The notes beneath the pieces were generated by a model. The model searched no databases and was not told where the DNA came from. It worked only from the letters and a program-made list of their open reading frames with translations. A program made the position numbers and the translations under genes. Shown in pieces: positions 1-64,000 of a stretch of DNA of 64,000 nucleotides (positions within the stretch are counted from its first letter, which is position 1; each line of letters opens with the position of its first letter). Source of the stretch: a virus; IMG/VR virus record IMGVR_UViG_3300036893_000033, positions 30,888 to 94,887 of that record; one strand, 5' to 3'.

Positions 1-2
1 GG

Positions 3-236
3 CTGCTTCCTGGCGTTGGGGTCGCCGTTCTGCCGGAGGGTCGGATTGAAAGGCTCAGCGACGTCCTTCTGTTGGCATGGTGGCGGTTAACTGGCAAGTC
101 ACGAGATAACCCGGCGCCCGGCGGTTACGCCATGGATCGCGTCGTCTCCGTTATCGGCGCTGCGGAGCTTCCATACTACACGCTTCACGTCCCGGTAACC
201 GAGCAATATTTCGCCAACGGCATCCTGAACCACAAC
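3..236 (+). other. Intein C-terminal segment inside the terminase P-loop
   Basis: Protein-splicing element, only its last 78 codons visible. The end shows the C-terminal splicing signature: hydrophobic strand DRVVSVIG, TLHVPVTEQYFANGILNHN, then an invariant-type His-Asn followed by Ser as +1 nucleophile. The junction is between bases 236 and 237. The insertion sits directly before Ser-Gly-Lys-Thr of the ATP-binding loop, a site class favoured by inteins because precise loss is required. Whether a homing endonuclease is present cannot be seen. Confidence 0.9.
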
Positions 237-1799
237 TCCGGCAAAACAGCGGTAATAGTCCGCAACATCATCAACCGCGCGTTGTTCAACGCGGGTAGCC
301 GCCATGTCAGCCTCAGGCTTCACCGCGTCAATGCCTGGGAGTCCCTCTGGCTCGACACAATCCCGAAGGTGATGGACCTTTTCTTTCCAGGGCTGCGCGC
401 GACGGTTAAGCTGAATCTCCAGTTTGGCTACATGACGTTCCCGAACGGCGCTGAGTATTGGGTCGGCGGGCTCGACGATAAAGACCGTGTTGACAAAGTA
501 CTTGGCAGGGAGTTCAGCACCATTCACATTAATGAATCTTCACAGATCTCATACCAGTCGGTTCTGACCGTCCGTACCCGCCTTGTGCAGCGCGTTGTGG
601 GGCGCAAGGGGCTCTGTGGTCAGTGCAAGGACCACTCGACGCACGTTACCCCTGAAGGCATAATCTCTTCCTGCTACCTGAAAAACAGGGAATTCCACGA
701 TCTCAACCCTATCGGGCGCGGGCACTGGAGTTACAAGGAGTTCCACCTCAACGTTGACCCGTTGTCGCCGGAGAAGAAGCTGAACCCCGCCGACTACGCC
801 TGGTTGAAGATGAACCCGGTCGATAACCTGCAAAACATCGACCCCGATTATTTGGCCATGCTCGACCGGATGCCGGCACGTATGCGCGCGCGGTTCAGGG
901 ATGGCGACTACCAGGACGAACTGCCGGGAGCGCTCTGGACCTCGATGGTACTGGATCGCTGTCTCGGAGATGTATGCGGCGGGACCAACGACTTCCCCGT
1001 CCCCATGCGCCGTATCGTCGTAGGCGTAGATCCGTCGGGAGCCTCAGGCGCTATCGGGGAAAAGGCCGACAACATCGGCATCGTCGTCTGCGGCATGGGC
1101 GAGGATAACCGCGCTTACGTCCTCGAAGACGCCAGCATGACGGGCTCCCCTGAAAAGTGGGCCTCCATGGTCAACGACATGTGGCTAAAATGGGGCGCGG
1201 ACCTGGTGGTCGCCGAACGGAATTACGGCGGGGAGATGGTCCGCAGCACGCTTCACCATGCAAACCCACACATGCGCGTGGACCTGGTAACTTCGTCGCG
1301 GGGGAAAATATTGAGAGCGGACCCCGTGTCTCTGCTGTACGAGAATCAGCCGACGCGAGTTATCCACTGCGGAGTATTCCAGACGCTCGAAGAGGAGATG
1401 TGCTCGATCCGCAGCGGCGACACGGCGGAGGATGTCAGGAAAAGACTGGGGCGTTCGCCGGGGTCGCTGGACGCCTGCGTGTTCGCGCTCACGGAGCTGT
1501 TCGGCTTAAACCGGAGCATGGGGCTGATCGAGTTAATGAAGAAGATGGCGGAGAACCCTGTGGTGCAGGGTCAGATTGGAGATAACGAGTTGGCCAAAAA
1601 GATTATGGGTAAGGTGGTTGGCAGTCAGATGACAAAGCCCGCAGTCGGGGATGAGACACTGGCGTGCCCCGCGTGTACGTCGGTGTCGGTGTCGCGGATG
1701 CAGCAGGGCTGGCGGTGCTCGCAGTGCGCGCACGTCTGGGGAAATCTGATATTGCCGCCGGGGATGCCGAAGAGGGGTGACGTGGCGAAGACGTGGTGA
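3..1799 (+). CDS. terL: Terminase large subunit, C-extein with intein C-terminus (5' partial)
   Basis: Packaging motor ATPase/nuclease that pumps DNA into the prohead. The frame is open to the window edge, so the gene is partial and the TTG at 72 is not its start. Codons up to 236 encode the end of an intein (block F/G: YYTLHVPVTEQYFANGILNHN), then Ser+1 opens SGKTAV, the end of the Walker A loop. A Walker B-like segment (IHINES) follows. The nuclease domain starts near GVDPSG and includes the acidic VVAERNYGG segment. The C-terminus carries a CxxC...CxxC zinc ribbon (about 1657-1725), which is unusual for terminases. The N-extein and most of the intein lie outside the window. Confidence 0.93.
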   Translation: MLPGVGVAVLPEGRIERLSDVLLLAWWRLTGKSRDNPAPGGYAMDRVVSVIGAAELPYYTLHVPVTEQYFANGILNHNSGKTAVIVRNIINRALFNAGSRHVSLRLHRVNAWESLWLDTIPKVMDLFFPGLRATVKLNLQFGYMTFPNGAEYWVGGLDDKDRVDKVLGREFSTIHINESSQISYQSVLTVRTRLVQRVVGRKGLCGQCKDHSTHVTPEGIISSCYLKNREFHDLNPIGRGHWSYKEFHLNVDPLSPEKKLNPADYAWLKMNPVDNLQNIDPDYLAMLDRMPARMRARFRDGDYQDELPGALWTSMVLDRCLGDVCGGTNDFPVPMRRIVVGVDPSGASGAIGEKADNIGIVVCGMGEDNRAYVLEDASMTGSPEKWASMVNDMWLKWGADLVVAERNYGGEMVRSTLHHANPHMRVDLVTSSRGKILRADPVSLLYENQPTRVIHCGVFQTLEEEMCSIRSGDTAEDVRKRLGRSPGSLDACVFALTELFGLNRSMGLIELMKKMAENPVVQGQIGDNELAKKIMGKVVGSQMTKPAVGDETLACPACTSVSVSRMQQGWRCSQCAHVWGNLILPPGMPKRGDVAKTW

Positions 1800-1822
1800 C
1801 AGGGGGATGAGGGAGGGTGGAT

Positions 1823-1948
1823 ATGCGCAGGCAGGACAGCAGGCCGGGCACTCGCTGCGCCTGCGGACAGCCAGCCGCCGAGCACATAGCTCCGCCCACG
1901 CAGGAGTTAAAGAAACCCGCCGGGGTGAATATGTCGCTCAGGAAATGA
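1823..1948 (+). CDS. Small Cys-containing protein, unknown
   Basis: A 41-residue reading frame starts with ATG behind a good ribosome site (GGGAGGGTGGAT). It holds a CAC cysteine pair and is rich in Arg, Pro and Gln. It lies in the gap between terminase and the next genes. No family is recognised; reality rests on the ribosome site and position only. Confidence 0.35.
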   Translation: MRRQDSRPGTRCACGQPAAEHIAPPTQELKKPAGVNMSLRK

Positions 1949-1958
1949 CCGCCGGTAG

Positions 1959-2156
1959 TCACCTGGGCAGCGTTAGCGGTGAGAGGTAGCCAGCAGCGCC
2001 GAACAGGAAACTGAGCAGCCATAGGCACACGCAGACCACGACTACGACGCGGATGATCTTTTGAATCATGGCGTCCATGGGTATTTGCTCGATCACCCAC
2101 AAGATGAGACCCACAACCACGAGCGCGATGATGATTTGGATTAACGGGAATGGCAT
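1959..2156 (-). CDS. Small two-helix membrane protein, holin-like (Thivi_2564-type)
   Basis: A 65-residue protein, start chosen at MPFPLIQII rather than the upstream in-frame codon. Two hydrophobic segments flank the motif IPMDAMIQKIIRVVVVV, the layout of a widespread family of small phage and bacterial membrane proteins (Thivi_2564 type) whose function is unproven. It is the only antisense gene between terminase and the portal and faces away from the divergent promoter at 2194. A holin or membrane-remodelling role is possible but inferred. Confidence 0.65.
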   Translation of the reverse strand: MPFPLIQIIIALVVVGLILWVIEQIPMDAMIQKIIRVVVVVCVCLWLLSFLFGAAGYLSPLTLPR

Positions 2157-2193
2157 GCCGCGAGTAGTGCATGGCGGTGGCCGAAAAAAATGG

Positions 2194-2222
2194 TTGACAG
2201 CGGCTGTCATCTAAGGTTACAG
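2194..2222 (+). promoter_or_regulatory. Sigma70-type promoter with palindromic operator
   Basis: TTGACA (2194-2199), 17-base spacer and TTACAG (2217-2222), only 8 bases before the ATG at 2231, so transcripts would be almost leaderless. TGACAG-CGG-CTGTCA (2195-2209) is a perfect 6-base-arm inverted repeat covering the -35 box, a likely operator for the ribbon-helix-helix protein encoded directly downstream. Confidence 0.65.
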
Positions 2223-2230
2223 TTTAGAGC

Positions 2231-2410
2231 ATGACATCGGACAGCAAGGTTCTCAGCATCAGGCTTCCAGGCTCTGCGTTTCGCAGGCTGGCCAGGATGG
2301 CATCGCAGCAGGAGCGAAAGCCCAGCGCGATGGCCGCACTTCTCGTGAAGCGCGGACTGCCCGAGGAAGCCGTAGCGGTTAAGCAAGCGCGGCGGGAAGT
2401 GTATCCGTGA
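2231..2410 (+). CDS. Ribbon-helix-helix DNA-binding protein
   Basis: A 59-residue protein with the CopG/Arc layout: an N-terminal strand (SKVLSIRLPGS), a first helix (AFRRLARMASQQ) and a second helix after KPSAMAALLVKRGL. Such dimers bind short palindromes. The palindrome in its own promoter makes autoregulation likely. It heads a string of small coupled genes and its stop overlaps the next GTG start. Confidence 0.65.
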   Translation: MTSDSKVLSIRLPGSAFRRLARMASQQERKPSAMAALLVKRGLPEEAVAVKQARREVYP

Positions 2411-2505
2411 CGAATGGACAGAAGAGGATCATGTTCTGGTCCGGTTATGTGACTGCCGGTATCGCGGGTGCTGCCTCTGATGGATATCATGGGGCGAATG
2501 AATGA
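2407..2505 (+). CDS. Small protein, unknown
   Basis: A 32-residue frame starting at GTG with a four-base GTGA overlap with the ribbon-helix-helix gene. Its middle (FWSGYVTAGIAGAA) could be a short hydrophobic helix. Support comes only from the tight coupling to both neighbours. Confidence 0.35.
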   Translation: MTNGQKRIMFWSGYVTAGIAGAASDGYHGANE

Positions 2506-2560
2506 CGCGCTAGAGGATTTTTCGTGGTTGTTTCCTGACGTGGGGGGTGACGAATGGTGA
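2498..2560 (+). CDS. Acidic micro-ORF, unknown
   Basis: Twenty residues, acidic and aromatic (LEDFSWLFPDVGGDEW), overlapping the genes on both sides by 7-8 bases. It may be a real microprotein or a frame that keeps ribosomes coupled. No family recognised. Confidence 0.25.
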   Translation: MNDALEDFSWLFPDVGGDEW

Positions 2561-2808
2561 TCCTTGAGCACGAAGATCCGACGCCGGGCCACTGGGCAAG
2601 GAAAGCCTTCAACAACGCCACCTCCCGACCCTCTGTCTGGCCTCCCTTCCAGGCGTATCCGGCGCTATGGCGCATGTCGAACCGTTCAGGCCGGAAATAT
2701 TACCCTGTGCGCGTGATGTCTCCGCCCGACCGTGGCCAGGTGCGCTGCTGGGTGGATGATGTGGTTTTTAAGTGGATTCCTTTGGGTGAGATTTTGGGTG
2801 CAGAATGA
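2554..2808 (+). CDS. Hypothetical small protein
   Basis: An 84-residue soluble protein with many Trp and Pro residues (HWARKAF, SVWPPFQAYPALWRM). It has a conserved-looking basic-aromatic core but no recognised domain. It is in the coupled string: its TGA overlaps the ATG of the following Tat-signal gene as ATGA. Confidence 0.55.
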   Translation: MVILEHEDPTPGHWARKAFNNATSRPSVWPPFQAYPALWRMSNRSGRKYYPVRVMSPPDRGQVRCWVDDVVFKWIPLGEILGAE

Positions 2809-2998
2809 ACCGCAGAGACATGCTTAGGCTGTTCGGTGTAGGCGCAACGATAGTCCCCGTGGTCGGCGGGACGGTCCCGATGTTAAGGTTGGGGACCTAA
2901 TAGCCACCAAGAAGAGGCTATTTCTTGTTGAAAAAATTCCAGACGAGGATGGCGTGTGGCACACGATTGAGGCTCTCGACATGGACGGCAAGCTATGA
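2805..2998 (+). pseudogene. Tat-signal protein split by a -1 frameshift
   Basis: The first frame (2805-2900) gives a twin-arginine leader, NRRDMLRLFGVGATIVPVVGG, and then stops at TAA. Shifting back one base near 2876 continues as DVKVGDLIATKKRLFLVEK and ends at TGA 2996-2998, where it overlaps the next ATG as ATGA, exactly like its neighbours. The combined product is about 64 residues. No canonical slippery heptamer is visible, so a one-base deletion, an assembly error or unusual recoding are all possible. Confidence 0.55.
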
Positions 2999-3318
2999 CA
3001 TTCACGCGCAAAAACAACCTCATAATCCCCGAAGACGAGCCGCTCAAGGGCCGCTCTCAGGTCGGGTATTCGCGGCGTGGCTTCCTTGGGATGCTGGCGG
3101 CGGGGGCGACGCTGGCGGCGGTGCCAGACCCCATCCCCCGCAACGTAACAGCATGGATCAGCCTTGGGCGAGACCACTACACTGATTTTCCCACGCCCAC
3201 AAGGCAGCGGACGTTCGGCATTTACGCTGAGGTTCTGTCGATCTCAGTTCCGTTCCAGTTTCAAGGTACAGCACGAAAAGAGACGGTGCGCTACCGCCGT
3301 GCGGTCGCGGACGCATGA
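2995..3318 (+). CDS. Small protein with twin-arginine (Tat) signal
   Basis: A 107-residue protein. Residues 25-45 read GYSRRGFLGMLAAGATLAA, a textbook Tat leader with a long polar N-region of about 26 residues. The rest (about 60 residues) is soluble with no recognised fold. It would be exported folded across the inner membrane. It is coupled to the frameshifted Tat gene before it and to a membrane protein after it. A phage gene with this signal is unusual. Confidence 0.65.
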   Translation: MTFTRKNNLIIPEDEPLKGRSQVGYSRRGFLGMLAAGATLAAVPDPIPRNVTAWISLGRDHYTDFPTPTRQRTFGIYAEVLSISVPFQFQGTARKETVRYRRAVADA

Positions 3319-3698
3319 ACATCCTGAACCGCCTCGGACTCTCCCCCTTCGGCGCCTATGTGCTGGGCACCGCGCTGGTCGCGTGGTCCACTGCCGCAGC
3401 CTGCCGCCACTCCTGGCTGCTGTCGATAGCGCCGCTCTGGCTCGCCGCCGCATGGGTGGCATGGAAGCTCAGCCAGCCCGTTAACGGAGACCCGGAACCA
3501 CTTAAGCCGTGGTGCCTGGCGTGCGGGTCGCGGAATATAAAGCCCGAGTGGAATACGGCATCGCTGGTGCTGCACCTGCACTGTGCGATGTGCGGAGCCG
3601 CATGGGCAACGAAGTCGGTGGCTGAGGGCGTGGGCATTAAACCGGACACATGGCGGCCGCATCCGGGGGCAGTGGCGCAGAAGGAAGAGAAAAAATGA
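3315..3698 (+). CDS. Membrane protein with zinc ribbon
   Basis: A 127-residue protein. Two hydrophobic segments lie in residues 12-56. A CxxC (WCLACGS) and a second CxxC (CAMCG) 28 residues apart form a likely cytoplasmic zinc ribbon. The tail is charged. ATGA overlaps link it to both neighbours. Function unknown. Confidence 0.6.
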   Translation: MNILNRLGLSPFGAYVLGTALVAWSTAAACRHSWLLSIAPLWLAAAWVAWKLSQPVNGDPEPLKPWCLACGSRNIKPEWNTASLVLHLHCAMCGAAWATKSVAEGVGIKPDTWRPHPGAVAQKEEKK

Positions 3699-3988
3699 CC
3701 ACCGAAGAAAAACAGAAACTATGGGATGGACGTCCGTCCGCGTGGATCACAGGCGAAGGTGTGCGTGGGATGGTGGATGCGGCGTTTGCGCGTCACGCGG
3801 AACTGGCAGGCCAGAAAGTCGATGACTTCATGATGAAGATCACGGGTGAGGAAAAAGCTGGTATCTCTGATTCCATGTCCCGCGAACCGATGATTATGAT
3901 TGGGGCGATCATTGGGTATCTGGATGCGGTTTATGTTCAGCAGCACGGGATCACCATAGAGGAAATGGATGCGTTTGCCACGGAATAG
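3695..3988 (+). CDS. Hypothetical protein
   Basis: A 97-residue, helical, acidic protein. Start is chosen at the ATG that overlaps the previous stop. No recognised domain. Its coding end is overlapped by an Arg-rich micro-ORF in another frame. Confidence 0.55.
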   Translation: MTTEEKQKLWDGRPSAWITGEGVRGMVDAAFARHAELAGQKVDDFMMKITGEEKAGISDSMSREPMIMIGAIIGYLDAVYVQQHGITIEEMDAFATE

Positions 3989-4052
3989 CCGTCTCTGGCT
4001 GTTGCGGTATCTGCGGGCGAAGTACGCGGTGCTGCGGAGGCGGCTACGTTGA
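3969..4052 (+). CDS. Arg-rich micro-ORF
   Basis: Twenty-seven residues, about one third Arg/Lys, amphipathic (RLWLLRYLRAKYAVLRRRLR). It overlaps the previous gene by 20 bases and the next TTG start by 4. It could bind nucleic acid or membrane, or be a chance frame. Confidence 0.25.
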   Translation: MRLPRNSRLWLLRYLRAKYAVLRRRLR

Positions 4053-4234
4053 CTACGGCCTCCCCCCTCTGGCTGATCCGCCTGCAAGCCCGCTGGCGGA
4101 TATGGTGGAACCTCTGCCCCGCCTGTAACTCGGACGCGCCGGGGCTGGATACGTGCAAGTTGTGCTGCGGTGCGCGGGATTATCCGTTGACGGACGAGCA
4201 AATACAGCGGTACCGGAAGGCGTATTTACTTTGA
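4049..4234 (+). CDS. Zinc-ribbon small protein
   Basis: Sixty-one residues from a TTG start overlapping the previous stop. Two knuckles, CPAC and CKLCCG, 12 residues apart suggest one bound zinc. Trp-rich N-terminus (WRIWWNL). It overlaps the J-domain gene by TTGA. Confidence 0.45.
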   Translation: MTTASPLWLIRLQARWRIWWNLCPACNSDAPGLDTCKLCCGARDYPLTDEQIQRYRKAYLL

Positions 4235-4872
4235 ATCCTTATGAGGTCCTCGACCTCCCCACCGACGCCACCGAATCCGATATCCGCGAAGCCTACCGTA
4301 TCCTGGCCAGACAGCACCACCCGGACATTACCGGCGACCCCGAGGCCTTCCTCCGCACCAAGAAAGCCCACGACATCCTGATCGACCCAAACACGCGGGC
4401 GGCATACGACGTCACCGGCCTTATCGCTGGTGAGGATAACGCAATCCTGAACGCGCTCACGCTGATCCGTCAGATCACGATGAGCATCCTGAACGATAAC
4501 CCGAACTGCAATATCCTTGAGGGCGTGCTGAATAGCCTGTCTTCGCAGGAGGCTACAGCGCGGGCCAGTATCTCGCAACTCAACCGCGTGACTGACAAGT
4601 GGCGGAAGGCGGGGGATAATATTACCGCGCGATGGAGGGGCGGGGATCGGGTTAAGCGGGCACTCCTGAACACCATCGAGAGTTCGATCAACGAGGCGGA
4701 AGAGGCCAAAGCTCCGCTGGAGGCTGAGATCAGGAAGATTGACCTGGCGCGTAAGCAACTGGATGACTCCCGGTATGAGATGCCGGAATCGCCGCGCACC
4801 AGGTACTCCGCTGAGTTGTTTGGGTCGCCTGCGTGGCAGGTTAAGGTGGGTGGGAAGTGGGAGGGACCGTGA
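4231..4872 (+). CDS. J-domain (DnaJ-like) co-chaperone
   Basis: A 213-residue protein starting at TTG behind GGAAGG and overlapping the previous stop. Residues 1-62 form a J domain: NPYEVLDLPTDAT, helix II AYRILARQ, the HPD tripeptide at 30-32 that stimulates Hsp70 ATPase, and helix III. There is no Gly/Phe or zinc region; the C-terminal half is charged coiled coil (AEEAKAPLEAEIRKIDLARKQ). It sits next to the portal gene, so it may recruit host DnaK to head assembly; that role is inferred. Confidence 0.85.
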   Translation: MNPYEVLDLPTDATESDIREAYRILARQHHPDITGDPEAFLRTKKAHDILIDPNTRAAYDVTGLIAGEDNAILNALTLIRQITMSILNDNPNCNILEGVLNSLSSQEATARASISQLNRVTDKWRKAGDNITARWRGGDRVKRALLNTIESSINEAEEAKAPLEAEIRKIDLARKQLDDSRYEMPESPRTRYSAELFGSPAWQVKVGGKWEGP

Positions 4873-4952
4873 CGCTGCCAGCACCCACGCCGACCTCCTA
4901 TCTCCCTGATTTATAGCGCCTACCCGCCTGTGTTTGCTACCCTGAACGCAGC

Positions 4953-7900
4953 ATGCGTCTCATTCAGGCTCCGATAGTTCGTAACATCGCCCCACTGGCC
5001 AATGCCGTTGCGAACGGCGCCCGTCGCATGGCGAATGGCCTGTTCCGCCCGCCTCCATCCACCATCGCGGGGGTAGATTCCCGCAACTGGCCGTCAGCGT
5101 TGCAGCCGATACAGCCGATGGGGCCGCCAGGCTCGCAGCCGTTGGGGATGAATTTCTTCTACGGGCAGAATCTGGTTTATACGCCGAGGCCGGATGCTGA
5201 GTACACGGCGGCTCAACTTAAGACCCTTTCGCAATACCCACTAGCCCGCATCTGTATTGAGAACGTCAAAGACACGATCTGCTACCTGCCGTGGCGCATC
5301 CAACTGAAGCCGGTTGCTGGCGAGATGCACACCGACCGCGCTAAGCGCGCCATGAGGGACAAGAACATCGGCAGACTGACCGGGCTGTTCGAGTGCCCCG
5401 ATGGCCAGCAGCCGTGGTCGCAGTGGTTGAGGCCATTCCTTGATGCGATGCTCGTTACCGACAGCGCATGTTTCGCCGTGGAGCGCGGCAGTAGGGGCGG
5501 CATTCCGCGCCTCAAGGTGCTCCTGAGTAGTGATTCCATTGCGCGTTATATTGACGACACTGGGTTCACGCCGGAGCCTCCAAGCCCTGCATATAGTCAG
5601 CTCTGGGACGGGATTCCAAGGATCGATTGCACTACGGATCAGCTATTTTACGTGCCCCGAAACATCGCTCCGCGCAACACAATGTCGAGCGCGCTCTACG
5701 GATTCGGCAGCGTCGAGCAACTCGCCAAACTCATCGAGATCGGCATAGCTCGCCTCATTTTCGTATATGCGTACTATCGCTCTGGCAGCATCCCCGACAT
5801 GCTCCATATCGCCCCCGCCGACGTGACCGCCAAAGAGGCCACCGAGGCGATGCAGTGGATGAACTCAGAACTGTCCGGGCAACTCGATACCCGCCGTGGG
5901 TACCGCGTCATTCAGGGATTTCAGCGGGACGGAAAACAGGAGCAGATCCTATTCCCGAAGGAACCGCTGCTGACTGACCTGTTCGACGACTACCTGATCC
6001 ATCAGATTTCGTTCGGGATTGGATGCTCAGCACAACGACTCCTGAAATCGATGAACCGCGCATCAGCTGTCGCGGCTCAGGACGCCGCCGAAGAAGAAGG
6101 CACGGCCCCGTACGTCCAGTGGCTCCAGGCACAGCTAAACTTCTTCATCCAGCGCAGGCTAGGCTACCCGGAGTACGAAATCTCCTTCGACCCCCAAATG
6201 GAACTGGACGGCCTCAAGCAAATGGAGATCGACACCGGCTACGTCAAGAGCGGCATCTACACGATCAACGAACGCCGGGAGCTCAGAGGCGACGATCCAC
6301 GCGCTGAGCCACAGGCGGACCAACTCGGGGCGTTGACGCCTAACGGCTGGCTTGCCATCGGAGCGCCCCCCGCAAACTCAGACGACCCTAAGCCGAAACC
6401 ACAAGTAGCGCCACCTGAACCCGCCCGCTCCCGCAAGTCCAGCAGGGTCATCCTGGTCGAGCGCGGCGACCCCATGCCGATGTTTGTGCCGGGGACCCAG
6501 GTCGAGAAGGTCTGGTCGATACCTTCGGGTAAGGTGTTTGACGCGGTGCCGGTTGACGAGGATGCGCCGTTGATGCTCCGTGGCCTCGAGAAGTATTCCT
6601 ACGGGAGTACGCAGGTAGACATCGCCCCTGCCAGTGACGCAGGCATGAAGCTAGCCGCACTGCGGGCGTCCATCGATAAATCGCATTTGATGGCGAAGGG
6701 ACTGGAGAATACCCCCCACATAACGGTTCGTTATGGCTTCAAGGGCGACACCGCCGCCATCCGTAAGCATCTCCGCGATATGCCGCCGTTCAATATCGCC
6801 TTCGGCAAGGTAGCGGCATTCGATCCGACCGCCAACAGCGATGACGCCGCGCCATTGCACGTTGAGGTTGAGTCTTCGGATCTGGCATCCATCAACGCAT
6901 CCATCGTGGCACACGGCGACTGGAAGAAAGCCGACTTCGAGTATCACCCGCACGCCACCATCGCCTACGTAAATCCAGACAATGCAGCGTCGTATGTGGA
7001 GTCCATGAGCACCGCCATGGCGGGCCTGACATACAACGTAACCGCGATCACAATCAGCCCCAGGGACGGTGATCCAGAGCGCGTGGAACTGTTGGGCGTT
7101 CCCGCTGCGCTGAAGACGGCCAAGGGTGACGGGACAGACCCCTTCACCGACCGCGCACCGCAACCCGTTACCGTCTCCACGCCGGCGATCTCAGCCGAAG
7201 CTGATCCGACCTCCGAAGCCAGCAACGATCCTGCGGATGACGCCAGCACAAAACACCTGAAGCTTCAGATGAAGCAGGATGTCCACAAGTGGCTTACTGG
7301 CATCAAGTCAGGCGTTATCACCAGAATCTCCAGCGTCAAGAAAATCTCCAGAGGCAAACTCCGCAAAGACGACCAGCGCGATATGATCCTGTACGCCGCG
7401 TTGGACTACGAAGTCTTCGAACTGCCGTCTATCGTGGAGGAAACTTTGTACGAAGCCGCGCACTCAGGTGCGCTCCGTGGATTGTCGCAAGTGCAGGCCG
7501 TGTCTTCGGTGAACATCGGCACACAGCAGCAACTGGCGCGCGAGTTTGCACAGGATCGCGCCGCCGAGATGGTCGGCATGAAGTGGGTGGACGGGGAGCT
7601 GGTGGCTAATCCGAATGCCGCGTGGAGTATCGACGCGACCACGCGGGAGGCGATCCGCAAGGCGGTCACGGATGCTTTCTCGGCGGAGACGAAGATGACC
7701 GACCTCATCCAGGCCATCAAGGACCTGGACACGTTCGATGAGGCGCGAGCGGAGAATATCGCTGTCACCGAGGTTCACAACGCGCAGTCGGCGGGAAATT
7801 ACGCCGCTTGGGAGCAGACTGGGGTGGTGTTGGCTACGAAGATCGTATGCTCTAGTCTTGGACCGTGTAAGATATGCGCAGCTAACGAAGCAGCAGGGTC

Positions 7901-8000
7901 GGTGCCGTTTGGCCAGAAGTTTCCGTCGGGACATGTCCGACCGCCATTTCATCTGGGTGGATGTCGCTGTATACAGACCGGGACTGAGTTTAAGAAGTAG
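4953..8000 (+). CDS. Portal / 2H phosphoesterase / head-morphogenesis fusion
   Basis: A 1015-residue polypeptide, about twice a normal portal. Residues 1 to about 470 match a phage portal (helical stem, FGIGCSAQRL region). Residues about 540-725 form a 2H phosphoesterase fold with both catalytic HxT motifs, HIT at 589-591 and HAT at 667-669, 78 residues apart. The last about 280 residues resemble SPP1 gp7/Mu gpF minor head proteins, ending in KICAANEAAG...PPFHLGGCRC. The portal is the unique-vertex DNA channel; gp7-type proteins enter the head. 2H enzymes open 2'-5' or cyclic nucleotide bonds. The fusion reading frame is uninterrupted. Confidence 0.88.
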   Translation: MRLIQAPIVRNIAPLANAVANGARRMANGLFRPPPSTIAGVDSRNWPSALQPIQPMGPPGSQPLGMNFFYGQNLVYTPRPDAEYTAAQLKTLSQYPLARICIENVKDTICYLPWRIQLKPVAGEMHTDRAKRAMRDKNIGRLTGLFECPDGQQPWSQWLRPFLDAMLVTDSACFAVERGSRGGIPRLKVLLSSDSIARYIDDTGFTPEPPSPAYSQLWDGIPRIDCTTDQLFYVPRNIAPRNTMSSALYGFGSVEQLAKLIEIGIARLIFVYAYYRSGSIPDMLHIAPADVTAKEATEAMQWMNSELSGQLDTRRGYRVIQGFQRDGKQEQILFPKEPLLTDLFDDYLIHQISFGIGCSAQRLLKSMNRASAVAAQDAAEEEGTAPYVQWLQAQLNFFIQRRLGYPEYEISFDPQMELDGLKQMEIDTGYVKSGIYTINERRELRGDDPRAEPQADQLGALTPNGWLAIGAPPANSDDPKPKPQVAPPEPARSRKSSRVILVERGDPMPMFVPGTQVEKVWSIPSGKVFDAVPVDEDAPLMLRGLEKYSYGSTQVDIAPASDAGMKLAALRASIDKSHLMAKGLENTPHITVRYGFKGDTAAIRKHLRDMPPFNIAFGKVAAFDPTANSDDAAPLHVEVESSDLASINASIVAHGDWKKADFEYHPHATIAYVNPDNAASYVESMSTAMAGLTYNVTAITISPRDGDPERVELLGVPAALKTAKGDGTDPFTDRAPQPVTVSTPAISAEADPTSEASNDPADDASTKHLKLQMKQDVHKWLTGIKSGVITRISSVKKISRGKLRKDDQRDMILYAALDYEVFELPSIVEETLYEAAHSGALRGLSQVQAVSSVNIGTQQQLAREFAQDRAAEMVGMKWVDGELVANPNAAWSIDATTREAIRKAVTDAFSAETKMTDLIQAIKDLDTFDEARAENIAVTEVHNAQSAGNYAAWEQTGVVLATKIVCSSLGPCKICAANEAAGSVPFGQKFPSGHVRPPFHLGGCRCIQTGTEFKK

Positions 8001-8229
8001 TGGTTTTCGGCGTTATCGGCTGTAATGCTGGTGGCCGCTCCCGTGACCCGCTGAACTTCCCATCGATCCATCCCATCACGATTCGCGTCAATGTCGATGT
8101 CAAGACCATCGGTCTGCTCATCTCAGGAACGAATCGCAGATAGTTCCCGGTTCCGTCCGCAAGCAGCGACTGGATGCGCTCCATGTCTCGTTGAGTGGGG
8201 ATGTCGCGGTTGCTGAGCAGGATGGTCAT
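7990..8229 (-). CDS. Hypothetical protein, last gene of antisense island
   Basis: A 79-residue protein with no recognised domain. Its ATG overlaps the stop of the HslV-like gene by four bases. Its end overlaps the portal-fusion end by 11 bases, convergently. Confidence 0.5.
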   Translation of the reverse strand: MTILLSNRDIPTQRDMERIQSLLADGTGNYLRFVPEMSRPMVLTSTLTRIVMGWIDGKFSGSRERPPALQPITPKTTTS

Positions 8230-8759
8230 ATACTCTCCACCACAAACGGCCCCCGCACCATGCAGTTATGCCGCTCCGCAGCCTGAAGCGCGACCGTTAT
8301 CCGCGCCGCTGGCTCCATCCCATGCGTAGCAAACAACGCCCCACGCGCCAGTGCATGTCCCGACCCGCAGGCGTCGTACCCGTCCAGCGGTTCCTCCACC
8401 TGATAATCGCCATCAATGAGAAACAGTCTTCCCTGATAGCCGATCAGGAACGTCCCTCCGCTCTCGACTTCCTTGTCCTTCGAAGCCATACCGGCCTCCT
8501 TCAGGCAGGCTCGCACCGCATCCACGAACGTCGTCACCATGTAGGAAAAAATCTCCTGATCGTGGCGCTCTGGCGGTTGGAATTTGTAACGGAGAACCTG
8601 CCCCATGCGGAAGCTGGAGGTGAACCCGAACAGGAAGTCTCCGTTGCGGAATATCTTCGGGTCGGCACGGAGCGTTAAATCTGGACCACAGGAACCCGCG
8701 CTGTCGCCGCCGATCCAGACCCTGCCGTCTGTGTGGATGAAGCCTGCTATGGCGGTCAA
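8226..8759 (-). CDS. HslV-like (proteasome-type) Ntn hydrolase
   Basis: A 177-residue protein, the length of HslV. After Met removal it starts with Thr (TAIAGF), then GRVWIGGDSAG with the conserved Asp at 19, a Lys in DPKIF, and GSGHALARGALFAT matching the GSGG-A-AA-AL segment of HslV. These are the features of a threonine peptidase ring. No HslU unfoldase is visible. It is third in a coupled antisense island facing the head genes, next to the prohead protease. Possible roles: processing of head proteins, or attack on host proteins with the host's HslU. Confidence 0.8.
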   Translation of the reverse strand: MTAIAGFIHTDGRVWIGGDSAGSCGPDLTLRADPKIFRNGDFLFGFTSSFRMGQVLRYKFQPPERHDQEIFSYMVTTFVDAVRACLKEAGMASKDKEVESGGTFLIGYQGRLFLIDGDYQVEEPLDGYDACGSGHALARGALFATHGMEPAARITVALQAAERHNCMVRGPFVVESI

Positions 8760-9013
8760 TCAGCGGACCCCATGAACCTCGGGGCCAGCGGTTCCGTGGC
8801 TGGCTTCAGTCCCAGCGCCGACCCCTCCGCAGTAAATCGCTTGTCCCGCTCAGCCAACAGCGCGTCCGCACGCTCAGCGGCAAGCTGCGCAGAGCGATCC
8901 TTGACATTGTCTAGCATTTCCCCGTTCGGACCTACCCTAATGAAGGTGCATTCTGAGGCGTGCGCAGCGAACCTATCCCACGCCTGCTGGCGGGCGATGT
9001 CGAAGTCGGTCAC
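8756..9013 (-). CDS. Hypothetical protein of antisense island
   Basis: Eighty-five residues; mainly helical and rich in Ala, Arg and Asp/Glu (SAQLAAERADALLAERDKR, a short coiled coil). Four-base overlaps tie it to the HTH gene before it and the HslV-like gene after it. Confidence 0.55.
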   Translation of the reverse strand: MTDFDIARQQAWDRFAAHASECTFIRVGPNGEMLDNVKDRSAQLAAERADALLAERDKRFTAEGSALGLKPATEPLAPRFMGSAD

Positions 9014-9216
9014 CTGCCACCGCCCCCTTCAATAAAAGCGTCCACGTCTTCTGGTCTGTAGCGAACGGACGCGCCGATCTTGATGAATTTCGGGGGCATG
9101 TCGAGCCTCCGTCTCTTCCTGATCGCAGCAAGCGAGAGGCACAGCAAGTCCGACACTTCTTCCTCTGTCATCAGACGCCACGACCTCGTCTTTCCTGGTT
9201 CTCCCGTCTTCGCCAT
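9010..9216 (-). CDS. Helix-turn-helix (AlpA/excisionase-like) regulator
   Basis: A 68-residue protein; start chosen at MAKTGEPG. The core LMTEEEVSDLLCLSLAAIRKRRR followed by a wing (FIKIGASVRYRPEDVDAFIE) is the winged-helix layout of the HTH_17/AlpA excisionase family. It is the promoter-proximal gene of the four-gene antisense island and probably controls it. Confidence 0.75.
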   Translation of the reverse strand: MAKTGEPGKTRSWRLMTEEEVSDLLCLSLAAIRKRRRLDMPPKFIKIGASVRYRPEDVDAFIEGGGGR

Positions 9217-9327
9217 TAACAACAGCCTACCAAAAATGAGATACACGCCGCTACTGGTGGTTATGTATGAATGTCATTTTTACGGCACTTGCCTGGGAAT
9301 AACATCGCATGACAACACTAAACATTG

Positions 9328-11199
9328 ATGAAGGAATTTCGCAAGACAGTCACCATCACCGACGTTGTTGACGGACCCGATGGACTCGCGACCGCTTACG
9401 GGATCATGACCGCCGAAAAGGTGGACAAGGATAACGAGCGCTGCATCTACGACTGGCAGGTGCCTTTAACGAAGGCTTGGTCGAACGAAATATTTGAGTC
9501 CACCACGCTGGCAGGTCAAGAGCCGTCCCTCGGAAACGTTCGCCTCATGCACGCTGGCGTGATTGCCGGGAAGGTCCAGAAGATGGACTTCGACGACGCC
9601 GCAAAGGCCATTAAGATCGGTGCTCAGGCCGCTAACGCTGAGATCAGCGACATGCTGCGGCGAGGCTTGGTCACTGGATTTTCTCAGGCCGGGCGCTACA
9701 CCAAGAAGTCTACAATTTGTTGCTCTGCCGATCCACAGGAAGACGAAAAAACGGGCGTAGTGTCGTGCAGTAAGTGCAAAAAGGCAAACCCCGTTGTGGA
9801 CTACGCAGCCAAAATCTCCGAAGTCTCCTTCGTAGACAACCCCTGCCTCGACGCCGCCCACTTCGACTCCGTGAAGTCCGCCAGTTTCCGTTACCAGAAA
9901 GCAAACGGCTCCAGCGAGATGCGCAAGTTCTCCGTGGACGTACAGAAGTCCGAAAAAACCAAGCGAGTAGCCGGTGAAGACCTCCCCGCCAGCGCCTTCG
10001 CCTACGTAGGCGACGAAACCGACACGGGCACCTGGAAGTTCCCGATCAAATTCTCAACCCCGGCGTTAACGAAGTCCCATCTCCGCAACGCACTGGCCCG
10101 CTTCGACCAGGCCAAAGGCATCCCCGAATCCGAACGCGAGACCGTGAAGGCGAAAATAACCGCCGCCGCCCGCGCCGCAGGCATCGAGGTGTCCGCCGAC
10201 AAGATGGTCGCAGCGGTAACGGCGAAATTCTCGGAAGCAGTCACCAGGAGCGCGGCGAAGCACAACCTTAAAAAGGGGCTGTACGACGTATCCCGCTTCG
10301 CACAGATCCTTCAGGATCTCGCGTACCTCTGGCGGTCCAGCATCGCCGAAGAGGAGTACGAGGGTGACGACTCCGAAATGCCCGATATGCTCCGCGATCA
10401 CGTGGAGCAGTTGGCCGACAGTCTCGTAACGATGTGCGCCGAAGAGGCCGCAGAGCTGATTCCCGCTGCTAAAGCAGTCATACCGGTGGCTACCAAGACC
10501 GCCGAACCCAACACAGGAGCAAAAAAAATGAACGAAGAAATGCTGAAGGCGGCGAAAAAGGGTCTCGCGGCTCACTTCAAGAAAATGGGCGCGCACTTCG
10601 GAAAGTGCGCCGACATGCACGAAAAAATGGCAGCGTCTCATGGCGAGATGAAGGAAGCATGCAAGGCCATGATGGAGCACCACAAGGGCGAGGTAGGCAA
10701 GGCCGACGGCGAAACCTCGGCTGGCCCCAAGGCGCAGATGGCGTTCTGCAAGGCGCAGATGGAACACCACACCGATAAGGAAGCTCACCACGAAAAAATG
10801 GGCAAGGCCATGGACGCGATGGCCGATCACGCGCACGCAATGGCGAGCGGCATGGACTACGACTCCGACGCTGGTAAGGCTGCTCTCGCACAGGTCTGCA
10901 AAGACGTGGACGCTGAGATGGCAAAGTCCGCTGAGCCGGATGTCGCCGCCGCCGTGAGTGAGGCGATCAAGGGCATGCAGAAGGGGTACGACGCGAAGAT
11001 TGACGCGCTGACCGCACTGGTTGACAAACTCACCGCAGTCGGCACGCCCAACAATCCGGTGCTCCCCATCGGCCAGGCGGTCAAGGGTACTGGCACGGAC
11101 GGATTCCCTCGCGGAGTTGGACTGCAACTGATCAAGCGTGACGGCAGCGGAACTCCGACGTCGGAACCCGACGCCGAAGACGGATCGGTCGGGCTTTAA
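9328..11199 (+). CDS. Prohead protease fused to scaffold (XkdF-like)
   Basis: A 623-residue protein; ATG at 9328 preferred over the TTG before it. The N-terminal about 185 residues resemble XkdF-type prohead proteases: catalytic His in RLMHAG (residue 75) and Ser in TGFSQAG (residue 119), with an inserted zinc-knuckle segment (ICCSAD...CSKC). A DUF6582-like segment follows (LPASAFAYVGD...HLRNALARFDQAKG). From residue 402 the scaffold part is helical and very rich in His, Met, Cys and Lys. It directs capsid assembly and clips head proteins. Confidence 0.82.
   Translation: MKEFRKTVTITDVVDGPDGLATAYGIMTAEKVDKDNERCIYDWQVPLTKAWSNEIFESTTLAGQEPSLGNVRLMHAGVIAGKVQKMDFDDAAKAIKIGAQAANAEISDMLRRGLVTGFSQAGRYTKKSTICCSADPQEDEKTGVVSCSKCKKANPVVDYAAKISEVSFVDNPCLDAAHFDSVKSASFRYQKANGSSEMRKFSVDVQKSEKTKRVAGEDLPASAFAYVGDETDTGTWKFPIKFSTPALTKSHLRNALARFDQAKGIPESERETVKAKITAAARAAGIEVSADKMVAAVTAKFSEAVTRSAAKHNLKKGLYDVSRFAQILQDLAYLWRSSIAEEEYEGDDSEMPDMLRDHVEQLADSLVTMCAEEAAELIPAAKAVIPVATKTAEPNTGAKKMNEEMLKAAKKGLAAHFKKMGAHFGKCADMHEKMAASHGEMKEACKAMMEHHKGEVGKADGETSAGPKAQMAFCKAQMEHHTDKEAHHEKMGKAMDAMADHAHAMASGMDYDSDAGKAALAQVCKDVDAEMAKSAEPDVAAAVSEAIKGMQKGYDAKIDALTALVDKLTAVGTPNNPVLPIGQAVKGTGTDGFPRGVGLQLIKRDGSGTPTSEPDAEDGSVGL
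10528..11199 (+). CDS. Nested in-frame scaffold protein
   Basis: Internal ATG (codon 402 of the protease) preceded by AGGAG and eight A residues, a strong ribosome site inside the gene. The 223-residue product would be free scaffold, as lambda Nu3 is made inside gene C. It contains a His/Met-rich repeat region (MGAHFGKCADMHEKMAASH, MEHHTDKEAHHEKMG). The A8 run could also allow slippage. Confidence 0.6.
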   Translation: MNEEMLKAAKKGLAAHFKKMGAHFGKCADMHEKMAASHGEMKEACKAMMEHHKGEVGKADGETSAGPKAQMAFCKAQMEHHTDKEAHHEKMGKAMDAMADHAHAMASGMDYDSDAGKAALAQVCKDVDAEMAKSAEPDVAAAVSEAIKGMQKGYDAKIDALTALVDKLTAVGTPNNPVLPIGQAVKGTGTDGFPRGVGLQLIKRDGSGTPTSEPDAEDGSVGL

Positions 11200-11239
11200 A
11201 ATTCGGGCTGTCAACTAGGCCAATAAAACAGGAGAAAAT

Positions 11240-13093
11240 ATGAGCCGCATGATGATTAAGGCTGGGGCGACACTCGACGACAACGGGTACAAAACCCTAA
11301 GCAACTGGACGGCGAACTTCTACAAGAAGTCGCTGCGCAACTACCTGGAGCACGGCGAAAAGACCACGTTTGAGGCCGACATCCTCAAGTACAAGCGCGG
11401 TCGCAGCAGCCACTGCGCCTACGGCCCCGTCACCGAGATGCAGCCCATGCCGGGGACGCAGCAGAAGTGGGAGCAACTGGAAACCGAGAAGTTCGCGCGC
11501 TTCGAGTTCGCGAGCAAGATTATCCAGAAGATGTTCCACCACCAGAACAAGGAGTTCGGGCTGGAGAAATCGGGAGGCGTCACCAGCGCCCTCGGCTTCA
11601 ACTTCTACGATCTCCGTGGACCGGCTCTCATCCTGGCCCCCATCAACGTACCGTTCCGCAACTCCATCCCGCGCGTGGGCCGCGTCAACGACGGCTACGG
11701 TACCGCGGCGAACTGGAAGGCGTCCCGTAACCTCGGGCAGAACTACGGCGGCGTGGCCGAAGGTCAGCGCAACGCGACACAAACTCCCGACGAGATCGAC
11801 TACACCGCGACGTACAAGCAGATCGGTAATGAGCGTGCGGTGACGACCTCGGCGGAATTCGCGTCTGAAGGTTACAGCGCACAGCTTGGCGATGAGCATG
11901 TTCGCGGCATGTTGTCCCTGTGGCTCTCAGAAGAGGCCATTAACATCCACGGCAACAGCGGCACGGCGGCCACCGGCGGCTACGCGCTCGGTACGGCAAC
12001 CACGCCTACCATCGCGACCGCGACCGGCACGTCCACCTTTGGCGGAGCAACTCCCGTATCTGTGGCTTGCGTGTATATGACCGCCATGGGTAACCCCTCG
12101 AACAATCAGTACGGTTACATGACCAATCTTGTCGCGAACGCCAACACGGTCACTGGTGGCCTGGTACCCAATACCGTTCGCACAAACGCCGACGGATCGG
12201 TTATCACCGTACCCGGCGGCATCAGCGCCATCAGCGCGATGTCCTCGGTTGTAACTCCCAGCGGCACTACTCAGGTAGCCGTGGCCACCGTCCCTGCTGG
12301 CACGAAGGGTGTCTATGGATACGCCTGGTACGTGAACGTCACCGACGCCTCCGCGCCGTCGCTTGCAAACGCCAAGCTGGCCGCGATTACTCAGTTCCCT
12401 ACTTACACGATCACCTCTGCCACTATTGCTGGCACGCAAACCGGTAACGCCACTGGCCTCAATACCGACAACAGCTACAGCCAGTACGACTACACCGGGT
12501 TGATGGGATTTGCGGCGGGCACCGCTGGTTCTTACTACAAGGATCTCGGCGGCGGAACCCTCACCCCCACCAAGACAGGCAAGATCGTTGAGATCGAGAC
12601 CGCCCTCCAGACCATGTACCTGAACTACCAGACCGGCATCAATGCCATCTGGGGTTCGCAGGACGCCATCGAAGCCGTTGACCTTGCTTCCCGCTGGGGT
12701 GGGTCGAACGGACAGGCGCAGCAGTTCTTCTTTAACGGCGGCGCTGGCGAAGGTGGCCGCAATCTGGTTGTCGCCGGCTACGCGGTGACCGGTTACCAGT
12801 CGCGGTACGCTGCCGCTAACGAACTTGGCGCGCAGGTGATCCCGCTGCGCATCCACCCGATGATCCCTCCGGGCACGCTGTTCTTCGATATTTCGGAACT
12901 GCCTGCCGGGTATGAGAACAGCCGCCTGCCGTACCTCCGGGCGATGCTCACGCGGCGCGATTACCACTCCTACGAATGGCCGATGGTCACCCGCCAGTGG
13001 ACGTTCGGAACCTACGCGGAACAGGTGCTGGCGCACAATATGCCCTGGAGTTGCGGGGTAATCACCGGCATTGCCGGCGCGAACCTGAGTTAA
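11240..13093 (+). CDS. Major capsid protein
   Basis: A 617-residue protein behind a clean ribosome site (ACAGGAGAAAAT), immediately after the protease-scaffold gene, the standard place for the shell protein. It is large for an HK97-type fold; residues about 235-420 are Ala/Gly/Thr/Ser-rich beta sequence that looks like an inserted surface domain. The C-terminal part (IPLRIHPMIPPGTLFFDISELP) fits the capsid axial domain. Call is from position, size and composition. Confidence 0.75.
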   Translation: MSRMMIKAGATLDDNGYKTLSNWTANFYKKSLRNYLEHGEKTTFEADILKYKRGRSSHCAYGPVTEMQPMPGTQQKWEQLETEKFARFEFASKIIQKMFHHQNKEFGLEKSGGVTSALGFNFYDLRGPALILAPINVPFRNSIPRVGRVNDGYGTAANWKASRNLGQNYGGVAEGQRNATQTPDEIDYTATYKQIGNERAVTTSAEFASEGYSAQLGDEHVRGMLSLWLSEEAINIHGNSGTAATGGYALGTATTPTIATATGTSTFGGATPVSVACVYMTAMGNPSNNQYGYMTNLVANANTVTGGLVPNTVRTNADGSVITVPGGISAISAMSSVVTPSGTTQVAVATVPAGTKGVYGYAWYVNVTDASAPSLANAKLAAITQFPTYTITSATIAGTQTGNATGLNTDNSYSQYDYTGLMGFAAGTAGSYYKDLGGGTLTPTKTGKIVEIETALQTMYLNYQTGINAIWGSQDAIEAVDLASRWGGSNGQAQQFFFNGGAGEGGRNLVVAGYAVTGYQSRYAAANELGAQVIPLRIHPMIPPGTLFFDISELPAGYENSRLPYLRAMLTRRDYHSYEWPMVTRQWTFGTYAEQVLAHNMPWSCGVITGIAGANLS

Positions 13094-13125
13094 CGGTCGG
13101 TAACTGACATACAAGGAGAACGAAC

Positions 13126-14481
13126 ATGCCGACACCAACCCCGAATCTTCAGGTAACGCCGCCGGAAACTCTCGGCGCACTCCAGTCGCAACTGGTTAAC
13201 GCTCTGGCCGCCGACGAGGCCGTAGCGGTAACCACGGTAGCCGGCGGATCTCAGACCCTACAGGGGGCAACGCTCAACACGAAAGTGCTGGCGACCCCTG
13301 GCGCTCCGACCATTACGACTTCCGGCACCGCAGGCGCAACGACCTACACCTACAAGGTCGTTGCTAAGATCGGCGCGGCCCCGCTGGGCCGCCCCACCGC
13401 CGCCTCCGCCGCAGGGTCCACCACCACCGGCAACGCAACGCTGTCGGCCAGTAACTTCAACATCGTCACCTTCACCTGTGTGCCGTATGCCACCAGCTAC
13501 GACATCTACCGCACCGCTGGTGGCTCGGCGCAGGGCAAGATCGCGAACGTCCTCCAGCCCGCTGCGGTGGTCGCGCAATTCCCGACCAGCCTCAGCTACC
13601 AGACCACCGCCACCACCGCTGTCCTGAACGACACCGGGCTGGCGGGCGACAGCAGCACAGCGCCCACGGTGAACCTGACCGGTTCCTGTCAGAACGACAC
13701 TCACGGCGACGTGAATGTGGTCGCACTATCAGCGCCTTATAACCTGGCGGTAGCAAATGCCGGTACGGCTGGGTCTACGGCTTACACCTATGTCGTATCC
13801 GCCGTTGATTCGGTCGGTGAGGTGCCATGCACGGGCGTGGCCACCGCCACAGGCAATGCCACACTGACCTCCGGCAACTCGAACCTGATTACCTGGAACG
13901 ACACCCCAGGCGCTCAGTACTACAACATCTACCGCAGCGCCTCTTCGGGCACGCCCGGCACGACCGGCTTGATCGGCACGGTATACCCGTCCGGTGCAGC
14001 GACCTACAGCTTCAGCGACACCGGCATCGCGGTCATCACAACCCGCGTGCCCACGACCAACACAACTGGCTCCGTCAAGGTTCCCGGCTCGATCTTCTGC
14101 TCCGGGCTGGTTCTTAACGGCCCCACGTCGGCGAACACGACCGCCGGTAACGCAGCCCTCACGGTCGCCAACATGCTGTCGAGCGTGCTCCTGCGCTCCG
14201 GCAGCACCACCCCGACCGATACCACCCCCACCGCCGCCGCCATCATCGGTGGACTGGCTGGTACGGCAGTGGCCAACACCGGCTGGTACTGGCTGGTAAG
14301 GAACGCTGGTTCGGGCACGCAGACGCTCGGACAGGCGGCGACGGGCATCACGTGGGCATCAACGCAGACGAACACGGTCGCGACCGTCAGCGGCCACCTG
14401 TTCTACATCTATCTGACGAATGTGACGCCTGGGTCCGAGGCGATCACGATTTACTCGGTCATCGGGTCAGTAGCGTACTAA
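13126..14481 (+). CDS. Ig-like capsid decoration protein (probable)
   Basis: A 451-residue protein with strong ribosome site AAGGAGAACGAAC. Two Ig/fibronectin-like units are visible: each has a YTYKVVA or YTYVVSA strand and a YDIYRT or YNIYRS strand. The Ala/Thr/Gly-rich C-terminus could be the shell-binding or trimer part. It is directly after the capsid gene and closed by a terminator, so decoration or head fibre is the best guess. Confidence 0.6.
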   Translation: MPTPTPNLQVTPPETLGALQSQLVNALAADEAVAVTTVAGGSQTLQGATLNTKVLATPGAPTITTSGTAGATTYTYKVVAKIGAAPLGRPTAASAAGSTTTGNATLSASNFNIVTFTCVPYATSYDIYRTAGGSAQGKIANVLQPAAVVAQFPTSLSYQTTATTAVLNDTGLAGDSSTAPTVNLTGSCQNDTHGDVNVVALSAPYNLAVANAGTAGSTAYTYVVSAVDSVGEVPCTGVATATGNATLTSGNSNLITWNDTPGAQYYNIYRSASSGTPGTTGLIGTVYPSGAATYSFSDTGIAVITTRVPTTNTTGSVKVPGSIFCSGLVLNGPTSANTTAGNAALTVANMLSSVLLRSGSTTPTDTTPTAAAIIGGLAGTAVANTGWYWLVRNAGSGTQTLGQAATGITWASTQTNTVATVSGHLFYIYLTNVTPGSEAITIYSVIGSVAY

Positions 14482-14537
14482 GGCAGGCTGGAGCGATTCC
14501 CACGGCGCGGGGCAATAATTCCTGGCAGTGGTTTCCC

Positions 14538-14577
14538 GGCGCGGGATTGGGGCAACCCGCCCGCGCCGTTAGTTTTT
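14538..14577 (+). terminator. Intrinsic terminator after capsid block
   Basis: GGCGCGGG (14538-14545) pairs with CCCGCGCC (14560-14567), followed by GTTAGTTTTTA. An upstream GGCGCGGGG copy could pair alternatively, as in an attenuator. It separates highly expressed capsid genes from the connector genes. Confidence 0.7.
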
Positions 14578-14622
14578 ATGATGTCCAGACTCTGGACAGG
14601 TTAAGCGAGATGGCAGTAAGGT

Positions 14623-15492
14623 ATGGCAGCAATCGACCTCACCACGACAGCATCGGTTCGCGGGTACCTCAGCATCACAGCCGGGGCCAGTGCCGGTGCG
14701 CCGCCCGTCATTGCTACCACCATCGCCGCGCCCATCGCTGCCGGAATCCACACAGTTACGCCGCTTAGTATGCAGAATATCGCCGTCAACACCGTTCTTC
14801 AGATTGACGTGGGAATGTCACAGGAGTACGTCCAGGTGACCGGCATCACGGGCACTACATTCACGGCCAGTTTCGCGCTGCCGCACGCGGCGACCCCGGT
14901 GCCGGTCGCGGATGTCACCGACTCCGTGATCGCGGGGATGATTTCCGACGCCTCTCAGATTTTTCTGGAGCGGATCGGGGTGGCATCGCTCAACTCCGTC
15001 AATACGTTCAATGAGACGTACGACGGCAACGGGACTTCGACTCTTTTTCTGCGTCAGCGGCCTATTGTGTCGATCACGCAGCTCATGGTTAACACCGTGA
15101 TCGTGCCGCAGTCCACGCAGGTGAATATCCCGGGCTGGGTTGTGGCGGACGATGCGGCCAGGCTAATTATCCGCCCCGCTGGCCTGCCGTGGGGCCAAGG
15201 CTGGAACGGTGGCGTCGGAATCTACCGCCAGGGGTACGCAGGCTGGGGCTGGGCGTACCAGCAGGGAATCCAGAACATTCAGGTGTCGTATACGGCTGGC
15301 TACACGATGACGCCGTGGGACATCCAGCAGAAGGTTACGCAGTTGGTGGCGATCAACTATAAGCGCCGCGACTGGATCGACCAGCAGAGCCAGGTATTGC
15401 AGGGGGCGGGCAATATCCGCTACCGGGACTGGGAGTTTCCGCCTGAGGTTGAGAACTGCATTCGGCGGTACATGCGAAGGAGCTTGAATTAA
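14623..15492 (+). CDS. Head-tail connector (adaptor) protein
   Basis: A 289-residue protein. The C-terminal part (WDIQQKVTQLVAINYKRRDWIDQ ... FPPEVENCIRRYMRR) is helical with the pattern of gp6/gp15-type adaptor proteins, while the middle is beta-rich (VTPLSMQNIAVNTVLQIDVGMSQEYVQVTGI). Place between capsid block and tail completion supports the call. The N-terminal extra domain is not identified. Confidence 0.65.
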   Translation: MAAIDLTTTASVRGYLSITAGASAGAPPVIATTIAAPIAAGIHTVTPLSMQNIAVNTVLQIDVGMSQEYVQVTGITGTTFTASFALPHAATPVPVADVTDSVIAGMISDASQIFLERIGVASLNSVNTFNETYDGNGTSTLFLRQRPIVSITQLMVNTVIVPQSTQVNIPGWVVADDAARLIIRPAGLPWGQGWNGGVGIYRQGYAGWGWAYQQGIQNIQVSYTAGYTMTPWDIQQKVTQLVAINYKRRDWIDQQSQVLQGAGNIRYRDWEFPPEVENCIRRYMRRSLN

Positions 15493-15981
15493 ATGAGTAA
15501 CAGCGTAAAGCGCTCCGTAACTAAGATCCTCGCCGCGCTGGCCGCATGCGTGGCCGTGGGCTACGTCATGGCGCAGACAACCTCCCCGCGCCCGGTCAAC
15601 AACGGCAGTCTTCAGTCGCGGCAGTTTGTAGTCACGAACCTCTCGCTGTGTACTTCAGCTAAGCCGTGCTATCCGACCGTGGCCGGAAATCCCAACCAGA
15701 AAGACACCGGGGACGTGTACTTCGGCCAGGCACTGAATAACGTTGCCTCCGCTGGGCAGGTAGTGGTCGGGACGGGAGCCTTCACGCTCGTCATAACCGA
15801 CGGCAATGGAACTGTCTGGATCAGCGCCCCGCAGACGGCGGCGGTGAGCGGCACGATCATGAATTCACTGGACAGCATGCACGGACTTTACATGCAGGGC
15901 GGTTTTACGGTTTACTGTTCGGACTCAGCGAGTGGCGCAAACTGCGCTGCCGGGCTTTTGCAGATCCAATACCAACGATAA
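15493..15981 (+). CDS. Sec-signal protein within the connector operon
   Basis: A 162-residue protein with a clear signal peptide (basic start, AALAACVAVGYVMAQ, cleavage likely after MA or AQ). The mature part is beta-rich with six Cys, suggesting disulfides and a periplasmic or outer location. It lies between the connector and gp10-like genes and its TAA overlaps the next ATG. Exported proteins are not expected here. Confidence 0.6.
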   Translation: MSNSVKRSVTKILAALAACVAVGYVMAQTTSPRPVNNGSLQSRQFVVTNLSLCTSAKPCYPTVAGNPNQKDTGDVYFGQALNNVASAGQVVVGTGAFTLVITDGNGTVWISAPQTAAVSGTIMNSLDSMHGLYMQGGFTVYCSDSASGANCAAGLLQIQYQR

Positions 15982-16523
15982 TGTCCCTGACTTATCAAAT
16001 CGACGCGCAGCTCCAATCCTTCACCGAGGCGAAGGCGGAGCAGTACTACGCCGCGCTGCGCACGAAGCTGGATTCGCTGAACGATCAGCTTCGGTCGAAG
16101 ATGATAGATAACCTTTCGGGCGCGGTCGTCCATGCGGTCAGCGGCAAAGCGGCGCGGTCGGTCGAGATGATCCCCTCCTCCACGTCAGGGACGCTCACTG
16201 AGGGCGCAGTGCAGGCAGGCGGCGGCCTTGCGCCGTACCTGAAGTATCAGGAACTTGGCACCGTGGGGCCGTACACGATCGCTCCTAAGTTCGCCACGCT
16301 GCCCGGTGAGAAATTCGCGAATTACCACGGGCGTATGGGAAAGCCTGTTGGCCAGCAGGCGGGCGTGCTCGCTTTCGTATGGAAAGGGCGGCAGGTTTTC
16401 TTCAAGAGCGTCATGCATCCCGGCCTCGATGCCAAGGAGCCGGTCAAGGAGGCGGCTATCGAGATGGCTCCTGTGATTGTGGCCGGAATCAAGGAAGTGG
16501 GGGCTGAGGTGTTCGCGTCATGA
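15981..16523 (+). CDS. Tail completion protein (HK97 gp10-like)
   Basis: A 180-residue protein of the size and order of HK97 gp10/minor tail completion proteins: N-terminal helix, then PYLKYQELGTVGPYTIAPK, a motif (Y-x-E-x-GT) typical of the family, then a basic strand and a C-terminal helix. It joins filled heads to tails. ATGA overlap with the tail terminator gene. Confidence 0.75.
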   Translation: MSLTYQIDAQLQSFTEAKAEQYYAALRTKLDSLNDQLRSKMIDNLSGAVVHAVSGKAARSVEMIPSSTSGTLTEGAVQAGGGLAPYLKYQELGTVGPYTIAPKFATLPGEKFANYHGRMGKPVGQQAGVLAFVWKGRQVFFKSVMHPGLDAKEPVKEAAIEMAPVIVAGIKEVGAEVFAS

Positions 16524-17005
16524 ACGTAAGTCGCGAGACCGTGGCGCTGGCATTCTACGGGCTGTTTAATCCGTCCGGGTTGAACGTTAACGGCGGACTG
16601 TTTACGACAGTCACCCGCACCTGGGATCTTCCGCAGCAACTCAGCCCGGAGCAGTTACCGGCAATCTACTGTATCGAGGATGACGAGGTTGACACCGAAG
16701 CCGAGCGTACCGGCGTCTGGAACCAGCAGGTTTACGTTTTGAAGTGGCGGCTGGCTGTAGTAGCGCAAATGCCCGGCAAGGATAGCGGCGTCACACCCAT
16801 GAGCGTTATCAACCCGATGATCGACGCGGTGGATGGAATCGGTGGCGTGGGCGGCATACGCGCGGGAACGCTGCCGGGCACGAATCAGACGCTGGGCGGG
16901 ATCGTCTCGAATGTATTCATCGACGGTCAGGTTATGAAGGTTCCGGGGTACCTGGGACAGTATGCTTTGGGTGTTATTCCGATCAGTATTTATACGGGGA
17001 TTTAA
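16520..17005 (+). CDS. Tail terminator protein (probable)
   Basis: A 161-residue protein between the gp10-like and tube genes, the usual slot of the gpU-like terminator that caps the tail. The sequence is beta-strand rich (QQVYVLKWRLAVVAQMP, GIVSNVFIDGQVMKVPGYLGQYALGVIPI). Call is mostly synteny. Confidence 0.65.
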   Translation: MNVSRETVALAFYGLFNPSGLNVNGGLFTTVTRTWDLPQQLSPEQLPAIYCIEDDEVDTEAERTGVWNQQVYVLKWRLAVVAQMPGKDSGVTPMSVINPMIDAVDGIGGVGGIRAGTLPGTNQTLGGIVSNVFIDGQVMKVPGYLGQYALGVIPISIYTGI

Positions 17006-17028
17006 GAGAGATTTAAGGAGAAAAGATT

Positions 17029-17832
17029 ATGCCTAACTCAGCAGTGCAGGGGTATTATATAGAGTTCGGGTCCGCGTGGCTCTTTTGCCTGCCCAACGGC
17101 GGCAACCAAGTGGCCGCTCCGCAGCCCGTGTTCCCGCTCACCGTACAGGACGTGGCCGTCGAGACCAAGGGTAAGCTGGAGGAATTGCGCGGCCAGTACC
17201 AGTGGCCCGACGACACCGCACTCGGCGACAAATCGGGAACATTCAAGTTCGGCATCGGTCGCAAGGACTGGTATCTGTTCAATCAGATTTACTTCTCCGA
17301 CACTGTGATCTCTGGCGGCGTGACCGTGGTTCCTAATCAGCTAAACAGCGTTCCTGCAACCACCTCCTATGTCGTGACCCCCACGCTCCCGGCCACTGGC
17401 GTTTACGTCGCTGACTTAGGTGTTATCTACGCATCGGGCGCGAATGTTGGAAAGCGCCTTCAGGAGCAGACCGGATCGCTCACGCAGGCTGGCCAATACC
17501 AGGTTAACGTGAGCACCGGCGTTTACACGTTCGACTCTGCCGATGCCTCCGCACAGGTCTACATCAGCTTTAGTTGCACAGTCACTTCTGGCTCAACCTA
17601 CGAGGCAAACAACCAGATCATGGGCTACGGTCCGCAGTGCGAACTCTTCCTTGTGGATGCCTACCAGCCGACTGCTGGCGTAAACAATTGCCTTCAGGTC
17701 TTCGCCGCAAAGGTCAGCGATGTCGGTAACGTTGGCGGAAAGCGCTCCGGCTACGCAATGCCAGAAATATCCGGCCAGTTCTACGCCAACTCCAGCGGTC
17801 AGGTTCTGCGCGCATTCTGTTCAGCCGGTTAA
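17029..17832 (+). CDS. Major tail tube protein
   Basis: A 267-residue beta-rich protein with a strong ribosome site (TTTAAGGAGAAAAGATT). VQDVAVETKGKLEELRGQYQWP and the repeated tube-like strands, plus position between terminator and chaperones, fit the major tail protein. A QVYISFSCTVTSGSTYEANNQ strand pair may be the C-terminal arm. Its TAA overlaps the following ATG. Confidence 0.72.
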   Translation: MPNSAVQGYYIEFGSAWLFCLPNGGNQVAAPQPVFPLTVQDVAVETKGKLEELRGQYQWPDDTALGDKSGTFKFGIGRKDWYLFNQIYFSDTVISGGVTVVPNQLNSVPATTSYVVTPTLPATGVYVADLGVIYASGANVGKRLQEQTGSLTQAGQYQVNVSTGVYTFDSADASAQVYISFSCTVTSGSTYEANNQIMGYGPQCELFLVDAYQPTAGVNNCLQVFAAKVSDVGNVGGKRSGYAMPEISGQFYANSSGQVLRAFCSAG

Positions 17833-18443
17833 TGCGGCCATTGCCGGGTAACGACATGGACACCTGCCGGGGATGCAGATACTTCGAGCGCGAACGGAGG
17901 CGCCCCTCCGAACCGCATATCCATGAGATGTCCGTGCAGGCGTTCGTCTGCCTGCGATCCCCGGCGCATGTGATTTACGCAAGAGACGACGGTTTTCCGA
18001 AAAGGTGTAATCACTACCAAAAATGTTCTGTGATCGGAACTGAATGGCCTATGCCGATAACGATAGACTGGGAATTAGCCCGAAGAGGCTGGGCTACTAT
18101 GTACGGGTTTACCAGAAACTCGCTTCTTATTCTAGCCTTCTTCTGCATTCTTGGCGCGCTGGTTCCTTCGTACATTCCGGGACAGGGCGATAATTCCCGC
18201 ATCGAGATCCAGCAGGACGACCTGCGTCTGCGCCTGGACAAGCAGGACGTTCGGGACGCGGTGGTGGACGAGAAGCTGTCCACGCTGGCGGAGCAAATGA
18301 AGGAATCCCGCGACTGGCAGGACTCGATGGGCAATCGCCTGAACGTGTTCCTGGCCGGGTTCCTGATGTTTGTGGCCAAGCAGATGTTTGAGCGGGCTTT
18401 TGGCGGGAGGTTCGGGGACAAGAAAGGGAAGACAGATGCCTGA
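17832..18443 (+). CDS. Cys-motif membrane protein, possibly a fusion
   Basis: A 203-residue protein. Residues 9-66 carry CRGCRYFERERRRP and CNHYQKC, a likely zinc site. A membrane helix (LLILAFFCILGALVPSYIPG) follows, then a charged coiled coil (DDLRLRLDKQDVRDAVVDEK) and a second hydrophobic stretch. The two halves look like separate small phage proteins joined in frame. Function unknown. Confidence 0.5.
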   Translation: MRPLPGNDMDTCRGCRYFERERRRPSEPHIHEMSVQAFVCLRSPAHVIYARDDGFPKRCNHYQKCSVIGTEWPMPITIDWELARRGWATMYGFTRNSLLILAFFCILGALVPSYIPGQGDNSRIEIQQDDLRLRLDKQDVRDAVVDEKLSTLAEQMKESRDWQDSMGNRLNVFLAGFLMFVAKQMFERAFGGRFGDKKGKTDA

Positions 18444-18573
18444 TAACGAAGAGGATAAAAAGCGAAGTAAAGGGGGTGATCACGCCTTGGCGGCTGATGA
18501 TTCGCCCTCCACGGCTGCGCCGGAGGCACAGCCCAGTCCTGATGGCCCTCCAGGCGGCAGCACGGGAACGTAG
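18436..18573 (+). CDS. Small hydrophilic protein
   Basis: A 45-residue Ser/Pro/Asp-rich, low-complexity protein overlapping the previous stop by 8 bases. Disordered by composition. No family. Confidence 0.35.
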   Translation: MPDNEEDKKRSKGGDHALAADDSPSTAAPEAQPSPDGPPGGSTGT

Positions 18574-18724
18574 TGGTATCCTGCATTCCATAGGCCTCCA
18601 CACTCAGGCGCAGAAACGCGGCTAAGTGCGCTTTGCGTCCATCGAGCCGATCCGACTTAACAGTCCGGGGTGGGCAGGGCGATGATCCGGGCGTAATAGT
18701 CCGGCGGGAGGCTCCAGTAATTAA

Positions 18725-19093
18725 ATGCTCTGGTACTTGGAACTCCTGCTCGAATCAGCGCTACTGACGCGCCTCTGCCTGAACCGCGATCCGCGCAAGT
18801 ATTTCCAGGCATTCGTCGCCGTTGATCTCCTCGGCGGCATCCTCTCCATGCTCGGTCAGCGGTTGCACTTCCTTGGCTTCAGCGCCCACGCTTGGTGGAT
18901 CGCCACAATCGCCTGCATACCGCTGATGGCGCTGTCGCTCAACGAGGCGTCTGAGCGCCGTCACCGATTGCTATTGTTCTGGTGGGTAGCCTTCGGCTAC
19001 GGCTGCGCCTGGATACGCATTTTCCCGCTCACGAATCAGGTTCTTCTGGTCGGTAACTGCCTTGCTTTTATCGCTTGGCTTTGTGTGGCATAA
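18725..19093 (+). CDS. Multi-pass membrane protein
   Basis: A 122-residue protein with about four hydrophobic segments (LLESALLTRLCL, FVAVDLLGGILSML, WIATIACIPLMALSL, VLLVGNCLAFIAWLCVA). It lies just before the tail chaperone genes. No family is recognised; membrane location is clear. Confidence 0.55.
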   Translation: MLWYLELLLESALLTRLCLNRDPRKYFQAFVAVDLLGGILSMLGQRLHFLGFSAHAWWIATIACIPLMALSLNEASERRHRLLLFWWVAFGYGCAWIRIFPLTNQVLLVGNCLAFIAWLCVA

Positions 19094-19119
19094 TAAACGC
19101 CAGGGAGAATCACCACCTC

Positions 19120-19455
19120 TTGAAAAAGAAAACGGTAACATTCGGCGATGCGTCGATAACATTCGCGGAGCTTAACAGGTTTCAGGCCAAGGAGCTTCTG
19201 AGGTGGAGTTCCGAAGCCAGGGAAGCGCCTAAAACTGAGGAAGAGATGGAGTCCCGGTTCTGGCACACCATCGCCATCAGCGTCAACAACGCGGTCGCGC
19301 CACCGACCGAAGCCAGCCCGCTCGGTTCCGACGCAGGGGTGCCTCACCTTCAGGCCACCATCGGATTTGCGTCATCCAAAGAGTTGCACTCCATGATCCT
19401 CGACCTCAGTGGCCTCACGAGCACATCCTCGGGGGAAACGCCGGCCCCCAGTTAA
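19120..19455 (+). CDS. Tail assembly chaperone, short form (G-type)
   Basis: A 111-residue protein from TTG behind GGGAG. An acidic helical core (TFAELNRFQAKELLRWSSEA) fits tail assembly chaperones, which coat the tape measure during tube growth. It lies between tube and tape-measure genes. Ribosomes that slip -1 before 19455 would add the downstream domain. Confidence 0.65.
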   Translation: MKKKTVTFGDASITFAELNRFQAKELLRWSSEAREAPKTEEEMESRFWHTIAISVNNAVAPPTEASPLGSDAGVPHLQATIGFASSKELHSMILDLSGLTSTSSGETPAPS

Positions 19456-19781
19456 CAGACGTTGCGGAACTGGATCGGCGCATAGCAACGGCAACCGGGT
19501 GGACGTTCCGGTATATCGACAGTCTTTGGTCATCGGAGTTCTTTGCGCTGATCGATAGCTGGCGCAATAACCCTCCGGCAAACGAGGCGCTCCAGATGGC
19601 GCTGAGGGCGTTCACGAACTGGAAACCGGAAGAGGCGAAACATTCTTCAAGCACTGAAGATATCCGCGACTTCGCCATGCACACGGGGGTGCCTGTGGTG
19701 CCGATTGAGATGATGGAGCCACGACTCAGGGGGTACCTGGATCTGGCGCGGGCGCAGATGGCTTCGGAGAAAATTAACTGA
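19239..19781 (+). CDS. Tail assembly chaperone extension read by -1 frameshift (GT-type)
   Basis: This frame is open from 19239 to 19781 but has no ATG, GTG or TTG before 19596, while its protein-like sequence begins by about 19449 (QLTDVAELDRRIATATGWTF, FFALIDSW). It can therefore be made in full only by a -1 shift from the preceding gene, as in lambda G/GT. A run GGGGGAAA at 19431-19438 (codons TCG GGG GAA) and CCCCC near 19446 are slip candidates; neither is a canonical heptamer. Confidence 0.65.
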   Translation, partial: GRDGVPVLAHHRHQRQQRGRATDRSQPARFRRRGASPSGHHRICVIQRVALHDPRPQWPHEHILGGNAGPQLTDVAELDRRIATATGWTFRYIDSLWSSEFFALIDSWRNNPPANEALQMALRAFTNWKPEEAKHSSSTEDIRDFAMHTGVPVVPIEMMEPRLRGYLDLARAQMASEKIN

Positions 19782-20074
19782 TGAGCGTGCGCGTCAGGTT
19801 TGAGTACAGCATCCTTAACTTCGAGGGGCCGTCGCTTGGGGTGATCCGCCAGGAGATCGCCAAAATGGGGCAGTCCGGGTGGGAGAACTATGCTGTTGAC
19901 ATGGGTCGGCTATGGTTCTTTTTTAAGCGCCCAGCCGACCCCCTCGCGGACTTCGAGCACGTCCCGCAGCAGCCTGCGGTTAAGCCGGTAGTGCCTGTGG
20001 TCGCCCCGCCGCCTGCGGTGGCTCCGCTGCTAAATCGCAATAAGCAGTACCAGAACGGAGCGGCACGGCGATGA
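19781..20074 (+). CDS. Hypothetical protein (DUF4177-like)
   Basis: A 97-residue protein; the first 55 residues have the small fold seen in DUF4177-type proteins: YSILNFEGPS then QSGWENYAVDMGRLWFFFKRP. A Pro/Val-rich tail follows. Coupled to the chaperone by a one-base TGATG overlap. Confidence 0.5.
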   Translation: MSVRVRFEYSILNFEGPSLGVIRQEIAKMGQSGWENYAVDMGRLWFFFKRPADPLADFEHVPQQPAVKPVVPVVAPPPAVAPLLNRNKQYQNGAARR

Positions 20075-20205
20075 GGATCGCATTCTGGCTCCTCCGAAGA
20101 TTCGAGATATTCCGCCTGCCTGAACAGCAGAACACGGAGATACGCGCAGAGGTTGATTCGCTCTATGAAGTAGTCTACGGAGTATGGGGTGAGCACCATG
20201 CCTGA
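20071..20205 (+). CDS. Small protein, unknown
   Basis: Forty-four residues; ATGA overlap with the gene before and overlapping the start of the tape measure. Basic-hydrophobic N-terminus (RIAFWLLRRFEIFRLP) and acidic end. Confidence 0.4.
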   Translation: MRIAFWLLRRFEIFRLPEQQNTEIRAEVDSLYEVVYGVWGEHHA

Positions 20206-23077
20206 TTCCGATTACATTAGAATTTTAACACAACTTGATGCTTCTGGCGTAAGAGACGGAATGGCGCAAGTCAATTCTGCCGTCAAGTCCGGTCTCGATC
20301 AGGTCAAATCCGCCTATGCTCAGGCTCAGGCGCAGGTCAAAGCTGCTGAAGAAGGACTGAAGACAGCGCAGGCCGCTATCGGGACTAACGCCGCCGCATG
20401 GGTTCAGAACAAAACTGCGGTTACCGCCGCTGAAGAGGCGCTGGCGAAGGCGACACTCGCTGCCGCGTCCCTCAAAGCGCAAATGGTGCAGTTGTCACCC
20501 GCCGTCGATAAGGCTACCTACTCCATGCTCCAGGCCAGATTAGCTGGCCGTGCCCTGGTGCAGGAGGTCGGAGGCCCACTGTCGTTTGTGTTCGGACAGG
20601 TTGCCAGTCAGTCGGCTACGCTGGGTCCGCTCATGGCGAACCTCTTCCCGTACATCGCGGGAGCGGCCTTTGTAAAAATAGCATACGACGTTGGGAAAGA
20701 ATTGTACGACTTGGTGGAGAAGTCTGGCCCGCTGATCGAGGCGGAGAAGCAACTTGCCGAACAGACGGCAAAGGACACGCAGGAGTTCTCTAAACTGGAG
20801 GACCAGTTTGAGCACCTTGAAATCGAAAAAATAACGCAGGAGTTGGGCAAGCTGGCCGGGCTGAAGCTTGCTGGATTTTTCGACGCCGGGGAACTGGCTC
20901 GCGATGAGTCCAGAGTAAAGTATCTGAGCGATTTGGCAGTACGTACGAAGCAGAAGATAGCCTCTGATGAATATCAGACATCCAACCCCGTAATATCCAC
21001 TCTTGAGGCCTTCAATCCTCTGGTGACTGGCATGAAGTTTGCCAATATCGACGACGCACAGGCACAAATAGATAACCTAAAAAAGATAAACGATGAACTG
21101 GACACGCTTAACGAAAAGCTACGGGTAGAACACTTGCTGCGCGATTTAAATTCCGGCAAGCAAAGCAAGCAGGAGGCCGACGACCTAAAGGATCAGTTCG
21201 ACGCGCGGGTCGCGGCGGAGCGCAAGGCCAACGCTGAATTATCCCGCAGCATCCACGATAAATACGACGATCAGGTGTCAGCACTCAAGGCGGGAGCCGA
21301 TTACTCGAAGGCCGCCGAGACGAAAATCCGCCAGGACGAGCTTGCAGAGGCGGAATCATACGGCAACCGCGTCAAAGAGTTGACGGTCGAGGTCAACAAG
21401 CAGGTCGCATCGCTGACACTTGAGGGCCAGACTGGACTCGCCCGCATTGTTCGCGAAGGGCATCGCATCGAGGCCGAAGAAGACAAAAAAGCCATAAAGG
21501 AAAAAGAAGCCACCCTGAAAGAGGGCTTTGAGGTTCTGGCTCGCGAAACTGAGCGCGAGGGGGAAGAACAGATTCGCGCCATACAGGCGCAGGAGCGGGA
21601 CGCCGAGGCTGCGCGCAAAGAATCCTATCAGGTGAAACGCAGAGTAACGGAGTCTGCCGGCGCCATTGGGGTAGATCCACTCGAAGTTCAGAAGGTTCAG
21701 GTCGAGGAAGCCGACAAGGAGCGCGAGAAAAGCATATTCGGGGAGAGCGTAAGGCAGCACGTCGAGTACCTTACGCAGATCGCGGATATAGACCAGGGCA
21801 TCATCAGGGAAAAGAAATCCGTCGTGGAGACGTTGAAGGCTCAGGACGAGGCGGCGTTAGCGGAGGCGCATAGGCATGGTGACGACACGAAGTTAATCGA
21901 CGAGAACATTGCACGTGACGACCAGCAGTTGGCTGCGTTGTCGAAAGAAGCGGCAATTGACAAGCTGAAGTCCGACGCCGCCATAGTCGAAGCCGAAACC
22001 GCCAACTGGCAGAAGCTAATCAAGACCCTCAACGGCGAAATCTCCAGCGGACTCGAACACGCCTTTAACGACCTGCTTCAACATCCGAAGAACTTCCAGA
22101 AAGACCTGAACTCCATCTGGCAGAAGATGCTGGAGGATGCCGAAGGGTTCTTTATTAAACTGGGCGTGAAGATCGCTGAGATCGAGGCGCTGAAGATTCT
22201 GTTGCCAAACTCACAGGCATCGAAGAATGCTCCGAGCATTGCGGATACAATCCGAGACGCGCTGGGGTTGAAGCATAAGGGCGGGGCTGGGCTGCCCGCG
22301 CCGGGGAGTGGTGGAATATTGGGTACCGGCGTCGGAGCACCCACCGGCACTGCCGCGCAGACACCGACACAGGCAACTCATGGCCTCGGCTCACCCGCCA
22401 CGGCAGGCGCGGACCCGGCTACTAACGCGGTTACGTTGGCGCAGCAACAGGCGCAGGCATTCTACGGCCAGCAGATCAGTTACGACCAGCAGATCCTTCA
22501 GGCGCTCCAGGACATCCGCACCAGCGCACAGGAGTCGGCGTCATGTACTTGCAGTTCAAGCGGCGGCGGCAGCAGCCTGGCAAATTCGGCGCTCACCACG
22601 GCAGGCGCGTTGGCAGGCGCAGCGGTCGGATCTAAGATCGGACAGATGGGCACTAATAACAGCCCGCAGTACGACAGCGGTGGTGGCTCTTACTTCCCGA
22701 TCTACGACCCGTATGGTCTCGGGTCTGGCTACAACCCAGGCTACGATCCGAATGACCCAGGGGCCACCGGCAACGACCCCGGAACCGCCAGCGGATGGAG
22801 CGCGGGCGGCGCGGACATCAGGCCCAAGGCGCACCTGTCGATGGGAACTAATTATGTGCCCAAGAGCGGCGTGTATCACCTAGACAGAGGCGAGTCGGTT
22901 CAGCCAAAAGCGTATAACCCGGCAGCGGGCGGTCAAGGCGCGGGTGGTGACACGCACCACCACTGGGGAGGGATCACGGTCAACGCGCCGCAGGCATCCA
23001 ACCCACAGCAGATCGGGGCTATGGTGCTCCAGCATGTGCAGTCTGAAATGCGCCGGTCGAACAGGAAGGCGGCATGA
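20189..23077 (+). CDS. Tape measure protein
   Basis: A 962-residue protein that sets tail length and helps eject DNA. It begins at GTG after GGAG (ATG at 20198 is the alternative). Long Ala/Lys/Glu/Gln coiled coils fill residues about 20-110 and 200-660; a hydrophobic stretch (SFVFGQVASQSATLGPLMANLFPYIAG) near 130-160 is typical. Residues about 700-920 are Gly/Ser-rich with TTAGALAGAAVGSKIGQ. At 0.15 nm per residue the tail would be about 140 nm. Confidence 0.88.
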   Translation: MSTMPDSDYIRILTQLDASGVRDGMAQVNSAVKSGLDQVKSAYAQAQAQVKAAEEGLKTAQAAIGTNAAAWVQNKTAVTAAEEALAKATLAAASLKAQMVQLSPAVDKATYSMLQARLAGRALVQEVGGPLSFVFGQVASQSATLGPLMANLFPYIAGAAFVKIAYDVGKELYDLVEKSGPLIEAEKQLAEQTAKDTQEFSKLEDQFEHLEIEKITQELGKLAGLKLAGFFDAGELARDESRVKYLSDLAVRTKQKIASDEYQTSNPVISTLEAFNPLVTGMKFANIDDAQAQIDNLKKINDELDTLNEKLRVEHLLRDLNSGKQSKQEADDLKDQFDARVAAERKANAELSRSIHDKYDDQVSALKAGADYSKAAETKIRQDELAEAESYGNRVKELTVEVNKQVASLTLEGQTGLARIVREGHRIEAEEDKKAIKEKEATLKEGFEVLARETEREGEEQIRAIQAQERDAEAARKESYQVKRRVTESAGAIGVDPLEVQKVQVEEADKEREKSIFGESVRQHVEYLTQIADIDQGIIREKKSVVETLKAQDEAALAEAHRHGDDTKLIDENIARDDQQLAALSKEAAIDKLKSDAAIVEAETANWQKLIKTLNGEISSGLEHAFNDLLQHPKNFQKDLNSIWQKMLEDAEGFFIKLGVKIAEIEALKILLPNSQASKNAPSIADTIRDALGLKHKGGAGLPAPGSGGILGTGVGAPTGTAAQTPTQATHGLGSPATAGADPATNAVTLAQQQAQAFYGQQISYDQQILQALQDIRTSAQESASCTCSSSGGGSSLANSALTTAGALAGAAVGSKIGQMGTNNSPQYDSGGGSYFPIYDPYGLGSGYNPGYDPNDPGATGNDPGTASGWSAGGADIRPKAHLSMGTNYVPKSGVYHLDRGESVQPKAYNPAAGGQGAGGDTHHHWGGITVNAPQASNPQQIGAMVLQHVQSEMRRSNRKAA

Positions 23078-23259
23078 TGCCCATACAGTTTACCCCACGC
23101 GCCGATGGTTGCATTCCGGACGCCTGCCCGGATTGGGATGTGTGCGCGGTCTGCGGGGAAGTGATCGACTACTACGATGGCAAGCAGCGCGTTGAAGATC
23201 CGATGTCGCTACATCGATTCAGGCACGGCAGCGAAGGATGTCCGAGGGACCGTAAATGA
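23077..23259 (+). CDS. Small Cys-rich (zinc) protein
   Basis: Sixty residues with C...C at CIPDACPDWDVCAVCG and a late Cys after HRFRHGSEGC; a probable zinc-binding unit. Two adjacent ATGs overlap the tape-measure stop; the second is used here. Coupled to the glycosyltransferase by ATGA. Confidence 0.5.
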   Translation: MPIQFTPRADGCIPDACPDWDVCAVCGEVIDYYDGKQRVEDPMSLHRFRHGSEGCPRDRK

Positions 23260-23951
23260 TATCCCTCTGCATGATTACCCTAAACGAATCCCCCCGCCTC
23301 CAGCGCGCCATAGACTCCGCACGCTCTCAGGTGGAGGAGCTTATCATCGTAGACACCGGCAGCACTGACGGAACCGTGGATATCGCCCGCGACAACATGG
23401 CGACGGTGGCACGCATCCCGTTCGTGGACTTCTCCCACGCGCGGAACTACAGCATATCGCTCGCACACGGGGATTACATTTTCGTCCTCGACGCCGACGA
23501 GACGCTGGAGGGCGAATTGCCGGTCCCTCACGTAAAACACAGCTACGCCTTTCATCGGGTCAACGTCGGGCCGGATTACAGGGCATGCGACGATTACCCC
23601 GTGCGACTGTTCCCGCGCTCCGCCTGCTACGAGGGCCGGGTACATGAGACCGTCAACGCCTCCGTTGCTCGCAACGGCGGCTCGATCCGCAGCGTAGCGA
23701 ACGCGATCCGTCACTGGCTCCCGACGCAAGGGGAGCGGAAGGCCAAGAATCTGCGCTACATTGAAGTCTTGAGGCAGGAAATAGCGGAGTCGCCTAACAT
23801 GGAACGTATGGAGTTTCTGGCGGCGGAGTATTACCAGATGGGCGAGTTTCAGCAGGCAGCGGCAGTGGCGCAGGGGATCGTTGACCGGTGGCCCGGTAAC
23901 GGTCGCTGGCACCAGCGGGCGCGTCGCTACCGGGAGGCGGTGGCAGCATGA
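23256..23951 (+). CDS. Family 2 glycosyltransferase
   Basis: A 231-residue protein with the GT-A nucleotide-sugar fold: SLCMITLNESPRLQRAID, the IVDTGSTDGT loop, and the DADE metal-binding motif (FVLDADETLEG). The C-terminal about 60 residues look like a TPR-type helical pair (FLAAEYYQMGEFQQAAAVAQ). It sits between tape measure and tail tip in the late operon, so it may glycosylate virion proteins or alter host surface sugars; the target is inferred. Confidence 0.85.
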   Translation: MISLCMITLNESPRLQRAIDSARSQVEELIIVDTGSTDGTVDIARDNMATVARIPFVDFSHARNYSISLAHGDYIFVLDADETLEGELPVPHVKHSYAFHRVNVGPDYRACDDYPVRLFPRSACYEGRVHETVNASVARNGGSIRSVANAIRHWLPTQGERKAKNLRYIEVLRQEIAESPNMERMEFLAAEYYQMGEFQQAAAVAQGIVDRWPGNGRWHQRARRYREAVAA

Positions 23952-24289
23952 CACCTGACGCTCGCATACCCATTCAGGACGCCTCCGTGCGCCAGATCGG
24001 TCCCGATACTTTTGAGGGCTGCGTGAGCAAGCAGCAATACGACTCCCTGAAGCTGATGATGCGGACGCCTTCTGTGGTGCTTCAGTGCCAGATATGCCAC
24101 CCGACGGCGGGGGCGATAACGGTCAGGCTGAAGGCGTTCCTGGAGCGTCCGAAAGTATTGTGGGAGGCCGTTAAGGCGGACCCGCTTACGCCTAAGATCG
24201 TGATTCCCGACTGGATGAAGGCTGAGGCTAAGGTGCGGCGGGAGATGGCGGAGCGGAAGATGAAGAAGGCGATGAAGCATGGTCGCTGA
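23948..24289 (+). CDS. Hypothetical protein with Cys pair
   Basis: A 113-residue protein; CQICHP is a single knuckle, and the C-terminal 25 residues are a Lys/Arg/Met helix. ATGA overlap with the glycosyltransferase. No family recognised. Confidence 0.5.
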   Translation: MTPDARIPIQDASVRQIGPDTFEGCVSKQQYDSLKLMMRTPSVVLQCQICHPTAGAITVRLKAFLERPKVLWEAVKADPLTPKIVIPDWMKAEAKVRREMAERKMKKAMKHGR

Positions 24290-24476
24290 GATAGGGGTCG
24301 CTGAGATAGAGCTACTCCAGTTTTTTGAGCACGCCTTTGAAGGTCCGCCGTGTCCCGCGTGCCACGCCCCGCACTCGCGCTTCCTGTCCACCACGAACGA
24401 ATGGAAATACTATTGCAGGGCATGCTACCGCCGCTTTAATGGCGCGGGTGATTTTATGGATGAGGTATCGCGATGA
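24279..24476 (+). CDS. Zinc-ribbon small protein
   Basis: Sixty-five residues with CPACHAPHS and CRACYRRF knuckles 20 residues apart, a classic zinc ribbon. A 13-base direct repeat (GTCGCTGAGATAG) at its start doubles VAEI. It overlaps both neighbours. Confidence 0.55.
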   Translation: MVAEIGVAEIELLQFFEHAFEGPPCPACHAPHSRFLSTTNEWKYYCRACYRRFNGAGDFMDEVSR

Positions 24477-25177
24477 GCACGCCGATATTCGGCCCGCTGC
24501 CAGGGCTGATCTCAACCTATAGTCGCGGCAATGCCTGGGAGGGGATTCTCGTCCAAACGTCAGCTTCGCAAATTGAGGCCCGCCAGCAGCAGCAGTCATT
24601 TGCGCGGTATTCCGCCGACCTCAGCTTTGATTATTTAACAATGCAGTCGCGCGGATCTTACACGAACGCTATCGCGGCGCAGAATCTTCAGTACGTGATA
24701 GGCTTCCAGAACTCCCTCGGCGGTGGACTGTCCAGCTTCTTCTACCGCGACCAGGAAGACAACACTGCGATAGGTTCCGTGATCGGCACTGGCGATGGCG
24801 TCACCACCAGTTTCCAGGCGGTTAGGTATTGGGGATCGAACGCTCAGCCCGTCTACGGTTTCGACACCAGAGGCGCAATCAGCTACGGCTCAGGTTACGT
24901 GCAGCCAGCATCATATGCGCAGGCCGCGTACAGCAACGGCGTTCAGGACATGTCGGCTACTTTCGACAGCGAGACCGGAATTATAACGTACTCATCAGCG
25001 CCCGCCTCCGGCCATGCCTTGACCGCTGATTTCACGTACCTGTATCGGTGTCGGATCTTGGAAAATTCGCTTACCTTCGGGAGGCTGTGGAACACCAATT
25101 CGCAGAGCAACCTCAGTACGCCGAATGGCTACTACACGCTGAAGTCGTTCAAAATTATTCAGGTGCTCGCATCATGA
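24473..25177 (+). CDS. Distal tail protein, DUF2460 (GTA Orf12-like)
   Basis: A 234-residue protein. The pattern of DUF2460 is visible: an N-terminal strand with GNAWEGILVQTSASQIEAR, FQNSLGGGLSSFFYRDQEDN, ATFDSETGIITYSSAPASG and a final strand pair ending in TLKSFKIIQVLAS. The family forms the distal tail ring that links tube and hub. The gene opens the GTA-like tail-tip module. Confidence 0.72.
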   Translation: MSTPIFGPLPGLISTYSRGNAWEGILVQTSASQIEARQQQQSFARYSADLSFDYLTMQSRGSYTNAIAAQNLQYVIGFQNSLGGGLSSFFYRDQEDNTAIGSVIGTGDGVTTSFQAVRYWGSNAQPVYGFDTRGAISYGSGYVQPASYAQAAYSNGVQDMSATFDSETGIITYSSAPASGHALTADFTYLYRCRILENSLTFGRLWNTNSQSNLSTPNGYYTLKSFKIIQVLAS

Positions 25178-25356
25178 GAATCATCGACATCGGCGCATTC
25201 TACGTGCGTCCGCGTGGGGTCCGCGTGCCACTCACGCGCGTGAAGTCCAAACCGAAGCGTGGCCAGTATGTGCTCGATGAGGCCAAGGCGCAATATACGA
25301 CCTCGCGGGCTGATATGAAACGGCGGATCGAATATATCTACAGGGTGATCGCATGA
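25174..25356 (+). CDS. Small basic protein, unknown
   Basis: Sixty residues, rich in Arg/Lys (VRPRGVRVPLTRVKSKPKRG). Starts with ATGA overlap on the DUF2460 gene and couples to a small membrane protein. Confidence 0.45.
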   Translation: MRIIDIGAFYVRPRGVRVPLTRVKSKPKRGQYVLDEAKAQYTTSRADMKRRIEYIYRVIA

Positions 25357-25475
25357 CCCGCCGCCAGAGGTACCTAACCTTTATCCCCACGCTGGTCTTG
25401 GGGATTTACTTCCGGGGCGTGCCGTATGTTATCTGCCAGTACCCATGCTTGAGTCTGACGTTGACGCTTAACTAA
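25353..25475 (+). CDS. Small membrane peptide
   Basis: Forty residues: basic start (TRRQRY) and a hydrophobic segment (LTFIPTLVLGIYF). ATGA overlap with the previous gene. Unknown function. Confidence 0.35.
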   Translation: MTRRQRYLTFIPTLVLGIYFRGVPYVICQYPCLSLTLTLN

Positions 25476-25476
25476 A

Positions 25477-25827
25477 ATGACCGCTTACCCATGGCTAGAC
25501 GCGACAATCGAGAAACTGAAGGAGCAGGAGCGCGCTAATCTCCTGAAGATTGAGCATCGCCTGTACGAGGATCGATACATCCGGGCGTATTTCAAGAACT
25601 ACGACGTAGCGCTGAAGCATCACATCGCCGAACTGACCAGCAAGCTCGACTGGAAGCACAAGGTAAAACTGAAGATGCAACTGGACTGCCATCGGTTACG
25701 TGTTAAAATTAATGGCGCGGTTCACTATCTGGACTTCGTGCTGTACGACGGGCAACCTCAGGTCATGCACAGAGGGCAGCCGATAGGGAACGAGGCAGGG
25801 TGGATTGTGATGGAGGCAATGAAGTAA
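25477..25827 (+). CDS. Hypothetical protein
   Basis: A 116-residue, highly charged helical protein (ATIEKLKEQERANLLKIEHR) ending in a small beta part (RVKINGAVHYLDFVLYDG). Inserted between tail-tip genes. No family recognised. Confidence 0.5.
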   Translation: MTAYPWLDATIEKLKEQERANLLKIEHRLYEDRYIRAYFKNYDVALKHHIAELTSKLDWKHKVKLKMQLDCHRLRVKINGAVHYLDFVLYDGQPQVMHRGQPIGNEAGWIVMEAMK

Positions 25828-25829
25828 CC

Positions 25830-26093
25830 ATGGAGCCGGAAAAGATCGTACTGAAATTCAGCAATATAATGACTGTATTGCGTGGCACGCTGGCTGGGCG
25901 ACTGGATGCGCTGGCGGAATGGTTGTCTGGTTTGGCCGACCGTATTGCGCCGCGCGAGGCCGTGCCGCGACTAAACGATTATTCCTATAACGTGTATTCC
26001 ATAAAAAGCCCGGATGGTGCCGATTCCGTGACAACCGCGACATTGACGGTGCAGGAGAAGGCAAACACTATTACATGGAACCCGCCTTACTGA
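25830..26093 (+). CDS. Hypothetical protein
   Basis: Eighty-seven residues. ATG at 25830 chosen because it follows the previous stop directly. Helical N-terminal half and a strand-rich C-terminus (DSVTTATLTVQEKANTITW). Unknown. Confidence 0.45.
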   Translation: MEPEKIVLKFSNIMTVLRGTLAGRLDALAEWLSGLADRIAPREAVPRLNDYSYNVYSIKSPDGADSVTTATLTVQEKANTITWNPPY

Positions 26094-26097
26094 CCCC

Positions 26098-27906
26098 ATG
26101 AAGTCTTCCGCCTCTCCCCAGCTAATCGCCTTTCTGAACCAGCCGAACCTGAAGTTCTATGGCGCGGACATCTACGAGTTCGTCCTCCAGAACACCACCA
26201 GCGTCCAGTATGCGATCACGGGGATCACGCAGGCTACCACAGGCGTCGTCTCCTACTCCGGCAGCGCCCCTGTCGCGGTCGGCAGTAAAGTCTATTTCAA
26301 CTACGTTGCGGGCATGACGCAAATCAATATGCTCACGGGCACCGTACTCACCACCGGATCAGGCACGTTCACAGTGGACATCGCCACCAATGTGTTCAAC
26401 GCCTACGTCTCCGGCGGCACGTTCGCGGTCCTGCCTGTCTTCCGCTGCTCCACCTTCGACCGCCCAATCCTGTACAACGGCGATTACTACCCGGTGGCGC
26501 GGGCGGCGGTCAACCAGTTGTACGCCGTGACCGGCATCTCCCAGGCCACGCTGGCAGTCGTGGATATCACCAAAAACCCGTTCAGCGTCGGCGACTCCAT
26601 GATCTTCGAGTCTGTCGGGGGCATGACGGAGATCAACGGGATGCAGGGGTACGTGGTCGCCCGCGATCCGGCGACCTGCACGATTACGATAGACACCACG
26701 TCCTTCGGAGCCTACGCCTCAGGCGGCACGGCGCTGATGCTCTCCGTCCCCGCCATGACGCGCTCGAAGCTGTCCCAGGCGGTCGGATTGAAGGCCAGCA
26801 AGGCGGATATCACGCTTCAGGCGACCCCCGACGCGCTCATCGCGGGACAGCCCATGCTTACGGCTATCGCACAGGGGGCGCTCGACAACGCTCAGGTTAC
26901 GATCCGGCGCTGTTTTATGACCTACGGGGACGTTCACTACAACGACGGCCAGCTGAACGGCCCAGCGATCTGCAATCTGACCGGGTCTCCGTTCGGGACG
27001 GGCGATGGCACGATCATCTGGTTTGCGGGCAACGTCGGAGCGATCACGAAGGTCGAAGCGCTCAAGGCCGAAATGGAAGTTTGGGATCTGATCTACCTCC
27101 TGAACCGGCCAACACCCAAGAATACCCTTGGACCGGGGTGCTGGCATCAGTTGTTTGATGAAGGATGCGGGATCAGTCCCGGTGGTGGGTTCGGTGGCGT
27201 CAACTGGACACAGACGGGGGGGACGATCACGAGCGCGACGACCCCAGGGGTACAGGCGTTCTCAACGAACATCGCTGTGGGTGCGCCACCACCGCCACCA
27301 CCAGCGCCAGTGTTTTCCCCAACAAATGGCATAAACGGCGGCATTAAGACCCTTCCAGGAAACTTCTATTATGCTGTCCTGACCTACGTATCGACAATTG
27401 GCGGGGAGACGCTGGCGTCACCTGTGTCGGTATCGATGTTCCTTGACCCTGGGTATGTCCCCAGGATTCAGCCTCCACCAGATCCAGGCAACGCTGTCGG
27501 CTGGAACGTCTATGTTGGCACTGAACCGGGAGCGGAGAACCTTCAGAACGGCGCTGTAATCCCTTTCAGCGGCGCGGGCAGCGGGCCATGGACATCCCCC
27601 AACGTCGGCATCAGCTACAACGTGGAGACCCCGCCCGTATTCCCCGGCGCGGGGTACTGGTCGCAGGGGGTTATCACGTTCACCAGCGGCGTCCTGAACG
27701 GGATCTCAGCGGTGGTCGATACGTCTGACGACGCCACCGGGTTTATGACTTTGCGGGTGCCTTTGATTATTGCGCCTACAGTCGGGACTAGTTTTTCGGT
27801 GCAATGTAACTGTGTGAAAACTTACTACAGTTGTAGTTACAAATTTGGGAACACGATCCACCTCGCGGCTGTGCCGTATACACCAACCCCAGAGCAGGCT
27901 TTTTAA
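26098..27906 (+). CDS. Tail hub protein, DUF2163 (GTA Orf13-like)
   Basis: A 602-residue protein. Start SPQLIAFLNQPNLKFYGADIYEF and the CSTFDRPILYNGDYYPV and GLKASKADITLQATPDALIAG segments match DUF2163 hub proteins; the C-terminal WSQGVITFTSGVLNG...Y-T-P-EQAF end also fits. Two similar inserts (GITQATTGVV near 40 and GISQATLAVVD near 145) and an FN3-like insert near 400-510 make it longer than the usual about 290 residues. Confidence 0.72.
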   Translation: MKSSASPQLIAFLNQPNLKFYGADIYEFVLQNTTSVQYAITGITQATTGVVSYSGSAPVAVGSKVYFNYVAGMTQINMLTGTVLTTGSGTFTVDIATNVFNAYVSGGTFAVLPVFRCSTFDRPILYNGDYYPVARAAVNQLYAVTGISQATLAVVDITKNPFSVGDSMIFESVGGMTEINGMQGYVVARDPATCTITIDTTSFGAYASGGTALMLSVPAMTRSKLSQAVGLKASKADITLQATPDALIAGQPMLTAIAQGALDNAQVTIRRCFMTYGDVHYNDGQLNGPAICNLTGSPFGTGDGTIIWFAGNVGAITKVEALKAEMEVWDLIYLLNRPTPKNTLGPGCWHQLFDEGCGISPGGGFGGVNWTQTGGTITSATTPGVQAFSTNIAVGAPPPPPPAPVFSPTNGINGGIKTLPGNFYYAVLTYVSTIGGETLASPVSVSMFLDPGYVPRIQPPPDPGNAVGWNVYVGTEPGAENLQNGAVIPFSGAGSGPWTSPNVGISYNVETPPVFPGAGYWSQGVITFTSGVLNGISAVVDTSDDATGFMTLRVPLIIAPTVGTSFSVQCNCVKTYYSCSYKFGNTIHLAAVPYTPTPEQAF

Positions 27907-27914
27907 TCAACAAC

Positions 27915-27979
27915 TTACAGTGAATCTAAATTTCTGCTAAAATAGCAATTGCCCGCAGCGTGTCGAGCGCTGAGGGCAA
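27915..27979 (+). promoter_or_regulatory. Extended -10 promoter followed by a 12-bp hairpin
   Basis: TTACAG (27915-27920), then TGCTAAAAT (extended -10, TAAAAT 27938-27943). The predicted transcript start coincides with a stem-loop, TTGCCCGCAGCG (27949-27960) pairing with CGCTGAGGGCAA (27968-27979) with one mismatch. No T run follows, so this is more likely a leader RNA structure than a terminator. Confidence 0.45.
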
Positions 27980-28010
27980 TCTAACCAGGAGTGATCGGAA
28001 AGGATCGCAG

Positions 28011-28076
28011 ATGGCTGAAGACAAGAATATCAGGTGGTGCATCTACTCGCTCGCAGCCCAAGAGTACACCCCCTAA
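28011..28076 (+). CDS. Leader micro-ORF
   Basis: Twenty-one codons starting shortly after AGGAGTGATCGGAAAGGATCG. Its TAA touches the next ATG, so it may be a leader peptide coupling translation to the next gene. Confidence 0.3.
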   Translation: MAEDKNIRWCIYSLAAQEYTP

Positions 28077-28256
28077 ATGCCCCTCTACGAATCCCCCGTT
28101 AACGACGCCGAAATCTACCTCACCGGCGACCACATCAGTCTGTACATAAACCAGGGCGACTGCGTGCTGCATATGGGCGCGGCGGCGGCGCGGGCGGTGA
28201 TAAACCTGCTGACGGCGGCGATGGAGAGGCTGAAGGAGAGTAAGATAGAAACATGA
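28077..28256 (+). CDS. Small conserved-looking protein
   Basis: A 59-residue protein: alternating strands IYLTGDHISLYINQGDCVLHMG then a helix (AAARAVINLLTAAMERLKES). The pattern resembles small phage proteins seen near tail genes. It starts at the base after the leader ORF stop and overlaps the next ATG. Confidence 0.5.
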   Translation: MPLYESPVNDAEIYLTGDHISLYINQGDCVLHMGAAAARAVINLLTAAMERLKESKIET

Positions 28257-28507
28257 GCGCAGCCAGTCGCCAATACAAAAATATCAAAAACTGTGATTTA
28301 GGATGGAATCACATAATGATAGAGGTCGAACGTGAACTGTCGGAGGCCCAAAGAAGGGTGGTGGATCTTCAGCAATCACGCAATATCATACTTGATAAAA
28401 TTCAGAACGGTGAGCTATGCCCAATAAAACTGGCTTTGGGGGATGCAGTAGCTCAGACGCCAGCAGATGATCCCGGAGCCCCTCCCCGACATGAGATAAG
28501 CGCATGA
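28253..28507 (+). CDS. Coiled-coil protein, unknown
   Basis: Eighty-four residues, with a long helix (IEVERELSEAQRRVVDLQQS). Coupled to both neighbours by ATGA. Possibly a dimeric accessory protein. Confidence 0.45.
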   Translation: MSAASRQYKNIKNCDLGWNHIMIEVERELSEAQRRVVDLQQSRNIILDKIQNGELCPIKLALGDAVAQTPADDPGAPPRHEISA

Positions 28508-28770
28508 ACGTTTGGTATTGCCTCTACAGGACGCTTGACTACGCGGCCTTTATAACCGCCCAATTGTGGATACAATGGTTCTTATATTGGAAGTGGAGTG
28601 CCTTTGCGGTCGCCTTTGAGCGCGGTTGTGTCACATTTCGTGGCGTCGGAGAGGTAGCCTTTGCCATCGCTATAATGTGGTTCTTTTTGTACTGGTCCAT
28701 GACTTGGAACAGGAAGGCAGATAAATTGCGAAGCGCGGGTTCGCCGTCTGATCTGGGGGCTGAGGTATAA
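28504..28770 (+). CDS. Small membrane protein
   Basis: Eighty-eight residues, two Trp-rich hydrophobic segments (LDYAAFITAQLWIQWFLYW and GEVAFAIAIMWFFLYWS) and a charged tail. Located just before a Tat-signal protein. A spanin or holin role is not supported by motif. Confidence 0.5.
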   Translation: MNVWYCLYRTLDYAAFITAQLWIQWFLYWKWSAFAVAFERGCVTFRGVGEVAFAIAIMWFFLYWSMTWNRKADKLRSAGSPSDLGAEV

Positions 28771-28774
28771 AATT

Positions 28775-29158
28775 ATGAACGTTAGCCGAAGGGGATTATT
28801 CACCTCAGCAGTAGTCGCCGCACTGGCAGGCCTGAAGACGCCGTGTTTTTGGGCATACGATCCCATGACCCCCACTAAACCCCCGGTGGCCACAGAATGC
28901 GGCATAGCGACACAAAACATAACATCGGAGAGCGCGCCGTATCTGCTAAACCACAACCGTTGCCTGATTCCCTGGCCATCAGACGTTCTTGGCTGCCCGC
29001 CCCCGTATTGCATCACGATAAGCAAGGTAATGACATTCCCCGCAACGGGCACGCTCAGCTACGTTACGGCTGACGGAAACCACCACACCGAACCGCTCTG
29101 CTTTCACCCAATTGTGTCTGTAGATGCGGTATGGTGCGACGGCAAGAGGACCGCATGA
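28775..29158 (+). CDS. Tat-signal small protein
   Basis: A 127-residue protein starting MNVSRRGLFTSAVVAALAGL, a twin-arginine leader with a short N-region. The mature part has six Cys and a beta-like end (TVTADG-type strand VSVDAVWCDGKRTA). It lies between a membrane protein and the NlpC/P60 hydrolase, with ATGA coupling to the latter. Export of a folded, possibly disulfide-bonded or cofactor protein is implied. Confidence 0.6.
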   Translation: MNVSRRGLFTSAVVAALAGLKTPCFWAYDPMTPTKPPVATECGIATQNITSESAPYLLNHNRCLIPWPSDVLGCPPPYCITISKVMTFPATGTLSYVTADGNHHTEPLCFHPIVSVDAVWCDGKRTA

Positions 29159-29673
29159 CCTCATCTCCCATGCCAGAAGCCGAAGGCCGCGCGGCTGTGC
29201 TCGCCGAGGCCCAGTCCTGGCTTCGCACGCCATTCAAAGAGGGTGCCGCTGTCCGGGGCGCTGGCATTGACTGCGGCAACCTCCTGATGGTCAGTTACCG
29301 CGCCGCTGGCATCGCCATGGACCTGACGCCTAACGCGAACATATCCAGCGACTGGTTCATGCACAAAAAAACAGGGCAGCTGCTGAATCCCGTCTCTGCC
29401 CACGCCCGTGAGGTAACCGTTCCGCAACCGGGGGACTGCGTGCTGTTCTTTATCGGCAAGGACTGGGCGCACGCCGCCATCGTAGCGCGGCAGGGCTACC
29501 CGGTCGTTATCCAGGCGCGCTGGAAGGCCTGCGTTCAACTGGCCGACTGCACGCAGGGAGATATGAAGAACCTGAAGCGGGTATTTTATTCGCCGTGGAG
29601 CGCGCCTGCGCCGGTGGCTTCTCCGTTCGGGCTGCATGGGGTTGACGCGCACGCTGCCGTGGTGCCGGTGTGA
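29155..29673 (+). CDS. NlpC/P60 peptidoglycan hydrolase of the tail tip
   Basis: A 172-residue cysteine peptidase. Catalytic Cys40 in GIDCGNLL and His106 in DWAHAAIV, followed by the third polar position in VVIQARW, give the NlpC/P60 triad. It corresponds to GTA Orf14 in order and family and would cut wall peptide links during DNA entry. The C-terminal about 30 residues are Pro/Ala-rich. Confidence 0.85.
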   Translation: MTSSPMPEAEGRAAVLAEAQSWLRTPFKEGAAVRGAGIDCGNLLMVSYRAAGIAMDLTPNANISSDWFMHKKTGQLLNPVSAHAREVTVPQPGDCVLFFIGKDWAHAAIVARQGYPVVIQARWKACVQLADCTQGDMKNLKRVFYSPWSAPAPVASPFGLHGVDAHAAVVPV

Positions 29674-29712
29674 GCGCGGAAGTGGACCATGGTGGCGGAT
29701 CAGTCCGGGAGT

Positions 29713-29718
29713 TAAAAT
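29713..29718 (+). promoter_or_regulatory. TAAAAT -10 box, leaderless type
   Basis: GTTAAAATA with TAAAAT ending 7 bases before the ATG at 29726. The same box at the same distance precedes the genes at 44137 and 46186. No good -35 is seen. Confidence 0.4.
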
Positions 29719-29725
29719 AGCAAAC

Positions 29726-30196
29726 ATGGAAGTCAAACGCAGATCTTTTTTCTCCGCGCTTATCGCGCCGATTGTCGGGCTGTTTACAGGTGACCGGGTT
29801 GAGGCAAAGATGGTGGAACTCAGGGGCAATGGCCATGAGTTTCCCGCCGACGTGTCGGTTGCCGAACCATCCGTCCGCGACCTGTTCACCTTTAACGGCT
29901 GGAGCGCTATCAACCCCAGGCGATGCTATAAATGCGGAGAGCCTCACCGAGACGCCTTCACACTCTATGCGTTTACCTCCGTCACGCCGCCAGCGCCGCC
30001 GCCAGCTTTGGGAAGAAACGTTGAGTCTGCGTTTGCGCTCATGCCTATCGACGAAACAAGGCTCGCTGAGTTCATCGCACTCGGAAAATCGATAGGCTTC
30101 TATCCGCAGAGCATGGACATTACCCGCTCATGGGACAAGTACGCAATGGTCACGTTGGCATTTTCACAGGGGCCAGACCCGCGCGTCAAGCTGTGA
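29726..30196 (+). CDS. Tat-like signal protein with Cys pair
   Basis: A 156-residue protein starting MEVKRRSFFSALIAPIVGLF, a twin-arginine-like leader (KRRSFF). The mature part has CYKCGEPH and a two-strand pattern (SFALMPIDETRLAEFIALGK...MVTLAFSQGP). GTG start of the next gene overlaps its stop. Function unknown. Confidence 0.55.
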   Translation: MEVKRRSFFSALIAPIVGLFTGDRVEAKMVELRGNGHEFPADVSVAEPSVRDLFTFNGWSAINPRRCYKCGEPHRDAFTLYAFTSVTPPAPPPALGRNVESAFALMPIDETRLAEFIALGKSIGFYPQSMDITRSWDKYAMVTLAFSQGPDPRVKL

Positions 30197-30462
30197 CCAC
30201 TGAGCAGCGCATCATAGCCATATTCGAGCGCGAGGCCCAGGCGTTCCCTGGCGCCTCCCGCATGGCCGGACACACCGAAGTCCGCCCGATCACGCTGGCC
30301 ACGACCGCCGCCGACATCGACTCGCTTGCGTTCATGTCTGCGATCACGAACGTGGAGAATGAGTTTCGCGTGATTACGAACGAGGAGTATGCGGGGCTGC
30401 GGTGCGTGGGGGATTTGTGCCGGTTGTTTAGTGGGGCACATGAGGAAGTCCGCGTGGTGTAA
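30193..30462 (+). CDS. Acyl carrier protein-like protein
   Basis: An 89-residue protein of acyl-carrier size. Helix I TTEQRIIAIFEREAQ, the DSL motif (DIDSLAF, Ser44) where phosphopantetheine is attached, helix II FMSAITNVENEFRV, and a final helix after RCVGDLCRLF follow the carrier-protein order. The usual acidic helix II is weaker. It is GTG-coupled to the Tat-like gene, inside the tail-tip module. If modified, it would carry acyl groups; its partner is unknown. Confidence 0.6.
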   Translation: MTTEQRIIAIFEREAQAFPGASRMAGHTEVRPITLATTAADIDSLAFMSAITNVENEFRVITNEEYAGLRCVGDLCRLFSGAHEEVRVV

Positions 30463-30594
30463 CCTTGGTATGGAGCACTGGCCTCCACCATGGGGTCATA
30501 CAGGGGCGCGCCTCCCGCTACGGGGCACGCTCCTGTTCCTGAATCCGTAGCGTCTCACACAGACTGCATACATTATCCGCTCCCCTTTCTGTTC

Positions 30595-30600
30595 TAAACT
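30595..30600 (+). promoter_or_regulatory. TAAACT -10 box, leaderless type
   Basis: TAAACT followed by 7 bases and the GTG at 30608, the same spacing as the other leaderless starts in this window. No clear -35. Confidence 0.35.
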
Positions 30601-30607
30601 GTAAGCA

Positions 30608-33600
30608 GTGTCTTTATTTGGCAGTTCCGGCCCGCCCCCGATAGCTTCCTTCCAGAATACGCAGCCTTTTGGCGCGTACCCGGTCCAGCAAAGCTTGCGT
30701 GGGCAGGCTTTACAGATCGCTATTGGCACCCCAAGAGTCACTGGCGGCGTCGGGTGGATTGGGGACTGGCATACCATACCGGGCAGTAGCGGCAGCAGCA
30801 AGGTCGGTAAGGGGTCGGGCGGTGGCAAGGGCGCGGTTGATGTCCTGTACGTCGCCTCATTCGCAATTTTTATCTGCCAGGGTGGCCCGAACCCAAGCTC
30901 ATACGGCACGGTCTGGCGCGACCGCAGCATCTATGTCCCGACCAACTCCCAATCTCCGATCCCGCTGTACTTTTCCACTGGCCTCCGTGGCCAGGACCCC
31001 ACTCTAAACACCGTCCTCTCGGCTGGCGGCCAGTTCGGGCCATACCCGGCCAATCAGATCCTCGGCTACAGCGAAATGACGATTGCCTGGTACAAGGATG
31101 CCAACCTCGGCAGTTCCGGCGCGATCTCCAACTACTCATACGAAATCTTCGGCCAGGCCACGTACGCGGGGACCGTTACGGTCTCCGGCACCTCGGTAAC
31201 CGCCAACGCCGGGTGCCAGAGTTTCACCGGCACCATCGGCTTCCCGTCCATGATCGAGTTAACGGGAACGATCACGCTCGACGGCGTGGTCTGCCCGGTG
31301 GCCTCAGTTAACTCCGGTACCTCAATAACGCTCGTGTCCTCAGCCACCTCGGGCGCTACGGTGCCATTCGCCGCCGTCCTGTCCCCCGATGCGCTGGTCA
31401 CCGAGGCCATATTCTTTCTGTTAACGGACTTCAATTGCGCTCACTTCCCGTATGCCAGTATCGGGAGCATGCAGGCCCCGTACGGGGTCGTTAACGTATC
31501 GCTGACGGTGGTCAACTGGGTATCCGGGGACAAGTTTGGCGGTCTTGTCGTGGGCACCAACATCGCCATATACCGCGCACAGTACGTCATCGCGACCATC
31601 GTCTCCGATACGCAATTGACCCTCACCACCACGGTCGCTGGCGGTTATCTGTACAACGTGCTCTTCTTCGGATGCGGCGGCGTCACGAACTACTGCCTCG
31701 CCGCCGGACTCGGCATCTCCCCCATCATCGCCAACCAGGACACGTACTCAAGATACCTGGCAGAGTGGTTTCTGGTCGGGAACATGGAGATGTTTTCGAG
31801 CGAAGGCATCCTCAAGTTTGCCACCTACGCGGATAGTCTGATGACCGGAAACGGCGTCACCTTCGTGCCGAATCTGACCCCCGTCTACAGCCTCAGCCTG
31901 GACTCTTTCATAGCGCCACAAGGCCAGGCTCCGGTGGTATTCTCCCGCACGGCCCCACGCGATATCAACAACCGCCTTGTACTGCAATATAACAACAGGG
32001 GCAATCAGTATAACCCCGAGATCATGGAAGACGAGGACGCCTGGTCGATTCAGTACCAGGTCGGGCGGCGTAACACCGGGGCGGTCATCTCCCTGCCTTG
32101 CATTTGTGAGGCTACCGTCGCGCAGTCGGTTCTCAGCACGCAACTCAAGCGCAACGTCTACATGGTCCGCAAGGTCGCCTTCACGCTGGGGTGGGCGTAC
32201 AGCATCCTGGAGCCGATGGACCTGGTGGACCTGCCCGAGCAGTATCCGTCAACCGGTTTCTGCACGGCACGTATTCTTACCATAGAAGAGGACGAGAACG
32301 GCAATCTGGCCATGACCGCCGAGGTACTGCCGTTCCCGATACTGACACCATCGCTCTACCAGAAGGCCAGCGCCGGTGGCTTCACTGCCGGGTTCACCGC
32401 ATTGCCGGGGGCGACGAATGTGCCCGTTTTTCTGGAGTTAACGCCGCAAATGTCATCTGCCGTAACAGCAACTTCATTCATCCTCGCCATCGCGCTGTCG
32501 GGCGGCCCGAACTGGGGTGGCGCTAATGTCTTTGTGTCAACCGATGGCGGAGGCTCTTACGATGCCATCGGCGCGCAAACGATTAACGCCAACGTGGGAT
32601 ATCTGACATCCGGCCTCGCCGCCGTGGCCAATACGAATGTTCCCGATACGACGAATACCCTGAGCATGAATCTTCAGGAGTCGCTCGGGGATTTGAGTAG
32701 TTTTACGCAATCCCAGTGCGACAACAATGTCTCGCTGGCCTTGATCGACCAGGAGATAGTCAGCTGGAAGACGGCCACGCTGACCGGATCGAACGCCTTC
32801 GACCTGACCTACCTGCGCCGGGGAGTGTTCGGGACGCCCTGCACGGCCCACTCTTCGGGCGCCCCGTTTGCGGATTTCAGCAATAACGCCGCCAGCGCTT
32901 TCCAGTTGACGTATTCGCCAGCCGGGGCATCGGGAAACTCGCCGACCGGTTTTCGGGTTGGCCAGACCCTGCATTTCAAGTTTCCGGCGTTCAATATGGC
33001 CGGTCAGCAGGCGCAAGCGCTTTCCGATGCCGTGGATTATGGCTATACCCTGACCGCGCCGTCCGTGCGTGCGCCGTTGAGCCTGAAGCCTTATTCGCAG
33101 CAGTATTTTTTCGCCCCCTCCGGTTATGCTTTTACGATGGCCCAGGTTGAATCGGGCAACGCCGTCGCCATCGAAGGCACGCCGCCGGTAAACTCTTTCT
33201 CGCCGGCTGTTGCTGCGCCGACGATTGACTTCACCGCGACACTTACGGGTGGCCATTCTCCGAACTGGATCGCTCCGAATGGCCTATACGTAGCTCAGGT
33301 TTTCGCCATCGATTCCAATGGACTATACAGCACAGGGTCGCATCTCTGCGAGTTTACAATTACAGGCAGCGGGTATTGGGCAACCTTCAACGTCACATTC
33401 CCGTCAGGCACTTCCGGGTACGAAGTTTTTATCGGGCCGAGCTTCGACAATCTGGTGGGGCAGGGAAAGCAGGCAGGAGCACCGACTTCGATAACGATTC
33501 AACGGTATAACTCTGAGGGATACGGCCCTCCCGATCCACAGGCGACCAACTTCCACGCACAGGGTAAACAGGTCATCCATGGCGGCATCGCCGCAACCAA

Positions 33601-34879
33601 CGTGGTGTCCTCAACGGCTTCCACTGTGGTTGTTAATTGCCCGTCCGCCCCCTCATCGGGTGAATTCGCGGGACGCTTCCTCATTCTGGTCAGCAAGGCC
33701 GGACTGCCGGCCACGCAGCAGTATGCGATTCAGCCGATTATTGGAAACGACACCGGAACGCCCACATGCACTTTGAACGTGATCAGTTCGACAGGATTGC
33801 TTTATGGCGCTGGTGATCTTGTTTTGATCTCCACGCTGTCGAGCGCCGCGACGGCCACCAGTATTTCCGATGCCGGTCTGGTGAGCCCGTATGCTCCGTA
33901 TGGACTGGGAACGGCAATAGCAACCGCGACTGCCGGGAGCGGAGCAACTACGCTGACCGTGACCGTGAGTTCGGGAGCGATTGCGATTGGCCAGTACATT
34001 ACGTCTCCCGGATATCTGATTTCAGGGACGAAAATAACAACACTCAGCGGGACCGGGCCTTACACGGTCGGCATTTCATCGGCTACTCTCCAGGTGATGA
34101 GCAGCACGTCCGTTTGCGTCGCCAACAGCAACGAGAAAGGCAACCTGCTTCGGGTTCTTTACGATCCAACCGGGACGGCAAGCCCCGCCGATCCTCCCGT
34201 TACGATAACGGACATCACGAATACAGGATGGACCAATACGCCGTGGAAGAATATTCCCGGAACCGGCACGATTTTTATCGAAGAAGAGCCGACATGGAGA
34301 ACCCAAATCGACACAACGGCTGCGATTAACTCAGTGGCTCCGACCACGACATCTACGAATGCCGTTCCGCTGGTTAACCTTCCCGTAGCGAACCTTGAGG
34401 GATTCGTTGCGCTAATCGAGTTGCTCGGCGCCAATTCAAACGGCCTGTATTCGACCGAGCTGGGCGACGGCCTCCGTATGATTTACATCGTGCCGCCGCC
34501 GGATGGCGGGGCTCCATCGCCGAACTATATCGTGCCGGTAGTCGGAGGCGTAGCGACACCCGACGCATCCAAGGGGCCGAATATTCTCATTCTCACCCCG
34601 ACAACCGGAAACGTGACCGTCGTTCAGCCGATCAACTACGGTACCGTCGCCGGTACGGACACGCCGTGGAGCCTGGAAACGCAGGAAGACCCGACCGGGA
34701 CGACGGGGGGATGGGTGGCCACGCTCGACGCTACGTACTTCACCCTGGCCAACCAGATCACGAATACGGCGACCTCGGTTAACAACACCGGTTGCGTCTT
34801 GCAGTTGAGCACCAACTCATCCGGCAATACGCAAGAGACCAGTCAGCGGGTCAGTGACCAGCCAATCGCATCTTTATGA
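30608..34879 (+). CDS. Tail-tip host-specificity protein (GTA Orf15 / J-like)
   Basis: A 1423-residue protein, GTG start. The N-terminal 80 residues (FQNTQPFGAYPVQQSLRGQALQIAIGTPRVTGG) and the central phage-tail domain (SVLSTQLKRNVYMVRKVAFTLGWAYSILEPMDLVDLPEQY; RRGVFGTPC) are those of tail-tip proteins following NlpC/P60 genes. The C-terminal 600 residues are beta-rich and Gly/Thr/Ser-rich, likely fibronectin- and fibre-like receptor-contacting parts. It links tail hub to fibres. Confidence 0.8.
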   Translation: MSLFGSSGPPPIASFQNTQPFGAYPVQQSLRGQALQIAIGTPRVTGGVGWIGDWHTIPGSSGSSKVGKGSGGGKGAVDVLYVASFAIFICQGGPNPSSYGTVWRDRSIYVPTNSQSPIPLYFSTGLRGQDPTLNTVLSAGGQFGPYPANQILGYSEMTIAWYKDANLGSSGAISNYSYEIFGQATYAGTVTVSGTSVTANAGCQSFTGTIGFPSMIELTGTITLDGVVCPVASVNSGTSITLVSSATSGATVPFAAVLSPDALVTEAIFFLLTDFNCAHFPYASIGSMQAPYGVVNVSLTVVNWVSGDKFGGLVVGTNIAIYRAQYVIATIVSDTQLTLTTTVAGGYLYNVLFFGCGGVTNYCLAAGLGISPIIANQDTYSRYLAEWFLVGNMEMFSSEGILKFATYADSLMTGNGVTFVPNLTPVYSLSLDSFIAPQGQAPVVFSRTAPRDINNRLVLQYNNRGNQYNPEIMEDEDAWSIQYQVGRRNTGAVISLPCICEATVAQSVLSTQLKRNVYMVRKVAFTLGWAYSILEPMDLVDLPEQYPSTGFCTARILTIEEDENGNLAMTAEVLPFPILTPSLYQKASAGGFTAGFTALPGATNVPVFLELTPQMSSAVTATSFILAIALSGGPNWGGANVFVSTDGGGSYDAIGAQTINANVGYLTSGLAAVANTNVPDTTNTLSMNLQESLGDLSSFTQSQCDNNVSLALIDQEIVSWKTATLTGSNAFDLTYLRRGVFGTPCTAHSSGAPFADFSNNAASAFQLTYSPAGASGNSPTGFRVGQTLHFKFPAFNMAGQQAQALSDAVDYGYTLTAPSVRAPLSLKPYSQQYFFAPSGYAFTMAQVESGNAVAIEGTPPVNSFSPAVAAPTIDFTATLTGGHSPNWIAPNGLYVAQVFAIDSNGLYSTGSHLCEFTITGSGYWATFNVTFPSGTSGYEVFIGPSFDNLVGQGKQAGAPTSITIQRYNSEGYGPPDPQATNFHAQGKQVIHGGIAATNVVSSTASTVVVNCPSAPSSGEFAGRFLILVSKAGLPATQQYAIQPIIGNDTGTPTCTLNVISSTGLLYGAGDLVLISTLSSAATATSISDAGLVSPYAPYGLGTAIATATAGSGATTLTVTVSSGAIAIGQYITSPGYLISGTKITTLSGTGPYTVGISSATLQVMSSTSVCVANSNEKGNLLRVLYDPTGTASPADPPVTITDITNTGWTNTPWKNIPGTGTIFIEEEPTWRTQIDTTAAINSVAPTTTSTNAVPLVNLPVANLEGFVALIELLGANSNGLYSTELGDGLRMIYIVPPPDGGAPSPNYIVPVVGGVATPDASKGPNILILTPTTGNVTVVQPINYGTVAGTDTPWSLETQEDPTGTTGGWVATLDATYFTLANQITNTATSVNNTGCVLQLSTNSSGNTQETSQRVSDQPIASL

Positions 34880-37800
34880 GAAAGATAATCACCATCGCTT
34901 TATTTTGCTCGGCGTATCCGGCCTGTTTCGCGCAGACGGCATCCCCTCCGGTCCTTTACGCCGGGGGTCAGCTCACGGGTCCGGTGTACTATGCGCCGCC
35001 ACTGTCGATCACGTCGCTCGGGCTTGCGTATCCGTTTGAACGGCTCAACGACGCTACCAACTGCACTGTGGCATACACGGGAGGTAACGCAGCCAGTCAC
35101 GTTTATCAGGCGCGCGTTCAGACCAGCGGAACTCCCGATACGATTGCATGGCAGAAGGACGGCGGTTCGTGGTCGTCCGGCATACCCATATCCCTTGCAT
35201 CGTTTGCCAACTCACACGCTTACTCGGTTGGTCAGGTGGTAGTCGGATCGGGCCATTCGCAACTGGTCACCGCTTCCGTGTCGCCATATACCAGTCAGTC
35301 GTCCGGCACGCCATCCTGGAGCACCTCGGGCGGTTCGGTGGTTAGCGCAAACGTGACCTTCCGGGATATGGGCGCGCGGCTGTGTATCCCCCTGACGGAC
35401 GGAGTAATCATCGGGTTCGGCGCGTCCACGGGACACAGCGCGACATGGAACCCGCAGTGGGCCAATGCTACACCGTATGGCGCTGGCGGTGTTGTAGCTG
35501 TCAGCGGATACATTCAGGTGGTGACGGCCTGCTCCCCGAGCTGCCCGCAGAGCAGCCAGGCATCGGGAAGTCCGTCATGGAATTCGACTCTCCACGGTAC
35601 GACATCGGACAATTCCGGTGCGCTGACGTGGACCAATGAGGGTCCGACAACCGATGGAATGAACAACCCCGATTCGTGGACCTTCTCTGCCACTATAAGC
35701 GGCACCTCCGTTAACACTACCCACAACGCGCCGGGTACCAATACGCTCTTTACGACGGTACAGCAGCGTCTCGGAGACACACTCGTGTCGTCCGTTTATC
35801 CGGTAGATCCGACCGGGCAGAACGATTCAACGGCGGGACTGAATGCGCTGGCCGCGCAAGCCGCCCTGATAGGAAATTGCGGGGAGGTTCCCTCGGGGTG
35901 GTACAAGGTCACAGGCCTGACGCTGATATCCGCGTGCCTTGAGGCTGAGGCGTCTGGCCAGGTATTTATCGAAGGCACCGTGGCCAACACCCCCGTCATC
36001 CGAATGATGGGATATCGTTCGAAGATTAAGGGCTTCCAGGTTTCGAAATCCCCAGGGCTTGCAGGCGTATCCCTGGTGCAGGTCTACGCTACGCTGACCT
36101 CTTCGCAGCCTGGAGTGACCGCAAACACGCAGGACACCGTAATCGAGGATGTGCTCCTGCAAGGGAGCGCCAATGACCACGTTGCGGCGGGCCTTGAGAT
36201 CACCGCCGATCAGGGTGCTGAGGTACAGTTCACCTGGGGGACTCGCGTCCATATCCAGGGCGCGGATCGTGGCTGGTGGACACACAGCACGGCAGCGTCT
36301 TACGCGACCGGCCATGACAACAACACCAATAATTGTACCGATTGTATAATTGAGCAATCCAGCGTGTGTCTTAGTATTCAAGGAAGTGGGGAGAGCGTCT
36401 ATAACAACTTGCAGACCAACGGGTGTAATGCGTTTCAGTCCGTTGGCACGGTGACGGTCAGCAACGGATCGTATACGGTGACCGCAAACGCCCCATGCTC
36501 GACGTCTCCTGTTGTGTCCCCGGTATTTGTTGGCATTCCGGCCGGTACGCCGATTTACTTTCCCGCACAGACCGGGCAGAACCAACAAGCCTTCGTGGCC
36601 TCGGTGACGGATTACTGCCACATCCAGCTGACGGCTCCTTTTGCGGGATCTTCCGACTCCAACGCCGCTTACGGCGTGGCTCTGGCTCCGGTCGTAATTG
36701 AGCCTGTATGGGTCCCTGGTGGTGCCATCACATCAACAAATAACCAGGTGCAAATCGGTGGCGGCGAGAGTTCCGCTCCGTTGGTATTTATCGCCCCTGG
36801 CGCGTGCGGTAATCAGATCACCACGACCGCTGTGGCCAGTTCCTATGGCGTGACTGGCTTCAACGTGATGGACCTCTCAGGATGCAGCCATTTTTCCTTG
36901 CCGAGATTTAATGTCTGTCCGGGGGTCGATTCGCTCGGTCAGCCGACTTTCGCGATTGGTTACTGTGCATTAAGTGAGATAGACGCAACTCGCGGGCAGT
37001 GGGCCACGTTCCAGATTTTCCCCGTGACGGGCGGCGGTGCTGCAACCGGTGGACAGCCGGACTTGTTTCGGATAGACGGTAATTACAAGGGCGGCTACTC
37101 TCCGGTCGGAGTGAATGCGGCATCTCTCGATTACAACAATACCGGACAGGAGTGGCGTGCGTCCACGACCTACACTTATGGCGAGGTCTATGTGATCGAT
37201 GCGGCGGGCCACGCCCAACAGATAGTGAGCGGGTATTACTGCGTGTCGGGCACTACACAGCCAACCTGGAACGACACCGGGGGTACGACAACAGATGGAA
37301 CATGCCTCGCAATAGATCGGGGCTACGGGGCACCCACCGGCCTTGGCGGTACATATCCGGGCGGCGGACTGTATGTGAACACGGACGCAAAGTGGACCGA
37401 TGGCACCATTCGCGCCGACACGAACCGCACGGATGCGCCGATCACCGGTTCAGTGGATTTTCTGTTCCAGGGCCAGGACTATGCCCGTATCCGTTCGCAA
37501 AATAACTCCGGCGGGAATTACACGGATATCGAATTCCTGTCTCTGGTGAATGTGGCTCCCGCATACCCTTCGCCGGTGAGCGTGATCGCCCGCTTGCGCG
37601 GACAGGGCGGCCTGCAACTGACGCCAGCCACTCCGGGTTGCAACGCGGGCGACCCTTATGACATCTGGCCCACCGCTTACGTAGCCGGATCGCCGGGAAC
37701 GGCGTCAACTCTGCAAGTATGCCTGCAAAATGAAGCCGGGACGTACAAGATGTATACACTGGCCAGCGGCGCGGCGATCCCGCCGCCCGTGGGATCTCCT

Positions 37801-38997
37801 CTTTACGTTGACCTGCCAGCTAACAACACCGGTCAATCGCAGGTTATTTTTTCCTACCAAAACGCAACATATTTTGGTGGGCAAATTATCACTCAGTACA
37901 TAAATCCAGCATCGAGCTCCCTAAGCTATATGGAATTAGACACCGAGAGTGGTGCAAGTACTTTCATTCCATCCCTTATCCTGCACGACGGTGGAGCGCA
38001 GCTTATGCCGGATCTGTCCGGCGGTGGCTTGTGCCGCGCTGGCATCTGGGTACCTGGTAACCCGGTCAGCACGACGGTTGGCACCGAAGGGACGTTGAAC
38101 TACGTCCAGCCATCCGGCGGCAATCCGGGCACAATAGAGTTCTGCGGCGGCAACGGATCGGGCGGCGCCGCGGAGTACGGCATCGCGAGTCTGCCTAATC
38201 TGATAACGGCCAGCGCAACCCTGACGCTCGGCGCGGCGACCGAAATCGATCTCAAGATTGGCGGCTCAGTCCTCACCAGCCTGACGGCATCGGCGTTCAC
38301 CGTTGGCGTGCCCGCGTATTTTCAGGCCGCGATTTACGGTGCAGGTTCTTCCGGCACTCCGATTGTTGACACGAGCAATAATTTTGTAGGCAAGGAATTC
38401 ACGTCTACAAACTCAGGCACTAACCTGGATTTCCAAACCCAATCGGGCTTTGCCTGGAACGGCCAGGGGGACATCGGGGTTCGGTCGCTTATTGTAGGCT
38501 CCGGTTCAGGGGTATTCGCGGTGTCCAACACCGGCGCAATCACCGGATCTCATATCCAGAGCGTCGGAACGGGCGACAGTCCGTCGTTTACCGCGCTGAG
38601 CATTACGGGCACCAGCACGACTGCCTTAAACGTTGCCTCAGGCGGGTTTACTGCCAATGGCTCATCGGGGGCCGTCAGCGGCACTACGGGCTACATGTCC
38701 GGGAACTGGACAGCGGGCAATCTGATCGCGACTTCGGGCGTGTCAGGGACTTCCGGCACGTTTACGACTCTCACGTTTACCGGGTCGCCCGCCACTGCTG
38801 GGCCATACATCGCCGGAAGCGGGATTACAATCGGAGCCGGAGGCACCAACAATATCGCCGTGACGACTCCGTACCCAGGAAGCACGGCTGGTACTCCATT
38901 CACCAATCTTTTGAGCTGCACGACCGTCACCGGCGGGGTTCCGTCTGGATGCACGATACTCACGGGGCCGTTTCCTTATGTAGCTTCAATACCGTAG
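34876..38997 (+). CDS. Large tail fibre / tailspike with Sec signal and beta-helix
   Basis: A 1373-residue protein. It begins with a signal peptide (MRKIITIALFCSAYPACFAQ), unusual for a virion protein assembled in the cytoplasm. Residues about 315-510 resemble a pectate-lyase-like right-handed beta-helix start (VDPTGQNDSTAGLNALAAQA, TVIEDVLLQG). The rest is Gly/Ser/Thr-rich fibre repeats ending in an endpiece (GSGITIGAGGTNNIAVTT). It overlaps the tip gene by ATGA. Receptor binding or polysaccharide cleavage is likely. Confidence 0.7.
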   Translation: MRKIITIALFCSAYPACFAQTASPPVLYAGGQLTGPVYYAPPLSITSLGLAYPFERLNDATNCTVAYTGGNAASHVYQARVQTSGTPDTIAWQKDGGSWSSGIPISLASFANSHAYSVGQVVVGSGHSQLVTASVSPYTSQSSGTPSWSTSGGSVVSANVTFRDMGARLCIPLTDGVIIGFGASTGHSATWNPQWANATPYGAGGVVAVSGYIQVVTACSPSCPQSSQASGSPSWNSTLHGTTSDNSGALTWTNEGPTTDGMNNPDSWTFSATISGTSVNTTHNAPGTNTLFTTVQQRLGDTLVSSVYPVDPTGQNDSTAGLNALAAQAALIGNCGEVPSGWYKVTGLTLISACLEAEASGQVFIEGTVANTPVIRMMGYRSKIKGFQVSKSPGLAGVSLVQVYATLTSSQPGVTANTQDTVIEDVLLQGSANDHVAAGLEITADQGAEVQFTWGTRVHIQGADRGWWTHSTAASYATGHDNNTNNCTDCIIEQSSVCLSIQGSGESVYNNLQTNGCNAFQSVGTVTVSNGSYTVTANAPCSTSPVVSPVFVGIPAGTPIYFPAQTGQNQQAFVASVTDYCHIQLTAPFAGSSDSNAAYGVALAPVVIEPVWVPGGAITSTNNQVQIGGGESSAPLVFIAPGACGNQITTTAVASSYGVTGFNVMDLSGCSHFSLPRFNVCPGVDSLGQPTFAIGYCALSEIDATRGQWATFQIFPVTGGGAATGGQPDLFRIDGNYKGGYSPVGVNAASLDYNNTGQEWRASTTYTYGEVYVIDAAGHAQQIVSGYYCVSGTTQPTWNDTGGTTTDGTCLAIDRGYGAPTGLGGTYPGGGLYVNTDAKWTDGTIRADTNRTDAPITGSVDFLFQGQDYARIRSQNNSGGNYTDIEFLSLVNVAPAYPSPVSVIARLRGQGGLQLTPATPGCNAGDPYDIWPTAYVAGSPGTASTLQVCLQNEAGTYKMYTLASGAAIPPPVGSPLYVDLPANNTGQSQVIFSYQNATYFGGQIITQYINPASSSLSYMELDTESGASTFIPSLILHDGGAQLMPDLSGGGLCRAGIWVPGNPVSTTVGTEGTLNYVQPSGGNPGTIEFCGGNGSGGAAEYGIASLPNLITASATLTLGAATEIDLKIGGSVLTSLTASAFTVGVPAYFQAAIYGAGSSGTPIVDTSNNFVGKEFTSTNSGTNLDFQTQSGFAWNGQGDIGVRSLIVGSGSGVFAVSNTGAITGSHIQSVGTGDSPSFTALSITGTSTTALNVASGGFTANGSSGAVSGTTGYMSGNWTAGNLIATSGVSGTSGTFTTLTFTGSPATAGPYIAGSGITIGAGGTNNIAVTTPYPGSTAGTPFTNLLSCTTVTGGVPSGCTILTGPFPYVASIP

Positions 38998-39011
38998 GAG
39001 GTAAAAGAAAG

Positions 39012-39365
39012 ATGGAAAAGTTTAGACAAATGATTGAACGCATAAAAAGATTGATCGGGACTGGTATGCTGATTATCGCAGCCACAAATGCCGAAGATGT
39101 GAAGTCCGTTGAGCTTCACGTCCTGACAGACAAGGATATCGCGACGATCTGGCGGGCGCAGGCGAAGATAGCCAACGCACAGGCCGCGCGCACGGAAGCC
39201 AAGGCGGCATCTGACCGAGCCGACTCTGCCGCGATTGAGGCGCGGGAGGCAATCGAACTCGTCAAACACATCTGCGGCGAGGGGCAGATGTTCGCCGAAG
39301 CGAAGAAGGATGTTTTCGCATGCGTGGCAAGTCCGGCGGCAAGCTCGGCACCGGAGAAAAAGTGA
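39012..39365 (+). CDS. Coiled-coil protein after the fibre
   Basis: A 117-residue protein; ATG at 39012 chosen because AGGAGGTAAAAG lies just before it. A membrane-like segment (LIGTGMLIIAAT) near residue 15 is followed by an Ala/Glu/Lys coiled coil (RAQAKIANAQAARTEAKAAS). Possibly a fibre chaperone or spanin-like protein; unproven. Confidence 0.5.
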   Translation: MEKFRQMIERIKRLIGTGMLIIAATNAEDVKSVELHVLTDKDIATIWRAQAKIANAQAARTEAKAASDRADSAAIEAREAIELVKHICGEGQMFAEAKKDVFACVASPAASSAPEKK

Positions 39366-39412
39366 GGACCGTTCGCGGGCTTTAAGACGCCGGAGCGTTC
39401 CCGTTTTTCTGA

Positions 39413-39507
39413 TACAATATCCTTCGTGAGTCGCCCTCGACCAGCGGCCACACACACAAGCTGTGGCGCATCCACTTTTCTTTGTTCTGGGTGCGCCCCG
39501 ATTTTTT
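39413..39507 (+). ncRNA. Putative small RNA with own promoter and terminator
   Basis: An extended -10 (TGATACAAT, core 39413-39418) is followed about 50 bases on by a stem GGCGCATCC (39465-39473) pairing with GGGTGCGCC (39489-39497, G-T pairs) and CCGATTTTTTG. This would give an RNA of about 80 bases with no reading frame. No -35 is visible. It lies in the otherwise gene-free 39366-39619. Confidence 0.35.
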
Positions 39508-39619
39508 GATTTCCGGGGCATGGCAACCCGCCAGGCGGCTAAGGTAGCGCACCCGTCTCCGCAAACGCTATAATGGCCAGCGAGGCGTTACTAATGTTCT
39601 TTACGTCAGAGGTTGAGCA

Positions 39620-40936
39620 GTGAGGTGGCTGGCCGGCCTTTTGGCTGTCGGCAGCCTTTTGGCTGTCGTTCTTTGGTCGCAGCCTCCGAGTATTCCTCCG
39701 GGGAGTACTGGGGCAAGCGGCCCTGGATTCGCAAGCCGAGTCGTTTATTTCGCCGCGCCGGGATCGCAGACAATCACGCACAACCTCGGGCTGGCATCAC
39801 CGTATGTGCCGGGGTTTAGTGCCGTGACAACGCTTTCCGGATGTCAATTCTCGGCGTGCGGGAATATCTCAAGCTATGCGGCCAATTCCTTTTCCATAAC
39901 GTGTGCGGGCGCGTGCAATGGGGTCGAATGGCTGATCCCGTATGCGGCCAGCACCCAGCCGACAGCCGATTTCTACCTGATCGTGGGCGCGGCGTCAGCT
40001 ACGGTTTTTCAAAACACGCCGGTTCCAGCGACGGCGACTGTCACCGTGGGGGCTCTCTTTGGATATTCGGGAGTGGTAACGCTCTCGTGTACGAGCACTA
40101 CGGTGTCCTGTGTGTTCTCTCCCGCGACAATCACCGGGTCGGGGACCAGCACAGTCTCAATCACGCCGAACGGGACAGCCTTAAACTCGACTTCGGGAAC
40201 GGCAAATGTCGTGACGATCTCCGGCACGGACGGATCGCTGACGCACACGGTCAACGGATCGGTGACTGTATGGACCGGACCCGTGCAGCAGTGGAAAATG
40301 AACGAAGGATCAAGCCCGATGGCCGATTCGAGCGGTCACACGAACAATCTTACGAACACGAATGCGACTTATGGCAGCGTCTCCGGGTTGCTGTCGAATA
40401 CGCTGAAATTCAATGGCACGAACACGACATCGGCGGCGGCGAATTACACGAATACGAACTTCACCGGATCGACTCCGTTTTCGGTCTGCGGCTGGGCAAA
40501 TGAGACTTCGTACACAAGCCAGCTCGAAATGCTGCTGGGTAACGTATCGTCCTCCGGCCAGGGATGGGTTGTTTTCCTACAGGGCGGCGGCGGGAACCGG
40601 CTGACGTTTTCCTTGAGGGTCACTGGCGGCGATGCGAACGAGAACTTCAATTTTATTCCCACCACGGGGACGGCGTTTCAATTCTGTGTCGCCACGGACG
40701 GCACGGAAAAGGTAGCGGGCATGACTGCTTATGCCAACGGCGTATCTTCGGGCGCATATAATACGGTACAGGACAACCTGTCCGGTTCTATTGCCAGTGC
40801 CACGCCGGTGTACCTGGGTTACTACCAGACCGCAACTACCCTTCCGCTTACCGGCGGCATCGCTGACATTCGCGTCTACCCATACGCGCTCAGTTCGACG
40901 CAGGTAACCGCGATTTACAGCCAAGGAGTCCAGTGA
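39620..40936 (+). CDS. Secreted lectin-like (LamG/concanavalin) receptor-binding protein
   Basis: A 438-residue protein from GTG. Residues 1-24 are a signal-like hydrophobic segment (WLAGLLAVGSLLAVVLW). Residues about 125-215 form an Ig-like domain. The final about 210 residues are a LamG-type jelly roll (QQWKMNEGSSPMADSSGH, TLKFNGTNT, SVCGWANE, GGIADIRVYPYALSSTQV). It likely binds host surface sugars. Confidence 0.68.
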   Translation: MRWLAGLLAVGSLLAVVLWSQPPSIPPGSTGASGPGFASRVVYFAAPGSQTITHNLGLASPYVPGFSAVTTLSGCQFSACGNISSYAANSFSITCAGACNGVEWLIPYAASTQPTADFYLIVGAASATVFQNTPVPATATVTVGALFGYSGVVTLSCTSTTVSCVFSPATITGSGTSTVSITPNGTALNSTSGTANVVTISGTDGSLTHTVNGSVTVWTGPVQQWKMNEGSSPMADSSGHTNNLTNTNATYGSVSGLLSNTLKFNGTNTTSAAANYTNTNFTGSTPFSVCGWANETSYTSQLEMLLGNVSSSGQGWVVFLQGGGGNRLTFSLRVTGGDANENFNFIPTTGTAFQFCVATDGTEKVAGMTAYANGVSSGAYNTVQDNLSGSIASATPVYLGYYQTATTLPLTGGIADIRVYPYALSSTQVTAIYSQGVQ

Positions 40937-42570
40937 TGAAGCGCCTATACGTCCTGCTTTTCTGGTCTGCCGCCGTATCCGCGCAGACGATCACGAACGG
41001 CGCGGGTACGCGCGTGCTGCTCAGTCAGATGGGCGCGCCCGTGGCCGACATCACGGCGGGCTGCAACACCGACACGATGCTGCAAGCCAACGGCAGTGCG
41101 TGTCCGAACGAACTGGCCTACGTCAACGCAGCCTTTGCGGTGGCGACGGCGACGAACCCGGTGCATTTGATTGCCGACTATCCGTTTTTGGTTAATGGTC
41201 CGATCATTATCCCCATAGGCGCGGTCGCCTACCTCGAAGGGCTGGGGATGAACGTGAGTAGCTTTGTGATCGCGAACGGCAGCAACGCCACTCCGATCTG
41301 TACAGACTTTCCAGGGCGAACTGCCGGTGGGCTCACCTGCGGTATCAGTATGGCCGTCGGCACGCCTCCCGCCCAGGTCGGCTCGCTCATTATCCGCGAC
41401 ATCACCGTCAACGGCAATCGGGCCGGTAACAGCACCGGAGACCTGCACTGCGTAACAGCCTGGTGCGCGGGAATTCTCGCCGCTAACCTTGAGTATTTTG
41501 AACTTACTAATGTGCGAATCAAGAACGCTCCGACGTTCGCTGTGTTCACGACTAACGTTGGGACGCAGGAGTATCACAACGTGGAGGTTGACTCTACAAC
41601 GGCATCCGGCTCGAATACGGACGGCATCCACGCAGCGGGGCCGTTTGGCACAATAAATGCTTCGAACATCCGCGTTACCGGGTACGATGACTGCATAGCT
41701 CTTAACCTGCCAGAGGGTTACTCTGGCAGTGGTGGGACCGCACAGTTCACCAACGTAACCTGCAATGGCAATCTTTCGCTGTTGAGAGCCTACGCCTACC
41801 AGAACGCGGGAAACATCTGCGGCTCCTGTACATTGGGTCCGGTGCAAATCAGTAACTTCTTTCTGAATGCTACATCCAACCCATATGCTAATGGTGTAAT
41901 CATCGGCAACGATGCCAATTATTCCAGCACACTGGATCAGGTGCAGTCAATCCAGCTTACAAACGGTATTTTCGTGACTCCTAACAGCTTAGTTACTACG
42001 TTAAACAATGTCGGAACGCTTTCGTTTTCCAACGTTCGGTGGAGCATTACTGGCGGCAATACGGCTAGCTGGCTGGATTTCGGAGCGACCTCGACAATCA
42101 GCAGCTTCCTCTGCGCACCCTGTACGATATACGCCAATGCAGCGTGGAATGGATTCACGCCGCATTGGGGAAGAATAGCCTTGAATTCTACGGTCAAGAG
42201 GATCGAGATGAACGGCACCGCAATTGCTGTCGAGTCCGGCCAGTCTCTTTCGGCGACCGCTTACGGATTCGACATTCAGTCGGGAAGTTCTGTCGGATCT
42301 TTCGTGATGACGGCCATGGACCCTACCTTGAACCCGACTCTTCTCAACGGCAACGAATGGTCGCGGGTCACGAACTTCTACGGCGCGGGCGTTCCCGCGT
42401 ACTACCGCAACACGACGTATGCCAATCTACCTCCAGCGACTTACGTGGGGCTGTCCGCGTCGATCAGCGACGGGACCAGCATCGTGTGGGGCGCGACGGA
42501 AGCGGGCAGCGGATCGAGTTACGCGCAGCTGACCAGCGACGGGACGAACTGGACCGTCACAGGAAAATAG
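40936..42570 (+). CDS. Polygalacturonase-like (GH28) beta-helix tailspike with signal peptide
   Basis: A 544-residue protein; ATG after GGAG chosen over the overlapping GTG. A signal peptide ends at AAVSAQ. The right-handed beta-helix contains the GH28 landmarks NTDG (GSNTDGIHAAG) and a DD pair (TGYDDCIALN); the usual later HG and RIK motifs are not clear, so activity is uncertain. The C-terminal part (YGAGVPAYYRNTTYANLPPATYVG) looks like a short head-binding or trimer domain. Probably degrades or binds host polysaccharide. Confidence 0.65.
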   Translation: MKRLYVLLFWSAAVSAQTITNGAGTRVLLSQMGAPVADITAGCNTDTMLQANGSACPNELAYVNAAFAVATATNPVHLIADYPFLVNGPIIIPIGAVAYLEGLGMNVSSFVIANGSNATPICTDFPGRTAGGLTCGISMAVGTPPAQVGSLIIRDITVNGNRAGNSTGDLHCVTAWCAGILAANLEYFELTNVRIKNAPTFAVFTTNVGTQEYHNVEVDSTTASGSNTDGIHAAGPFGTINASNIRVTGYDDCIALNLPEGYSGSGGTAQFTNVTCNGNLSLLRAYAYQNAGNICGSCTLGPVQISNFFLNATSNPYANGVIIGNDANYSSTLDQVQSIQLTNGIFVTPNSLVTTLNNVGTLSFSNVRWSITGGNTASWLDFGATSTISSFLCAPCTIYANAAWNGFTPHWGRIALNSTVKRIEMNGTAIAVESGQSLSATAYGFDIQSGSSVGSFVMTAMDPTLNPTLLNGNEWSRVTNFYGAGVPAYYRNTTYANLPPATYVGLSASISDGTSIVWGATEAGSGSSYAQLTSDGTNWTVTGK

Positions 42571-42577
42571 GTACCAC

Positions 42578-42685
42578 ATGAGATCATCAAGCATCCTTTT
42601 GTTAGCGGTCCTCCTGCTACTCGCAATCTTCCTGCTGGTAAGCGCAGCTGTGCCAATCCCGCACGCGGGAACGATAGCGCCATGA
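42578..42685 (+). CDS. Single-helix membrane peptide
   Basis: Thirty-five residues, mostly a hydrophobic helix (ILLLAVLLLLAIFLLVSAAV). It directly follows the tailspike and overlaps the next start by ATGA. Holin-like or a lipoprotein-less membrane peptide. Confidence 0.4.
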   Translation: MRSSSILLLAVLLLLAIFLLVSAAVPIPHAGTIAP

Positions 42686-42858
42686 TTCCGCTATTTTTCC
42701 TTCTCTCCGCTTCCGCGTTTGCGTAGTCCGGTCCGGTGTCATACCTGTACCGCGACTGTACGACCGTGCGCGCTGAGGAGAGCGGGATGATCGCCCTGGC
42801 GCGGATACGTGCGGGCAATGCGCTGCTTTCCGAATTTACAGACATCCGAGCGTGTTAA
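42682..42858 (+). pseudogene. Signal-peptide protein interrupted by TAG
   Basis: The first 14 codons encode MIPLFFLLSASAFA, a signal peptide, then TAG (42724-42726) and an in-frame continuation SGPVSYLYRDCTTVRAEESG to TAA at 42856. TAG stands exactly where other exported proteins here have Gln (CAG), so a single C-to-T change or readthrough would explain it. Full product about 58 residues. Confidence 0.4.
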
Positions 42859-42883
42859 GCGGGCAGGTTTCAAAAATTGACTT

Positions 42884-43618
42884 ATGCCAGCCACACACGT
42901 TTTGATTCGCGGACACCAATTCACCTATGCCGAGAAGGCTCCGTTTGCAGTGTCTGGCGAGTCCGTGTTGGGAGCGATTGAGTACGACGAAACCACAGAC
43001 CAGACCAAGTGCCACGAGTGCGGAGAATGGTTCAGTGGCATGGGCAGCCACATTAAATCACACGGAATAAAGCGGGACACATACAACGAGAAGCACGGTA
43101 TGCGGATACGATCTTCGCTGTCTGGCTTTACCGTTCGGCAGAAGCACCGGACGCTGGCCACAAAAGCATTTGAGGGGGGCGGCAACCTGAACCGCGTGGA
43201 CGTCGAGAAGAAGGACGCAGCCAGGATAGCCACCAACAAGCGACGCAAGGGAACAGCCGGAAACACGGCGGAGTACGACAACGAGCGCGCCAGGTGCAAG
43301 GCGCAGTCTCTGTTCAAGATCCAAACTCTTGCGGCGCAGACCGGGCACACGCCGACCTCGGCGGAATTATCTCAGATCGGCCTCGGGTCAACGATGCTTG
43401 CCTCGCGGTTTGGGTGCGTTAAAAATGCAATGCGGCTCGCAGGTCTGGAGCCTAACTTGGATGGCCACGTGCCGATGTCTGTCCCAAAAGGATTCCCTAC
43501 GGCGGAAGAAATCGCAGAGCGCAAGCGTCGATGGGAGGCGCCTATGCCGTGGCCGAAAGACGACGGCCCCAGTCTTCCATTCAGCCGGTCTGCCATAGCT
43601 GGAGCAATGGAGCGGTAA
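42884..43618 (+). CDS. MucR/Ros-type zinc finger protein with HNH-repeat-like end
   Basis: A 244-residue protein. CHECGEWFSGMGSHIKSH gives Cys43, Cys46, His56, His60 with C-x2-C-x9-H-x3-H spacing, the prokaryotic Ros/MucR finger, followed by the family's LT-x-x-Y-like part (KRDTYNEKHGM). Near residues 150-185, GHTPTSAELSQIGLGSTMLASRFGC resembles the DNA-binding repeat of HNH homing enzymes. It is a DNA-binding regulator or a homing-type protein without an evident nuclease core. Confidence 0.65.
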   Translation: MPATHVLIRGHQFTYAEKAPFAVSGESVLGAIEYDETTDQTKCHECGEWFSGMGSHIKSHGIKRDTYNEKHGMRIRSSLSGFTVRQKHRTLATKAFEGGGNLNRVDVEKKDAARIATNKRRKGTAGNTAEYDNERARCKAQSLFKIQTLAAQTGHTPTSAELSQIGLGSTMLASRFGCVKNAMRLAGLEPNLDGHVPMSVPKGFPTAEEIAERKRRWEAPMPWPKDDGPSLPFSRSAIAGAMER

Positions 43619-44002
43619 GCATTATCACCACCGTTCATGACGCGCGCCAGAAGCTGACTTTACAGGCATCCGAAGGTTAGCATAAGCGTACTCACCGACA
43701 TTCAGGCGCTCTTGACGGCGCGCGGGATACGCTACTGCCTGGCCCCGTACCCGGAGACGGATACGCTCGAAGAGTGGGCGGACAGGCACGACGCGCCGAT
43801 CCCGCCGCAATGAAGCCTCGGGGGCTATCCAAATCCAGTATTGCGCCGATAAGGATTCATGCTCAAAATCGGAAGCATGGATAAACTCGAAGAGGAATCA
43901 GATTTGGAGCGTGACAGAAGGACGCGGGTTGAAATGTCGGGAAGGACGCGGTAGGATGGAAACCAGTCTGGGCAGGAGTCCCGGAGATCAACCACACACA
44001 TT

Positions 44003-44043
44003 GGCCCGCGCGGGTACTGACTGACCCGCGCGGGCCGTTTTTT
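44003..44043 (+). terminator. Strong intrinsic terminator
   Basis: GGCCCGCGCGGGT (44003-44015) pairs perfectly with ACCCGCGCGGGCC (44024-44036) around an 8-base loop, followed by G and six T. It ends transcription from the tail-fibre side. Confidence 0.88.
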
Positions 44044-44124
44044 ATGCGGGCAGGAAAGCGCGTGCGACGTACTCAGCCAGACTGTGAGCAGTACCACGGC
44101 ACACGCGCGGCCAGGGATAGGCGT

Positions 44125-44130
44125 TAAAAT
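44125..44130 (+). promoter_or_regulatory. TAAAAT -10 box, leaderless type
   Basis: GCGTTAAAATA with TAAAAT ending 6 bases before the ATG at 44137 and lying just after the strong terminator, so a new transcription unit starts here. Confidence 0.45.
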
Positions 44131-44136
44131 AACCAC

Positions 44137-44979
44137 ATGTTCTCCCAAGTCCCCCACCACCATAGGCTGTACGCGGGAATCCTGACGGCCATCGGCTCCG
44201 TGGCGATCTATTATCTTATTCAGGTCGAGCGGGCAAACGTTAGATTTCAGGATCAGGCCACGTTAACGCTTCGGACGCTGCCGAAGACGTTTACCGATGC
44301 GGTCCACGTTGAGATGACTGGTCTGCGCGCTGATGTACTGGCAAGGGTAGACGTGGGGCTTGACGATCTTGAGAAGACCGAACAGGACGCCAATGATCGC
44401 GTGGCTAGCGGTTTGTCGATCCTCAGGCAGGCCGAGTCCGACGCCAGCGACAGACTGGAACCGATCACGAATCCCGGCACCGGCGTCACCGCAACGCTAT
44501 GGAAGCTGGAGACGGATTTCAACCAGGGGCTGAACGGGAAGGGCGGGGCGGTTCAGAGCATAGCCGAACTGAGCGGGGCGTACCAGGCCGTGCCGTCTCA
44601 GTTGGCAGCCCAGGTTCTCCCCGCATGGAAGGCTATGGAGCCGGAGTTTACGTGCAGGCGCACGCTCCCCGACGGAACCACCGCCGGGTACGGGGGGTGC
44701 TACCACGCAGCGATCACGGCCACGCTCAACGAAACCCGCAATACGCTGGCGCAAGTACAGATCGGCATGAAAACATTCCCGGAGGTAGCCGTAAACATTA
44801 AAGCCGCCACAGATGCCAGCGCCGAAGCCAGCAAGAACGCCGCCGGGGTGCTCGCAAATTTAAAGGAGAGCACCAGGCCACTCCCCCGCTGGGCGCGGAT
44901 CGGATTGGGTGTAGCCCCGCCACTGGCATCCACCGCCAGCGCGATCATCGGCGCTCTGGCCTTAATCGGCGCGCTGTAG
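44137..44979 (+). CDS. Membrane protein with long periplasmic coiled region
   Basis: A 280-residue protein: N-terminal helix (YAGILTAIGSVAIYYLI), a helical middle with many Asp/Glu/Lys, and a C-terminal hydrophobic segment (APPLASTASAIIGALALIGAL). Two Cys near 170. It starts the unit that ends with the lysozyme. A lysis or superinfection function is possible but unproven. Confidence 0.55.
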   Translation: MFSQVPHHHRLYAGILTAIGSVAIYYLIQVERANVRFQDQATLTLRTLPKTFTDAVHVEMTGLRADVLARVDVGLDDLEKTEQDANDRVASGLSILRQAESDASDRLEPITNPGTGVTATLWKLETDFNQGLNGKGGAVQSIAELSGAYQAVPSQLAAQVLPAWKAMEPEFTCRRTLPDGTTAGYGGCYHAAITATLNETRNTLAQVQIGMKTFPEVAVNIKAATDASAEASKNAAGVLANLKESTRPLPRWARIGLGVAPPLASTASAIIGALALIGAL

Positions 44980-45080
44980 CTGCGGCTGTGGCTGCGGCAG
45001 CCTGCGGCAGCCTGCGGCTGTGACTGCGGCTGTGACTGCGGCCGTGACTGCGGCCGTGACTGCGGCAGCCTGCCTTAGTA
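44976..45080 (+). repeat. Tandem GC-rich short repeats
   Basis: Imperfect tandem copies of a 12-base unit TGTGACTGCGGC and a related CTGCGGCAGC, continuing with a degenerate copy near 45105-45130. Non-coding, between two small genes; could form slipped structures or mark recombination. Confidence 0.7.
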
Positions 45081-45151
45081 CGCTACCGAGCCGATGACTG
45101 AGGTGACTGCGGTTGTGACTGCGGCGGTAGCGCGTTAACCGCAGGAAACGC

Positions 45152-45157
45152 TACACT
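45152..45157 (+). promoter_or_regulatory. TACACT -10 box, leaderless type
   Basis: TACACT followed by 6 bases and the ATG at 45164. No convincing -35. Confidence 0.35.
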
Positions 45158-45163
45158 GTACCC

Positions 45164-45466
45164 ATGTACCTCCATGCCTTAGCGGACTTCGCGGATCGCC
45201 ATAAAGAGGGGCTTGGCTTGCTCGGGATCAGCGCCGTCGTAACGATGAGACCGAAACTGCCGTGGCCTTTCTGTCGGGTGGAGGCGCTTGAGTGGTGCTA
45301 CGAGTGGATGCGTGAGGCTCTGTTGACGTTACTCAGCTTCAAAGGTCCCCTGCCGCATGGCGCAATGGCGCAGTCTTCGGAGCACACCAGCACAGATGCG
45401 GCGGGAAACAGGGAAACGTCTAAGGAGTCGTCTTCGACGGGCGCAGCGACACCGCCGGTCGCTTAG
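45164..45466 (+). CDS. Hypothetical amphipathic protein
   Basis: A 100-residue protein. The first 65 residues are well structured (LGLLGISAVVTMRPKLPWPFCRVEALEWCYEWMREALLTLLS) and the tail is Ser/Thr/Pro-rich and disordered. Such proteins occur beside lysis genes, but no family is assigned. Confidence 0.55.
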   Translation: MYLHALADFADRHKEGLGLLGISAVVTMRPKLPWPFCRVEALEWCYEWMREALLTLLSFKGPLPHGAMAQSSEHTSTDAAGNRETSKESSSTGAATPPVA

Positions 45467-45559
45467 GGCATTGGGGTTCGTGCTTCCGGCGTTCGCGATC
45501 GCCCATGGGTTTCCTGCAAAATGTGCATGGCGCAAGGCTTTTTGGCCGACCCGTCATGC

Positions 45560-45588
45560 TTGACATTGTGACACAAAAATACTACCAT
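45560..45588 (+). promoter_or_regulatory. Promoter and inverted-repeat leader before 45730 gene
   Basis: TTGACA (45560-45565), 17-base spacer and TACCAT (45583-45588). Downstream, GAATCTGGA (45614-45622) and TCCAGATTC (45641-45649) form a perfect 9-base stem in the predicted 130-base leader. Confidence 0.5.
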
Positions 45589-45729
45589 TCATCGTGCCCT
45601 ATTTCTGCAAGCGGAATCTGGAAAGCTCGCCAAGCTCTAATCCAGATTCTGCCTTTCAGTCTCTGAATCCAAGATCGCTGCTGAACGAACACTCTGCCCC
45701 TGCGGGCGCCCAAAGGAACCCAACCCAGA

Positions 45730-46107
45730 ATGACATGGCTACACAATCTGCTTTCCAAAATTGAAAATTTACTCGGCAAAACATCCCCGAAAATCGAAGC
45801 GGTCGCTCAGGAGATCGAATCCCTGCTGCCAGCCGCCCTTGGCATCGTTAACGACATCAACGCAATCGCCCCCAACAAGACGCTGACTGAGTTGAACGCG
45901 GTGGCGACGAAATACGCTTTGCCTGGGATAACCGCGCTGGCCGAAGGCCAGACGGCCGGCAACGTGGCGTTGAACCTGGGAACCCAGATCCTCGCAAAAA
46001 ACCACGCACCGACAGCGGATACTTCGCTGCTGAATACCGTCATCCAACTGGCGGTGACAGCAGCAAACGCGACCGCGCCCGCTCCGACCACATCCCCCGC
46101 CGCTTAA
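45730..46107 (+). CDS. Hypothetical helical phage protein
   Basis: A 125-residue all-helical protein (KIEAVAQEIESLLPAALGIVND, ALPGITALAEGQ). Size and style match small phage proteins found near holin/lysin genes. No hydrophobic membrane helix. Function unknown. Confidence 0.5.
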   Translation: MTWLHNLLSKIENLLGKTSPKIEAVAQEIESLLPAALGIVNDINAIAPNKTLTELNAVATKYALPGITALAEGQTAGNVALNLGTQILAKNHAPTADTSLLNTVIQLAVTAANATAPAPTTSPAA

Positions 46108-46173
46108 CCGCGCGGCATGCGTTAAGTCGAGACCGCCCCATTCGGAGCAATCCGCTTGGGGCATTTTCTGCGT

Positions 46174-46179
46174 TAAAAT
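46174..46179 (+). promoter_or_regulatory. TAAAAT -10 box, leaderless type
   Basis: GCGTTAAAATA with TAAAAT ending 6 bases before the ATG at 46186, identical in layout to the boxes at 29713 and 44125. Confidence 0.4.
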
Positions 46180-46185
46180 AAAACC

Positions 46186-46719
46186 ATGCAACACCCCACG
46201 AGCAACCGCATATCTCTGATCCTTCTGGCCGCTGGCCTTGCCATGGCGGCCATGTACATTTGCTTTTCGCCTCCGATGGCGGTGGCGCAGGGCAATCGCG
46301 TGGGGCCGGAGAGCGCATATCCGCCAGCGTCCGTACCGGGTTTTCCGAACCCAGACGTAACGCAGGAAAATATCAGTTCAACCGTCTGTAGGGCTGGCTG
46401 GACGAAGACGATCCGACCTCCAGGGGCGTACACAAATAAACTCAAGGCCCAGCAGATGGTGGCGCTCCACCTCCCCGGAAAGCCATCCGAATACGAAGAG
46501 GACCATTTTTTGAGCCTGGAAATTTCTGGTCACCCAACGGACCCGCGCAACCTGTGGCCACAAAGCTACAGCGGGCAATACGGAGCGCGGGTCAAAGACC
46601 AGGTAGAGGACAAAATGAAGCGCGAACTGTGCGCTGGAACGATGACCCTAAAGCAGGTTCAGGATTGCATAATCTCCGACTGGATCGCGTGTGGCAGGGC
46701 GCACGGTGCCATCAAATAA
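46186..46719 (+). CDS. Secreted HNH-like nuclease
   Basis: A 177-residue protein. Signal peptide to about residue 35 (LILLAAGLAMAAMYIC...MAVAQ). The C-terminal half has the HNH-type core: YEEDHFLSLEISGH with Asp106-His107 and DPRNLWPQ with Asn122, then a helix (KDQVEDKMKRELCAG). The third metal ligand is not certain. A periplasmic or released nuclease just before the lysozyme would act on host DNA at or after lysis, or on incoming DNA. Confidence 0.65.
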   Translation: MQHPTSNRISLILLAAGLAMAAMYICFSPPMAVAQGNRVGPESAYPPASVPGFPNPDVTQENISSTVCRAGWTKTIRPPGAYTNKLKAQQMVALHLPGKPSEYEEDHFLSLEISGHPTDPRNLWPQSYSGQYGARVKDQVEDKMKRELCAGTMTLKQVQDCIISDWIACGRAHGAIK

Positions 46720-46723
46720 TGCC

Positions 46724-46996
46724 GTGACCCGCCGCCAGCAAGCCATAGACGCCGCCATCCTGGCACTGAGGTGCGAACCGGAAAACGCACGGGAAATGCT
46801 GACGAAGCTGATTGAAGATGCGGAGCGGGGCAAGCTGAAGGAGTCTTTCCCGGTGCATATCGTGGGGTATAATATCGACAGAACCGTAGAGGCTTTCGGA
46901 ACCGCTATCCAGCGCGGCGCGGCGCATACGTTCGCACCTCCGCATGGTGGCGGAAACTGCACCATTTGCGCTTTGCCGGAGGGCGATCACTCGTGA
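46724..46996 (+). CDS. Small protein with Cys/His end
   Basis: Ninety residues from GTG (in-frame upstream codons overlap the nuclease). Helical first half (RQQAIDAAILALRCEPENAREML), and an end with HTFAPPHGGGNCTICALPEGDH that could bind zinc. Its stop overlaps the lysozyme GTG. Confidence 0.45.
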   Translation: MTRRQQAIDAAILALRCEPENAREMLTKLIEDAERGKLKESFPVHIVGYNIDRTVEAFGTAIQRGAAHTFAPPHGGGNCTICALPEGDHS

Positions 46997-47535
46997 CTCT
47001 GATAGAGTCCTGCATTGCGTTTACTGGGCGGCAGGAGGGATTCTGCGCATGGCCATACTTAGACACGGAGTCCAACGTGACCATCGGCTTCGGCATTATG
47101 TGCCCTACCGCCGTGGCGCTCGCCAATCTGTTTGGTCTCACGTCACCCGCCGACATCGCGCCCATCGCAGAGCAGTTCAGCGCGGTGAAGTCCAGCGAAC
47201 CGGGTAAGTGCTCGGGATATTACGAGCAGTTCAGTAAAATTCGAATGCCACTCGACCGCGCACAGGAAATTATGGCGCAGCGCCTGGGTTCTTCCATAAC
47301 TCAGTGCCGTAAGCGTATCCCCGAATTCGACGCGCTGCCGATTCCGGTCGCCACCGCCGCCGTTGACATCGACTACAACGTCAAAGGCGGTATCGGCAGC
47401 TTCCCCTCCTTCTGCGCCGCTGTCGCGCGGGGAGACTGGGCCGCCGCTGCCGTGGAGAGTGACCGACCGCAGTTACCAAAGCGGTCGGCGGATACCAGGG
47501 CGCTGATACTTTCGGTGGCTAACGCGGTCTCGTAA
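46993..47535 (+). CDS. GH24-type lysozyme (endolysin)
   Basis: A 180-residue muramidase that cuts peptidoglycan for lysis. Glu15, Asp24 and Thr30 (RQEGFCAWPYLDTESNVTIGFG) have the same spacing (9 and 6) as the T4 lysozyme Glu-Asp-Thr triad. The rest follows the family (ALPIPVATAAVDIDYNVKGG, DRPQLPKRSADTRALI). GTG start chosen from the four-base overlap with the previous gene. Six Cys are unusual and suggest disulfides. Confidence 0.85.
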   Translation: MTLIESCIAFTGRQEGFCAWPYLDTESNVTIGFGIMCPTAVALANLFGLTSPADIAPIAEQFSAVKSSEPGKCSGYYEQFSKIRMPLDRAQEIMAQRLGSSITQCRKRIPEFDALPIPVATAAVDIDYNVKGGIGSFPSFCAAVARGDWAAAAVESDRPQLPKRSADTRALILSVANAVS

Positions 47536-47564
47536 AGTAGGGGAATTATACATGTGAGAACAAA

Positions 47565-47683
47565 TCACCTCTTTCGCTCCTCGTCAAAAGCGAGAATCGC
47601 CGCTTGAATGCCAGCGGTCCATCCTTTTTCCCACTGGCCCTGCGACCAGATAGCTGATCACTTTCCCGCGCCACCAAAAACCG
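47565..47683 (-). pseudogene. Remnant of gene cut by the IS element (3' part)
   Basis: Antisense sequence reads WSQGQWEKGWTAGIQAAI and LAFDEERKR to a TGA, protein-like but with an in-frame stop just upstream. It abuts the left end of the IS. Together with a start at the right flank it may be one disrupted gene. Confidence 0.3.
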
Positions 47684-47703
47684 GGTAGTGGGTCAGTTTG
47701 AAA
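47684..47703 (+). repeat. IS left inverted repeat
   Basis: Twenty-base terminal repeat beginning GGTAGTGGGTC, exact complement of the right end. Confidence 0.9.
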
Positions 47704-47713
47704 TTTCTTTCTA

Positions 47714-47741
47714 TTGACGTTCCGTCCCCAGTTGGGATAAT
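47714..47741 (+). promoter_or_regulatory. Promoter at IS left end
   Basis: TTGACG (47714-47719), 16-base spacer, GATAAT (47736-47741), 10 bases before the ATG at 47752. It would drive the passenger genes. Confidence 0.5.
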
Positions 47742-47751
47742 GGGTTCACGT

Positions 47752-48006
47752 ATGCCTGACCGCTCAAAAACACGCCCGCGAGACCCGAACGAACTTGGAT
47801 TCCGCATCATTCAGGAAGCCACTGGCCAGATTCCAAAGTACGACCCGCGCGAGGACAAGCCAGCAGATCCAGCAAAGAATCCCCACGCCGTTGCGTTAGG
47901 TCGTCTCGGCGGCCTCAAGGGCGGCGCGGCGCGGGCGGCGGCACTTTCGCCACGTAAACGGTCGCAGATTGCCGCTAAGGCGGCGGCTAAGCGGTGGGGA
48001 AAGTAG
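47752..48006 (+). CDS. Basic Ala/Lys/Gly passenger protein
   Basis: An 84-residue protein, start chosen downstream of the promoter. The end (AVALGRLGGLKGGAARAAAL followed by a Ser-Pro-Arg-Lys helix) is a recurring small bacterial motif, histone-tail-like and possibly nucleic-acid binding. First gene inside the IS. Confidence 0.55.
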   Translation: MPDRSKTRPRDPNELGFRIIQEATGQIPKYDPREDKPADPAKNPHAVALGRLGGLKGGAARAAALSPRKRSQIAAKAAAKRWGK

Positions 48007-48014
48007 CCGTATTT

Positions 48015-48233
48015 ATGACTGACGAACAATGGCAAGCGATGAAGGAATTTGTTCGAGCCTATCATAGATTACACACAGACCACATGCTGCTCACCGGTAT
48101 GCTGGCATTTAGCCAACATACCGGGAAACCTCCGGAGGACTGGTTGTCGCAACTGAAGGTGCTCCGTGAGCTTCCGGGACACCGTAAGTCAAGCCAAGAA
48201 ATAAAAGAACTTCTCGCTGGAGTTGAGCGATAG
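48015..48233 (+). CDS. IS passenger protein, unknown
   Basis: Seventy-two helical residues (EQWQAMKEFVRAYHRLHTDH, LRELPGHRKSSQEIKELLAG). Follows the basic passenger gene by 8 bases and is probably cotranscribed. Confidence 0.45.
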   Translation: MTDEQWQAMKEFVRAYHRLHTDHMLLTGMLAFSQHTGKPPEDWLSQLKVLRELPGHRKSSQEIKELLAGVER

Positions 48234-48493
48234 AGGACCGATAGTCGGCTAACTTGGCTTCTAAATAATCTTCCGAAATCTGGCCTGATTCAGTAGCTGG
48301 CATCCTACATGACCTTTCATGCTTGAGTAGACGCTCGATACACCTTCGGCGTAAACTCAGCTTGAACGGTCCCTTTGCGGTGTGTCACCACTGCGCTTGG
48401 GCCAAGGCTGAGCGGATTTTCCAGATTCCATCGGACGCCCCATGCGCCCGCGTACAGCCCCACTGTGCAATTCCAGTTTACAGGAGAATGCGC

Positions 48494-48721
48494 ATGGAAA
48501 ATTACTACGGCCCCGGCGATCCGATGTTTGATCGTTTTTCGGCAGTCATCAGTGCCGGGGCGAAAAACCAAACTCGCGACGAATTGCGTCAGCGACTTGA
48601 TGAGATTTATCCCCGATCTCAACCCGACACATCGTCATCTGATCGTCTGACGCAGCGCCAGCACGCTTCAGCGCAAGCTGAAGCGCCTGAACCTCAATCT
48701 CCAGCTTCGCAAGGTATTTGA
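48494..48721 (+). CDS. Possible IS passenger protein
   Basis: Seventy-five residues from an ATG with AGGAG eight bases before. Structured start (YYGPGDPMFDRFSAVISAGA), Ser/Gln/Pro-rich end. A protein-like frame on the other strand (48549-48767) overlaps it; at most one is likely real. Confidence 0.3.
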   Translation: MENYYGPGDPMFDRFSAVISAGAKNQTRDELRQRLDEIYPRSQPDTSSSDRLTQRQHASAQAEAPEPQSPASQGI

Positions 48722-48767
48722 TAACATCATCGCGGAATTTTTCAAATTCAGGAGGTGTTGTGGGCAT
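48549..48767 (-). CDS. Possible coiled-coil protein antisense in IS
   Basis: Seventy-two residues with a plausible coiled coil (FEKFRDDVIKYLAKLEIEVQ). Competes with the plus-strand frame at 48494-48721. Confidence 0.3.
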   Translation of the reverse strand: MPTTPPEFEKFRDDVIKYLAKLEIEVQALQLALKRAGAASDDQMTMCRVEIGDKSHQVADAIRREFGFSPRH

Positions 48768-48813
48768 TCGGTGATTCTATCGCGCTCCGCCCTGAGTTTT
48801 TCTTTTTTTCTAC

Positions 48814-48842
48814 TTGACTTATAATGCTTGACCGCTTATACT
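48814..48842 (+). promoter_or_regulatory. Transposase promoter
   Basis: TTGACT (48814-48819), 17-base spacer, TATACT (48837-48842), then 6 bases to the ATG at 48849: a leaderless start. Confidence 0.7.
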
Positions 48843-48848
48843 TGAGAT

Positions 48849-49673
48849 ATGAACAAGCTCGACACGGCCAAGCGAACACAGATCGTCAAATGCCTGGTTG
48901 ACGGCGTTTCCATTCGTGGCACCGTCCGCATTACTGGCGCATCGAAGAACACGATTGCGAAACTCCTGGTGGAGTTGGGCGCGGCGTGCTCCGAATACCT
49001 CGACAGGACGCTAGTGAATCTCAAAAGCAAGCGGATTCAGTGCGATGAAATATGGTCGTTCGTAGCAGCCAAAGAGAAGAACGTTACCCCTAAAATGGCG
49101 GCGGCAAAGTTCTGCGGTGACGCCTGAACCTGGGTAGCAATTGACGCCGACTCAAAGCTTATCTGCTCCTGGCTGATCGGCAAACGGGACGCGGGGTGCG
49201 CGACGGCATTCATTCAGGACTTAGCGGGACGCCTCAAGAATCGCGTGCAACTCACCACCGATGGCCTCAAGCTCTATCTCAACGCGGTTGCCGATGGGTT
49301 CGACGGAGACATCGACTACGCCATGCTGGTGAAGGTATACGGAACCGACCGTGAAGGCGAGAAGCGGTATAGCCCCGCTACATGCCTTGGCTGCGAGACC
49401 CACACGATCAAGGGCAACCCCGACCCTGCGCACATAAACACCAGCTACATTGAACGCCAGAACCTCACGATGCGCATGTCGATGCGCCGCTTTACCCGGC
49501 TAACGAATGCTTTTTCAAAGAAGCTTGAGAACCACATTGCGACCGTGGCGATCCACACGATGTATTACAACTTCGTGCGCATCCACCAAACGTTGCGGGT
49601 TACTCCAGCCATGGCGGCCGGCGTTACTGATCGGCTGTGGGCGGTGGAGGATCTGGTGGAGCTACTGGATTGA
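48849..49673 (+). pseudogene. IS1-type transposase with in-frame TGA
   Basis: An N-terminal helix-turn-helix (RTQIVKCLVDGVSIRGTVRIT), a Q-C-DEIWSF strand with catalytic Asp, then TGA at 49125-49127, then TWVAIDADSKLICSW, LTTDGLKLY with the second Asp, and SYIERQNLTMRMSMRR with the Glu/N-R motif. Related enzymes have Trp at the TGA position, so TGG became TGA. Both halves are otherwise intact and in frame, so loss is recent. Confidence 0.85.
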
Positions 49674-50373
49674 GCGGGTCCGGTAATTCCCAGATGTACT
49701 GAAGACCGTATTGCCCGCGTGCTTGTTCCAGCTGCCTTAGTCCCTCAAAGCCTACGCTAACTGCCGACACATCCTCCGGCCCAGACCCAACTACAGGGGG
49801 TGAAATAACTATCAGTTTTGTGTCGGTACCTACGCCGACATTTTTCTCACTGTACTTTTTCGCCTCATAGACCACATACAAGGCCTGTTTCAGGGAATCC
49901 CTCGGCGTACAATCTCGCGCGTTCAGGAATACCGCAGCTATGGCCCCGCCACTGCCAACGGTCGCGAAAGACTGATTGAAGTAGACTGACGGCTTTGTTG
50001 TGCTGCCGATGCTGACACCGCTTATTACGGGCACTGCGCCGATGAAGCCACAGGCGAGAATATCTACCGCTGCGTCCTTCCTGTACATCGGGCTGCCAAT
50101 AAATGAGTTTCCGGCATTCATCAGTAATTCAAATACTCGTCCACGGTCCGACGGCGCTCCGTTAGCCAGGAATTCTGACTTTATCCAGCCGTGGAGCTCT
50201 TTGGCTCTTACCCAGTCGCCCGACATCATATCTACCCAGCCGAAAGCGAGTTTTCCTATCTTTCGGTTTCCGTCGCTTGATCCCGCATACGAGCCATCCA
50301 GTTTCGTGTCCGCACAGAGGACTATCTTCGGATCAGATATTTCCTGGCAAATCGCTGCGATGCAAACCGTCAC
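49624..50373 (-). CDS. Proteasome-like Ntn hydrolase, IS passenger
   Basis: A 249-residue protein. GTG at 50373 is chosen over the longer frame: it gives Thr directly after the initiator Met (MTVCIAAICQ), as needed for an N-terminal nucleophile, and has GGAAAG nine bases upstream. VLCADTKLDG supplies the conserved Asp, and SFATVGSGGAIAAVFL the Gly-rich turn. The tail is Pro-rich. Its end overlaps the transposase end by 50 bases on the other strand. Substrate unknown. Confidence 0.65.
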   Translation of the reverse strand: MTVCIAAICQEISDPKIVLCADTKLDGSYAGSSDGNRKIGKLAFGWVDMMSGDWVRAKELHGWIKSEFLANGAPSDRGRVFELLMNAGNSFIGSPMYRKDAAVDILACGFIGAVPVISGVSIGSTTKPSVYFNQSFATVGSGGAIAAVFLNARDCTPRDSLKQALYVVYEAKKYSEKNVGVGTDTKLIVISPPVVGSGPEDVSAVSVGFEGLRQLEQARGQYGLQYIWELPDPLNPVAPPDPPPPTADQ

Positions 50374-50555
50374 TGGGTTCCGCTTTCCATTGGGCTTGGG
50401 CACAGGATATCGTACTTGCTTGAGCGGTCCGCGCGAGGGTGCCGGGCGTTGCAGAATCGGATGCCAGGTGGGCTGGATGTTTACCTCTCGATAGTGGCGC
50501 GGTTGATGTATACTTGCGGGTTCTGTAGCTGTTCGCATTTGTCAATCCCCCTGTT

Positions 50556-50575
50556 TTTCAAACTGACCCACTACC
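50556..50575 (-). repeat. IS right inverted repeat
   Basis: Exact inverted copy of the left 20-base end. Confidence 0.9.
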
Positions 50576-50610
50576 GGAAATCCGGGCATGCAGGAAGGGA
50601 TGTTGATCAC
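50576..50610 (-). pseudogene. 5' fragment of gene cut by the IS
   Basis: A GTG start overlapping the previous stop (GTGA) and 11 codons (INIPSCMPGF) run directly into the IS end. It is probably the front of the gene whose rear is left of the element. Confidence 0.35.
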
Positions 50611-50888
50611 GACCTATATCCCCTCGGAAGGTTATCCGTCCCCTGCTTCCACCCCGATCCACCGCACTCCACGCAGGCTACCAGCGTAGTCCCTCCAGTC
50701 CCATCGCAACCCGCGCATTTATTCTCCACAGAACGGGACTTACCGCAGTAGCAGGATTTTACCTTGGCCCGCCCACGGGCGCTGACAAAAACCTGCGGAT
50801 GGTTGCTGGCGGCGCAGCGCAGGTATTTCGCCTGGGTGATACTGGCGTAGCGGTTGGTTGTGGCGGCAAGGCTCATCGGGCTGCTCAT
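50607..50888 (-). CDS. DnaJ-type zinc-finger protein
   Basis: A 93-residue protein. CAGCDGTGG and CVECGGSGW are CxxCxGxG knuckles as in the DnaJ cysteine-rich domain, preceded by CYCGKS. No J domain. Small proteins of this kind often bind zinc and assist folding or nucleic-acid contact. It is second in a leftward unit led by the ribbon-helix-helix gene (ATGA overlap). Confidence 0.6.
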   Translation of the reverse strand: MSSPMSLAATTNRYASITQAKYLRCAASNHPQVFVSARGRAKVKSCYCGKSRSVENKCAGCDGTGGTTLVACVECGGSGWKQGTDNLPRGYRS

Positions 50889-51076
50889 CGGGTCACCCTC
50901 GCTCGTCTGCGGTCGCCCAGTTCCTCGCGGGCCACGAAGTGCTCGATGGATCTCGCGGCAAATTCTCCCACGCGGTATCCCTTAGCAACGCACAGCGCCC
51001 TGAGTCTCTTGTGGAGCGGGCACGGTATGTTTACCACGCTCTTGTTTACCACGCTCTTTGGTGTTTTTTCAGGCAT
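50885..51076 (-). CDS. Ribbon-helix-helix-like regulator of the divergent switch
   Basis: A 63-residue protein; start chosen at MPEKTPKS, 10 bases after a TATGAT box. VVNIPCPLHKRLRALCVAKGYRVGEFAARSIEHFV gives strand, helix, turn, helix as in Arc-like repressors. It is transcribed leftward from the promoter pair at 51087-51128 and may repress both directions. Confidence 0.55.
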   Translation of the reverse strand: MPEKTPKSVVNKSVVNIPCPLHKRLRALCVAKGYRVGEFAARSIEHFVAREELGDRRRARVTR

Positions 51077-51086
51077 CCTGTGTGTC

Positions 51087-51151
51087 ATCATAAAACAATC
51101 CACTGGGAAAAGCAAATAAATATTGACACCGCTCCGCTGTTTCGTTTACCA
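51087..51151. promoter_or_regulatory. Divergent promoter pair (early switch)
   Basis: Leftward: TTGCTT (51110-51115, complement), 17-base spacer, TATGAT (51087-51092). Rightward: TTGACA (51123-51128), 17-base spacer, TTACCA (51146-51151), 7 bases before the ATG at 51159. The two -35 boxes are 7 bases apart, so one bound repressor could block both. Confidence 0.65.
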
Positions 51152-51158
51152 TCGTTCC

Positions 51159-51440
51159 ATGCCCGAACAATCAAGGGAGCTCTCCAGGCTTTCCACCGCC
51201 GAAGCGCTGCCGATCATCCGCAGGCTAACAAAGGTCCAGCGGGAGGTGTTTTCGCGTATCTGCGTTAACGATGAATCGTACCTGGCGAAGCAAACCGCGC
51301 TGGCGCTTCAACGCAAGGGTTTGATCAAGTACGGAATCGTCCCGCGAGGGCTCAGCCTGTACCGCGCCGAAGTGGCCAGCGCCGCTGTGCATATTGCGTG
51401 GTGCGAGTGGTGTGAGGAAGCCTTAAGGGAGGAAGCGTGA
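51159..51440 (+). CDS. Probable winged-helix small regulator
   Basis: A 93-residue protein from the first ATG after the rightward promoter. TKVQREVFSRICVNDESYLAKQTALALQRKGLIKY reads like a winged helix (recognition helix plus wing). Cys and Glu rich C-terminus. It heads the recombination operon and couples to the exonuclease by GTGA. Confidence 0.45.
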   Translation: MPEQSRELSRLSTAEALPIIRRLTKVQREVFSRICVNDESYLAKQTALALQRKGLIKYGIVPRGLSLYRAEVASAAVHIAWCEWCEEALREEA

Positions 51441-52189
51441 ATCTCGCCCGCCCACTGGTTATCCTCGACACTGAAACGACCGGCGTGGACCCCGTAAACT
51501 CACGACTGATAGAACTCGGCGTGGTGGTTCTATTTCCCGACGGCACCATCAAGAAGGGGCAGAAACGCTTCAACCCCGGCATTCCGATCCCAGCCGAAGC
51601 GACCACTGTCCACGGCATCTCCGATGCGGACGTAGCCGATTGCCCACCGTTCTCCGCGTGCGCTGCGAAGATTCACAAGACACTGACTGGCCGCGACATT
51701 GCGGGCTACAACCTGCGCTCTCTCGATCTTCCCGTCCTCGATGAAGAACTCCGTCGCTGTGGCCTGAAACTCGACCTGGAAGGCGTCAATATCATCGACG
51801 CCTTCAGTATCTATCAGAAAAAAGATCCCCGAACCCTCGAAGCCGCCGTGCAGAAATACTGTGGTCGGTCGCATGAAGGCGCGCATGGAGCCGCTGCTGA
51901 CGCCGCCGCAACGCTGGATGTGCTGAAGGGGCAGTTGGGTATGTATGAGGATCTGGCCGGGATGGGAATGGAGGAGCTGGCGTTGTTCTGCCAGCGAGGG
52001 GAGAATCAACCAGCGGACCTTGCGGGCAAACTGTACTTCAAGGACGGCTTCCTGTATTACGGGTTCGGCAAGAATAAGGACTGCCGGGTCAAGGATGAGC
52101 CGGGGTTCGGGAGATGGATGTTAGGCAAGGACTTCAGCGGATCGACGCTGGATTGCCTGCGGTCCGAGATGGATAGGTGGGGGTTATGA
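51437..52189 (+). CDS. DnaQ-type (DEDDh) 3'-5' exonuclease
   Basis: A 250-residue protein. Exo I motif LDTETTG (Asp11, Glu13), Exo II AGYNLRSLD, Exo III HGAAADAAATLDVL with the His-x4-Asp spacing, so all catalytic residues are present. The last about 80 residues (KLYFKDGFLYYGFGKNKD) are a small domain found in phage members. It likely processes ends or proofreads during phage DNA synthesis. Confidence 0.85.
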   Translation: MNLARPLVILDTETTGVDPVNSRLIELGVVVLFPDGTIKKGQKRFNPGIPIPAEATTVHGISDADVADCPPFSACAAKIHKTLTGRDIAGYNLRSLDLPVLDEELRRCGLKLDLEGVNIIDAFSIYQKKDPRTLEAAVQKYCGRSHEGAHGAAADAAATLDVLKGQLGMYEDLAGMGMEELALFCQRGENQPADLAGKLYFKDGFLYYGFGKNKDCRVKDEPGFGRWMLGKDFSGSTLDCLRSEMDRWGL

Positions 52190-52437
52190 AAAGGATAATT
52201 AACAGAGCCATCAGGTGGTATCTGTCCAGATTCTGCACATGCGAGAAGGTCGTTTTGGACCTGTTTGCGATCCACGGAGAACCTCGCGCCATTGAGGTTA
52301 AGTACTGCGATCTATGCGGCAGGCTGCAAACGCAAGACAAGGTCGCAGCCTTAACGCGGCACGCGCCAGTCGAGCGTTTCTGGCACAGTATCAGGCTGCT
52401 TAACAGCCCAATACCTGGCCCAGGGTGGTGGAAGTGA
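52186..52437 (+). CDS. Small Cys-containing protein
   Basis: Eighty-three residues with CTCE and CDLCG knuckles 33 residues apart, a likely zinc unit, and a basic start. ATGA overlap before, GTGA overlap after. Confidence 0.5.
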   Translation: MKRIINRAIRWYLSRFCTCEKVVLDLFAIHGEPRAIEVKYCDLCGRLQTQDKVAALTRHAPVERFWHSIRLLNSPIPGPGWWK

Positions 52438-53651
52438 CCGACCCCACGCAGTCAAGAGCGGATTTCATAGCCAGCAGACAACTTGGGATCGGTGGTAGTG
52501 ATCTCGGCTCCCTGCTGTCGGACCACCTGCCAGTGGAGTACGGTTGTGCCAGAAAATTATGGTATCGACTTAGCGGTTATCCGCCGGATAGCCACGAAGA
52601 TGCAACGGAGCCGATGTTATTGGGCAGCTTGCTCGAAAAATACATCCTTCGTGCGTACAGCAGCCACACCGGTCGCAAGGTAACGCAGGTCGGACTGCAA
52701 CGGCATCCGACCGTGCCGTGTCTTCAGTATCACGATGACGGCATTGCCGATCCCGCCGTTGACGACAGCCCCGCCGTTAAAAGAGTTGTTGAGTGCAAAG
52801 GCATTGGGCGCGAGATGATGGCAAAGGTAAACTCCAGCGGCTTGGTTCCGGATTATATTTATCAGGGGCAAGGGGGGATGGCTGCGCACGGGCTTGAAGT
52901 ATGCGATTACGCAGTGGGGCAGCGAGAAGACCTATTGCCGCTGGTGGCTATCGAGTTAACCGCCCGCATCGAAGGAGATCCGATACCGACGCTCCCCCGC
53001 CGCCCGAAGTTGGTTACCTTCCCTGTTGAGCGCAGCCCCGAGATCATCGGACTCATCGAAGATTACGCGCCGAAGTTTTGGGATACGCTCAGGAACGAGC
53101 AGAAAATGCCGCCGCGCCTGGATTACCAGGACACCAGGTGCTCGCGATGCCGCTACAGGGTTACCTGTCAGGGGCAAGCCATCATGGAAGGCGTCCAGCC
53201 CGAGACATCCATCCCCACGCGCACCGATTTGTCCCCGCTGATCCAACGCTACCGCAACGCCGTGGCCATCCAGTCAGAGGCGGAGGAACTGGTCACCGGG
53301 ATCGAGGATGAGTTCCGGCAGATATTCGGCGGACATACCGCGTTCCAGGTTCTGGTCACCATCGAGAAAGACGGGCGGTTCGAACAGAAGTGGAAGAATA
53401 TCCTGTACCGTCTCCAGAAGGGCCGCGAGACGGTGGACGGCAAGCGGTTGGTGCCGCAGTACGATGCGCTCAGAAGGGCGGCTATCGAGGCGGGGGTGCC
53501 AGGTGCGGAGTTGACGCCGCCGTCGGGTAAGTTTATTAGGACCGGACTGCCTGTACGGCCACTCCGGCTCTCCGGCCTGCTGCCGCCGAAGCCCAAGAAG
53601 GCCGGCGATGTGCCGGAGGTGGATGGGATGGACGGTGGCGACGATGAGTGA
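52434..53651 (+). CDS. RecB/Cas4-like nuclease with four cysteines (YqaJ-like start)
   Basis: A 405-residue protein; GTG at 52434 overlaps the previous stop. GIGGSD (18-23) and VECKG are the YqaJ/lambda-exonuclease PD-(D/E)XK signatures. Cys38 plus Cys236, Cys239 and Cys245 (C-x2-C-x5-C) copy the iron-sulfur arrangement of Cas4/AddB nucleases. A C-terminal domain (about 270-405) is unassigned. It would resect DNA for recombination. Confidence 0.75.
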   Translation: MTDPTQSRADFIASRQLGIGGSDLGSLLSDHLPVEYGCARKLWYRLSGYPPDSHEDATEPMLLGSLLEKYILRAYSSHTGRKVTQVGLQRHPTVPCLQYHDDGIADPAVDDSPAVKRVVECKGIGREMMAKVNSSGLVPDYIYQGQGGMAAHGLEVCDYAVGQREDLLPLVAIELTARIEGDPIPTLPRRPKLVTFPVERSPEIIGLIEDYAPKFWDTLRNEQKMPPRLDYQDTRCSRCRYRVTCQGQAIMEGVQPETSIPTRTDLSPLIQRYRNAVAIQSEAEELVTGIEDEFRQIFGGHTAFQVLVTIEKDGRFEQKWKNILYRLQKGRETVDGKRLVPQYDALRRAAIEAGVPGAELTPPSGKFIRTGLPVRPLRLSGLLPPKPKKAGDVPEVDGMDGGDDE

Positions 53652-53671
53652 CCACGAACGGCAGCAAATCC

Positions 53672-53701
53672 TTGACAAAGCGATACCGATATCGCTATAC
53701 T
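53672..53701 (+). promoter_or_regulatory. Promoter with operator in the spacer
   Basis: TTGACA (53672-53677), 18-base spacer and TATACT (53696-53701), 7 bases before the ATG at 53709. The spacer holds AGCGATA-CCGA-TATCGCT (53679-53696), a perfect 7-base inverted repeat, the likely site of the encoded repressor. Confidence 0.75.
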
Positions 53702-53708
53702 TCTAGTC

Positions 53709-53912
53709 ATGCCTGAGCAAAAAATGAAACAGGTCGCCGTAAGGATGCCGGAACCGCTGCGTAGGGCGGCTGTGAAAATGGCCAAACGCGAGAAGATGTC
53801 TTTTGGGCGCTTCGTTCGGCAGGCCGTGGATTCGCATATCGAGACCCTGAAGCAGTGGAGACCGACCGGGGATGACGGTTGGATGTCGTCTAAGAACAGC
53901 GAGGTTCTGTGA
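53709..53912 (+). CDS. Ribbon-helix-helix autoregulator
   Basis: A 67-residue protein: strand MKQVAVRMP, helix PLRRAAVKMAKREK, turn MSFGRFVRQAVDSHIE. Typical CopG/Arc architecture, leaderless start, and a palindrome in its own promoter. It heads a second early operon and overlaps the next GTG. Confidence 0.75.
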   Translation: MPEQKMKQVAVRMPEPLRRAAVKMAKREKMSFGRFVRQAVDSHIETLKQWRPTGDDGWMSSKNSEVL

Positions 53913-54124
53913 AACGCCAAACCATCTCCGAAACCAGATATCCGACATACGTTCTGCGTGTCACGGCGAAAGGATTCAGGTCCGCGTCAGACAAGAACGC
54001 AGTGCTGGTGGCTAGGGAGTCCAAGAATCTGATTCGTGGCCGTTTTGATGGACCAAGGATGGTTCTCACCCGCTCCGAGATCGCTAAGCTGGCGGAGTTG
54101 TTTCCGGTGGAGGGAAAATCGTGA
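53909..54124 (+). CDS. Hypothetical small protein
   Basis: Seventy-one residues, basic, beta-rich (YPTYVLRVTAKGFRS) then a helix (SEIAKLAELF). GTGA overlaps on both ends. Confidence 0.45.
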   Translation: MKRQTISETRYPTYVLRVTAKGFRSASDKNAVLVARESKNLIRGRFDGPRMVLTRSEIAKLAELFPVEGKS

Positions 54125-54198
54125 AGCTGAAGCACTTTGACGGCAAAACTCGTGGTGGAGCGCCACGCCAGGGCAGGAGACGAAAGGTAATCACATGA
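54121..54198 (+). CDS. Lys/Arg-rich micro-ORF
   Basis: Twenty-five residues, strongly basic (GGAPRQGRRRKVI). It overlaps its neighbours by GTGA and ATGA, which supports translation. Confidence 0.35.
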   Translation: MKLKHFDGKTRGGAPRQGRRRKVIT

Positions 54199-54440
54199 AA
54201 CTTAGAGCGAGTCTCAGCGGAAACCCCGATGGAACGTACCCAGAGTTTATCGCGGTCGCGCTTAACAAGGAAGACTGCATCCTTCTTGTCCAGCACCGAA
54301 ACGGCTACATGAGCCATAACGGTGACCGTGGTTGGACGAAAGGCACATACGATAAGTGGACAGAGTTGTGGTATTCGATAGCGGAACATGCTGGCGTGGC
54401 ACTGGATCGCGGCGTGAGCAATGAAGCGAGGGTGAAGTAA
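54195..54440 (+). CDS. Hypothetical small protein
   Basis: Eighty-one residues with a beta-type first half (EDCILLVQHRNGYMSHNG) and a helical end. No family recognised; coupled by one-base overlap to the next gene. Confidence 0.5.
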   Translation: MKLRASLSGNPDGTYPEFIAVALNKEDCILLVQHRNGYMSHNGDRGWTKGTYDKWTELWYSIAEHAGVALDRGVSNEARVK

Positions 54441-54817
54441 TGGCCGATAAGGCATCATGCCGCGCAAGGGTACACGACGAAGGTAGGGGCGTGGGCTTCC
54501 ACGGCTGCTCAAATGCCGCCACCACGGCTGCCGGTTATTGCGGGACACATGACCCGGACAAACAGAAGGCACGTAAGGCATATGCGCCGAAGTGCGCCTA
54601 CGTTGATGAGGTGACAGGCGAGCCGGATTGTTCAACGACGGTCAGGGGCACGAAGTATTGCGCATGGCACGAGGATTCCGTGGCGAGACGCCGGATACAC
54701 GCGCAGGCCCGGTCTCAGCAACATACCCTGGCGTGGCTGGAAACCAAGCGTGGGTGCTCAGTGGTCGCGATTGACGATGTTATATCGCGGTTGACGGTGG
54801 TGCTTAAAAATACCTAG
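54440..54817 (+). CDS. Cys/His-rich protein
   Basis: A 125-residue protein with two repeats of the pattern C...C-x-x-H: CRARVHDEGRGVGFHGC...YCGTHD and CAYVDEVTGEPDCST...YCAWHE. Each looks like a small zinc-binding unit. Role unknown. Confidence 0.5.
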   Translation: MADKASCRARVHDEGRGVGFHGCSNAATTAAGYCGTHDPDKQKARKAYAPKCAYVDEVTGEPDCSTTVRGTKYCAWHEDSVARRRIHAQARSQQHTLAWLETKRGCSVVAIDDVISRLTVVLKNT

Positions 54818-54833
54818 TTACGGCGGAGACATT

Positions 54834-55061
54834 GTGACCACCACCATCCCCACCTCCGTATCCCCGAACGTCGAAGGCGCTCACCACGAGACATTGGAAG
54901 GGGCGCGGGAGCGGATAAGCTTCGCGCTCAGTGATCTGGAGAACAGTATCCTCATGTGGCGCGATGCCGAAGCGAACTCCGCCAGCACCGGCGCGGATAT
55001 CGAGGACGCACGGAGGATCCGGTCGGCGCTTCTTTGCTATTGTATTTTGCAAAACGATTAG
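54834..55061 (+). CDS. Hypothetical small acidic protein
   Basis: Seventy-five residues from GTG, mostly helical (ETLEGARERISFALSDLENS). Sits just before the gp3-like gene. Unknown. Confidence 0.45.
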   Translation: MTTTIPTSVSPNVEGAHHETLEGARERISFALSDLENSILMWRDAEANSASTGADIEDARRIRSALLCYCILQND

Positions 55062-55078
55062 AAGAGAGGGAGTAGACA

Positions 55079-56578
55079 ATGAGCACACAAGCAGCACTAC
55101 CCAAGCCAGAATACGGAAAACTATTCGGGGTTACCTACGACAAAGACACAAAGGCTGCGATAGTCCGCGCCCCGCGAGTACTCAAGGTGGGAATCGGAAT
55201 ACCGCGTGGGCGTGCGGTACACGTCTTCATGCACAACGGAGACTGGATCATCCGCTTCGGGGCATGGGAAAACACTGGCGGCAAGCAGAGGCTGGTGATG
55301 AAGACCGTCTACCGTGGCGGACAGAACGGCCTCAGTAACAAGCAGTCCGACGTTGAGGCCTGGTACCGCGCCCACAAGCAGGACGCTGCCGTATCCAATC
55401 GCCCGCAGAAGATTCCGCATTTCACGTTCACTGCCCGGAATGTCGTTGAGGATGAGGGCGGTAGGCCAGTCGAGGTGTTTGAGCCTGACTTTGACGCGAT
55501 CTTCGCTCACGGGGACAGTCCAAAGCGCATCCCAGTCATCCTCACTTCTGATTCGCCGCTCAGGCAAAGCGACGAAATGTGGAGTGCCACCGAACTCAAG
55601 TGCCACGGAGACGGGCTGCTAGCCGAGCGCGTCATCTCAATGGGTTCAGTGAAAGATCAGTACTGGCAGCAAGCGAAAGATGCTGGACTGAATATGTTTC
55701 CAGTCCAGCCCTGCCGCCTCGGCGGATGCCCGTTCTCGGGCAAAGAGTGCAAATTTATGTCAGTTATTGAGGTTCAGTTAGCACTCAGCCTGCGCCTCGG
55801 GGCTACCGCCTATTTCACCAGCACAGGCGAGGTAACGGCAAAGCGCCTGTTTTCGTCTCTCACGAGCATCAGGTCCGTTCTGGACAAGATGGGGTACTCG
55901 CTGGTGGGCGTCCCGATGTATATGACGCTCAGCAGTTTTCGCGCCAACCACGAAGGGAAAGCATCCAGCCAGCCGTGCGTGTCGCTGGAACTCACCGCTG
56001 CCGGGTCGAAGGCGCTGAATCTTCTGCTGGCTGAGAACGCATGGACACCTACAAAGATCGCAGAGGTCGGTCGCCAGATCAGCGCAGCCCCGGAAGATAT
56101 GCTGGTGGATGCGCCTTCCCAGGTGCTGGCCCCGGCTATCATGGCTGAGTTCTCTGAAGTGGAGTTTGACGATGATGAACCAGCGGCGACCCAGCCCATT
56201 CCCGCCGCCGTAAAAACCGCAGAGAAAACCGACGCCATAACCGAACGGATCAGGACGGCGAAGGCCACTGGCGCGGCGGTCCCCACAGACCCCGGAGCCG
56301 CGCAGAACGAGGTGCAGCAGGCGGCTCCAGCCACTCAGCAGCCTCCCGAGCCCAAGCCCTCCACCGCCGGCGTCACCTGGTCCGACCGCGCCAGCATGAA
56401 CAGCGCGTTTAAGCAGCAACAGGAGCGCATTGGAAGGGCAGCGTTCGAAGCACTGGTCAGCACACATGGGATCATGTTCGGATCACTGAAGCATGACGAC
56501 CCGAAGGCCGGCCAGTTTTATGCGGATCTGGTGGGGTATGTGGTGGGCAGCGCAGCGGCGGTCGAAGACGTCTTTTAA
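55079..56578 (+). CDS. Possible gp3-like (recombination directionality factor family) protein
   Basis: A 499-residue protein with the CHGDGLLAER, CRLGGCPFSGKECKF and LGATAYFTSTGEVTAKRLFSSL pattern that recalls the phiC31 gp3-like family of phage proteins; that link is tentative. A conserved zinc-like Cys set sits in CRLGGCP...CKF. The C-terminal about 130 residues are Ala/Pro/Thr-rich and flexible, ending in a helical domain. It lies between recombination nuclease and SMC-type ATPase, so a role in DNA recombination is likely. Confidence 0.45.
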   Translation: MSTQAALPKPEYGKLFGVTYDKDTKAAIVRAPRVLKVGIGIPRGRAVHVFMHNGDWIIRFGAWENTGGKQRLVMKTVYRGGQNGLSNKQSDVEAWYRAHKQDAAVSNRPQKIPHFTFTARNVVEDEGGRPVEVFEPDFDAIFAHGDSPKRIPVILTSDSPLRQSDEMWSATELKCHGDGLLAERVISMGSVKDQYWQQAKDAGLNMFPVQPCRLGGCPFSGKECKFMSVIEVQLALSLRLGATAYFTSTGEVTAKRLFSSLTSIRSVLDKMGYSLVGVPMYMTLSSFRANHEGKASSQPCVSLELTAAGSKALNLLLAENAWTPTKIAEVGRQISAAPEDMLVDAPSQVLAPAIMAEFSEVEFDDDEPAATQPIPAAVKTAEKTDAITERIRTAKATGAAVPTDPGAAQNEVQQAAPATQQPPEPKPSTAGVTWSDRASMNSAFKQQQERIGRAAFEALVSTHGIMFGSLKHDDPKAGQFYADLVGYVVGSAAAVEDVF

Positions 56579-56607
56579 GGTTTCGGCTTCTGACTGAGCC
56601 GAGAGCG

Positions 56608-56656
56608 CCCCGCCGCCGCGTACTCGGGGGAGATGGCGGCGGCGGGGTGTAGTTTT
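56608..56656 (+). terminator. Intrinsic terminator
   Basis: CCCCGCCGCCGC (56608-56619) pairs perfectly with GCGGCGGCGGGG (56636-56647), followed by TGTAGTTTTT. It closes the gp3-like transcript just before the ATPase gene; partial readthrough is likely because the next gene has no clear promoter. Confidence 0.75.
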
Positions 56657-56672
56657 TGAGAGGGGAAATTTG

Positions 56673-58004
56673 ATGCGAATACTTAAGCTGACCGCCGAAC
56701 ATGTGAAAAGACTAAAGGTCGTTGAGATCACTCCGAAAGGTGACGTGGTTACGATCAGCGGGAAAAATGCCTCCGGCAAGACCAGTTTGCTCGACAGCAT
56801 ATACATGGCCCTCGCCGGTAAATCCGCGATCCCGTCCCAGCCGATCCACACAGGCTGCGACCGGGCGCGGATCGAGCTTGACTTAGGCGCTATCACCGTT
56901 GAGCGACGGTTCACCGCCTCTGGCACCACGGTAACGGTTACGAACGCGGAAGGCGCGTCGTATAAGTCTCCACAGAAGATGCTGGACGATCTGTTGGGGT
57001 CGCTCAGCTTCGATCCGTTGCAGTTCAGCCGCATGGACGCTCGTACCCAGTACGCCACACTGCGGAATCTTGTTAAGCTCGACGTTGATATCGACGCTCT
57101 CGACGCTGCCAACAAAGCCGACTACGACGCACGCACGGAGATCAACCGGCAGACGAAGCAGTTAACCGCGCGCGCTGAGGCTATCGCTGTCGTGGCCGCC
57201 GAGCCAGTGGACGAGGTTTACCTGCTGGACGCTATCGAGAAGGCCGGGCAGGTTAATGCGGACATTCAGAAGCGGCAGCAGAATCGCGACAAGGCCCTCC
57301 AGACGGTATCCGATCTGGCCGTAAAGCAGCAGAAGGCGCGGGATAAAGTCACCCCAACCAGGGAGCGGGCCGTTGAGCGCATCTCTGAACTGGAGAGGCA
57401 GATCAGAACGATCCGCGAGGAGATGGAGGCAGAGGTGAGCGGCCTGATGACTGAGGCGCAGGCTGCTGTCGATGAAGCCGATGCGCTCAAGGCCAGACTC
57501 GCCGCCGCCCCTCCCCTGCCGACGCCCGTGGTTATCTCCGACCTCCGCGCTCAACTCGACGCTGCCCGCGTCGCTAACGCTGCCGTAGCGCGGCTCCGTG
57601 AGCGCGATGCCCTGCTGTTGGAGTCTCAGCAGTCCGAGGCTATCTCCCAGGGCTACACCGCCGCCATCGCTGCCCGAGAAAAACAGAAGTCCGACGCTAT
57701 CGCTGCCGCCGACATGCCGGTCCCCGACCTCAGCTTCGGCGACGGAGCGGTGCTGTACAGGGGGCTGCCGTTCGATCAGGCCAGTAGCGCGGAGCAGTTG
57801 CGGGTGTCTACCAGTATCGCTATGGCGTTGAACCCTAAGCTAAGGGTAATTCGGATCAAAGACGGCGGACTGCTCGACGATGACGGACTTGCACTGTTGG
57901 GGCAGATGGCGGCAGAGAAAGATTTTCAGGTGTGGTTGGAATCCGTGAAATCCGATGACCCTGCCGCCATAATCATGGAAGACGGTGCGATTAAAGCCGC
58001 ATGA
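56673..58004 (+). CDS. SMC/RecF-family ATPase
   Basis: A 443-residue protein. Walker A GKNASGKTS (30-38) near the N-terminus, a long coiled coil (about 150-330), and a C-terminal head (SSAEQLRVSTSIAMALNPK signature, then DGGLLDDDGL as Walker B region). Layout is that of RecF/Rad50-like ATPases shortened for phages. It likely pairs with the nuclease at 52434 in DNA end processing. ATG chosen after GAGGGGAAATTTG. Confidence 0.85.
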   Translation: MRILKLTAEHVKRLKVVEITPKGDVVTISGKNASGKTSLLDSIYMALAGKSAIPSQPIHTGCDRARIELDLGAITVERRFTASGTTVTVTNAEGASYKSPQKMLDDLLGSLSFDPLQFSRMDARTQYATLRNLVKLDVDIDALDAANKADYDARTEINRQTKQLTARAEAIAVVAAEPVDEVYLLDAIEKAGQVNADIQKRQQNRDKALQTVSDLAVKQQKARDKVTPTRERAVERISELERQIRTIREEMEAEVSGLMTEAQAAVDEADALKARLAAAPPLPTPVVISDLRAQLDAARVANAAVARLRERDALLLESQQSEAISQGYTAAIAAREKQKSDAIAAADMPVPDLSFGDGAVLYRGLPFDQASSAEQLRVSTSIAMALNPKLRVIRIKDGGLLDDDGLALLGQMAAEKDFQVWLESVKSDDPAAIIMEDGAIKAA

Positions 58005-58177
58005 GCAGCCCCGCCGCAGTAGCACAACGCGCACTCGACGAGGCGCAGACCGCTGCGCTGGTCGCCGAAAAAGGTTACATGCTCCGCATTCTGTTGTCGG
58101 CCCTGAATCATATTGCCTCTGGAGGTAAGCGGGAGACGGAGAGGTGGGCGGGACTACGGAAGGATTCTGAGTGGTGA
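58001..58177 (+). CDS. Small helical protein
   Basis: Fifty-eight residues (ALDEAQTAALVAEKGYMLRI), coupled by ATGA to the ATPase and by GTGA to the next gene. Possibly an accessory subunit. Unknown. Confidence 0.45.
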   Translation: MSSPAAVAQRALDEAQTAALVAEKGYMLRILLSALNHIASGGKRETERWAGLRKDSEW

Positions 58178-58563
58178 GCGAATACAACATGACCGAAGGG
58201 GCGCACGACAGCCAGCATGAGACTGGCCACATTGAAGATCCGCCTGAGAATGAAGGCTGCATACTCTGTGGCCGACCGACCTGCAACCAAGGATGCCTGC
58301 ACATGAAAGTCTTCTACCTGAACGACTGCGACTGGTACATCGCTGCAACCCTCGAAGAGGCCAAGGGGCAATGTGCCGCCGATACTGGCCTGCCAGTTGA
58401 TGAGGCCACCGAGCCAGACGCCCACGAGTTGACAGATGAGGACCTCGACCGGCTTATATTCATGGACGAAGATGAAGGAAAGCTAACCTTCAGACAGGAA
58501 CTGGAACGGCAGATAGCGACAGGCAACACCAAGCCGCGAATGTTCGCAAGCACGGAGTATTGA
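58174..58563 (+). CDS. Acidic phage protein with Cys motif
   Basis: A 129-residue protein. CILCGRPTCNQGCLH at residues 29-43 is a zinc-type cluster; then MKVFYLNDCDWYIAATLEEAK, a start often seen in small phage proteins, and a strongly acidic part (HELTDEDLDRLIFMDEDEGK). An internal ATG at 58303 could also be used. Confidence 0.5.
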   Translation: MSEYNMTEGAHDSQHETGHIEDPPENEGCILCGRPTCNQGCLHMKVFYLNDCDWYIAATLEEAKGQCAADTGLPVDEATEPDAHELTDEDLDRLIFMDEDEGKLTFRQELERQIATGNTKPRMFASTEY

Positions 58564-58565
58564 CT

Positions 58566-59177
58566 ATGAACGCCCACTACCTGCACCTCCCCGACGGCAC
58601 CCCTACTAAATGGAGTCAGTGCGGGGTGTGCCACTCCGTAGCGTGTCCGGGAAACTTCGATCTGAGTGAAAAATGCTGCACCTGCTACGACTGCGGACTG
58701 CCCCTGCCGACAGACGAGCGCGTGCCATACGCCTACGGCAAGGGTCATCGCTTGCTCTATCACCGCGAGTGCGAAGGCAAGCGCCGCAATGAACGTGAAC
58801 AAAAGAAACTGGAAGAAGCTGAACTCATCCCCGAATACAATGGTCCCGTTTACTGCGACGGTCGGAGCGGTAGTTTTGGCGATGGCTACTTTGCCGACGT
58901 GGATAGGCTGGCCGAAGACTTCGAGGGCGAAGACGATACGCCCGAGTTCGCTTTCTGCTGCACGGAGCACCCGTTCCCGGCAATCAACGTCAGTGGGCTG
59001 CTGGAGTCCTACTGCGACGACATGGACGATGAGGCCTACGAACGGTTGGAGGGCATCGAGGAACTGGAGTCCGCGTGCGAGGCGTTCAGAGAGAAAAACA
59101 GTGGCGTTACCTCATGGTACGTGGATTATAAGCGGAAGGTGCGGATACCGCACGCTGTACGGGAGGCCACCGCATGA
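58566..59177 (+). CDS. Multi-cysteine zinc protein
   Basis: A 203-residue protein. CGVCHSVAC...CCTCYDCG...H-x-x-C form a likely two-zinc RING/treble-clef style domain in residues 19-70, followed by a charged linker and an acidic helical end. No enzyme motif. Coupled to the next gene by ATGA. Confidence 0.55.
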   Translation: MNAHYLHLPDGTPTKWSQCGVCHSVACPGNFDLSEKCCTCYDCGLPLPTDERVPYAYGKGHRLLYHRECEGKRRNEREQKKLEEAELIPEYNGPVYCDGRSGSFGDGYFADVDRLAEDFEGEDDTPEFAFCCTEHPFPAINVSGLLESYCDDMDDEAYERLEGIEELESACEAFREKNSGVTSWYVDYKRKVRIPHAVREATA

Positions 59178-59434
59178 GACTTTACGTCTGGCAGGATCAT
59201 AACAGTTTTCTCGTAGTAGCCCACGCCGCAAACGTGCCCGATGGACGCCGCCTTGCACTTCAGGAACTAGGCGCCCCCGACGGCACCAGCACCACCCGGA
59301 AGCGCGCCATCGACTTCGTTACCGCAAACAACCCGACCATCTACATCGGTAATAATGCGGAGTACGCGCTTGAGGAGGAATGGGATGGCGACCCGAAGAA
59401 CCGGGAGATTGTGGGGATAACGCATTTCTCGTAG
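59174..59434 (+). CDS. Hypothetical small protein
   Basis: Eighty-six residues; alternating strands and helices (MRLYVWQDHNSFLVVAHAAN). Unknown function. Confidence 0.5.
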   Translation: MRLYVWQDHNSFLVVAHAANVPDGRRLALQELGAPDGTSTTRKRAIDFVTANNPTIYIGNNAEYALEEEWDGDPKNREIVGITHFS

Positions 59435-59441
59435 AATGTGG

Positions 59442-59470
59442 TTGACTTTTTATCATGCTAGCTACATAAT
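59442..59470 (+). promoter_or_regulatory. Promoter for regulator-helicase unit
   Basis: TTGACT (59442-59447), 17-base spacer, CATAAT (59465-59470). The ATG follows 42 bases later, so unlike other promoters here it has a short AT-rich leader. Confidence 0.65.
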
Positions 59471-59512
59471 GACATATCATAGATATAGTACACATCCATT
59501 AGCCATACAAAC

Positions 59513-59773
59513 ATGCCATCTGTAGCCACATCCACTGCATCCATTAAGCAACTCACAAAGCTGCTTGAACTGGCATCGAGACCGGGAACCACACATGAGG
59601 GCGTTAATGCAGCGCAGAAGGCGCTGCGCATAGTAAGAGACGGTAATGTGTCGTCCGATGTGCGTGAGTGCAACAGATGCGATCACAAGTGGATAAAGAG
59701 GATATCGCGCGAACCCATGCGGTGCCCTCGTTGCGGCAGCCCCTATTGGAACAAGGAGCGGGTGCGGTCATGA
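59513..59773 (+). CDS. Zinc-ribbon protein with DUF2786-like helix
   Basis: Eighty-six residues: a helix TKLLELASRPGTTHEGVNAA recalling DUF2786, then CNRCDHKW and CPRCGSPYW, a zinc ribbon. Coupled by ATGA to the XRE regulator. Confidence 0.5.
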   Translation: MPSVATSTASIKQLTKLLELASRPGTTHEGVNAAQKALRIVRDGNVSSDVRECNRCDHKWIKRISREPMRCPRCGSPYWNKERVRS

Positions 59774-60006
59774 AGCACTTCAAAACCCCCGGCCAGCGCA
59801 TCGCCGAGGCTCGCCGCGCGGTGCCGCTTACGCTCCGCAAGGCAGAGGGCGTCACCGGTATCTCAAACGCCTACATTTGCCAGATCGAGACCGGGAAAAT
59901 AAAAAGGCCCGCCGCCCACTTGCTATTATTACTAAGCATTGCCTATAATGTTCCTGTGAAGGAAATGCTCGTTTGGTTTTATCCTGAGTTGCGGGGTGCG
60001 TTGTGA
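59770..60006 (+). CDS. XRE-family helix-turn-helix regulator
   Basis: A 78-residue protein: GQRIAEARRAVPLTLRKAEGVTGISNAYICQIETGKIKRP is the XRE fold with a Q-I-E-x-G-K recognition segment, then a C-terminal helix. A phage repressor or Cro-like role is possible. A 14-codon micro-ORF (60003-60047) bridges it to the helicase. Confidence 0.8.
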   Translation: MKHFKTPGQRIAEARRAVPLTLRKAEGVTGISNAYICQIETGKIKRPAAHLLLLLSIAYNVPVKEMLVWFYPELRGAL

Positions 60007-60043
60007 GCCTGAAGGGCAAATCCCCATCCAAGCTGGCACTGGC

Positions 60044-61642
60044 ATGATCACCCTCCGCCCCTACCAGGAACAGATTCTCGATGAAACCCGCGCTCTGTTG
60101 CGCGTTCATCGCTCCGTTCTCATTTGCGCGCCTCCAGGCTCTGGCAAGGGGTCTCTGATTGCCTACATGGTTCATCGCGCCGTGTCGAAAGGCAAGCGCG
60201 TGATCTTTATGGTAAGAGGGCGTGAACTGGTCCGAGATATGAGCGAGCGAGTAACTAAACTCGGCGTTGAGCATGGCGTACTTATGGGCGGCAGAAAGCG
60301 CGAACGCTGGCATCCCGTCCAGGTAGCCAGCATCAACACCGTTCAGCGAATGAATCCGCGCCCATTAGCGGATCTGATCATCCTCGACGAAGCGAGGCAG
60401 TTCAGCAACCCAACCGGGCGTGAAGTGCTGGCGAGTTACCCGGCAACAAGTAAAATCATCGGGGCGGACGGCACCCCCGCTCTCATTAACGGCCAAGGCC
60501 TGGGCGTGTCGTGCGGTGGTATATTCGAGTCCATCGTTATGGGGCCGAACGAGCAGGAGTTGATCGATCTCGGGTTTCTGGTTCCGTCCGTTCCGATTGG
60601 CGCGGAGTCTCTGCCCGACGTGAGCGGCGTCGGGATCGTTGGTGGAGACTTCAACAACAAGAAACTAGCTGAGGCGTGCGACAAGGTAAAGCTCGTAGGC
60701 GACTCAGTAGAGAACTGGCACCGACACGCAAATGGACTAAAGACTGTTGCCTTCGGGGTTGACCAGGCACACGCTAGGCATATCACCGAAGAGTTCCGCA
60801 GGAACGGCGTCGAGTGGGAGTACGTGGACGCCTCGACGCCAGACGATGAGCGCGTGAAGATATGGGATCGTCTTGACAATGGAACGCTGATGGGTTTTTC
60901 AAATGTTGCCATCGCAGGTGTCGGCTTTGATCATCCCCGCATAGCCTGCGTGCTGTGCAATCGTCCAACGACTTCGCTGCCCCTGTGGCGTCAGATGATC
61001 GCGAGGGCTGGTCGTCCGTACCCAGGCAAGAAACAATGGATACTACTGGACCATGCGGGCAACCTTGTGCGTCCGCAGTTATGGCCATACTCGTTCTTCG
61101 AGACCCCACCAATCTGGACGCTGGATGGCCCCGCTAAACCGCCGAAGGACAGCGAAGGTAAGGCGCGCGCCGTGTCGATGTGCAAGCGGCCAGTGCCGAT
61201 GCCCGACAGCGGCACGCCTGAGTCATTCAAGGGTCCGGTGTCGAAGTGTGGCCGCTATCTTTTGCCCTGTTTTTCGTACTTCCCCGCTGGCGCGGATGTG
61301 TGTCCTTTCTGTGGACTGCCGCTACTTCGCGTTGGTCGAGAGATCGAGGTCGAGGCCGGTCAGCTTCAGGATTTATCCGCTCTCCGCGAGAAAGCCAAGC
61401 TGGAGGTTAAGGCCAAATCCCCCGGCCAGCAAGCCTACGAAAGAAAGCTCGAAGAACAGTATCTGGAGATTTACAGGAAAGCAAAGACCACCATGACCAG
61501 CAAGGGAGTGCCGCACAAAGACGGTTACGCAGCGCTGCAATTCCATGCGACCACAAATCGCTGGCCTCGCAAGGAATGGAAAGAGCGCGCGATTATGCTT
61601 TACGGCGGCGGGTCCGCGCGGTCGGAGTTAATGGCATCATGA
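60044..61642 (+). CDS. Superfamily 2 helicase
   Basis: A 532-residue protein; ATG at 60044. Motif I APPGSGKGS (29-37), motif II ILDEAR (DEAH variant, 114-118), and near the C-terminal half FSNVAIAGVGFDHPRI and the arginine motif QMIARAGRPYPGK. A four-Cys zinc module (CGRYLLPC...CPFCG) lies near residues 400-430. It likely unwinds DNA in replication or recombination, or remodels replication forks. Confidence 0.85.
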   Translation: MITLRPYQEQILDETRALLRVHRSVLICAPPGSGKGSLIAYMVHRAVSKGKRVIFMVRGRELVRDMSERVTKLGVEHGVLMGGRKRERWHPVQVASINTVQRMNPRPLADLIILDEARQFSNPTGREVLASYPATSKIIGADGTPALINGQGLGVSCGGIFESIVMGPNEQELIDLGFLVPSVPIGAESLPDVSGVGIVGGDFNNKKLAEACDKVKLVGDSVENWHRHANGLKTVAFGVDQAHARHITEEFRRNGVEWEYVDASTPDDERVKIWDRLDNGTLMGFSNVAIAGVGFDHPRIACVLCNRPTTSLPLWRQMIARAGRPYPGKKQWILLDHAGNLVRPQLWPYSFFETPPIWTLDGPAKPPKDSEGKARAVSMCKRPVPMPDSGTPESFKGPVSKCGRYLLPCFSYFPAGADVCPFCGLPLLRVGREIEVEAGQLQDLSALREKAKLEVKAKSPGQQAYERKLEEQYLEIYRKAKTTMTSKGVPHKDGYAALQFHATTNRWPRKEWKERAIMLYGGGSARSELMAS

Positions 61643-61857
61643 CCTTCTGCAATCACGCCATCCCCGACACGGTCAAGGCACCGGACTTCAAAGGCGCAAT
61701 CGCCTGCGGCATGATGCTGCCGTGCTACGCGGCACTGCCGAATAAATTTAAGTCTTGTCCGTGCTGCGGGATTCCGATGATGACGAAGAAACAGAGAGAG
61801 TCGGCGTATCGAAGAGACCCCATTACGCGCGCCCGCGCACGTCACGCGATCCGATGA
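61639..61857 (+). CDS. Zinc-finger small protein
   Basis: Seventy-two residues with CNHAIPD...CGMMLPC...CPCCG, a multi-Cys site, and a basic tail (RRDPITRARARHAIR). ATGA coupling to the helicase. Confidence 0.5.
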   Translation: MTFCNHAIPDTVKAPDFKGAIACGMMLPCYAALPNKFKSCPCCGIPMMTKKQRESAYRRDPITRARARHAIR

Positions 61858-61904
61858 CCACAATGGCAAATAACGGCGGTTTCTACATCCCCTGCCACAA
61901 ATGA
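61854..61904 (+). pseudogene. Truncated copy of the 62357 zinc-ribbon gene
   Basis: Sixteen codons; NNGGFYIPC and the underlying 26 bases match the start of the gene at 62357 with one mismatch, then a stop follows. It is a short duplicated remnant. Confidence 0.4.
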
Positions 61905-62200
61905 CCATCCCCCACCACATAACCCAAAACAGCCCGGACGATCACGCCTTCATCGTCATTGAGTGCCCCGGCAGGCCAGCGATCTCGATAGACGTCATGA
62001 ACCATGCCGGTCGTCGTGGCGTTGGCATCCGCGTGGATGGCATGGGAATCTTCCACGCGCTGGTGGATCTGAAGGAACTGAAGCCGAAGGGCGAGGCGTT
62101 GTTCCGGTTCTGCGGGATGTGCGGGGAGAAGATTCAGTTACATTCTTCGCGAACGCATAAGTGCGGGCCGGATGAAGGAATTAAAGAGAGGGATATATGA
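61901..62200 (+). CDS. Hypothetical protein with Cys knuckle
   Basis: A 99-residue protein: beta-type N-terminus (HAFIVIECPGRPAISIDVMN, GRRGVGIRVDGMGIFHALVD) and FCGMCGEKIQLHSSRTHKCG, a late zinc site. ATGA overlaps on both ends. Confidence 0.5.
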   Translation: MTIPHHITQNSPDDHAFIVIECPGRPAISIDVMNHAGRRGVGIRVDGMGIFHALVDLKELKPKGEALFRFCGMCGEKIQLHSSRTHKCGPDEGIKERDI

Positions 62201-62364
62201 CCGTAAAGGTAACCGTTGAACTGAGGGGCGGATATGAAGAGGAAATCGAGGTTTCTGATCTGTCCGAACGATCCCTACATGGGGCATATGCTCAGGCGAG
62301 GAGAAATGCCCCACTCGACACGTATCACACGGTAGTGAGCGATACCGAGGATACCGATGCCTAA
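62197..62364 (+). CDS. Small acidic protein
   Basis: Fifty-five residues, strand-helix pattern (VKVTVELRGGYEEEIEVSDL). Coupled to both neighbours. Confidence 0.45.
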   Translation: MTVKVTVELRGGYEEEIEVSDLSERSLHGAYAQARRNAPLDTYHTVVSDTEDTDA

Positions 62365-62521
62365 CGGCGGTTTCTATATCCCCTGCCCCTGCGGCCAGAC
62401 GGTAGTCAGCCCGGAGCGCGTGGCGACGTGTCCACACTGCGGGCGCGTGCTGGATGTGACGGCGTGGGGAGCGGAGCCGGTTTTGATGATACCGGACGCC
62501 TCCGCCGAAAGGACAAAATGA
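62357..62521 (+). CDS. Zinc-ribbon microprotein
   Basis: Fifty-four residues: CPCG then CPHCG 18 residues later (NGGFYIPCPCGQTVVSPERV, ATCPHCGRVL). Complete zinc ribbon. The same first 10 residues occur truncated at 61854. Confidence 0.5.
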   Translation: MPNGGFYIPCPCGQTVVSPERVATCPHCGRVLDVTAWGAEPVLMIPDASAERTK

Positions 62522-62799
62522 ATCCTACGCCGAAGGTTATGCGTGCCCCGTTGCCGCCCGGTTTCATGCGCGGCGGATGGTCGGCCAAGTCGATACCCAA
62601 TTCTGTGGACTCATTCGCGTGGCCCGCGACGAAGTTCAAATGTCCCGGCTACACGGCGCGCGGCGTGGCGCATAATTGCGGCGTCGTGTTCGAGTCTTAT
62701 ACTGGCGCGGCGCAGCGGTGCCAGACGTGTCGTTCAGCGCATAAGCGCGAGTGGTTCCGTCTACGCAGTCAGCAAAGGAGGCAGAATGCTAAGCAGTAA
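62518..62799 (+). CDS. Zinc-binding basic protein
   Basis: A 93-residue protein; ATGA overlap fixes the start. CPGYTARGVAHNCG and CQTCRSAHKREW are a zinc site, then a Arg/Gln-rich tail. Similar to small phage proteins that bind nucleic acid. Confidence 0.5.
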   Translation: MNPTPKVMRAPLPPGFMRGGWSAKSIPNSVDSFAWPATKFKCPGYTARGVAHNCGVVFESYTGAAQRCQTCRSAHKREWFRLRSQQRRQNAKQ

Positions 62800-63088
62800 T
62801 GGTGCATCATCGGCGACGGGTGCATGTTCGGCGGCTGTAGCCACCGGACTCGACAGCAGGGTTCGCGGAGACCCATTCGGAATCATCGCAGCATCTTTCT
62901 GGAACGCCAATAAAGAACGCGCTGAGATGCGGTGTGCTCAGATCGGCGATGGCAAAGATAAGAACCTGAAGCCGAACGTCTGGTATCGATACGCTGACCG
63001 ACTGTCCGATCCTGAAACCAAAAAGCGCATCGACAATGCGCTAAAGCGCTGGAGTCAGTCGCGCGGGCAAGAAGAACGACATGCTTGA
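62786..63088 (+). CDS. Hypothetical protein
   Basis: A 100-residue protein; start chosen for its AAAGGAGGCAGA ribosome site. Ser/Ala-rich start and a charged helical end (YADRLSDPETKKRIDNALKR). Confidence 0.5.
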   Translation: MLSSNGASSATGACSAAVATGLDSRVRGDPFGIIAASFWNANKERAEMRCAQIGDGKDKNLKPNVWYRYADRLSDPETKKRIDNALKRWSQSRGQEERHA

Positions 63089-63155
63089 GGACCTGAGGAA
63101 AGCCGAATTTTATCTGTCGCGGCGCATAGGTACGCTTGAGGTGCCGAAGGCATGA
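63081..63155 (+). CDS. Helical micro-ORF
   Basis: Twenty-four residues, amphipathic (EDLRKAEFYLSRRIGTLEV), overlapping the genes on both sides. Confidence 0.3.
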   Translation: MLEDLRKAEFYLSRRIGTLEVPKA

Positions 63156-63394
63156 CAGGAACGGCATTAGCGCACCACCACACCACCGTAGACGCCCACG
63201 CTCTGGGTGTACTGGCCGATGCCGCTCCAATTGGTATCTTCGACGACTGGCACCGCTGGGAGGTGGAATCCCTGACGGCTGAGATTATGATCGAGCGGGC
63301 GCGGCGGCGGCGTGGGGATGAGGCGAGGCAGCGGTGGGTATTAGTCGCGGCGCTTGGTTGGGGGATGTTTTTAATTGCGGCGGTGACGAGGTGA
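63152..63394 (+). CDS. Small membrane-anchored protein
   Basis: Eighty residues: His-rich start (ALAHHHTTVDAHALG), a basic patch (IERARRRRGDEARQR) and a C-terminal membrane helix (VLVAALGWGMFLIAAV), a tail-anchored layout. Confidence 0.45.
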   Translation: MTGTALAHHHTTVDAHALGVLADAAPIGIFDDWHRWEVESLTAEIMIERARRRRGDEARQRWVLVAALGWGMFLIAAVTR

Positions 63395-63399
63395 GGTGT

Positions 63400-64000
63400 A
63401 TGGAAGCAGAGACAGATAAAACTTACGCGCTAATCATGCGCACCTGCAACGCGGACATGCAATCGCATGGCGGATTCCAGTGGCCGGAATCTGGCTATGT
63501 GTCCGCCCCGGACTGGTCGCCTGAGCCTGAATGTGGATATGGCCTGCACGGACTTCTGTGGGGCGAGGGAGACGGAGGCTTGCTGGATTGGTCCGAAGAT
63601 GCGAAGTGGCTTGTATGTCGCGTGGACGTGGCTACTGTAGTTGCCATCGGGCGCAAGGTTAAGTTTCCCGCCTGCGAAGTACTGTTTGTTGGAGACAGCA
63701 AGACTGCGCCGGAATTCCTTCGCATAAACGGTGGAGAAGGTCACTGTATCGTCAGCGGCACAGCCACGGCGGGCTACAGCGGCACAGCCACGGCGGGCGA
63801 CAGCGGCACAGCCACGGCGGGCGACAGCGGCACAGCCACGGCGGGCGTCAGCGGCACAGCCACGGCGGGCGACGGCGGCACAGCCACGGCGGGCGACAGC
63901 GGCACAGCCACGGCGGGCGTCAGCGGCACAGCCACGGCGGGCGTCAGCGGCACAGCCACGGCGGGCGACAGCGGCACAGCCACGGCGGGCGTCAGCGGCA
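63400..64000 (+). CDS. Octapeptide-repeat (ice-nucleation-like) protein, 3' partial
   Basis: At least 200 residues, open to the window end. The about 118-residue N-terminal domain (GYGLHGLLWGEGDGGLLDW, LVCRVDVATVVAIGRKVKFP) resembles the head of DUF7666-type proteins. From residue 119 it becomes perfect octapeptides SGTATAG followed by D, V or Y, similar to the AGYGST-x-T unit of ice-nucleation proteins, likely forming a beta-solenoid. Full length unknown. Confidence 0.7.
   Translation, partial: MEAETDKTYALIMRTCNADMQSHGGFQWPESGYVSAPDWSPEPECGYGLHGLLWGEGDGGLLDWSEDAKWLVCRVDVATVVAIGRKVKFPACEVLFVGDSKTAPEFLRINGGEGHCIVSGTATAGYSGTATAGDSGTATAGDSGTATAGVSGTATAGDGGTATAGDSGTATAGVSGTATAGVSGTATAGDSGTATAGVSG
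63754..64000 (+). repeat. 24-base coding tandem repeat
   Basis: Ten complete 24-base units plus part of an eleventh, nearly identical at DNA level (variation mostly in the GAC/GTC/TAC codon). It codes for an octapeptide per unit; near identity suggests recent expansion. Confidence 0.92.

What the first reader, a model, noticed from the sequence alone, without database searches (positions are those of the whole stretch)
46186..46719. Exported HNH-like nuclease in the lysis cassette
Signal peptide plus HNH core directly before the lysozyme. It may destroy host DNA at lysis or block rival phage DNA in the periplasm (exclusion).
Basis: partly seen in the sequence, partly recalled or inferred. Interest (0 to 1): 0.55.

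Follow-up and report, generated by a model that had tools for sequence, protein, structure and literature searches.

The report
Exported phage nuclease beside lysozyme
An uncultured phage carries a gene for an exported, nuclease-like protein close to its cell-wall-breaking enzyme, and other phage sequences repeat such a pairing, which suggests, though it is untested, that some phages release a nuclease as they burst the cell.

Summary
The ORF is real (window 46186-46719, 177 aa): a signal peptide, then a compact domain with an HNH-type core, in an operon-like block that ends in a T4-type lysozyme-like gene. A 101-aa ORF lies between the two. The protein matches no family in Pfam or PHROGs, and tblastn finds no match in 50,697 GenBank phage records. 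Profile scans found 259 viral and at least 576 genome stretches that encode relatives. In 151 aligned rows K137, D138, E141, C149 and W166 never vary; DH and N hold too, partly by construction. The predicted fold is beta-beta-alpha; the canonical third ligand (H/N on the helix) and zinc cysteines are absent, with invariant D138/E141 nearby. PDB fold searches gave only weak matches.

In 21 of 63 dereplicated viral loci the adjacent gene is a peptidoglycan hydrolase, of four Pfam types; 84 control genes at +-3 gave one such match. This favours 'lysis module' over 'exclusion'. Best reading: an exported nuclease stored outside the inner membrane that cuts host DNA when the cell bursts. Activity and timing are inferred. 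Phage-encoded secreted DNases are known (streptococcal Spd1), so this is a new variant of a known kind.

The parts
46186..46719 (+). exported HNH-like nuclease, 177 aa
   Evidence: identical DNA in the sister contig IMGVR_UViG_3300048502_000088
46186..46287 (+). predicted signal peptide, residues 1-34, AxA-type site after A34
   Evidence: hydrophobicity test; cleavage site by eye
46387..46389 (+). Cys68, present in 149 of 151 aligned rows (2 gaps), proposed disulfide with Cys149
   Evidence: disulfide inferred
46501..46506 (+). Asp106-His107, end of strand 1, proposed metal ligand and general base
   Evidence: 151 of 151, partly by construction because YExDH was a scan pattern; also 12 of 12 in A1, whose members came from tblastn
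46549..46551 (+). Asn122, the N of the HNH motif
   Evidence: 151 of 151 (part of a viral scan pattern, not of the genome one); Asp in 2 of 13 rows
46594..46608 (+). Lys137, Asp138 and Glu141 on the alpha helix, proposed replacement of the third ligand
   Evidence: 151 of 151, in no scan pattern; helix 134-150; 138 and 141 are Asn and Ala in 2 of 13 rows
46630..46632 (+). Cys149, invariant, proposed disulfide with Cys68
   Evidence: disulfide inferred
46691..46996 (+). 101-aa ORF of unknown function between nuclease and lysozyme; overlaps both
   Evidence: no family over its cut-off
46993..47535 (+). T4-type lysozyme-like endolysin, 180 aa, starts inside the preceding stop (GTGA); E15, D24, T30
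   Evidence: phrog_7 endolysin E 2.6e-4 with the 189-aa form
45730..46107 (+). 125-aa ORF upstream, unknown
   Evidence: identical DNA in the sister contig
46135..46162 (+). hairpin between the 125-aa ORF and the nuclease (10 of 12 pairs, 4-nt loop); possible weak terminator
   Evidence: (z -2.15); not flagged by the terminator scan
44002..44037 (+). strong terminator-like hairpin that separates the block from the genes before it
   Evidence: 14-pair stem, T run
44137..44979 (+). 280-aa ORF with hydrophobic segments near both ends, possible lysis-module membrane protein
   Evidence: hydrophobicity only

Best explanation
The gene encodes a secreted, disulfide-stabilised, HNH-like (beta-beta-alpha metal) nuclease made late with the lysozyme. 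The signal peptide moves it across the inner membrane during infection, so it is kept away from phage and host DNA in the cytoplasm and needs no immunity protein. When the membrane and wall collapse, it meets the released chromosome and cuts it; packaged phage DNA is shielded by capsids. The benefit would be freeing virions from a viscous DNA mesh. Shown here: the ORF, the signal-like N-terminus, conservation of the candidate active site, the predicted fold, and the recurrent adjacency to peptidoglycan hydrolases in relatives. Inferred: nuclease activity, disulfide, late expression, action at lysis, and benefit.
For: Conservation: 13 positions are 151 of 151, among them K137, D138, E141, C149 and W166, which were in no scan pattern. 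Predicted fold: strand 103-107, strand 123-127, helix 134-150, pLDDT about 97 over the domain. Profile-profile alignment to 18 Pfam-HNH proteins: P 4.3e-4 (probability only 34%), against a best P of 0.028 among 40 control families and 0.71 for the reversed profile. Of 23 PDB chains re-aligned, the only two with Z of 2 or more are nucleases (Sda1 Z 3.6, Gme HNH Z 3.5). BFVD: three phage proteins at E below 1e-5, two named HNHc. Export: 144 of 147 rows have a signal-like N-terminus, control 72 of 277. Lysis link: 21 of 63 dereplicated loci have a wall hydrolase at +-1; among 84 genes at +-3 one SLT match (first 25 of 31 families shown). L028 has holin, glucosaminidase and nuclease in a row. Cutting of released DNA at lysis was proposed for streptococcal phage DNase (passages of PMC3629212 and PMC2658872).
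Against: P0001 has no match in Pfam or PHROGs at E 1 and only an unrelated one far below its cut-off in NCBIfam; member scans gave only weak matches. PDB fold search gives no E below 1; the core model alone gives one unrelated row at Z 2.1. Canonical third ligand and zinc cysteines are absent. In 2 of 13 rows, both sphingomonad plasmids, N122, D138 and E141 change to D, N and A. In 42 of 63 loci no adjacent wall hydrolase was detected; the closest viral relative besides the sister, L018, lies beside a structural gene. The 21 are not independent: 12 of the 17 CHAP loci (16 at +-1, one at +2) fall in one 39-row viral branch and 5 in another. Chromosomal relatives exist in many actinomycetes, so the protein has a use outside phages. 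In this phage the lysozyme is the second gene on, not the adjacent one.
Confidence: 0.5

Rival explanations
1. Superinfection exclusion: the nuclease in the periplasm cuts incoming DNA of other phages.
For: Signal-like N-terminus; in some relatives the gene lies near an integrase-like gene, a usual place for lysogeny genes (L028, L031, L071, L075; read from sequence).
Against: No PADLOC match. Position in a lysis block suggests late expression. Relatives in actinomycetes have no Gram-negative type periplasm (general knowledge). Papers describe incoming genomes as shielded from periplasmic nucleases (T5 in PMC10975011, internal virion proteins in PMC8951688; passages). No tyrosine integrase match in the record, though a serine recombinase in a 246-aa frame is present.
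Confidence: 0.12
2. Anti-transformation or eDNA clearance by a mobile element: the nuclease removes free DNA so that the carrier is not replaced by recombination.
For: Known for MGE DNases: Campylobacter Dns, IdeA, YokF (passage of PMC4774983). Relatives occur on plasmids, 52 records, and in genome contigs.
Against: Does not explain the recurrent adjacency to wall hydrolases.
Confidence: 0.15
3. Nutrient scavenging: an auxiliary secreted nuclease gives the infected cell phosphorus and nitrogen from extracellular DNA.
For: Many relatives are signal-bearing proteins in genome contigs of Streptomyces and allied soil bacteria.
Against: A lysis-time product would give the cell little time to benefit (argument, not a test).
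Confidence: 0.1
4. Not a nuclease in this phage: a catalytically dead or otherwise repurposed exported protein.
For: Canonical third ligand missing; no significant PDB fold match.
Against: Invariance of K137, D138 and E141, in no scan pattern, besides D106, H107 and N122.
Confidence: 0.13

Closest known systems
Streptococcal prophage secreted DNases (Spd1, Sda1)
   Same: Phage-encoded, exported; Spd1 depends on His121, Asn145, Glu164 (passage of PMC9294136), here H107, N122, E141, with the same N-to-E distance of 19; Sda1 is the best weak fold match (Z 3.6); proposed to cut released DNA at lysis.
   Different: No sequence match to any PDB chain that would show kinship; H-to-N distance 15, not 24; near the lysozyme-like gene of a phage of unknown host.
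Pfam HNH (PF01844) and Gme HNH endonuclease (4h9d)
   Same: DH at the end of strand 1, N 14-15 residues on, beta-beta-alpha.
   Different: No CxxC zinc sites, no conserved H/N on the helix; P0001 has no Pfam match.
Endonuclea_NS_2 (PF13930)
   Same: 24 of 65 members match weakly, best E 6.7e-4.
   Different: The window protein itself does not match; the DRGH motif of such enzymes (recalled) is EEDH here.
MGE-encoded anti-transformation DNases (Dns, IdeA, YokF)
   Same: Exported DNases on prophages or ICEs (passage of PMC4774983).
   Different: Sequence relation not tested; here the link is to lysis genes.

Membership tests
HNH / beta-beta-alpha-metal nuclease superfamily | D/H-H pair at the end of the first strand | tested here: met
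   D106-H107, strand 103-107; 12 of 12 in A1
HNH / beta-beta-alpha-metal nuclease superfamily | Conserved N between the strands | tested here: met
   N122, 151 of 151; D in 2 of 13 rows
HNH / beta-beta-alpha-metal nuclease superfamily | beta-beta-alpha topology | tested here: met
   predicted model only
HNH / beta-beta-alpha-metal nuclease superfamily | Profile similarity to known members | tested here: inconclusive
   hhalign P 4.3e-4, probability 34%; above 40 controls
HNH / beta-beta-alpha-metal nuclease superfamily | Structural match to a solved member | tested here: inconclusive
   Z 3.5-3.6 for two nucleases; none by Foldseek; none for the core alone
HNH / beta-beta-alpha-metal nuclease superfamily | Metal-dependent nuclease activity | not testable with these tools
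   needs an assay
Pfam PF01844 HNH | Third ligand H or N on the helix after a CN/CH motif | tested here: not met
   columns 131-136 carry no conserved H or N; K137, D138, E141 are conserved instead
Pfam PF01844 HNH | Score over the curated cut-off for this protein | tested here: not met
   no match for P0001 at E 1; 1 of 12 A1 members at E 0.15
Pfam PF13930 Endonuclea_NS_2 | Score over the curated cut-off for this protein | tested here: not met
   no match for P0001 at E 1
Streptococcal Spd1/Sda1-type secreted phage DNases | Sequence or clear fold homology | tested here: inconclusive
   Sda1 Z 3.6 only; no PDB sequence match to such a chain
Streptococcal Spd1/Sda1-type secreted phage DNases | Exported, phage-encoded | tested here: met
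   virus record, signal-like N-terminus (prediction)
GH24 (T4-type) lysozyme, for the neighbour | E-8x-D-5x-T triad and family score | tested here: inconclusive
   triad spacing present by eye; phrog_7 E 2.6e-4, Pfam below cut-off
Known anti-phage defence systems | PADLOC model match | tested here: not met

The most novel reading that the evidence does not exclude
Exported nucleases are a regular extra component of lysis modules in uncultured phages, beside holin, endolysin and spanin: recruited repeatedly next to unrelated endolysins, stored outside the membrane, and set free to cut the host chromosome at the moment of lysis. The family uses a zinc-free H-N-(K-D-x-x-E) variant of the HNH site for which the searched libraries hold no model.
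Probability: 0.35. Interest if true: 0.7.

Novelty: new variant of a known kind. Interest (0 to 1): 0.47.

Why it matters
If true, lysis by many environmental phages includes destruction of released DNA, which affects virion dispersal, the pool of free DNA and gene transfer after lysis. The family is common (259 viral and at least 576 genome stretches by pattern scan), yet five members found no match in 50,697 GenBank phage records, so work on sequenced phage isolates may have missed it. A DNase assay and a gene deletion would decide.

Tried and rejected
Conserved immunity-like partner: plasmid copies often have a roughly 100-aa gene downstream, but the partners of 8 plasmid loci plus the window's 101-aa ORF did not align as one family; dropped. 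Core-only model for fold search: no useful match. Regular expressions for GH24, GH19 and SLT on neighbours found nothing, GH108 one. First two attempts at an HNH control alignment failed (one search used only 3 sequences; one search read minus-strand loci in the wrong orientation); one search corrected this. Look-ups of the Spd1 structure paper and the CJIE1 DNase paper: not held. Passages of PMC13343844 added nothing. Eight paper searches were made; the four aimed at an exported HNH protein in phage lysis or exclusion, or a phage-encoded periplasmic nuclease, showed no paper on this family in their listings. The library holds open-licence PMC papers only, so absence from print is not claimed.

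Limits: only the best 80 of 259 viral and the best 80 of at least 576 genome relatives were studied. YExDH (both scans) and the NLW stretch (viral scan) were scan patterns, so invariance of E104, D106, H107, and of N122 in viral rows, is partly by construction; other columns are not. Of 160 loci with a hit, 150 plus the window went into the alignment (identical proteins once, L017 left out); five rows were left out of the tree. Start codons were picked partly by hydrophobicity; the control allowed any start in the first 60 codons. In one search, 13 rows with cut or doubtful starts were dropped. Viral loci were cut from 80 to 63 at 95% identity, L017 left out. Genes came from a simple ORF tiling, and only same-strand neighbours were scanned (99 at +-1, 84 at +-3). 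Pfam tallies show the first 25 of 32 and of 31 families. For genome contigs, neighbours were only clustered, not searched for lysis families (largest cluster 8 of 80 loci, and many of these ORFs may be spurious).

Full report
What is there. The window is 30888-94887 of a 94,887-base IMG/VR virus record. A head-tail adaptor and tail genes lie between about 14.6 and 35 kb. After a strong terminator-like hairpin at 44002-44037 comes a block of + strand ORFs: 280 aa with hydrophobic ends, 100 aa, 125 aa, the finding (177 aa, 46186-46719), 101 aa, and a lysozyme-like ORF (46993-47535). The last three overlap end to start. A sister contig carries the block at 97% DNA identity (aligned 44000-47543), with the nuclease and the 125-aa ORF identical at every base; the match ends just behind the lysozyme.

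The neighbour. The lysozyme-like protein matches phrog_7 (endolysin) at E 2.6e-4 and Pfam Phage_lysozyme only at 0.047. E15, D24 and T30 have the T4-lysozyme spacing (motif recalled). tblastn finds no match in GenBank phages and only the sister among viral contigs. No holin or spanin was named by a search.

The family. P0001 has no match in Pfam or PHROGs at E 1, one unrelated match far below its cut-off in NCBIfam, none in PADLOC, and no meaningful PDB sequence match. A 12-row profile touched Cas8f-HNH fusions at E 0.11 over the YExDH region; the 65-row profile found none. tblastn in 50,697 GenBank phage records found nothing for the window protein or four other members; a neighbouring glucosaminidase as positive control found 216 records. 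Plasmids: 52 records, led by Streptomyces with 18; annotators called most shown members hypothetical and a few 'HNH endonuclease'. Profile scans: 259 viral stretches and at least 576 genome stretches, best 80 of each kept. In a tree of 146 rows, viral and genome rows are clustered but need at least 13-14 changes of label (shuffled mean 49; starred branches force 5); the window groups loosely with viral L018-L021, L032, L038, L061 and one genome row (many forks unresolved).

Active site. Invariant in 151 rows: E104, D106, H107, L111, G115, P117, N122, L123, K137, D138, E141, C149, W166; C68 in 149 with 2 gaps. The YExDH part was a scan pattern, so its invariance is expected there, but E104, D106 and H107 also hold in the 12 rows of A1, found by tblastn. 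K137, D138, E141, C149 and W166 were in no pattern. Two sphingomonad plasmid members differ (N122D, D138N, E141A). The AlphaFold model has pLDDT about 97 over the domain, with strand 103-107, strand 123-127 and helix 134-150. Canonical HNH proteins carry the third ligand as H or N at the helix start, often with zinc cysteines (general knowledge); in Gme HNH the active site is Asp53-His54, Asn68, Asn77 beside a four-Cys zinc site (passages and abstract of PMC3765158). Those are missing here. Spd1 depends on His121, Asn145 and Glu164 (passage of PMC9294136); here H107, N122 and E141, with the same 19-residue step from N to E but a shorter step from H to N (15, not 24). I could not measure distances in the model, so the role of D138/E141 is inferred.

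Relation to HNH. hhalign against 18 Pfam-HNH proteins gave P 4.3e-4 (probability 34%) with DH, GG and N in register; the best of 40 control families was 0.028 and the reversed profile 0.71. Weak library matches point the same way: phrog_589 (HNH) in 37 of 65 members, best E 0.0087, and Endonuclea_NS_2 in 24 of 65, best E 6.7e-4. Fold searches of PDB found nothing significant; among 23 chains re-aligned, only Sda1 (Z 3.6) and Gme HNH (Z 3.5) passed Z 2, a range that may be chance. BFVD gave three phage proteins at E below 1e-5, two named HNHc. So it works like an HNH-type nuclease, but it is not filed under PF01844.

Export. 144 of 147 rows start with a signal-like segment (76 of 77 viral, 68 of 70 genome). 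Starts were picked partly by hydrophobicity; a control that allows any start gave 72 of 277 neighbours. Two near-invariant cysteines fit a disulfide outside the cytoplasm (inference).

Lysis link. In 63 dereplicated viral loci, 21 have a wall hydrolase as the adjacent gene: CHAP 16, glucosaminidase 3, GH108 1, Amidase_2 1. It stands before or after the nuclease. The same Pfam scan of 84 genes at +-3 gave one SLT match among the families shown. The label needs at least 13 changes on the tree, so the link is recurrent, though 12 of the 17 CHAP loci sit in one viral branch and 5 in another. L028 reads holin, glucosaminidase, nuclease. Against this, in 42 of 63 none was detected, L018, the nearest relative besides the sister, sits beside a structural gene, some copies lie near integrase-like genes (read by eye), and 11 of 63 have a thioredoxin gene adjacent. 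In genome contigs neighbours were only clustered; no neighbour was widely shared (largest cluster 8 of 80), and lysis families were not searched there.

Mechanism. The lysis-time reading explains the signal peptide, the lysis block and the lack of a conserved partner together: export keeps the nuclease off cytoplasmic DNA until the membrane fails. The benefit (lower viscosity, virion release) was proposed for streptococcal phage DNase (passages of PMC3629212 and PMC2658872). Exclusion, anti-transformation (passage of PMC4774983) and nutrient use remain open, and different carriers may use the protein differently.

Verdict. A real, signal-bearing, HNH-like protein of a widespread family for which the searched libraries hold no model, repeatedly placed beside endolysins in phage contigs. 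New variant of a known kind (phage-encoded secreted DNases). Activity is untested.

Noticed in passing
window 42884-43618 (+): 244-aa ORF with HNH_repeat (PF18780, E 8.8e-6) and a weak Ros/MucR match (E 6.7e-4, below cut-off).
   Followed up: no
window 48849-49127 and 49245-49673 (+): Two ORFs that read like a split insertion-sequence transposase, in the stretch behind the lysozyme where the match to the sister contig has ended; from reading only.
   Followed up: no
window 49624-50538 (-): 304-aa ORF that reads like a proteasome-type hydrolase (by eye; no Pfam match at E 1); in L044 the gene after the nuclease has a weak Proteasome match (E 2.1e-4).
   Followed up: partly
L034, L044, L051, L052, L057, L060, L072, L087, L092, L094, L096: A thioredoxin gene is adjacent to the nuclease in 11 of 63 dereplicated viral loci, on either side.
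   Followed up: partly
L008 and L014: Sphingomonad plasmid copies lie directly before a gene annotated single-stranded DNA-binding protein; L008 has an annotated antirestriction gene after it. In these two rows N122, D138 and E141 are changed.
   Followed up: no
L006, L010, L013: Plasmid copies with an extra C-terminal cysteine-containing segment, similar in all three.
   Followed up: no
G000:C1:20411-20851 (-), outside the window: A serine recombinase (PF00239, E 2.8e-38) in the record; no tyrosine integrase match.
   Followed up: no
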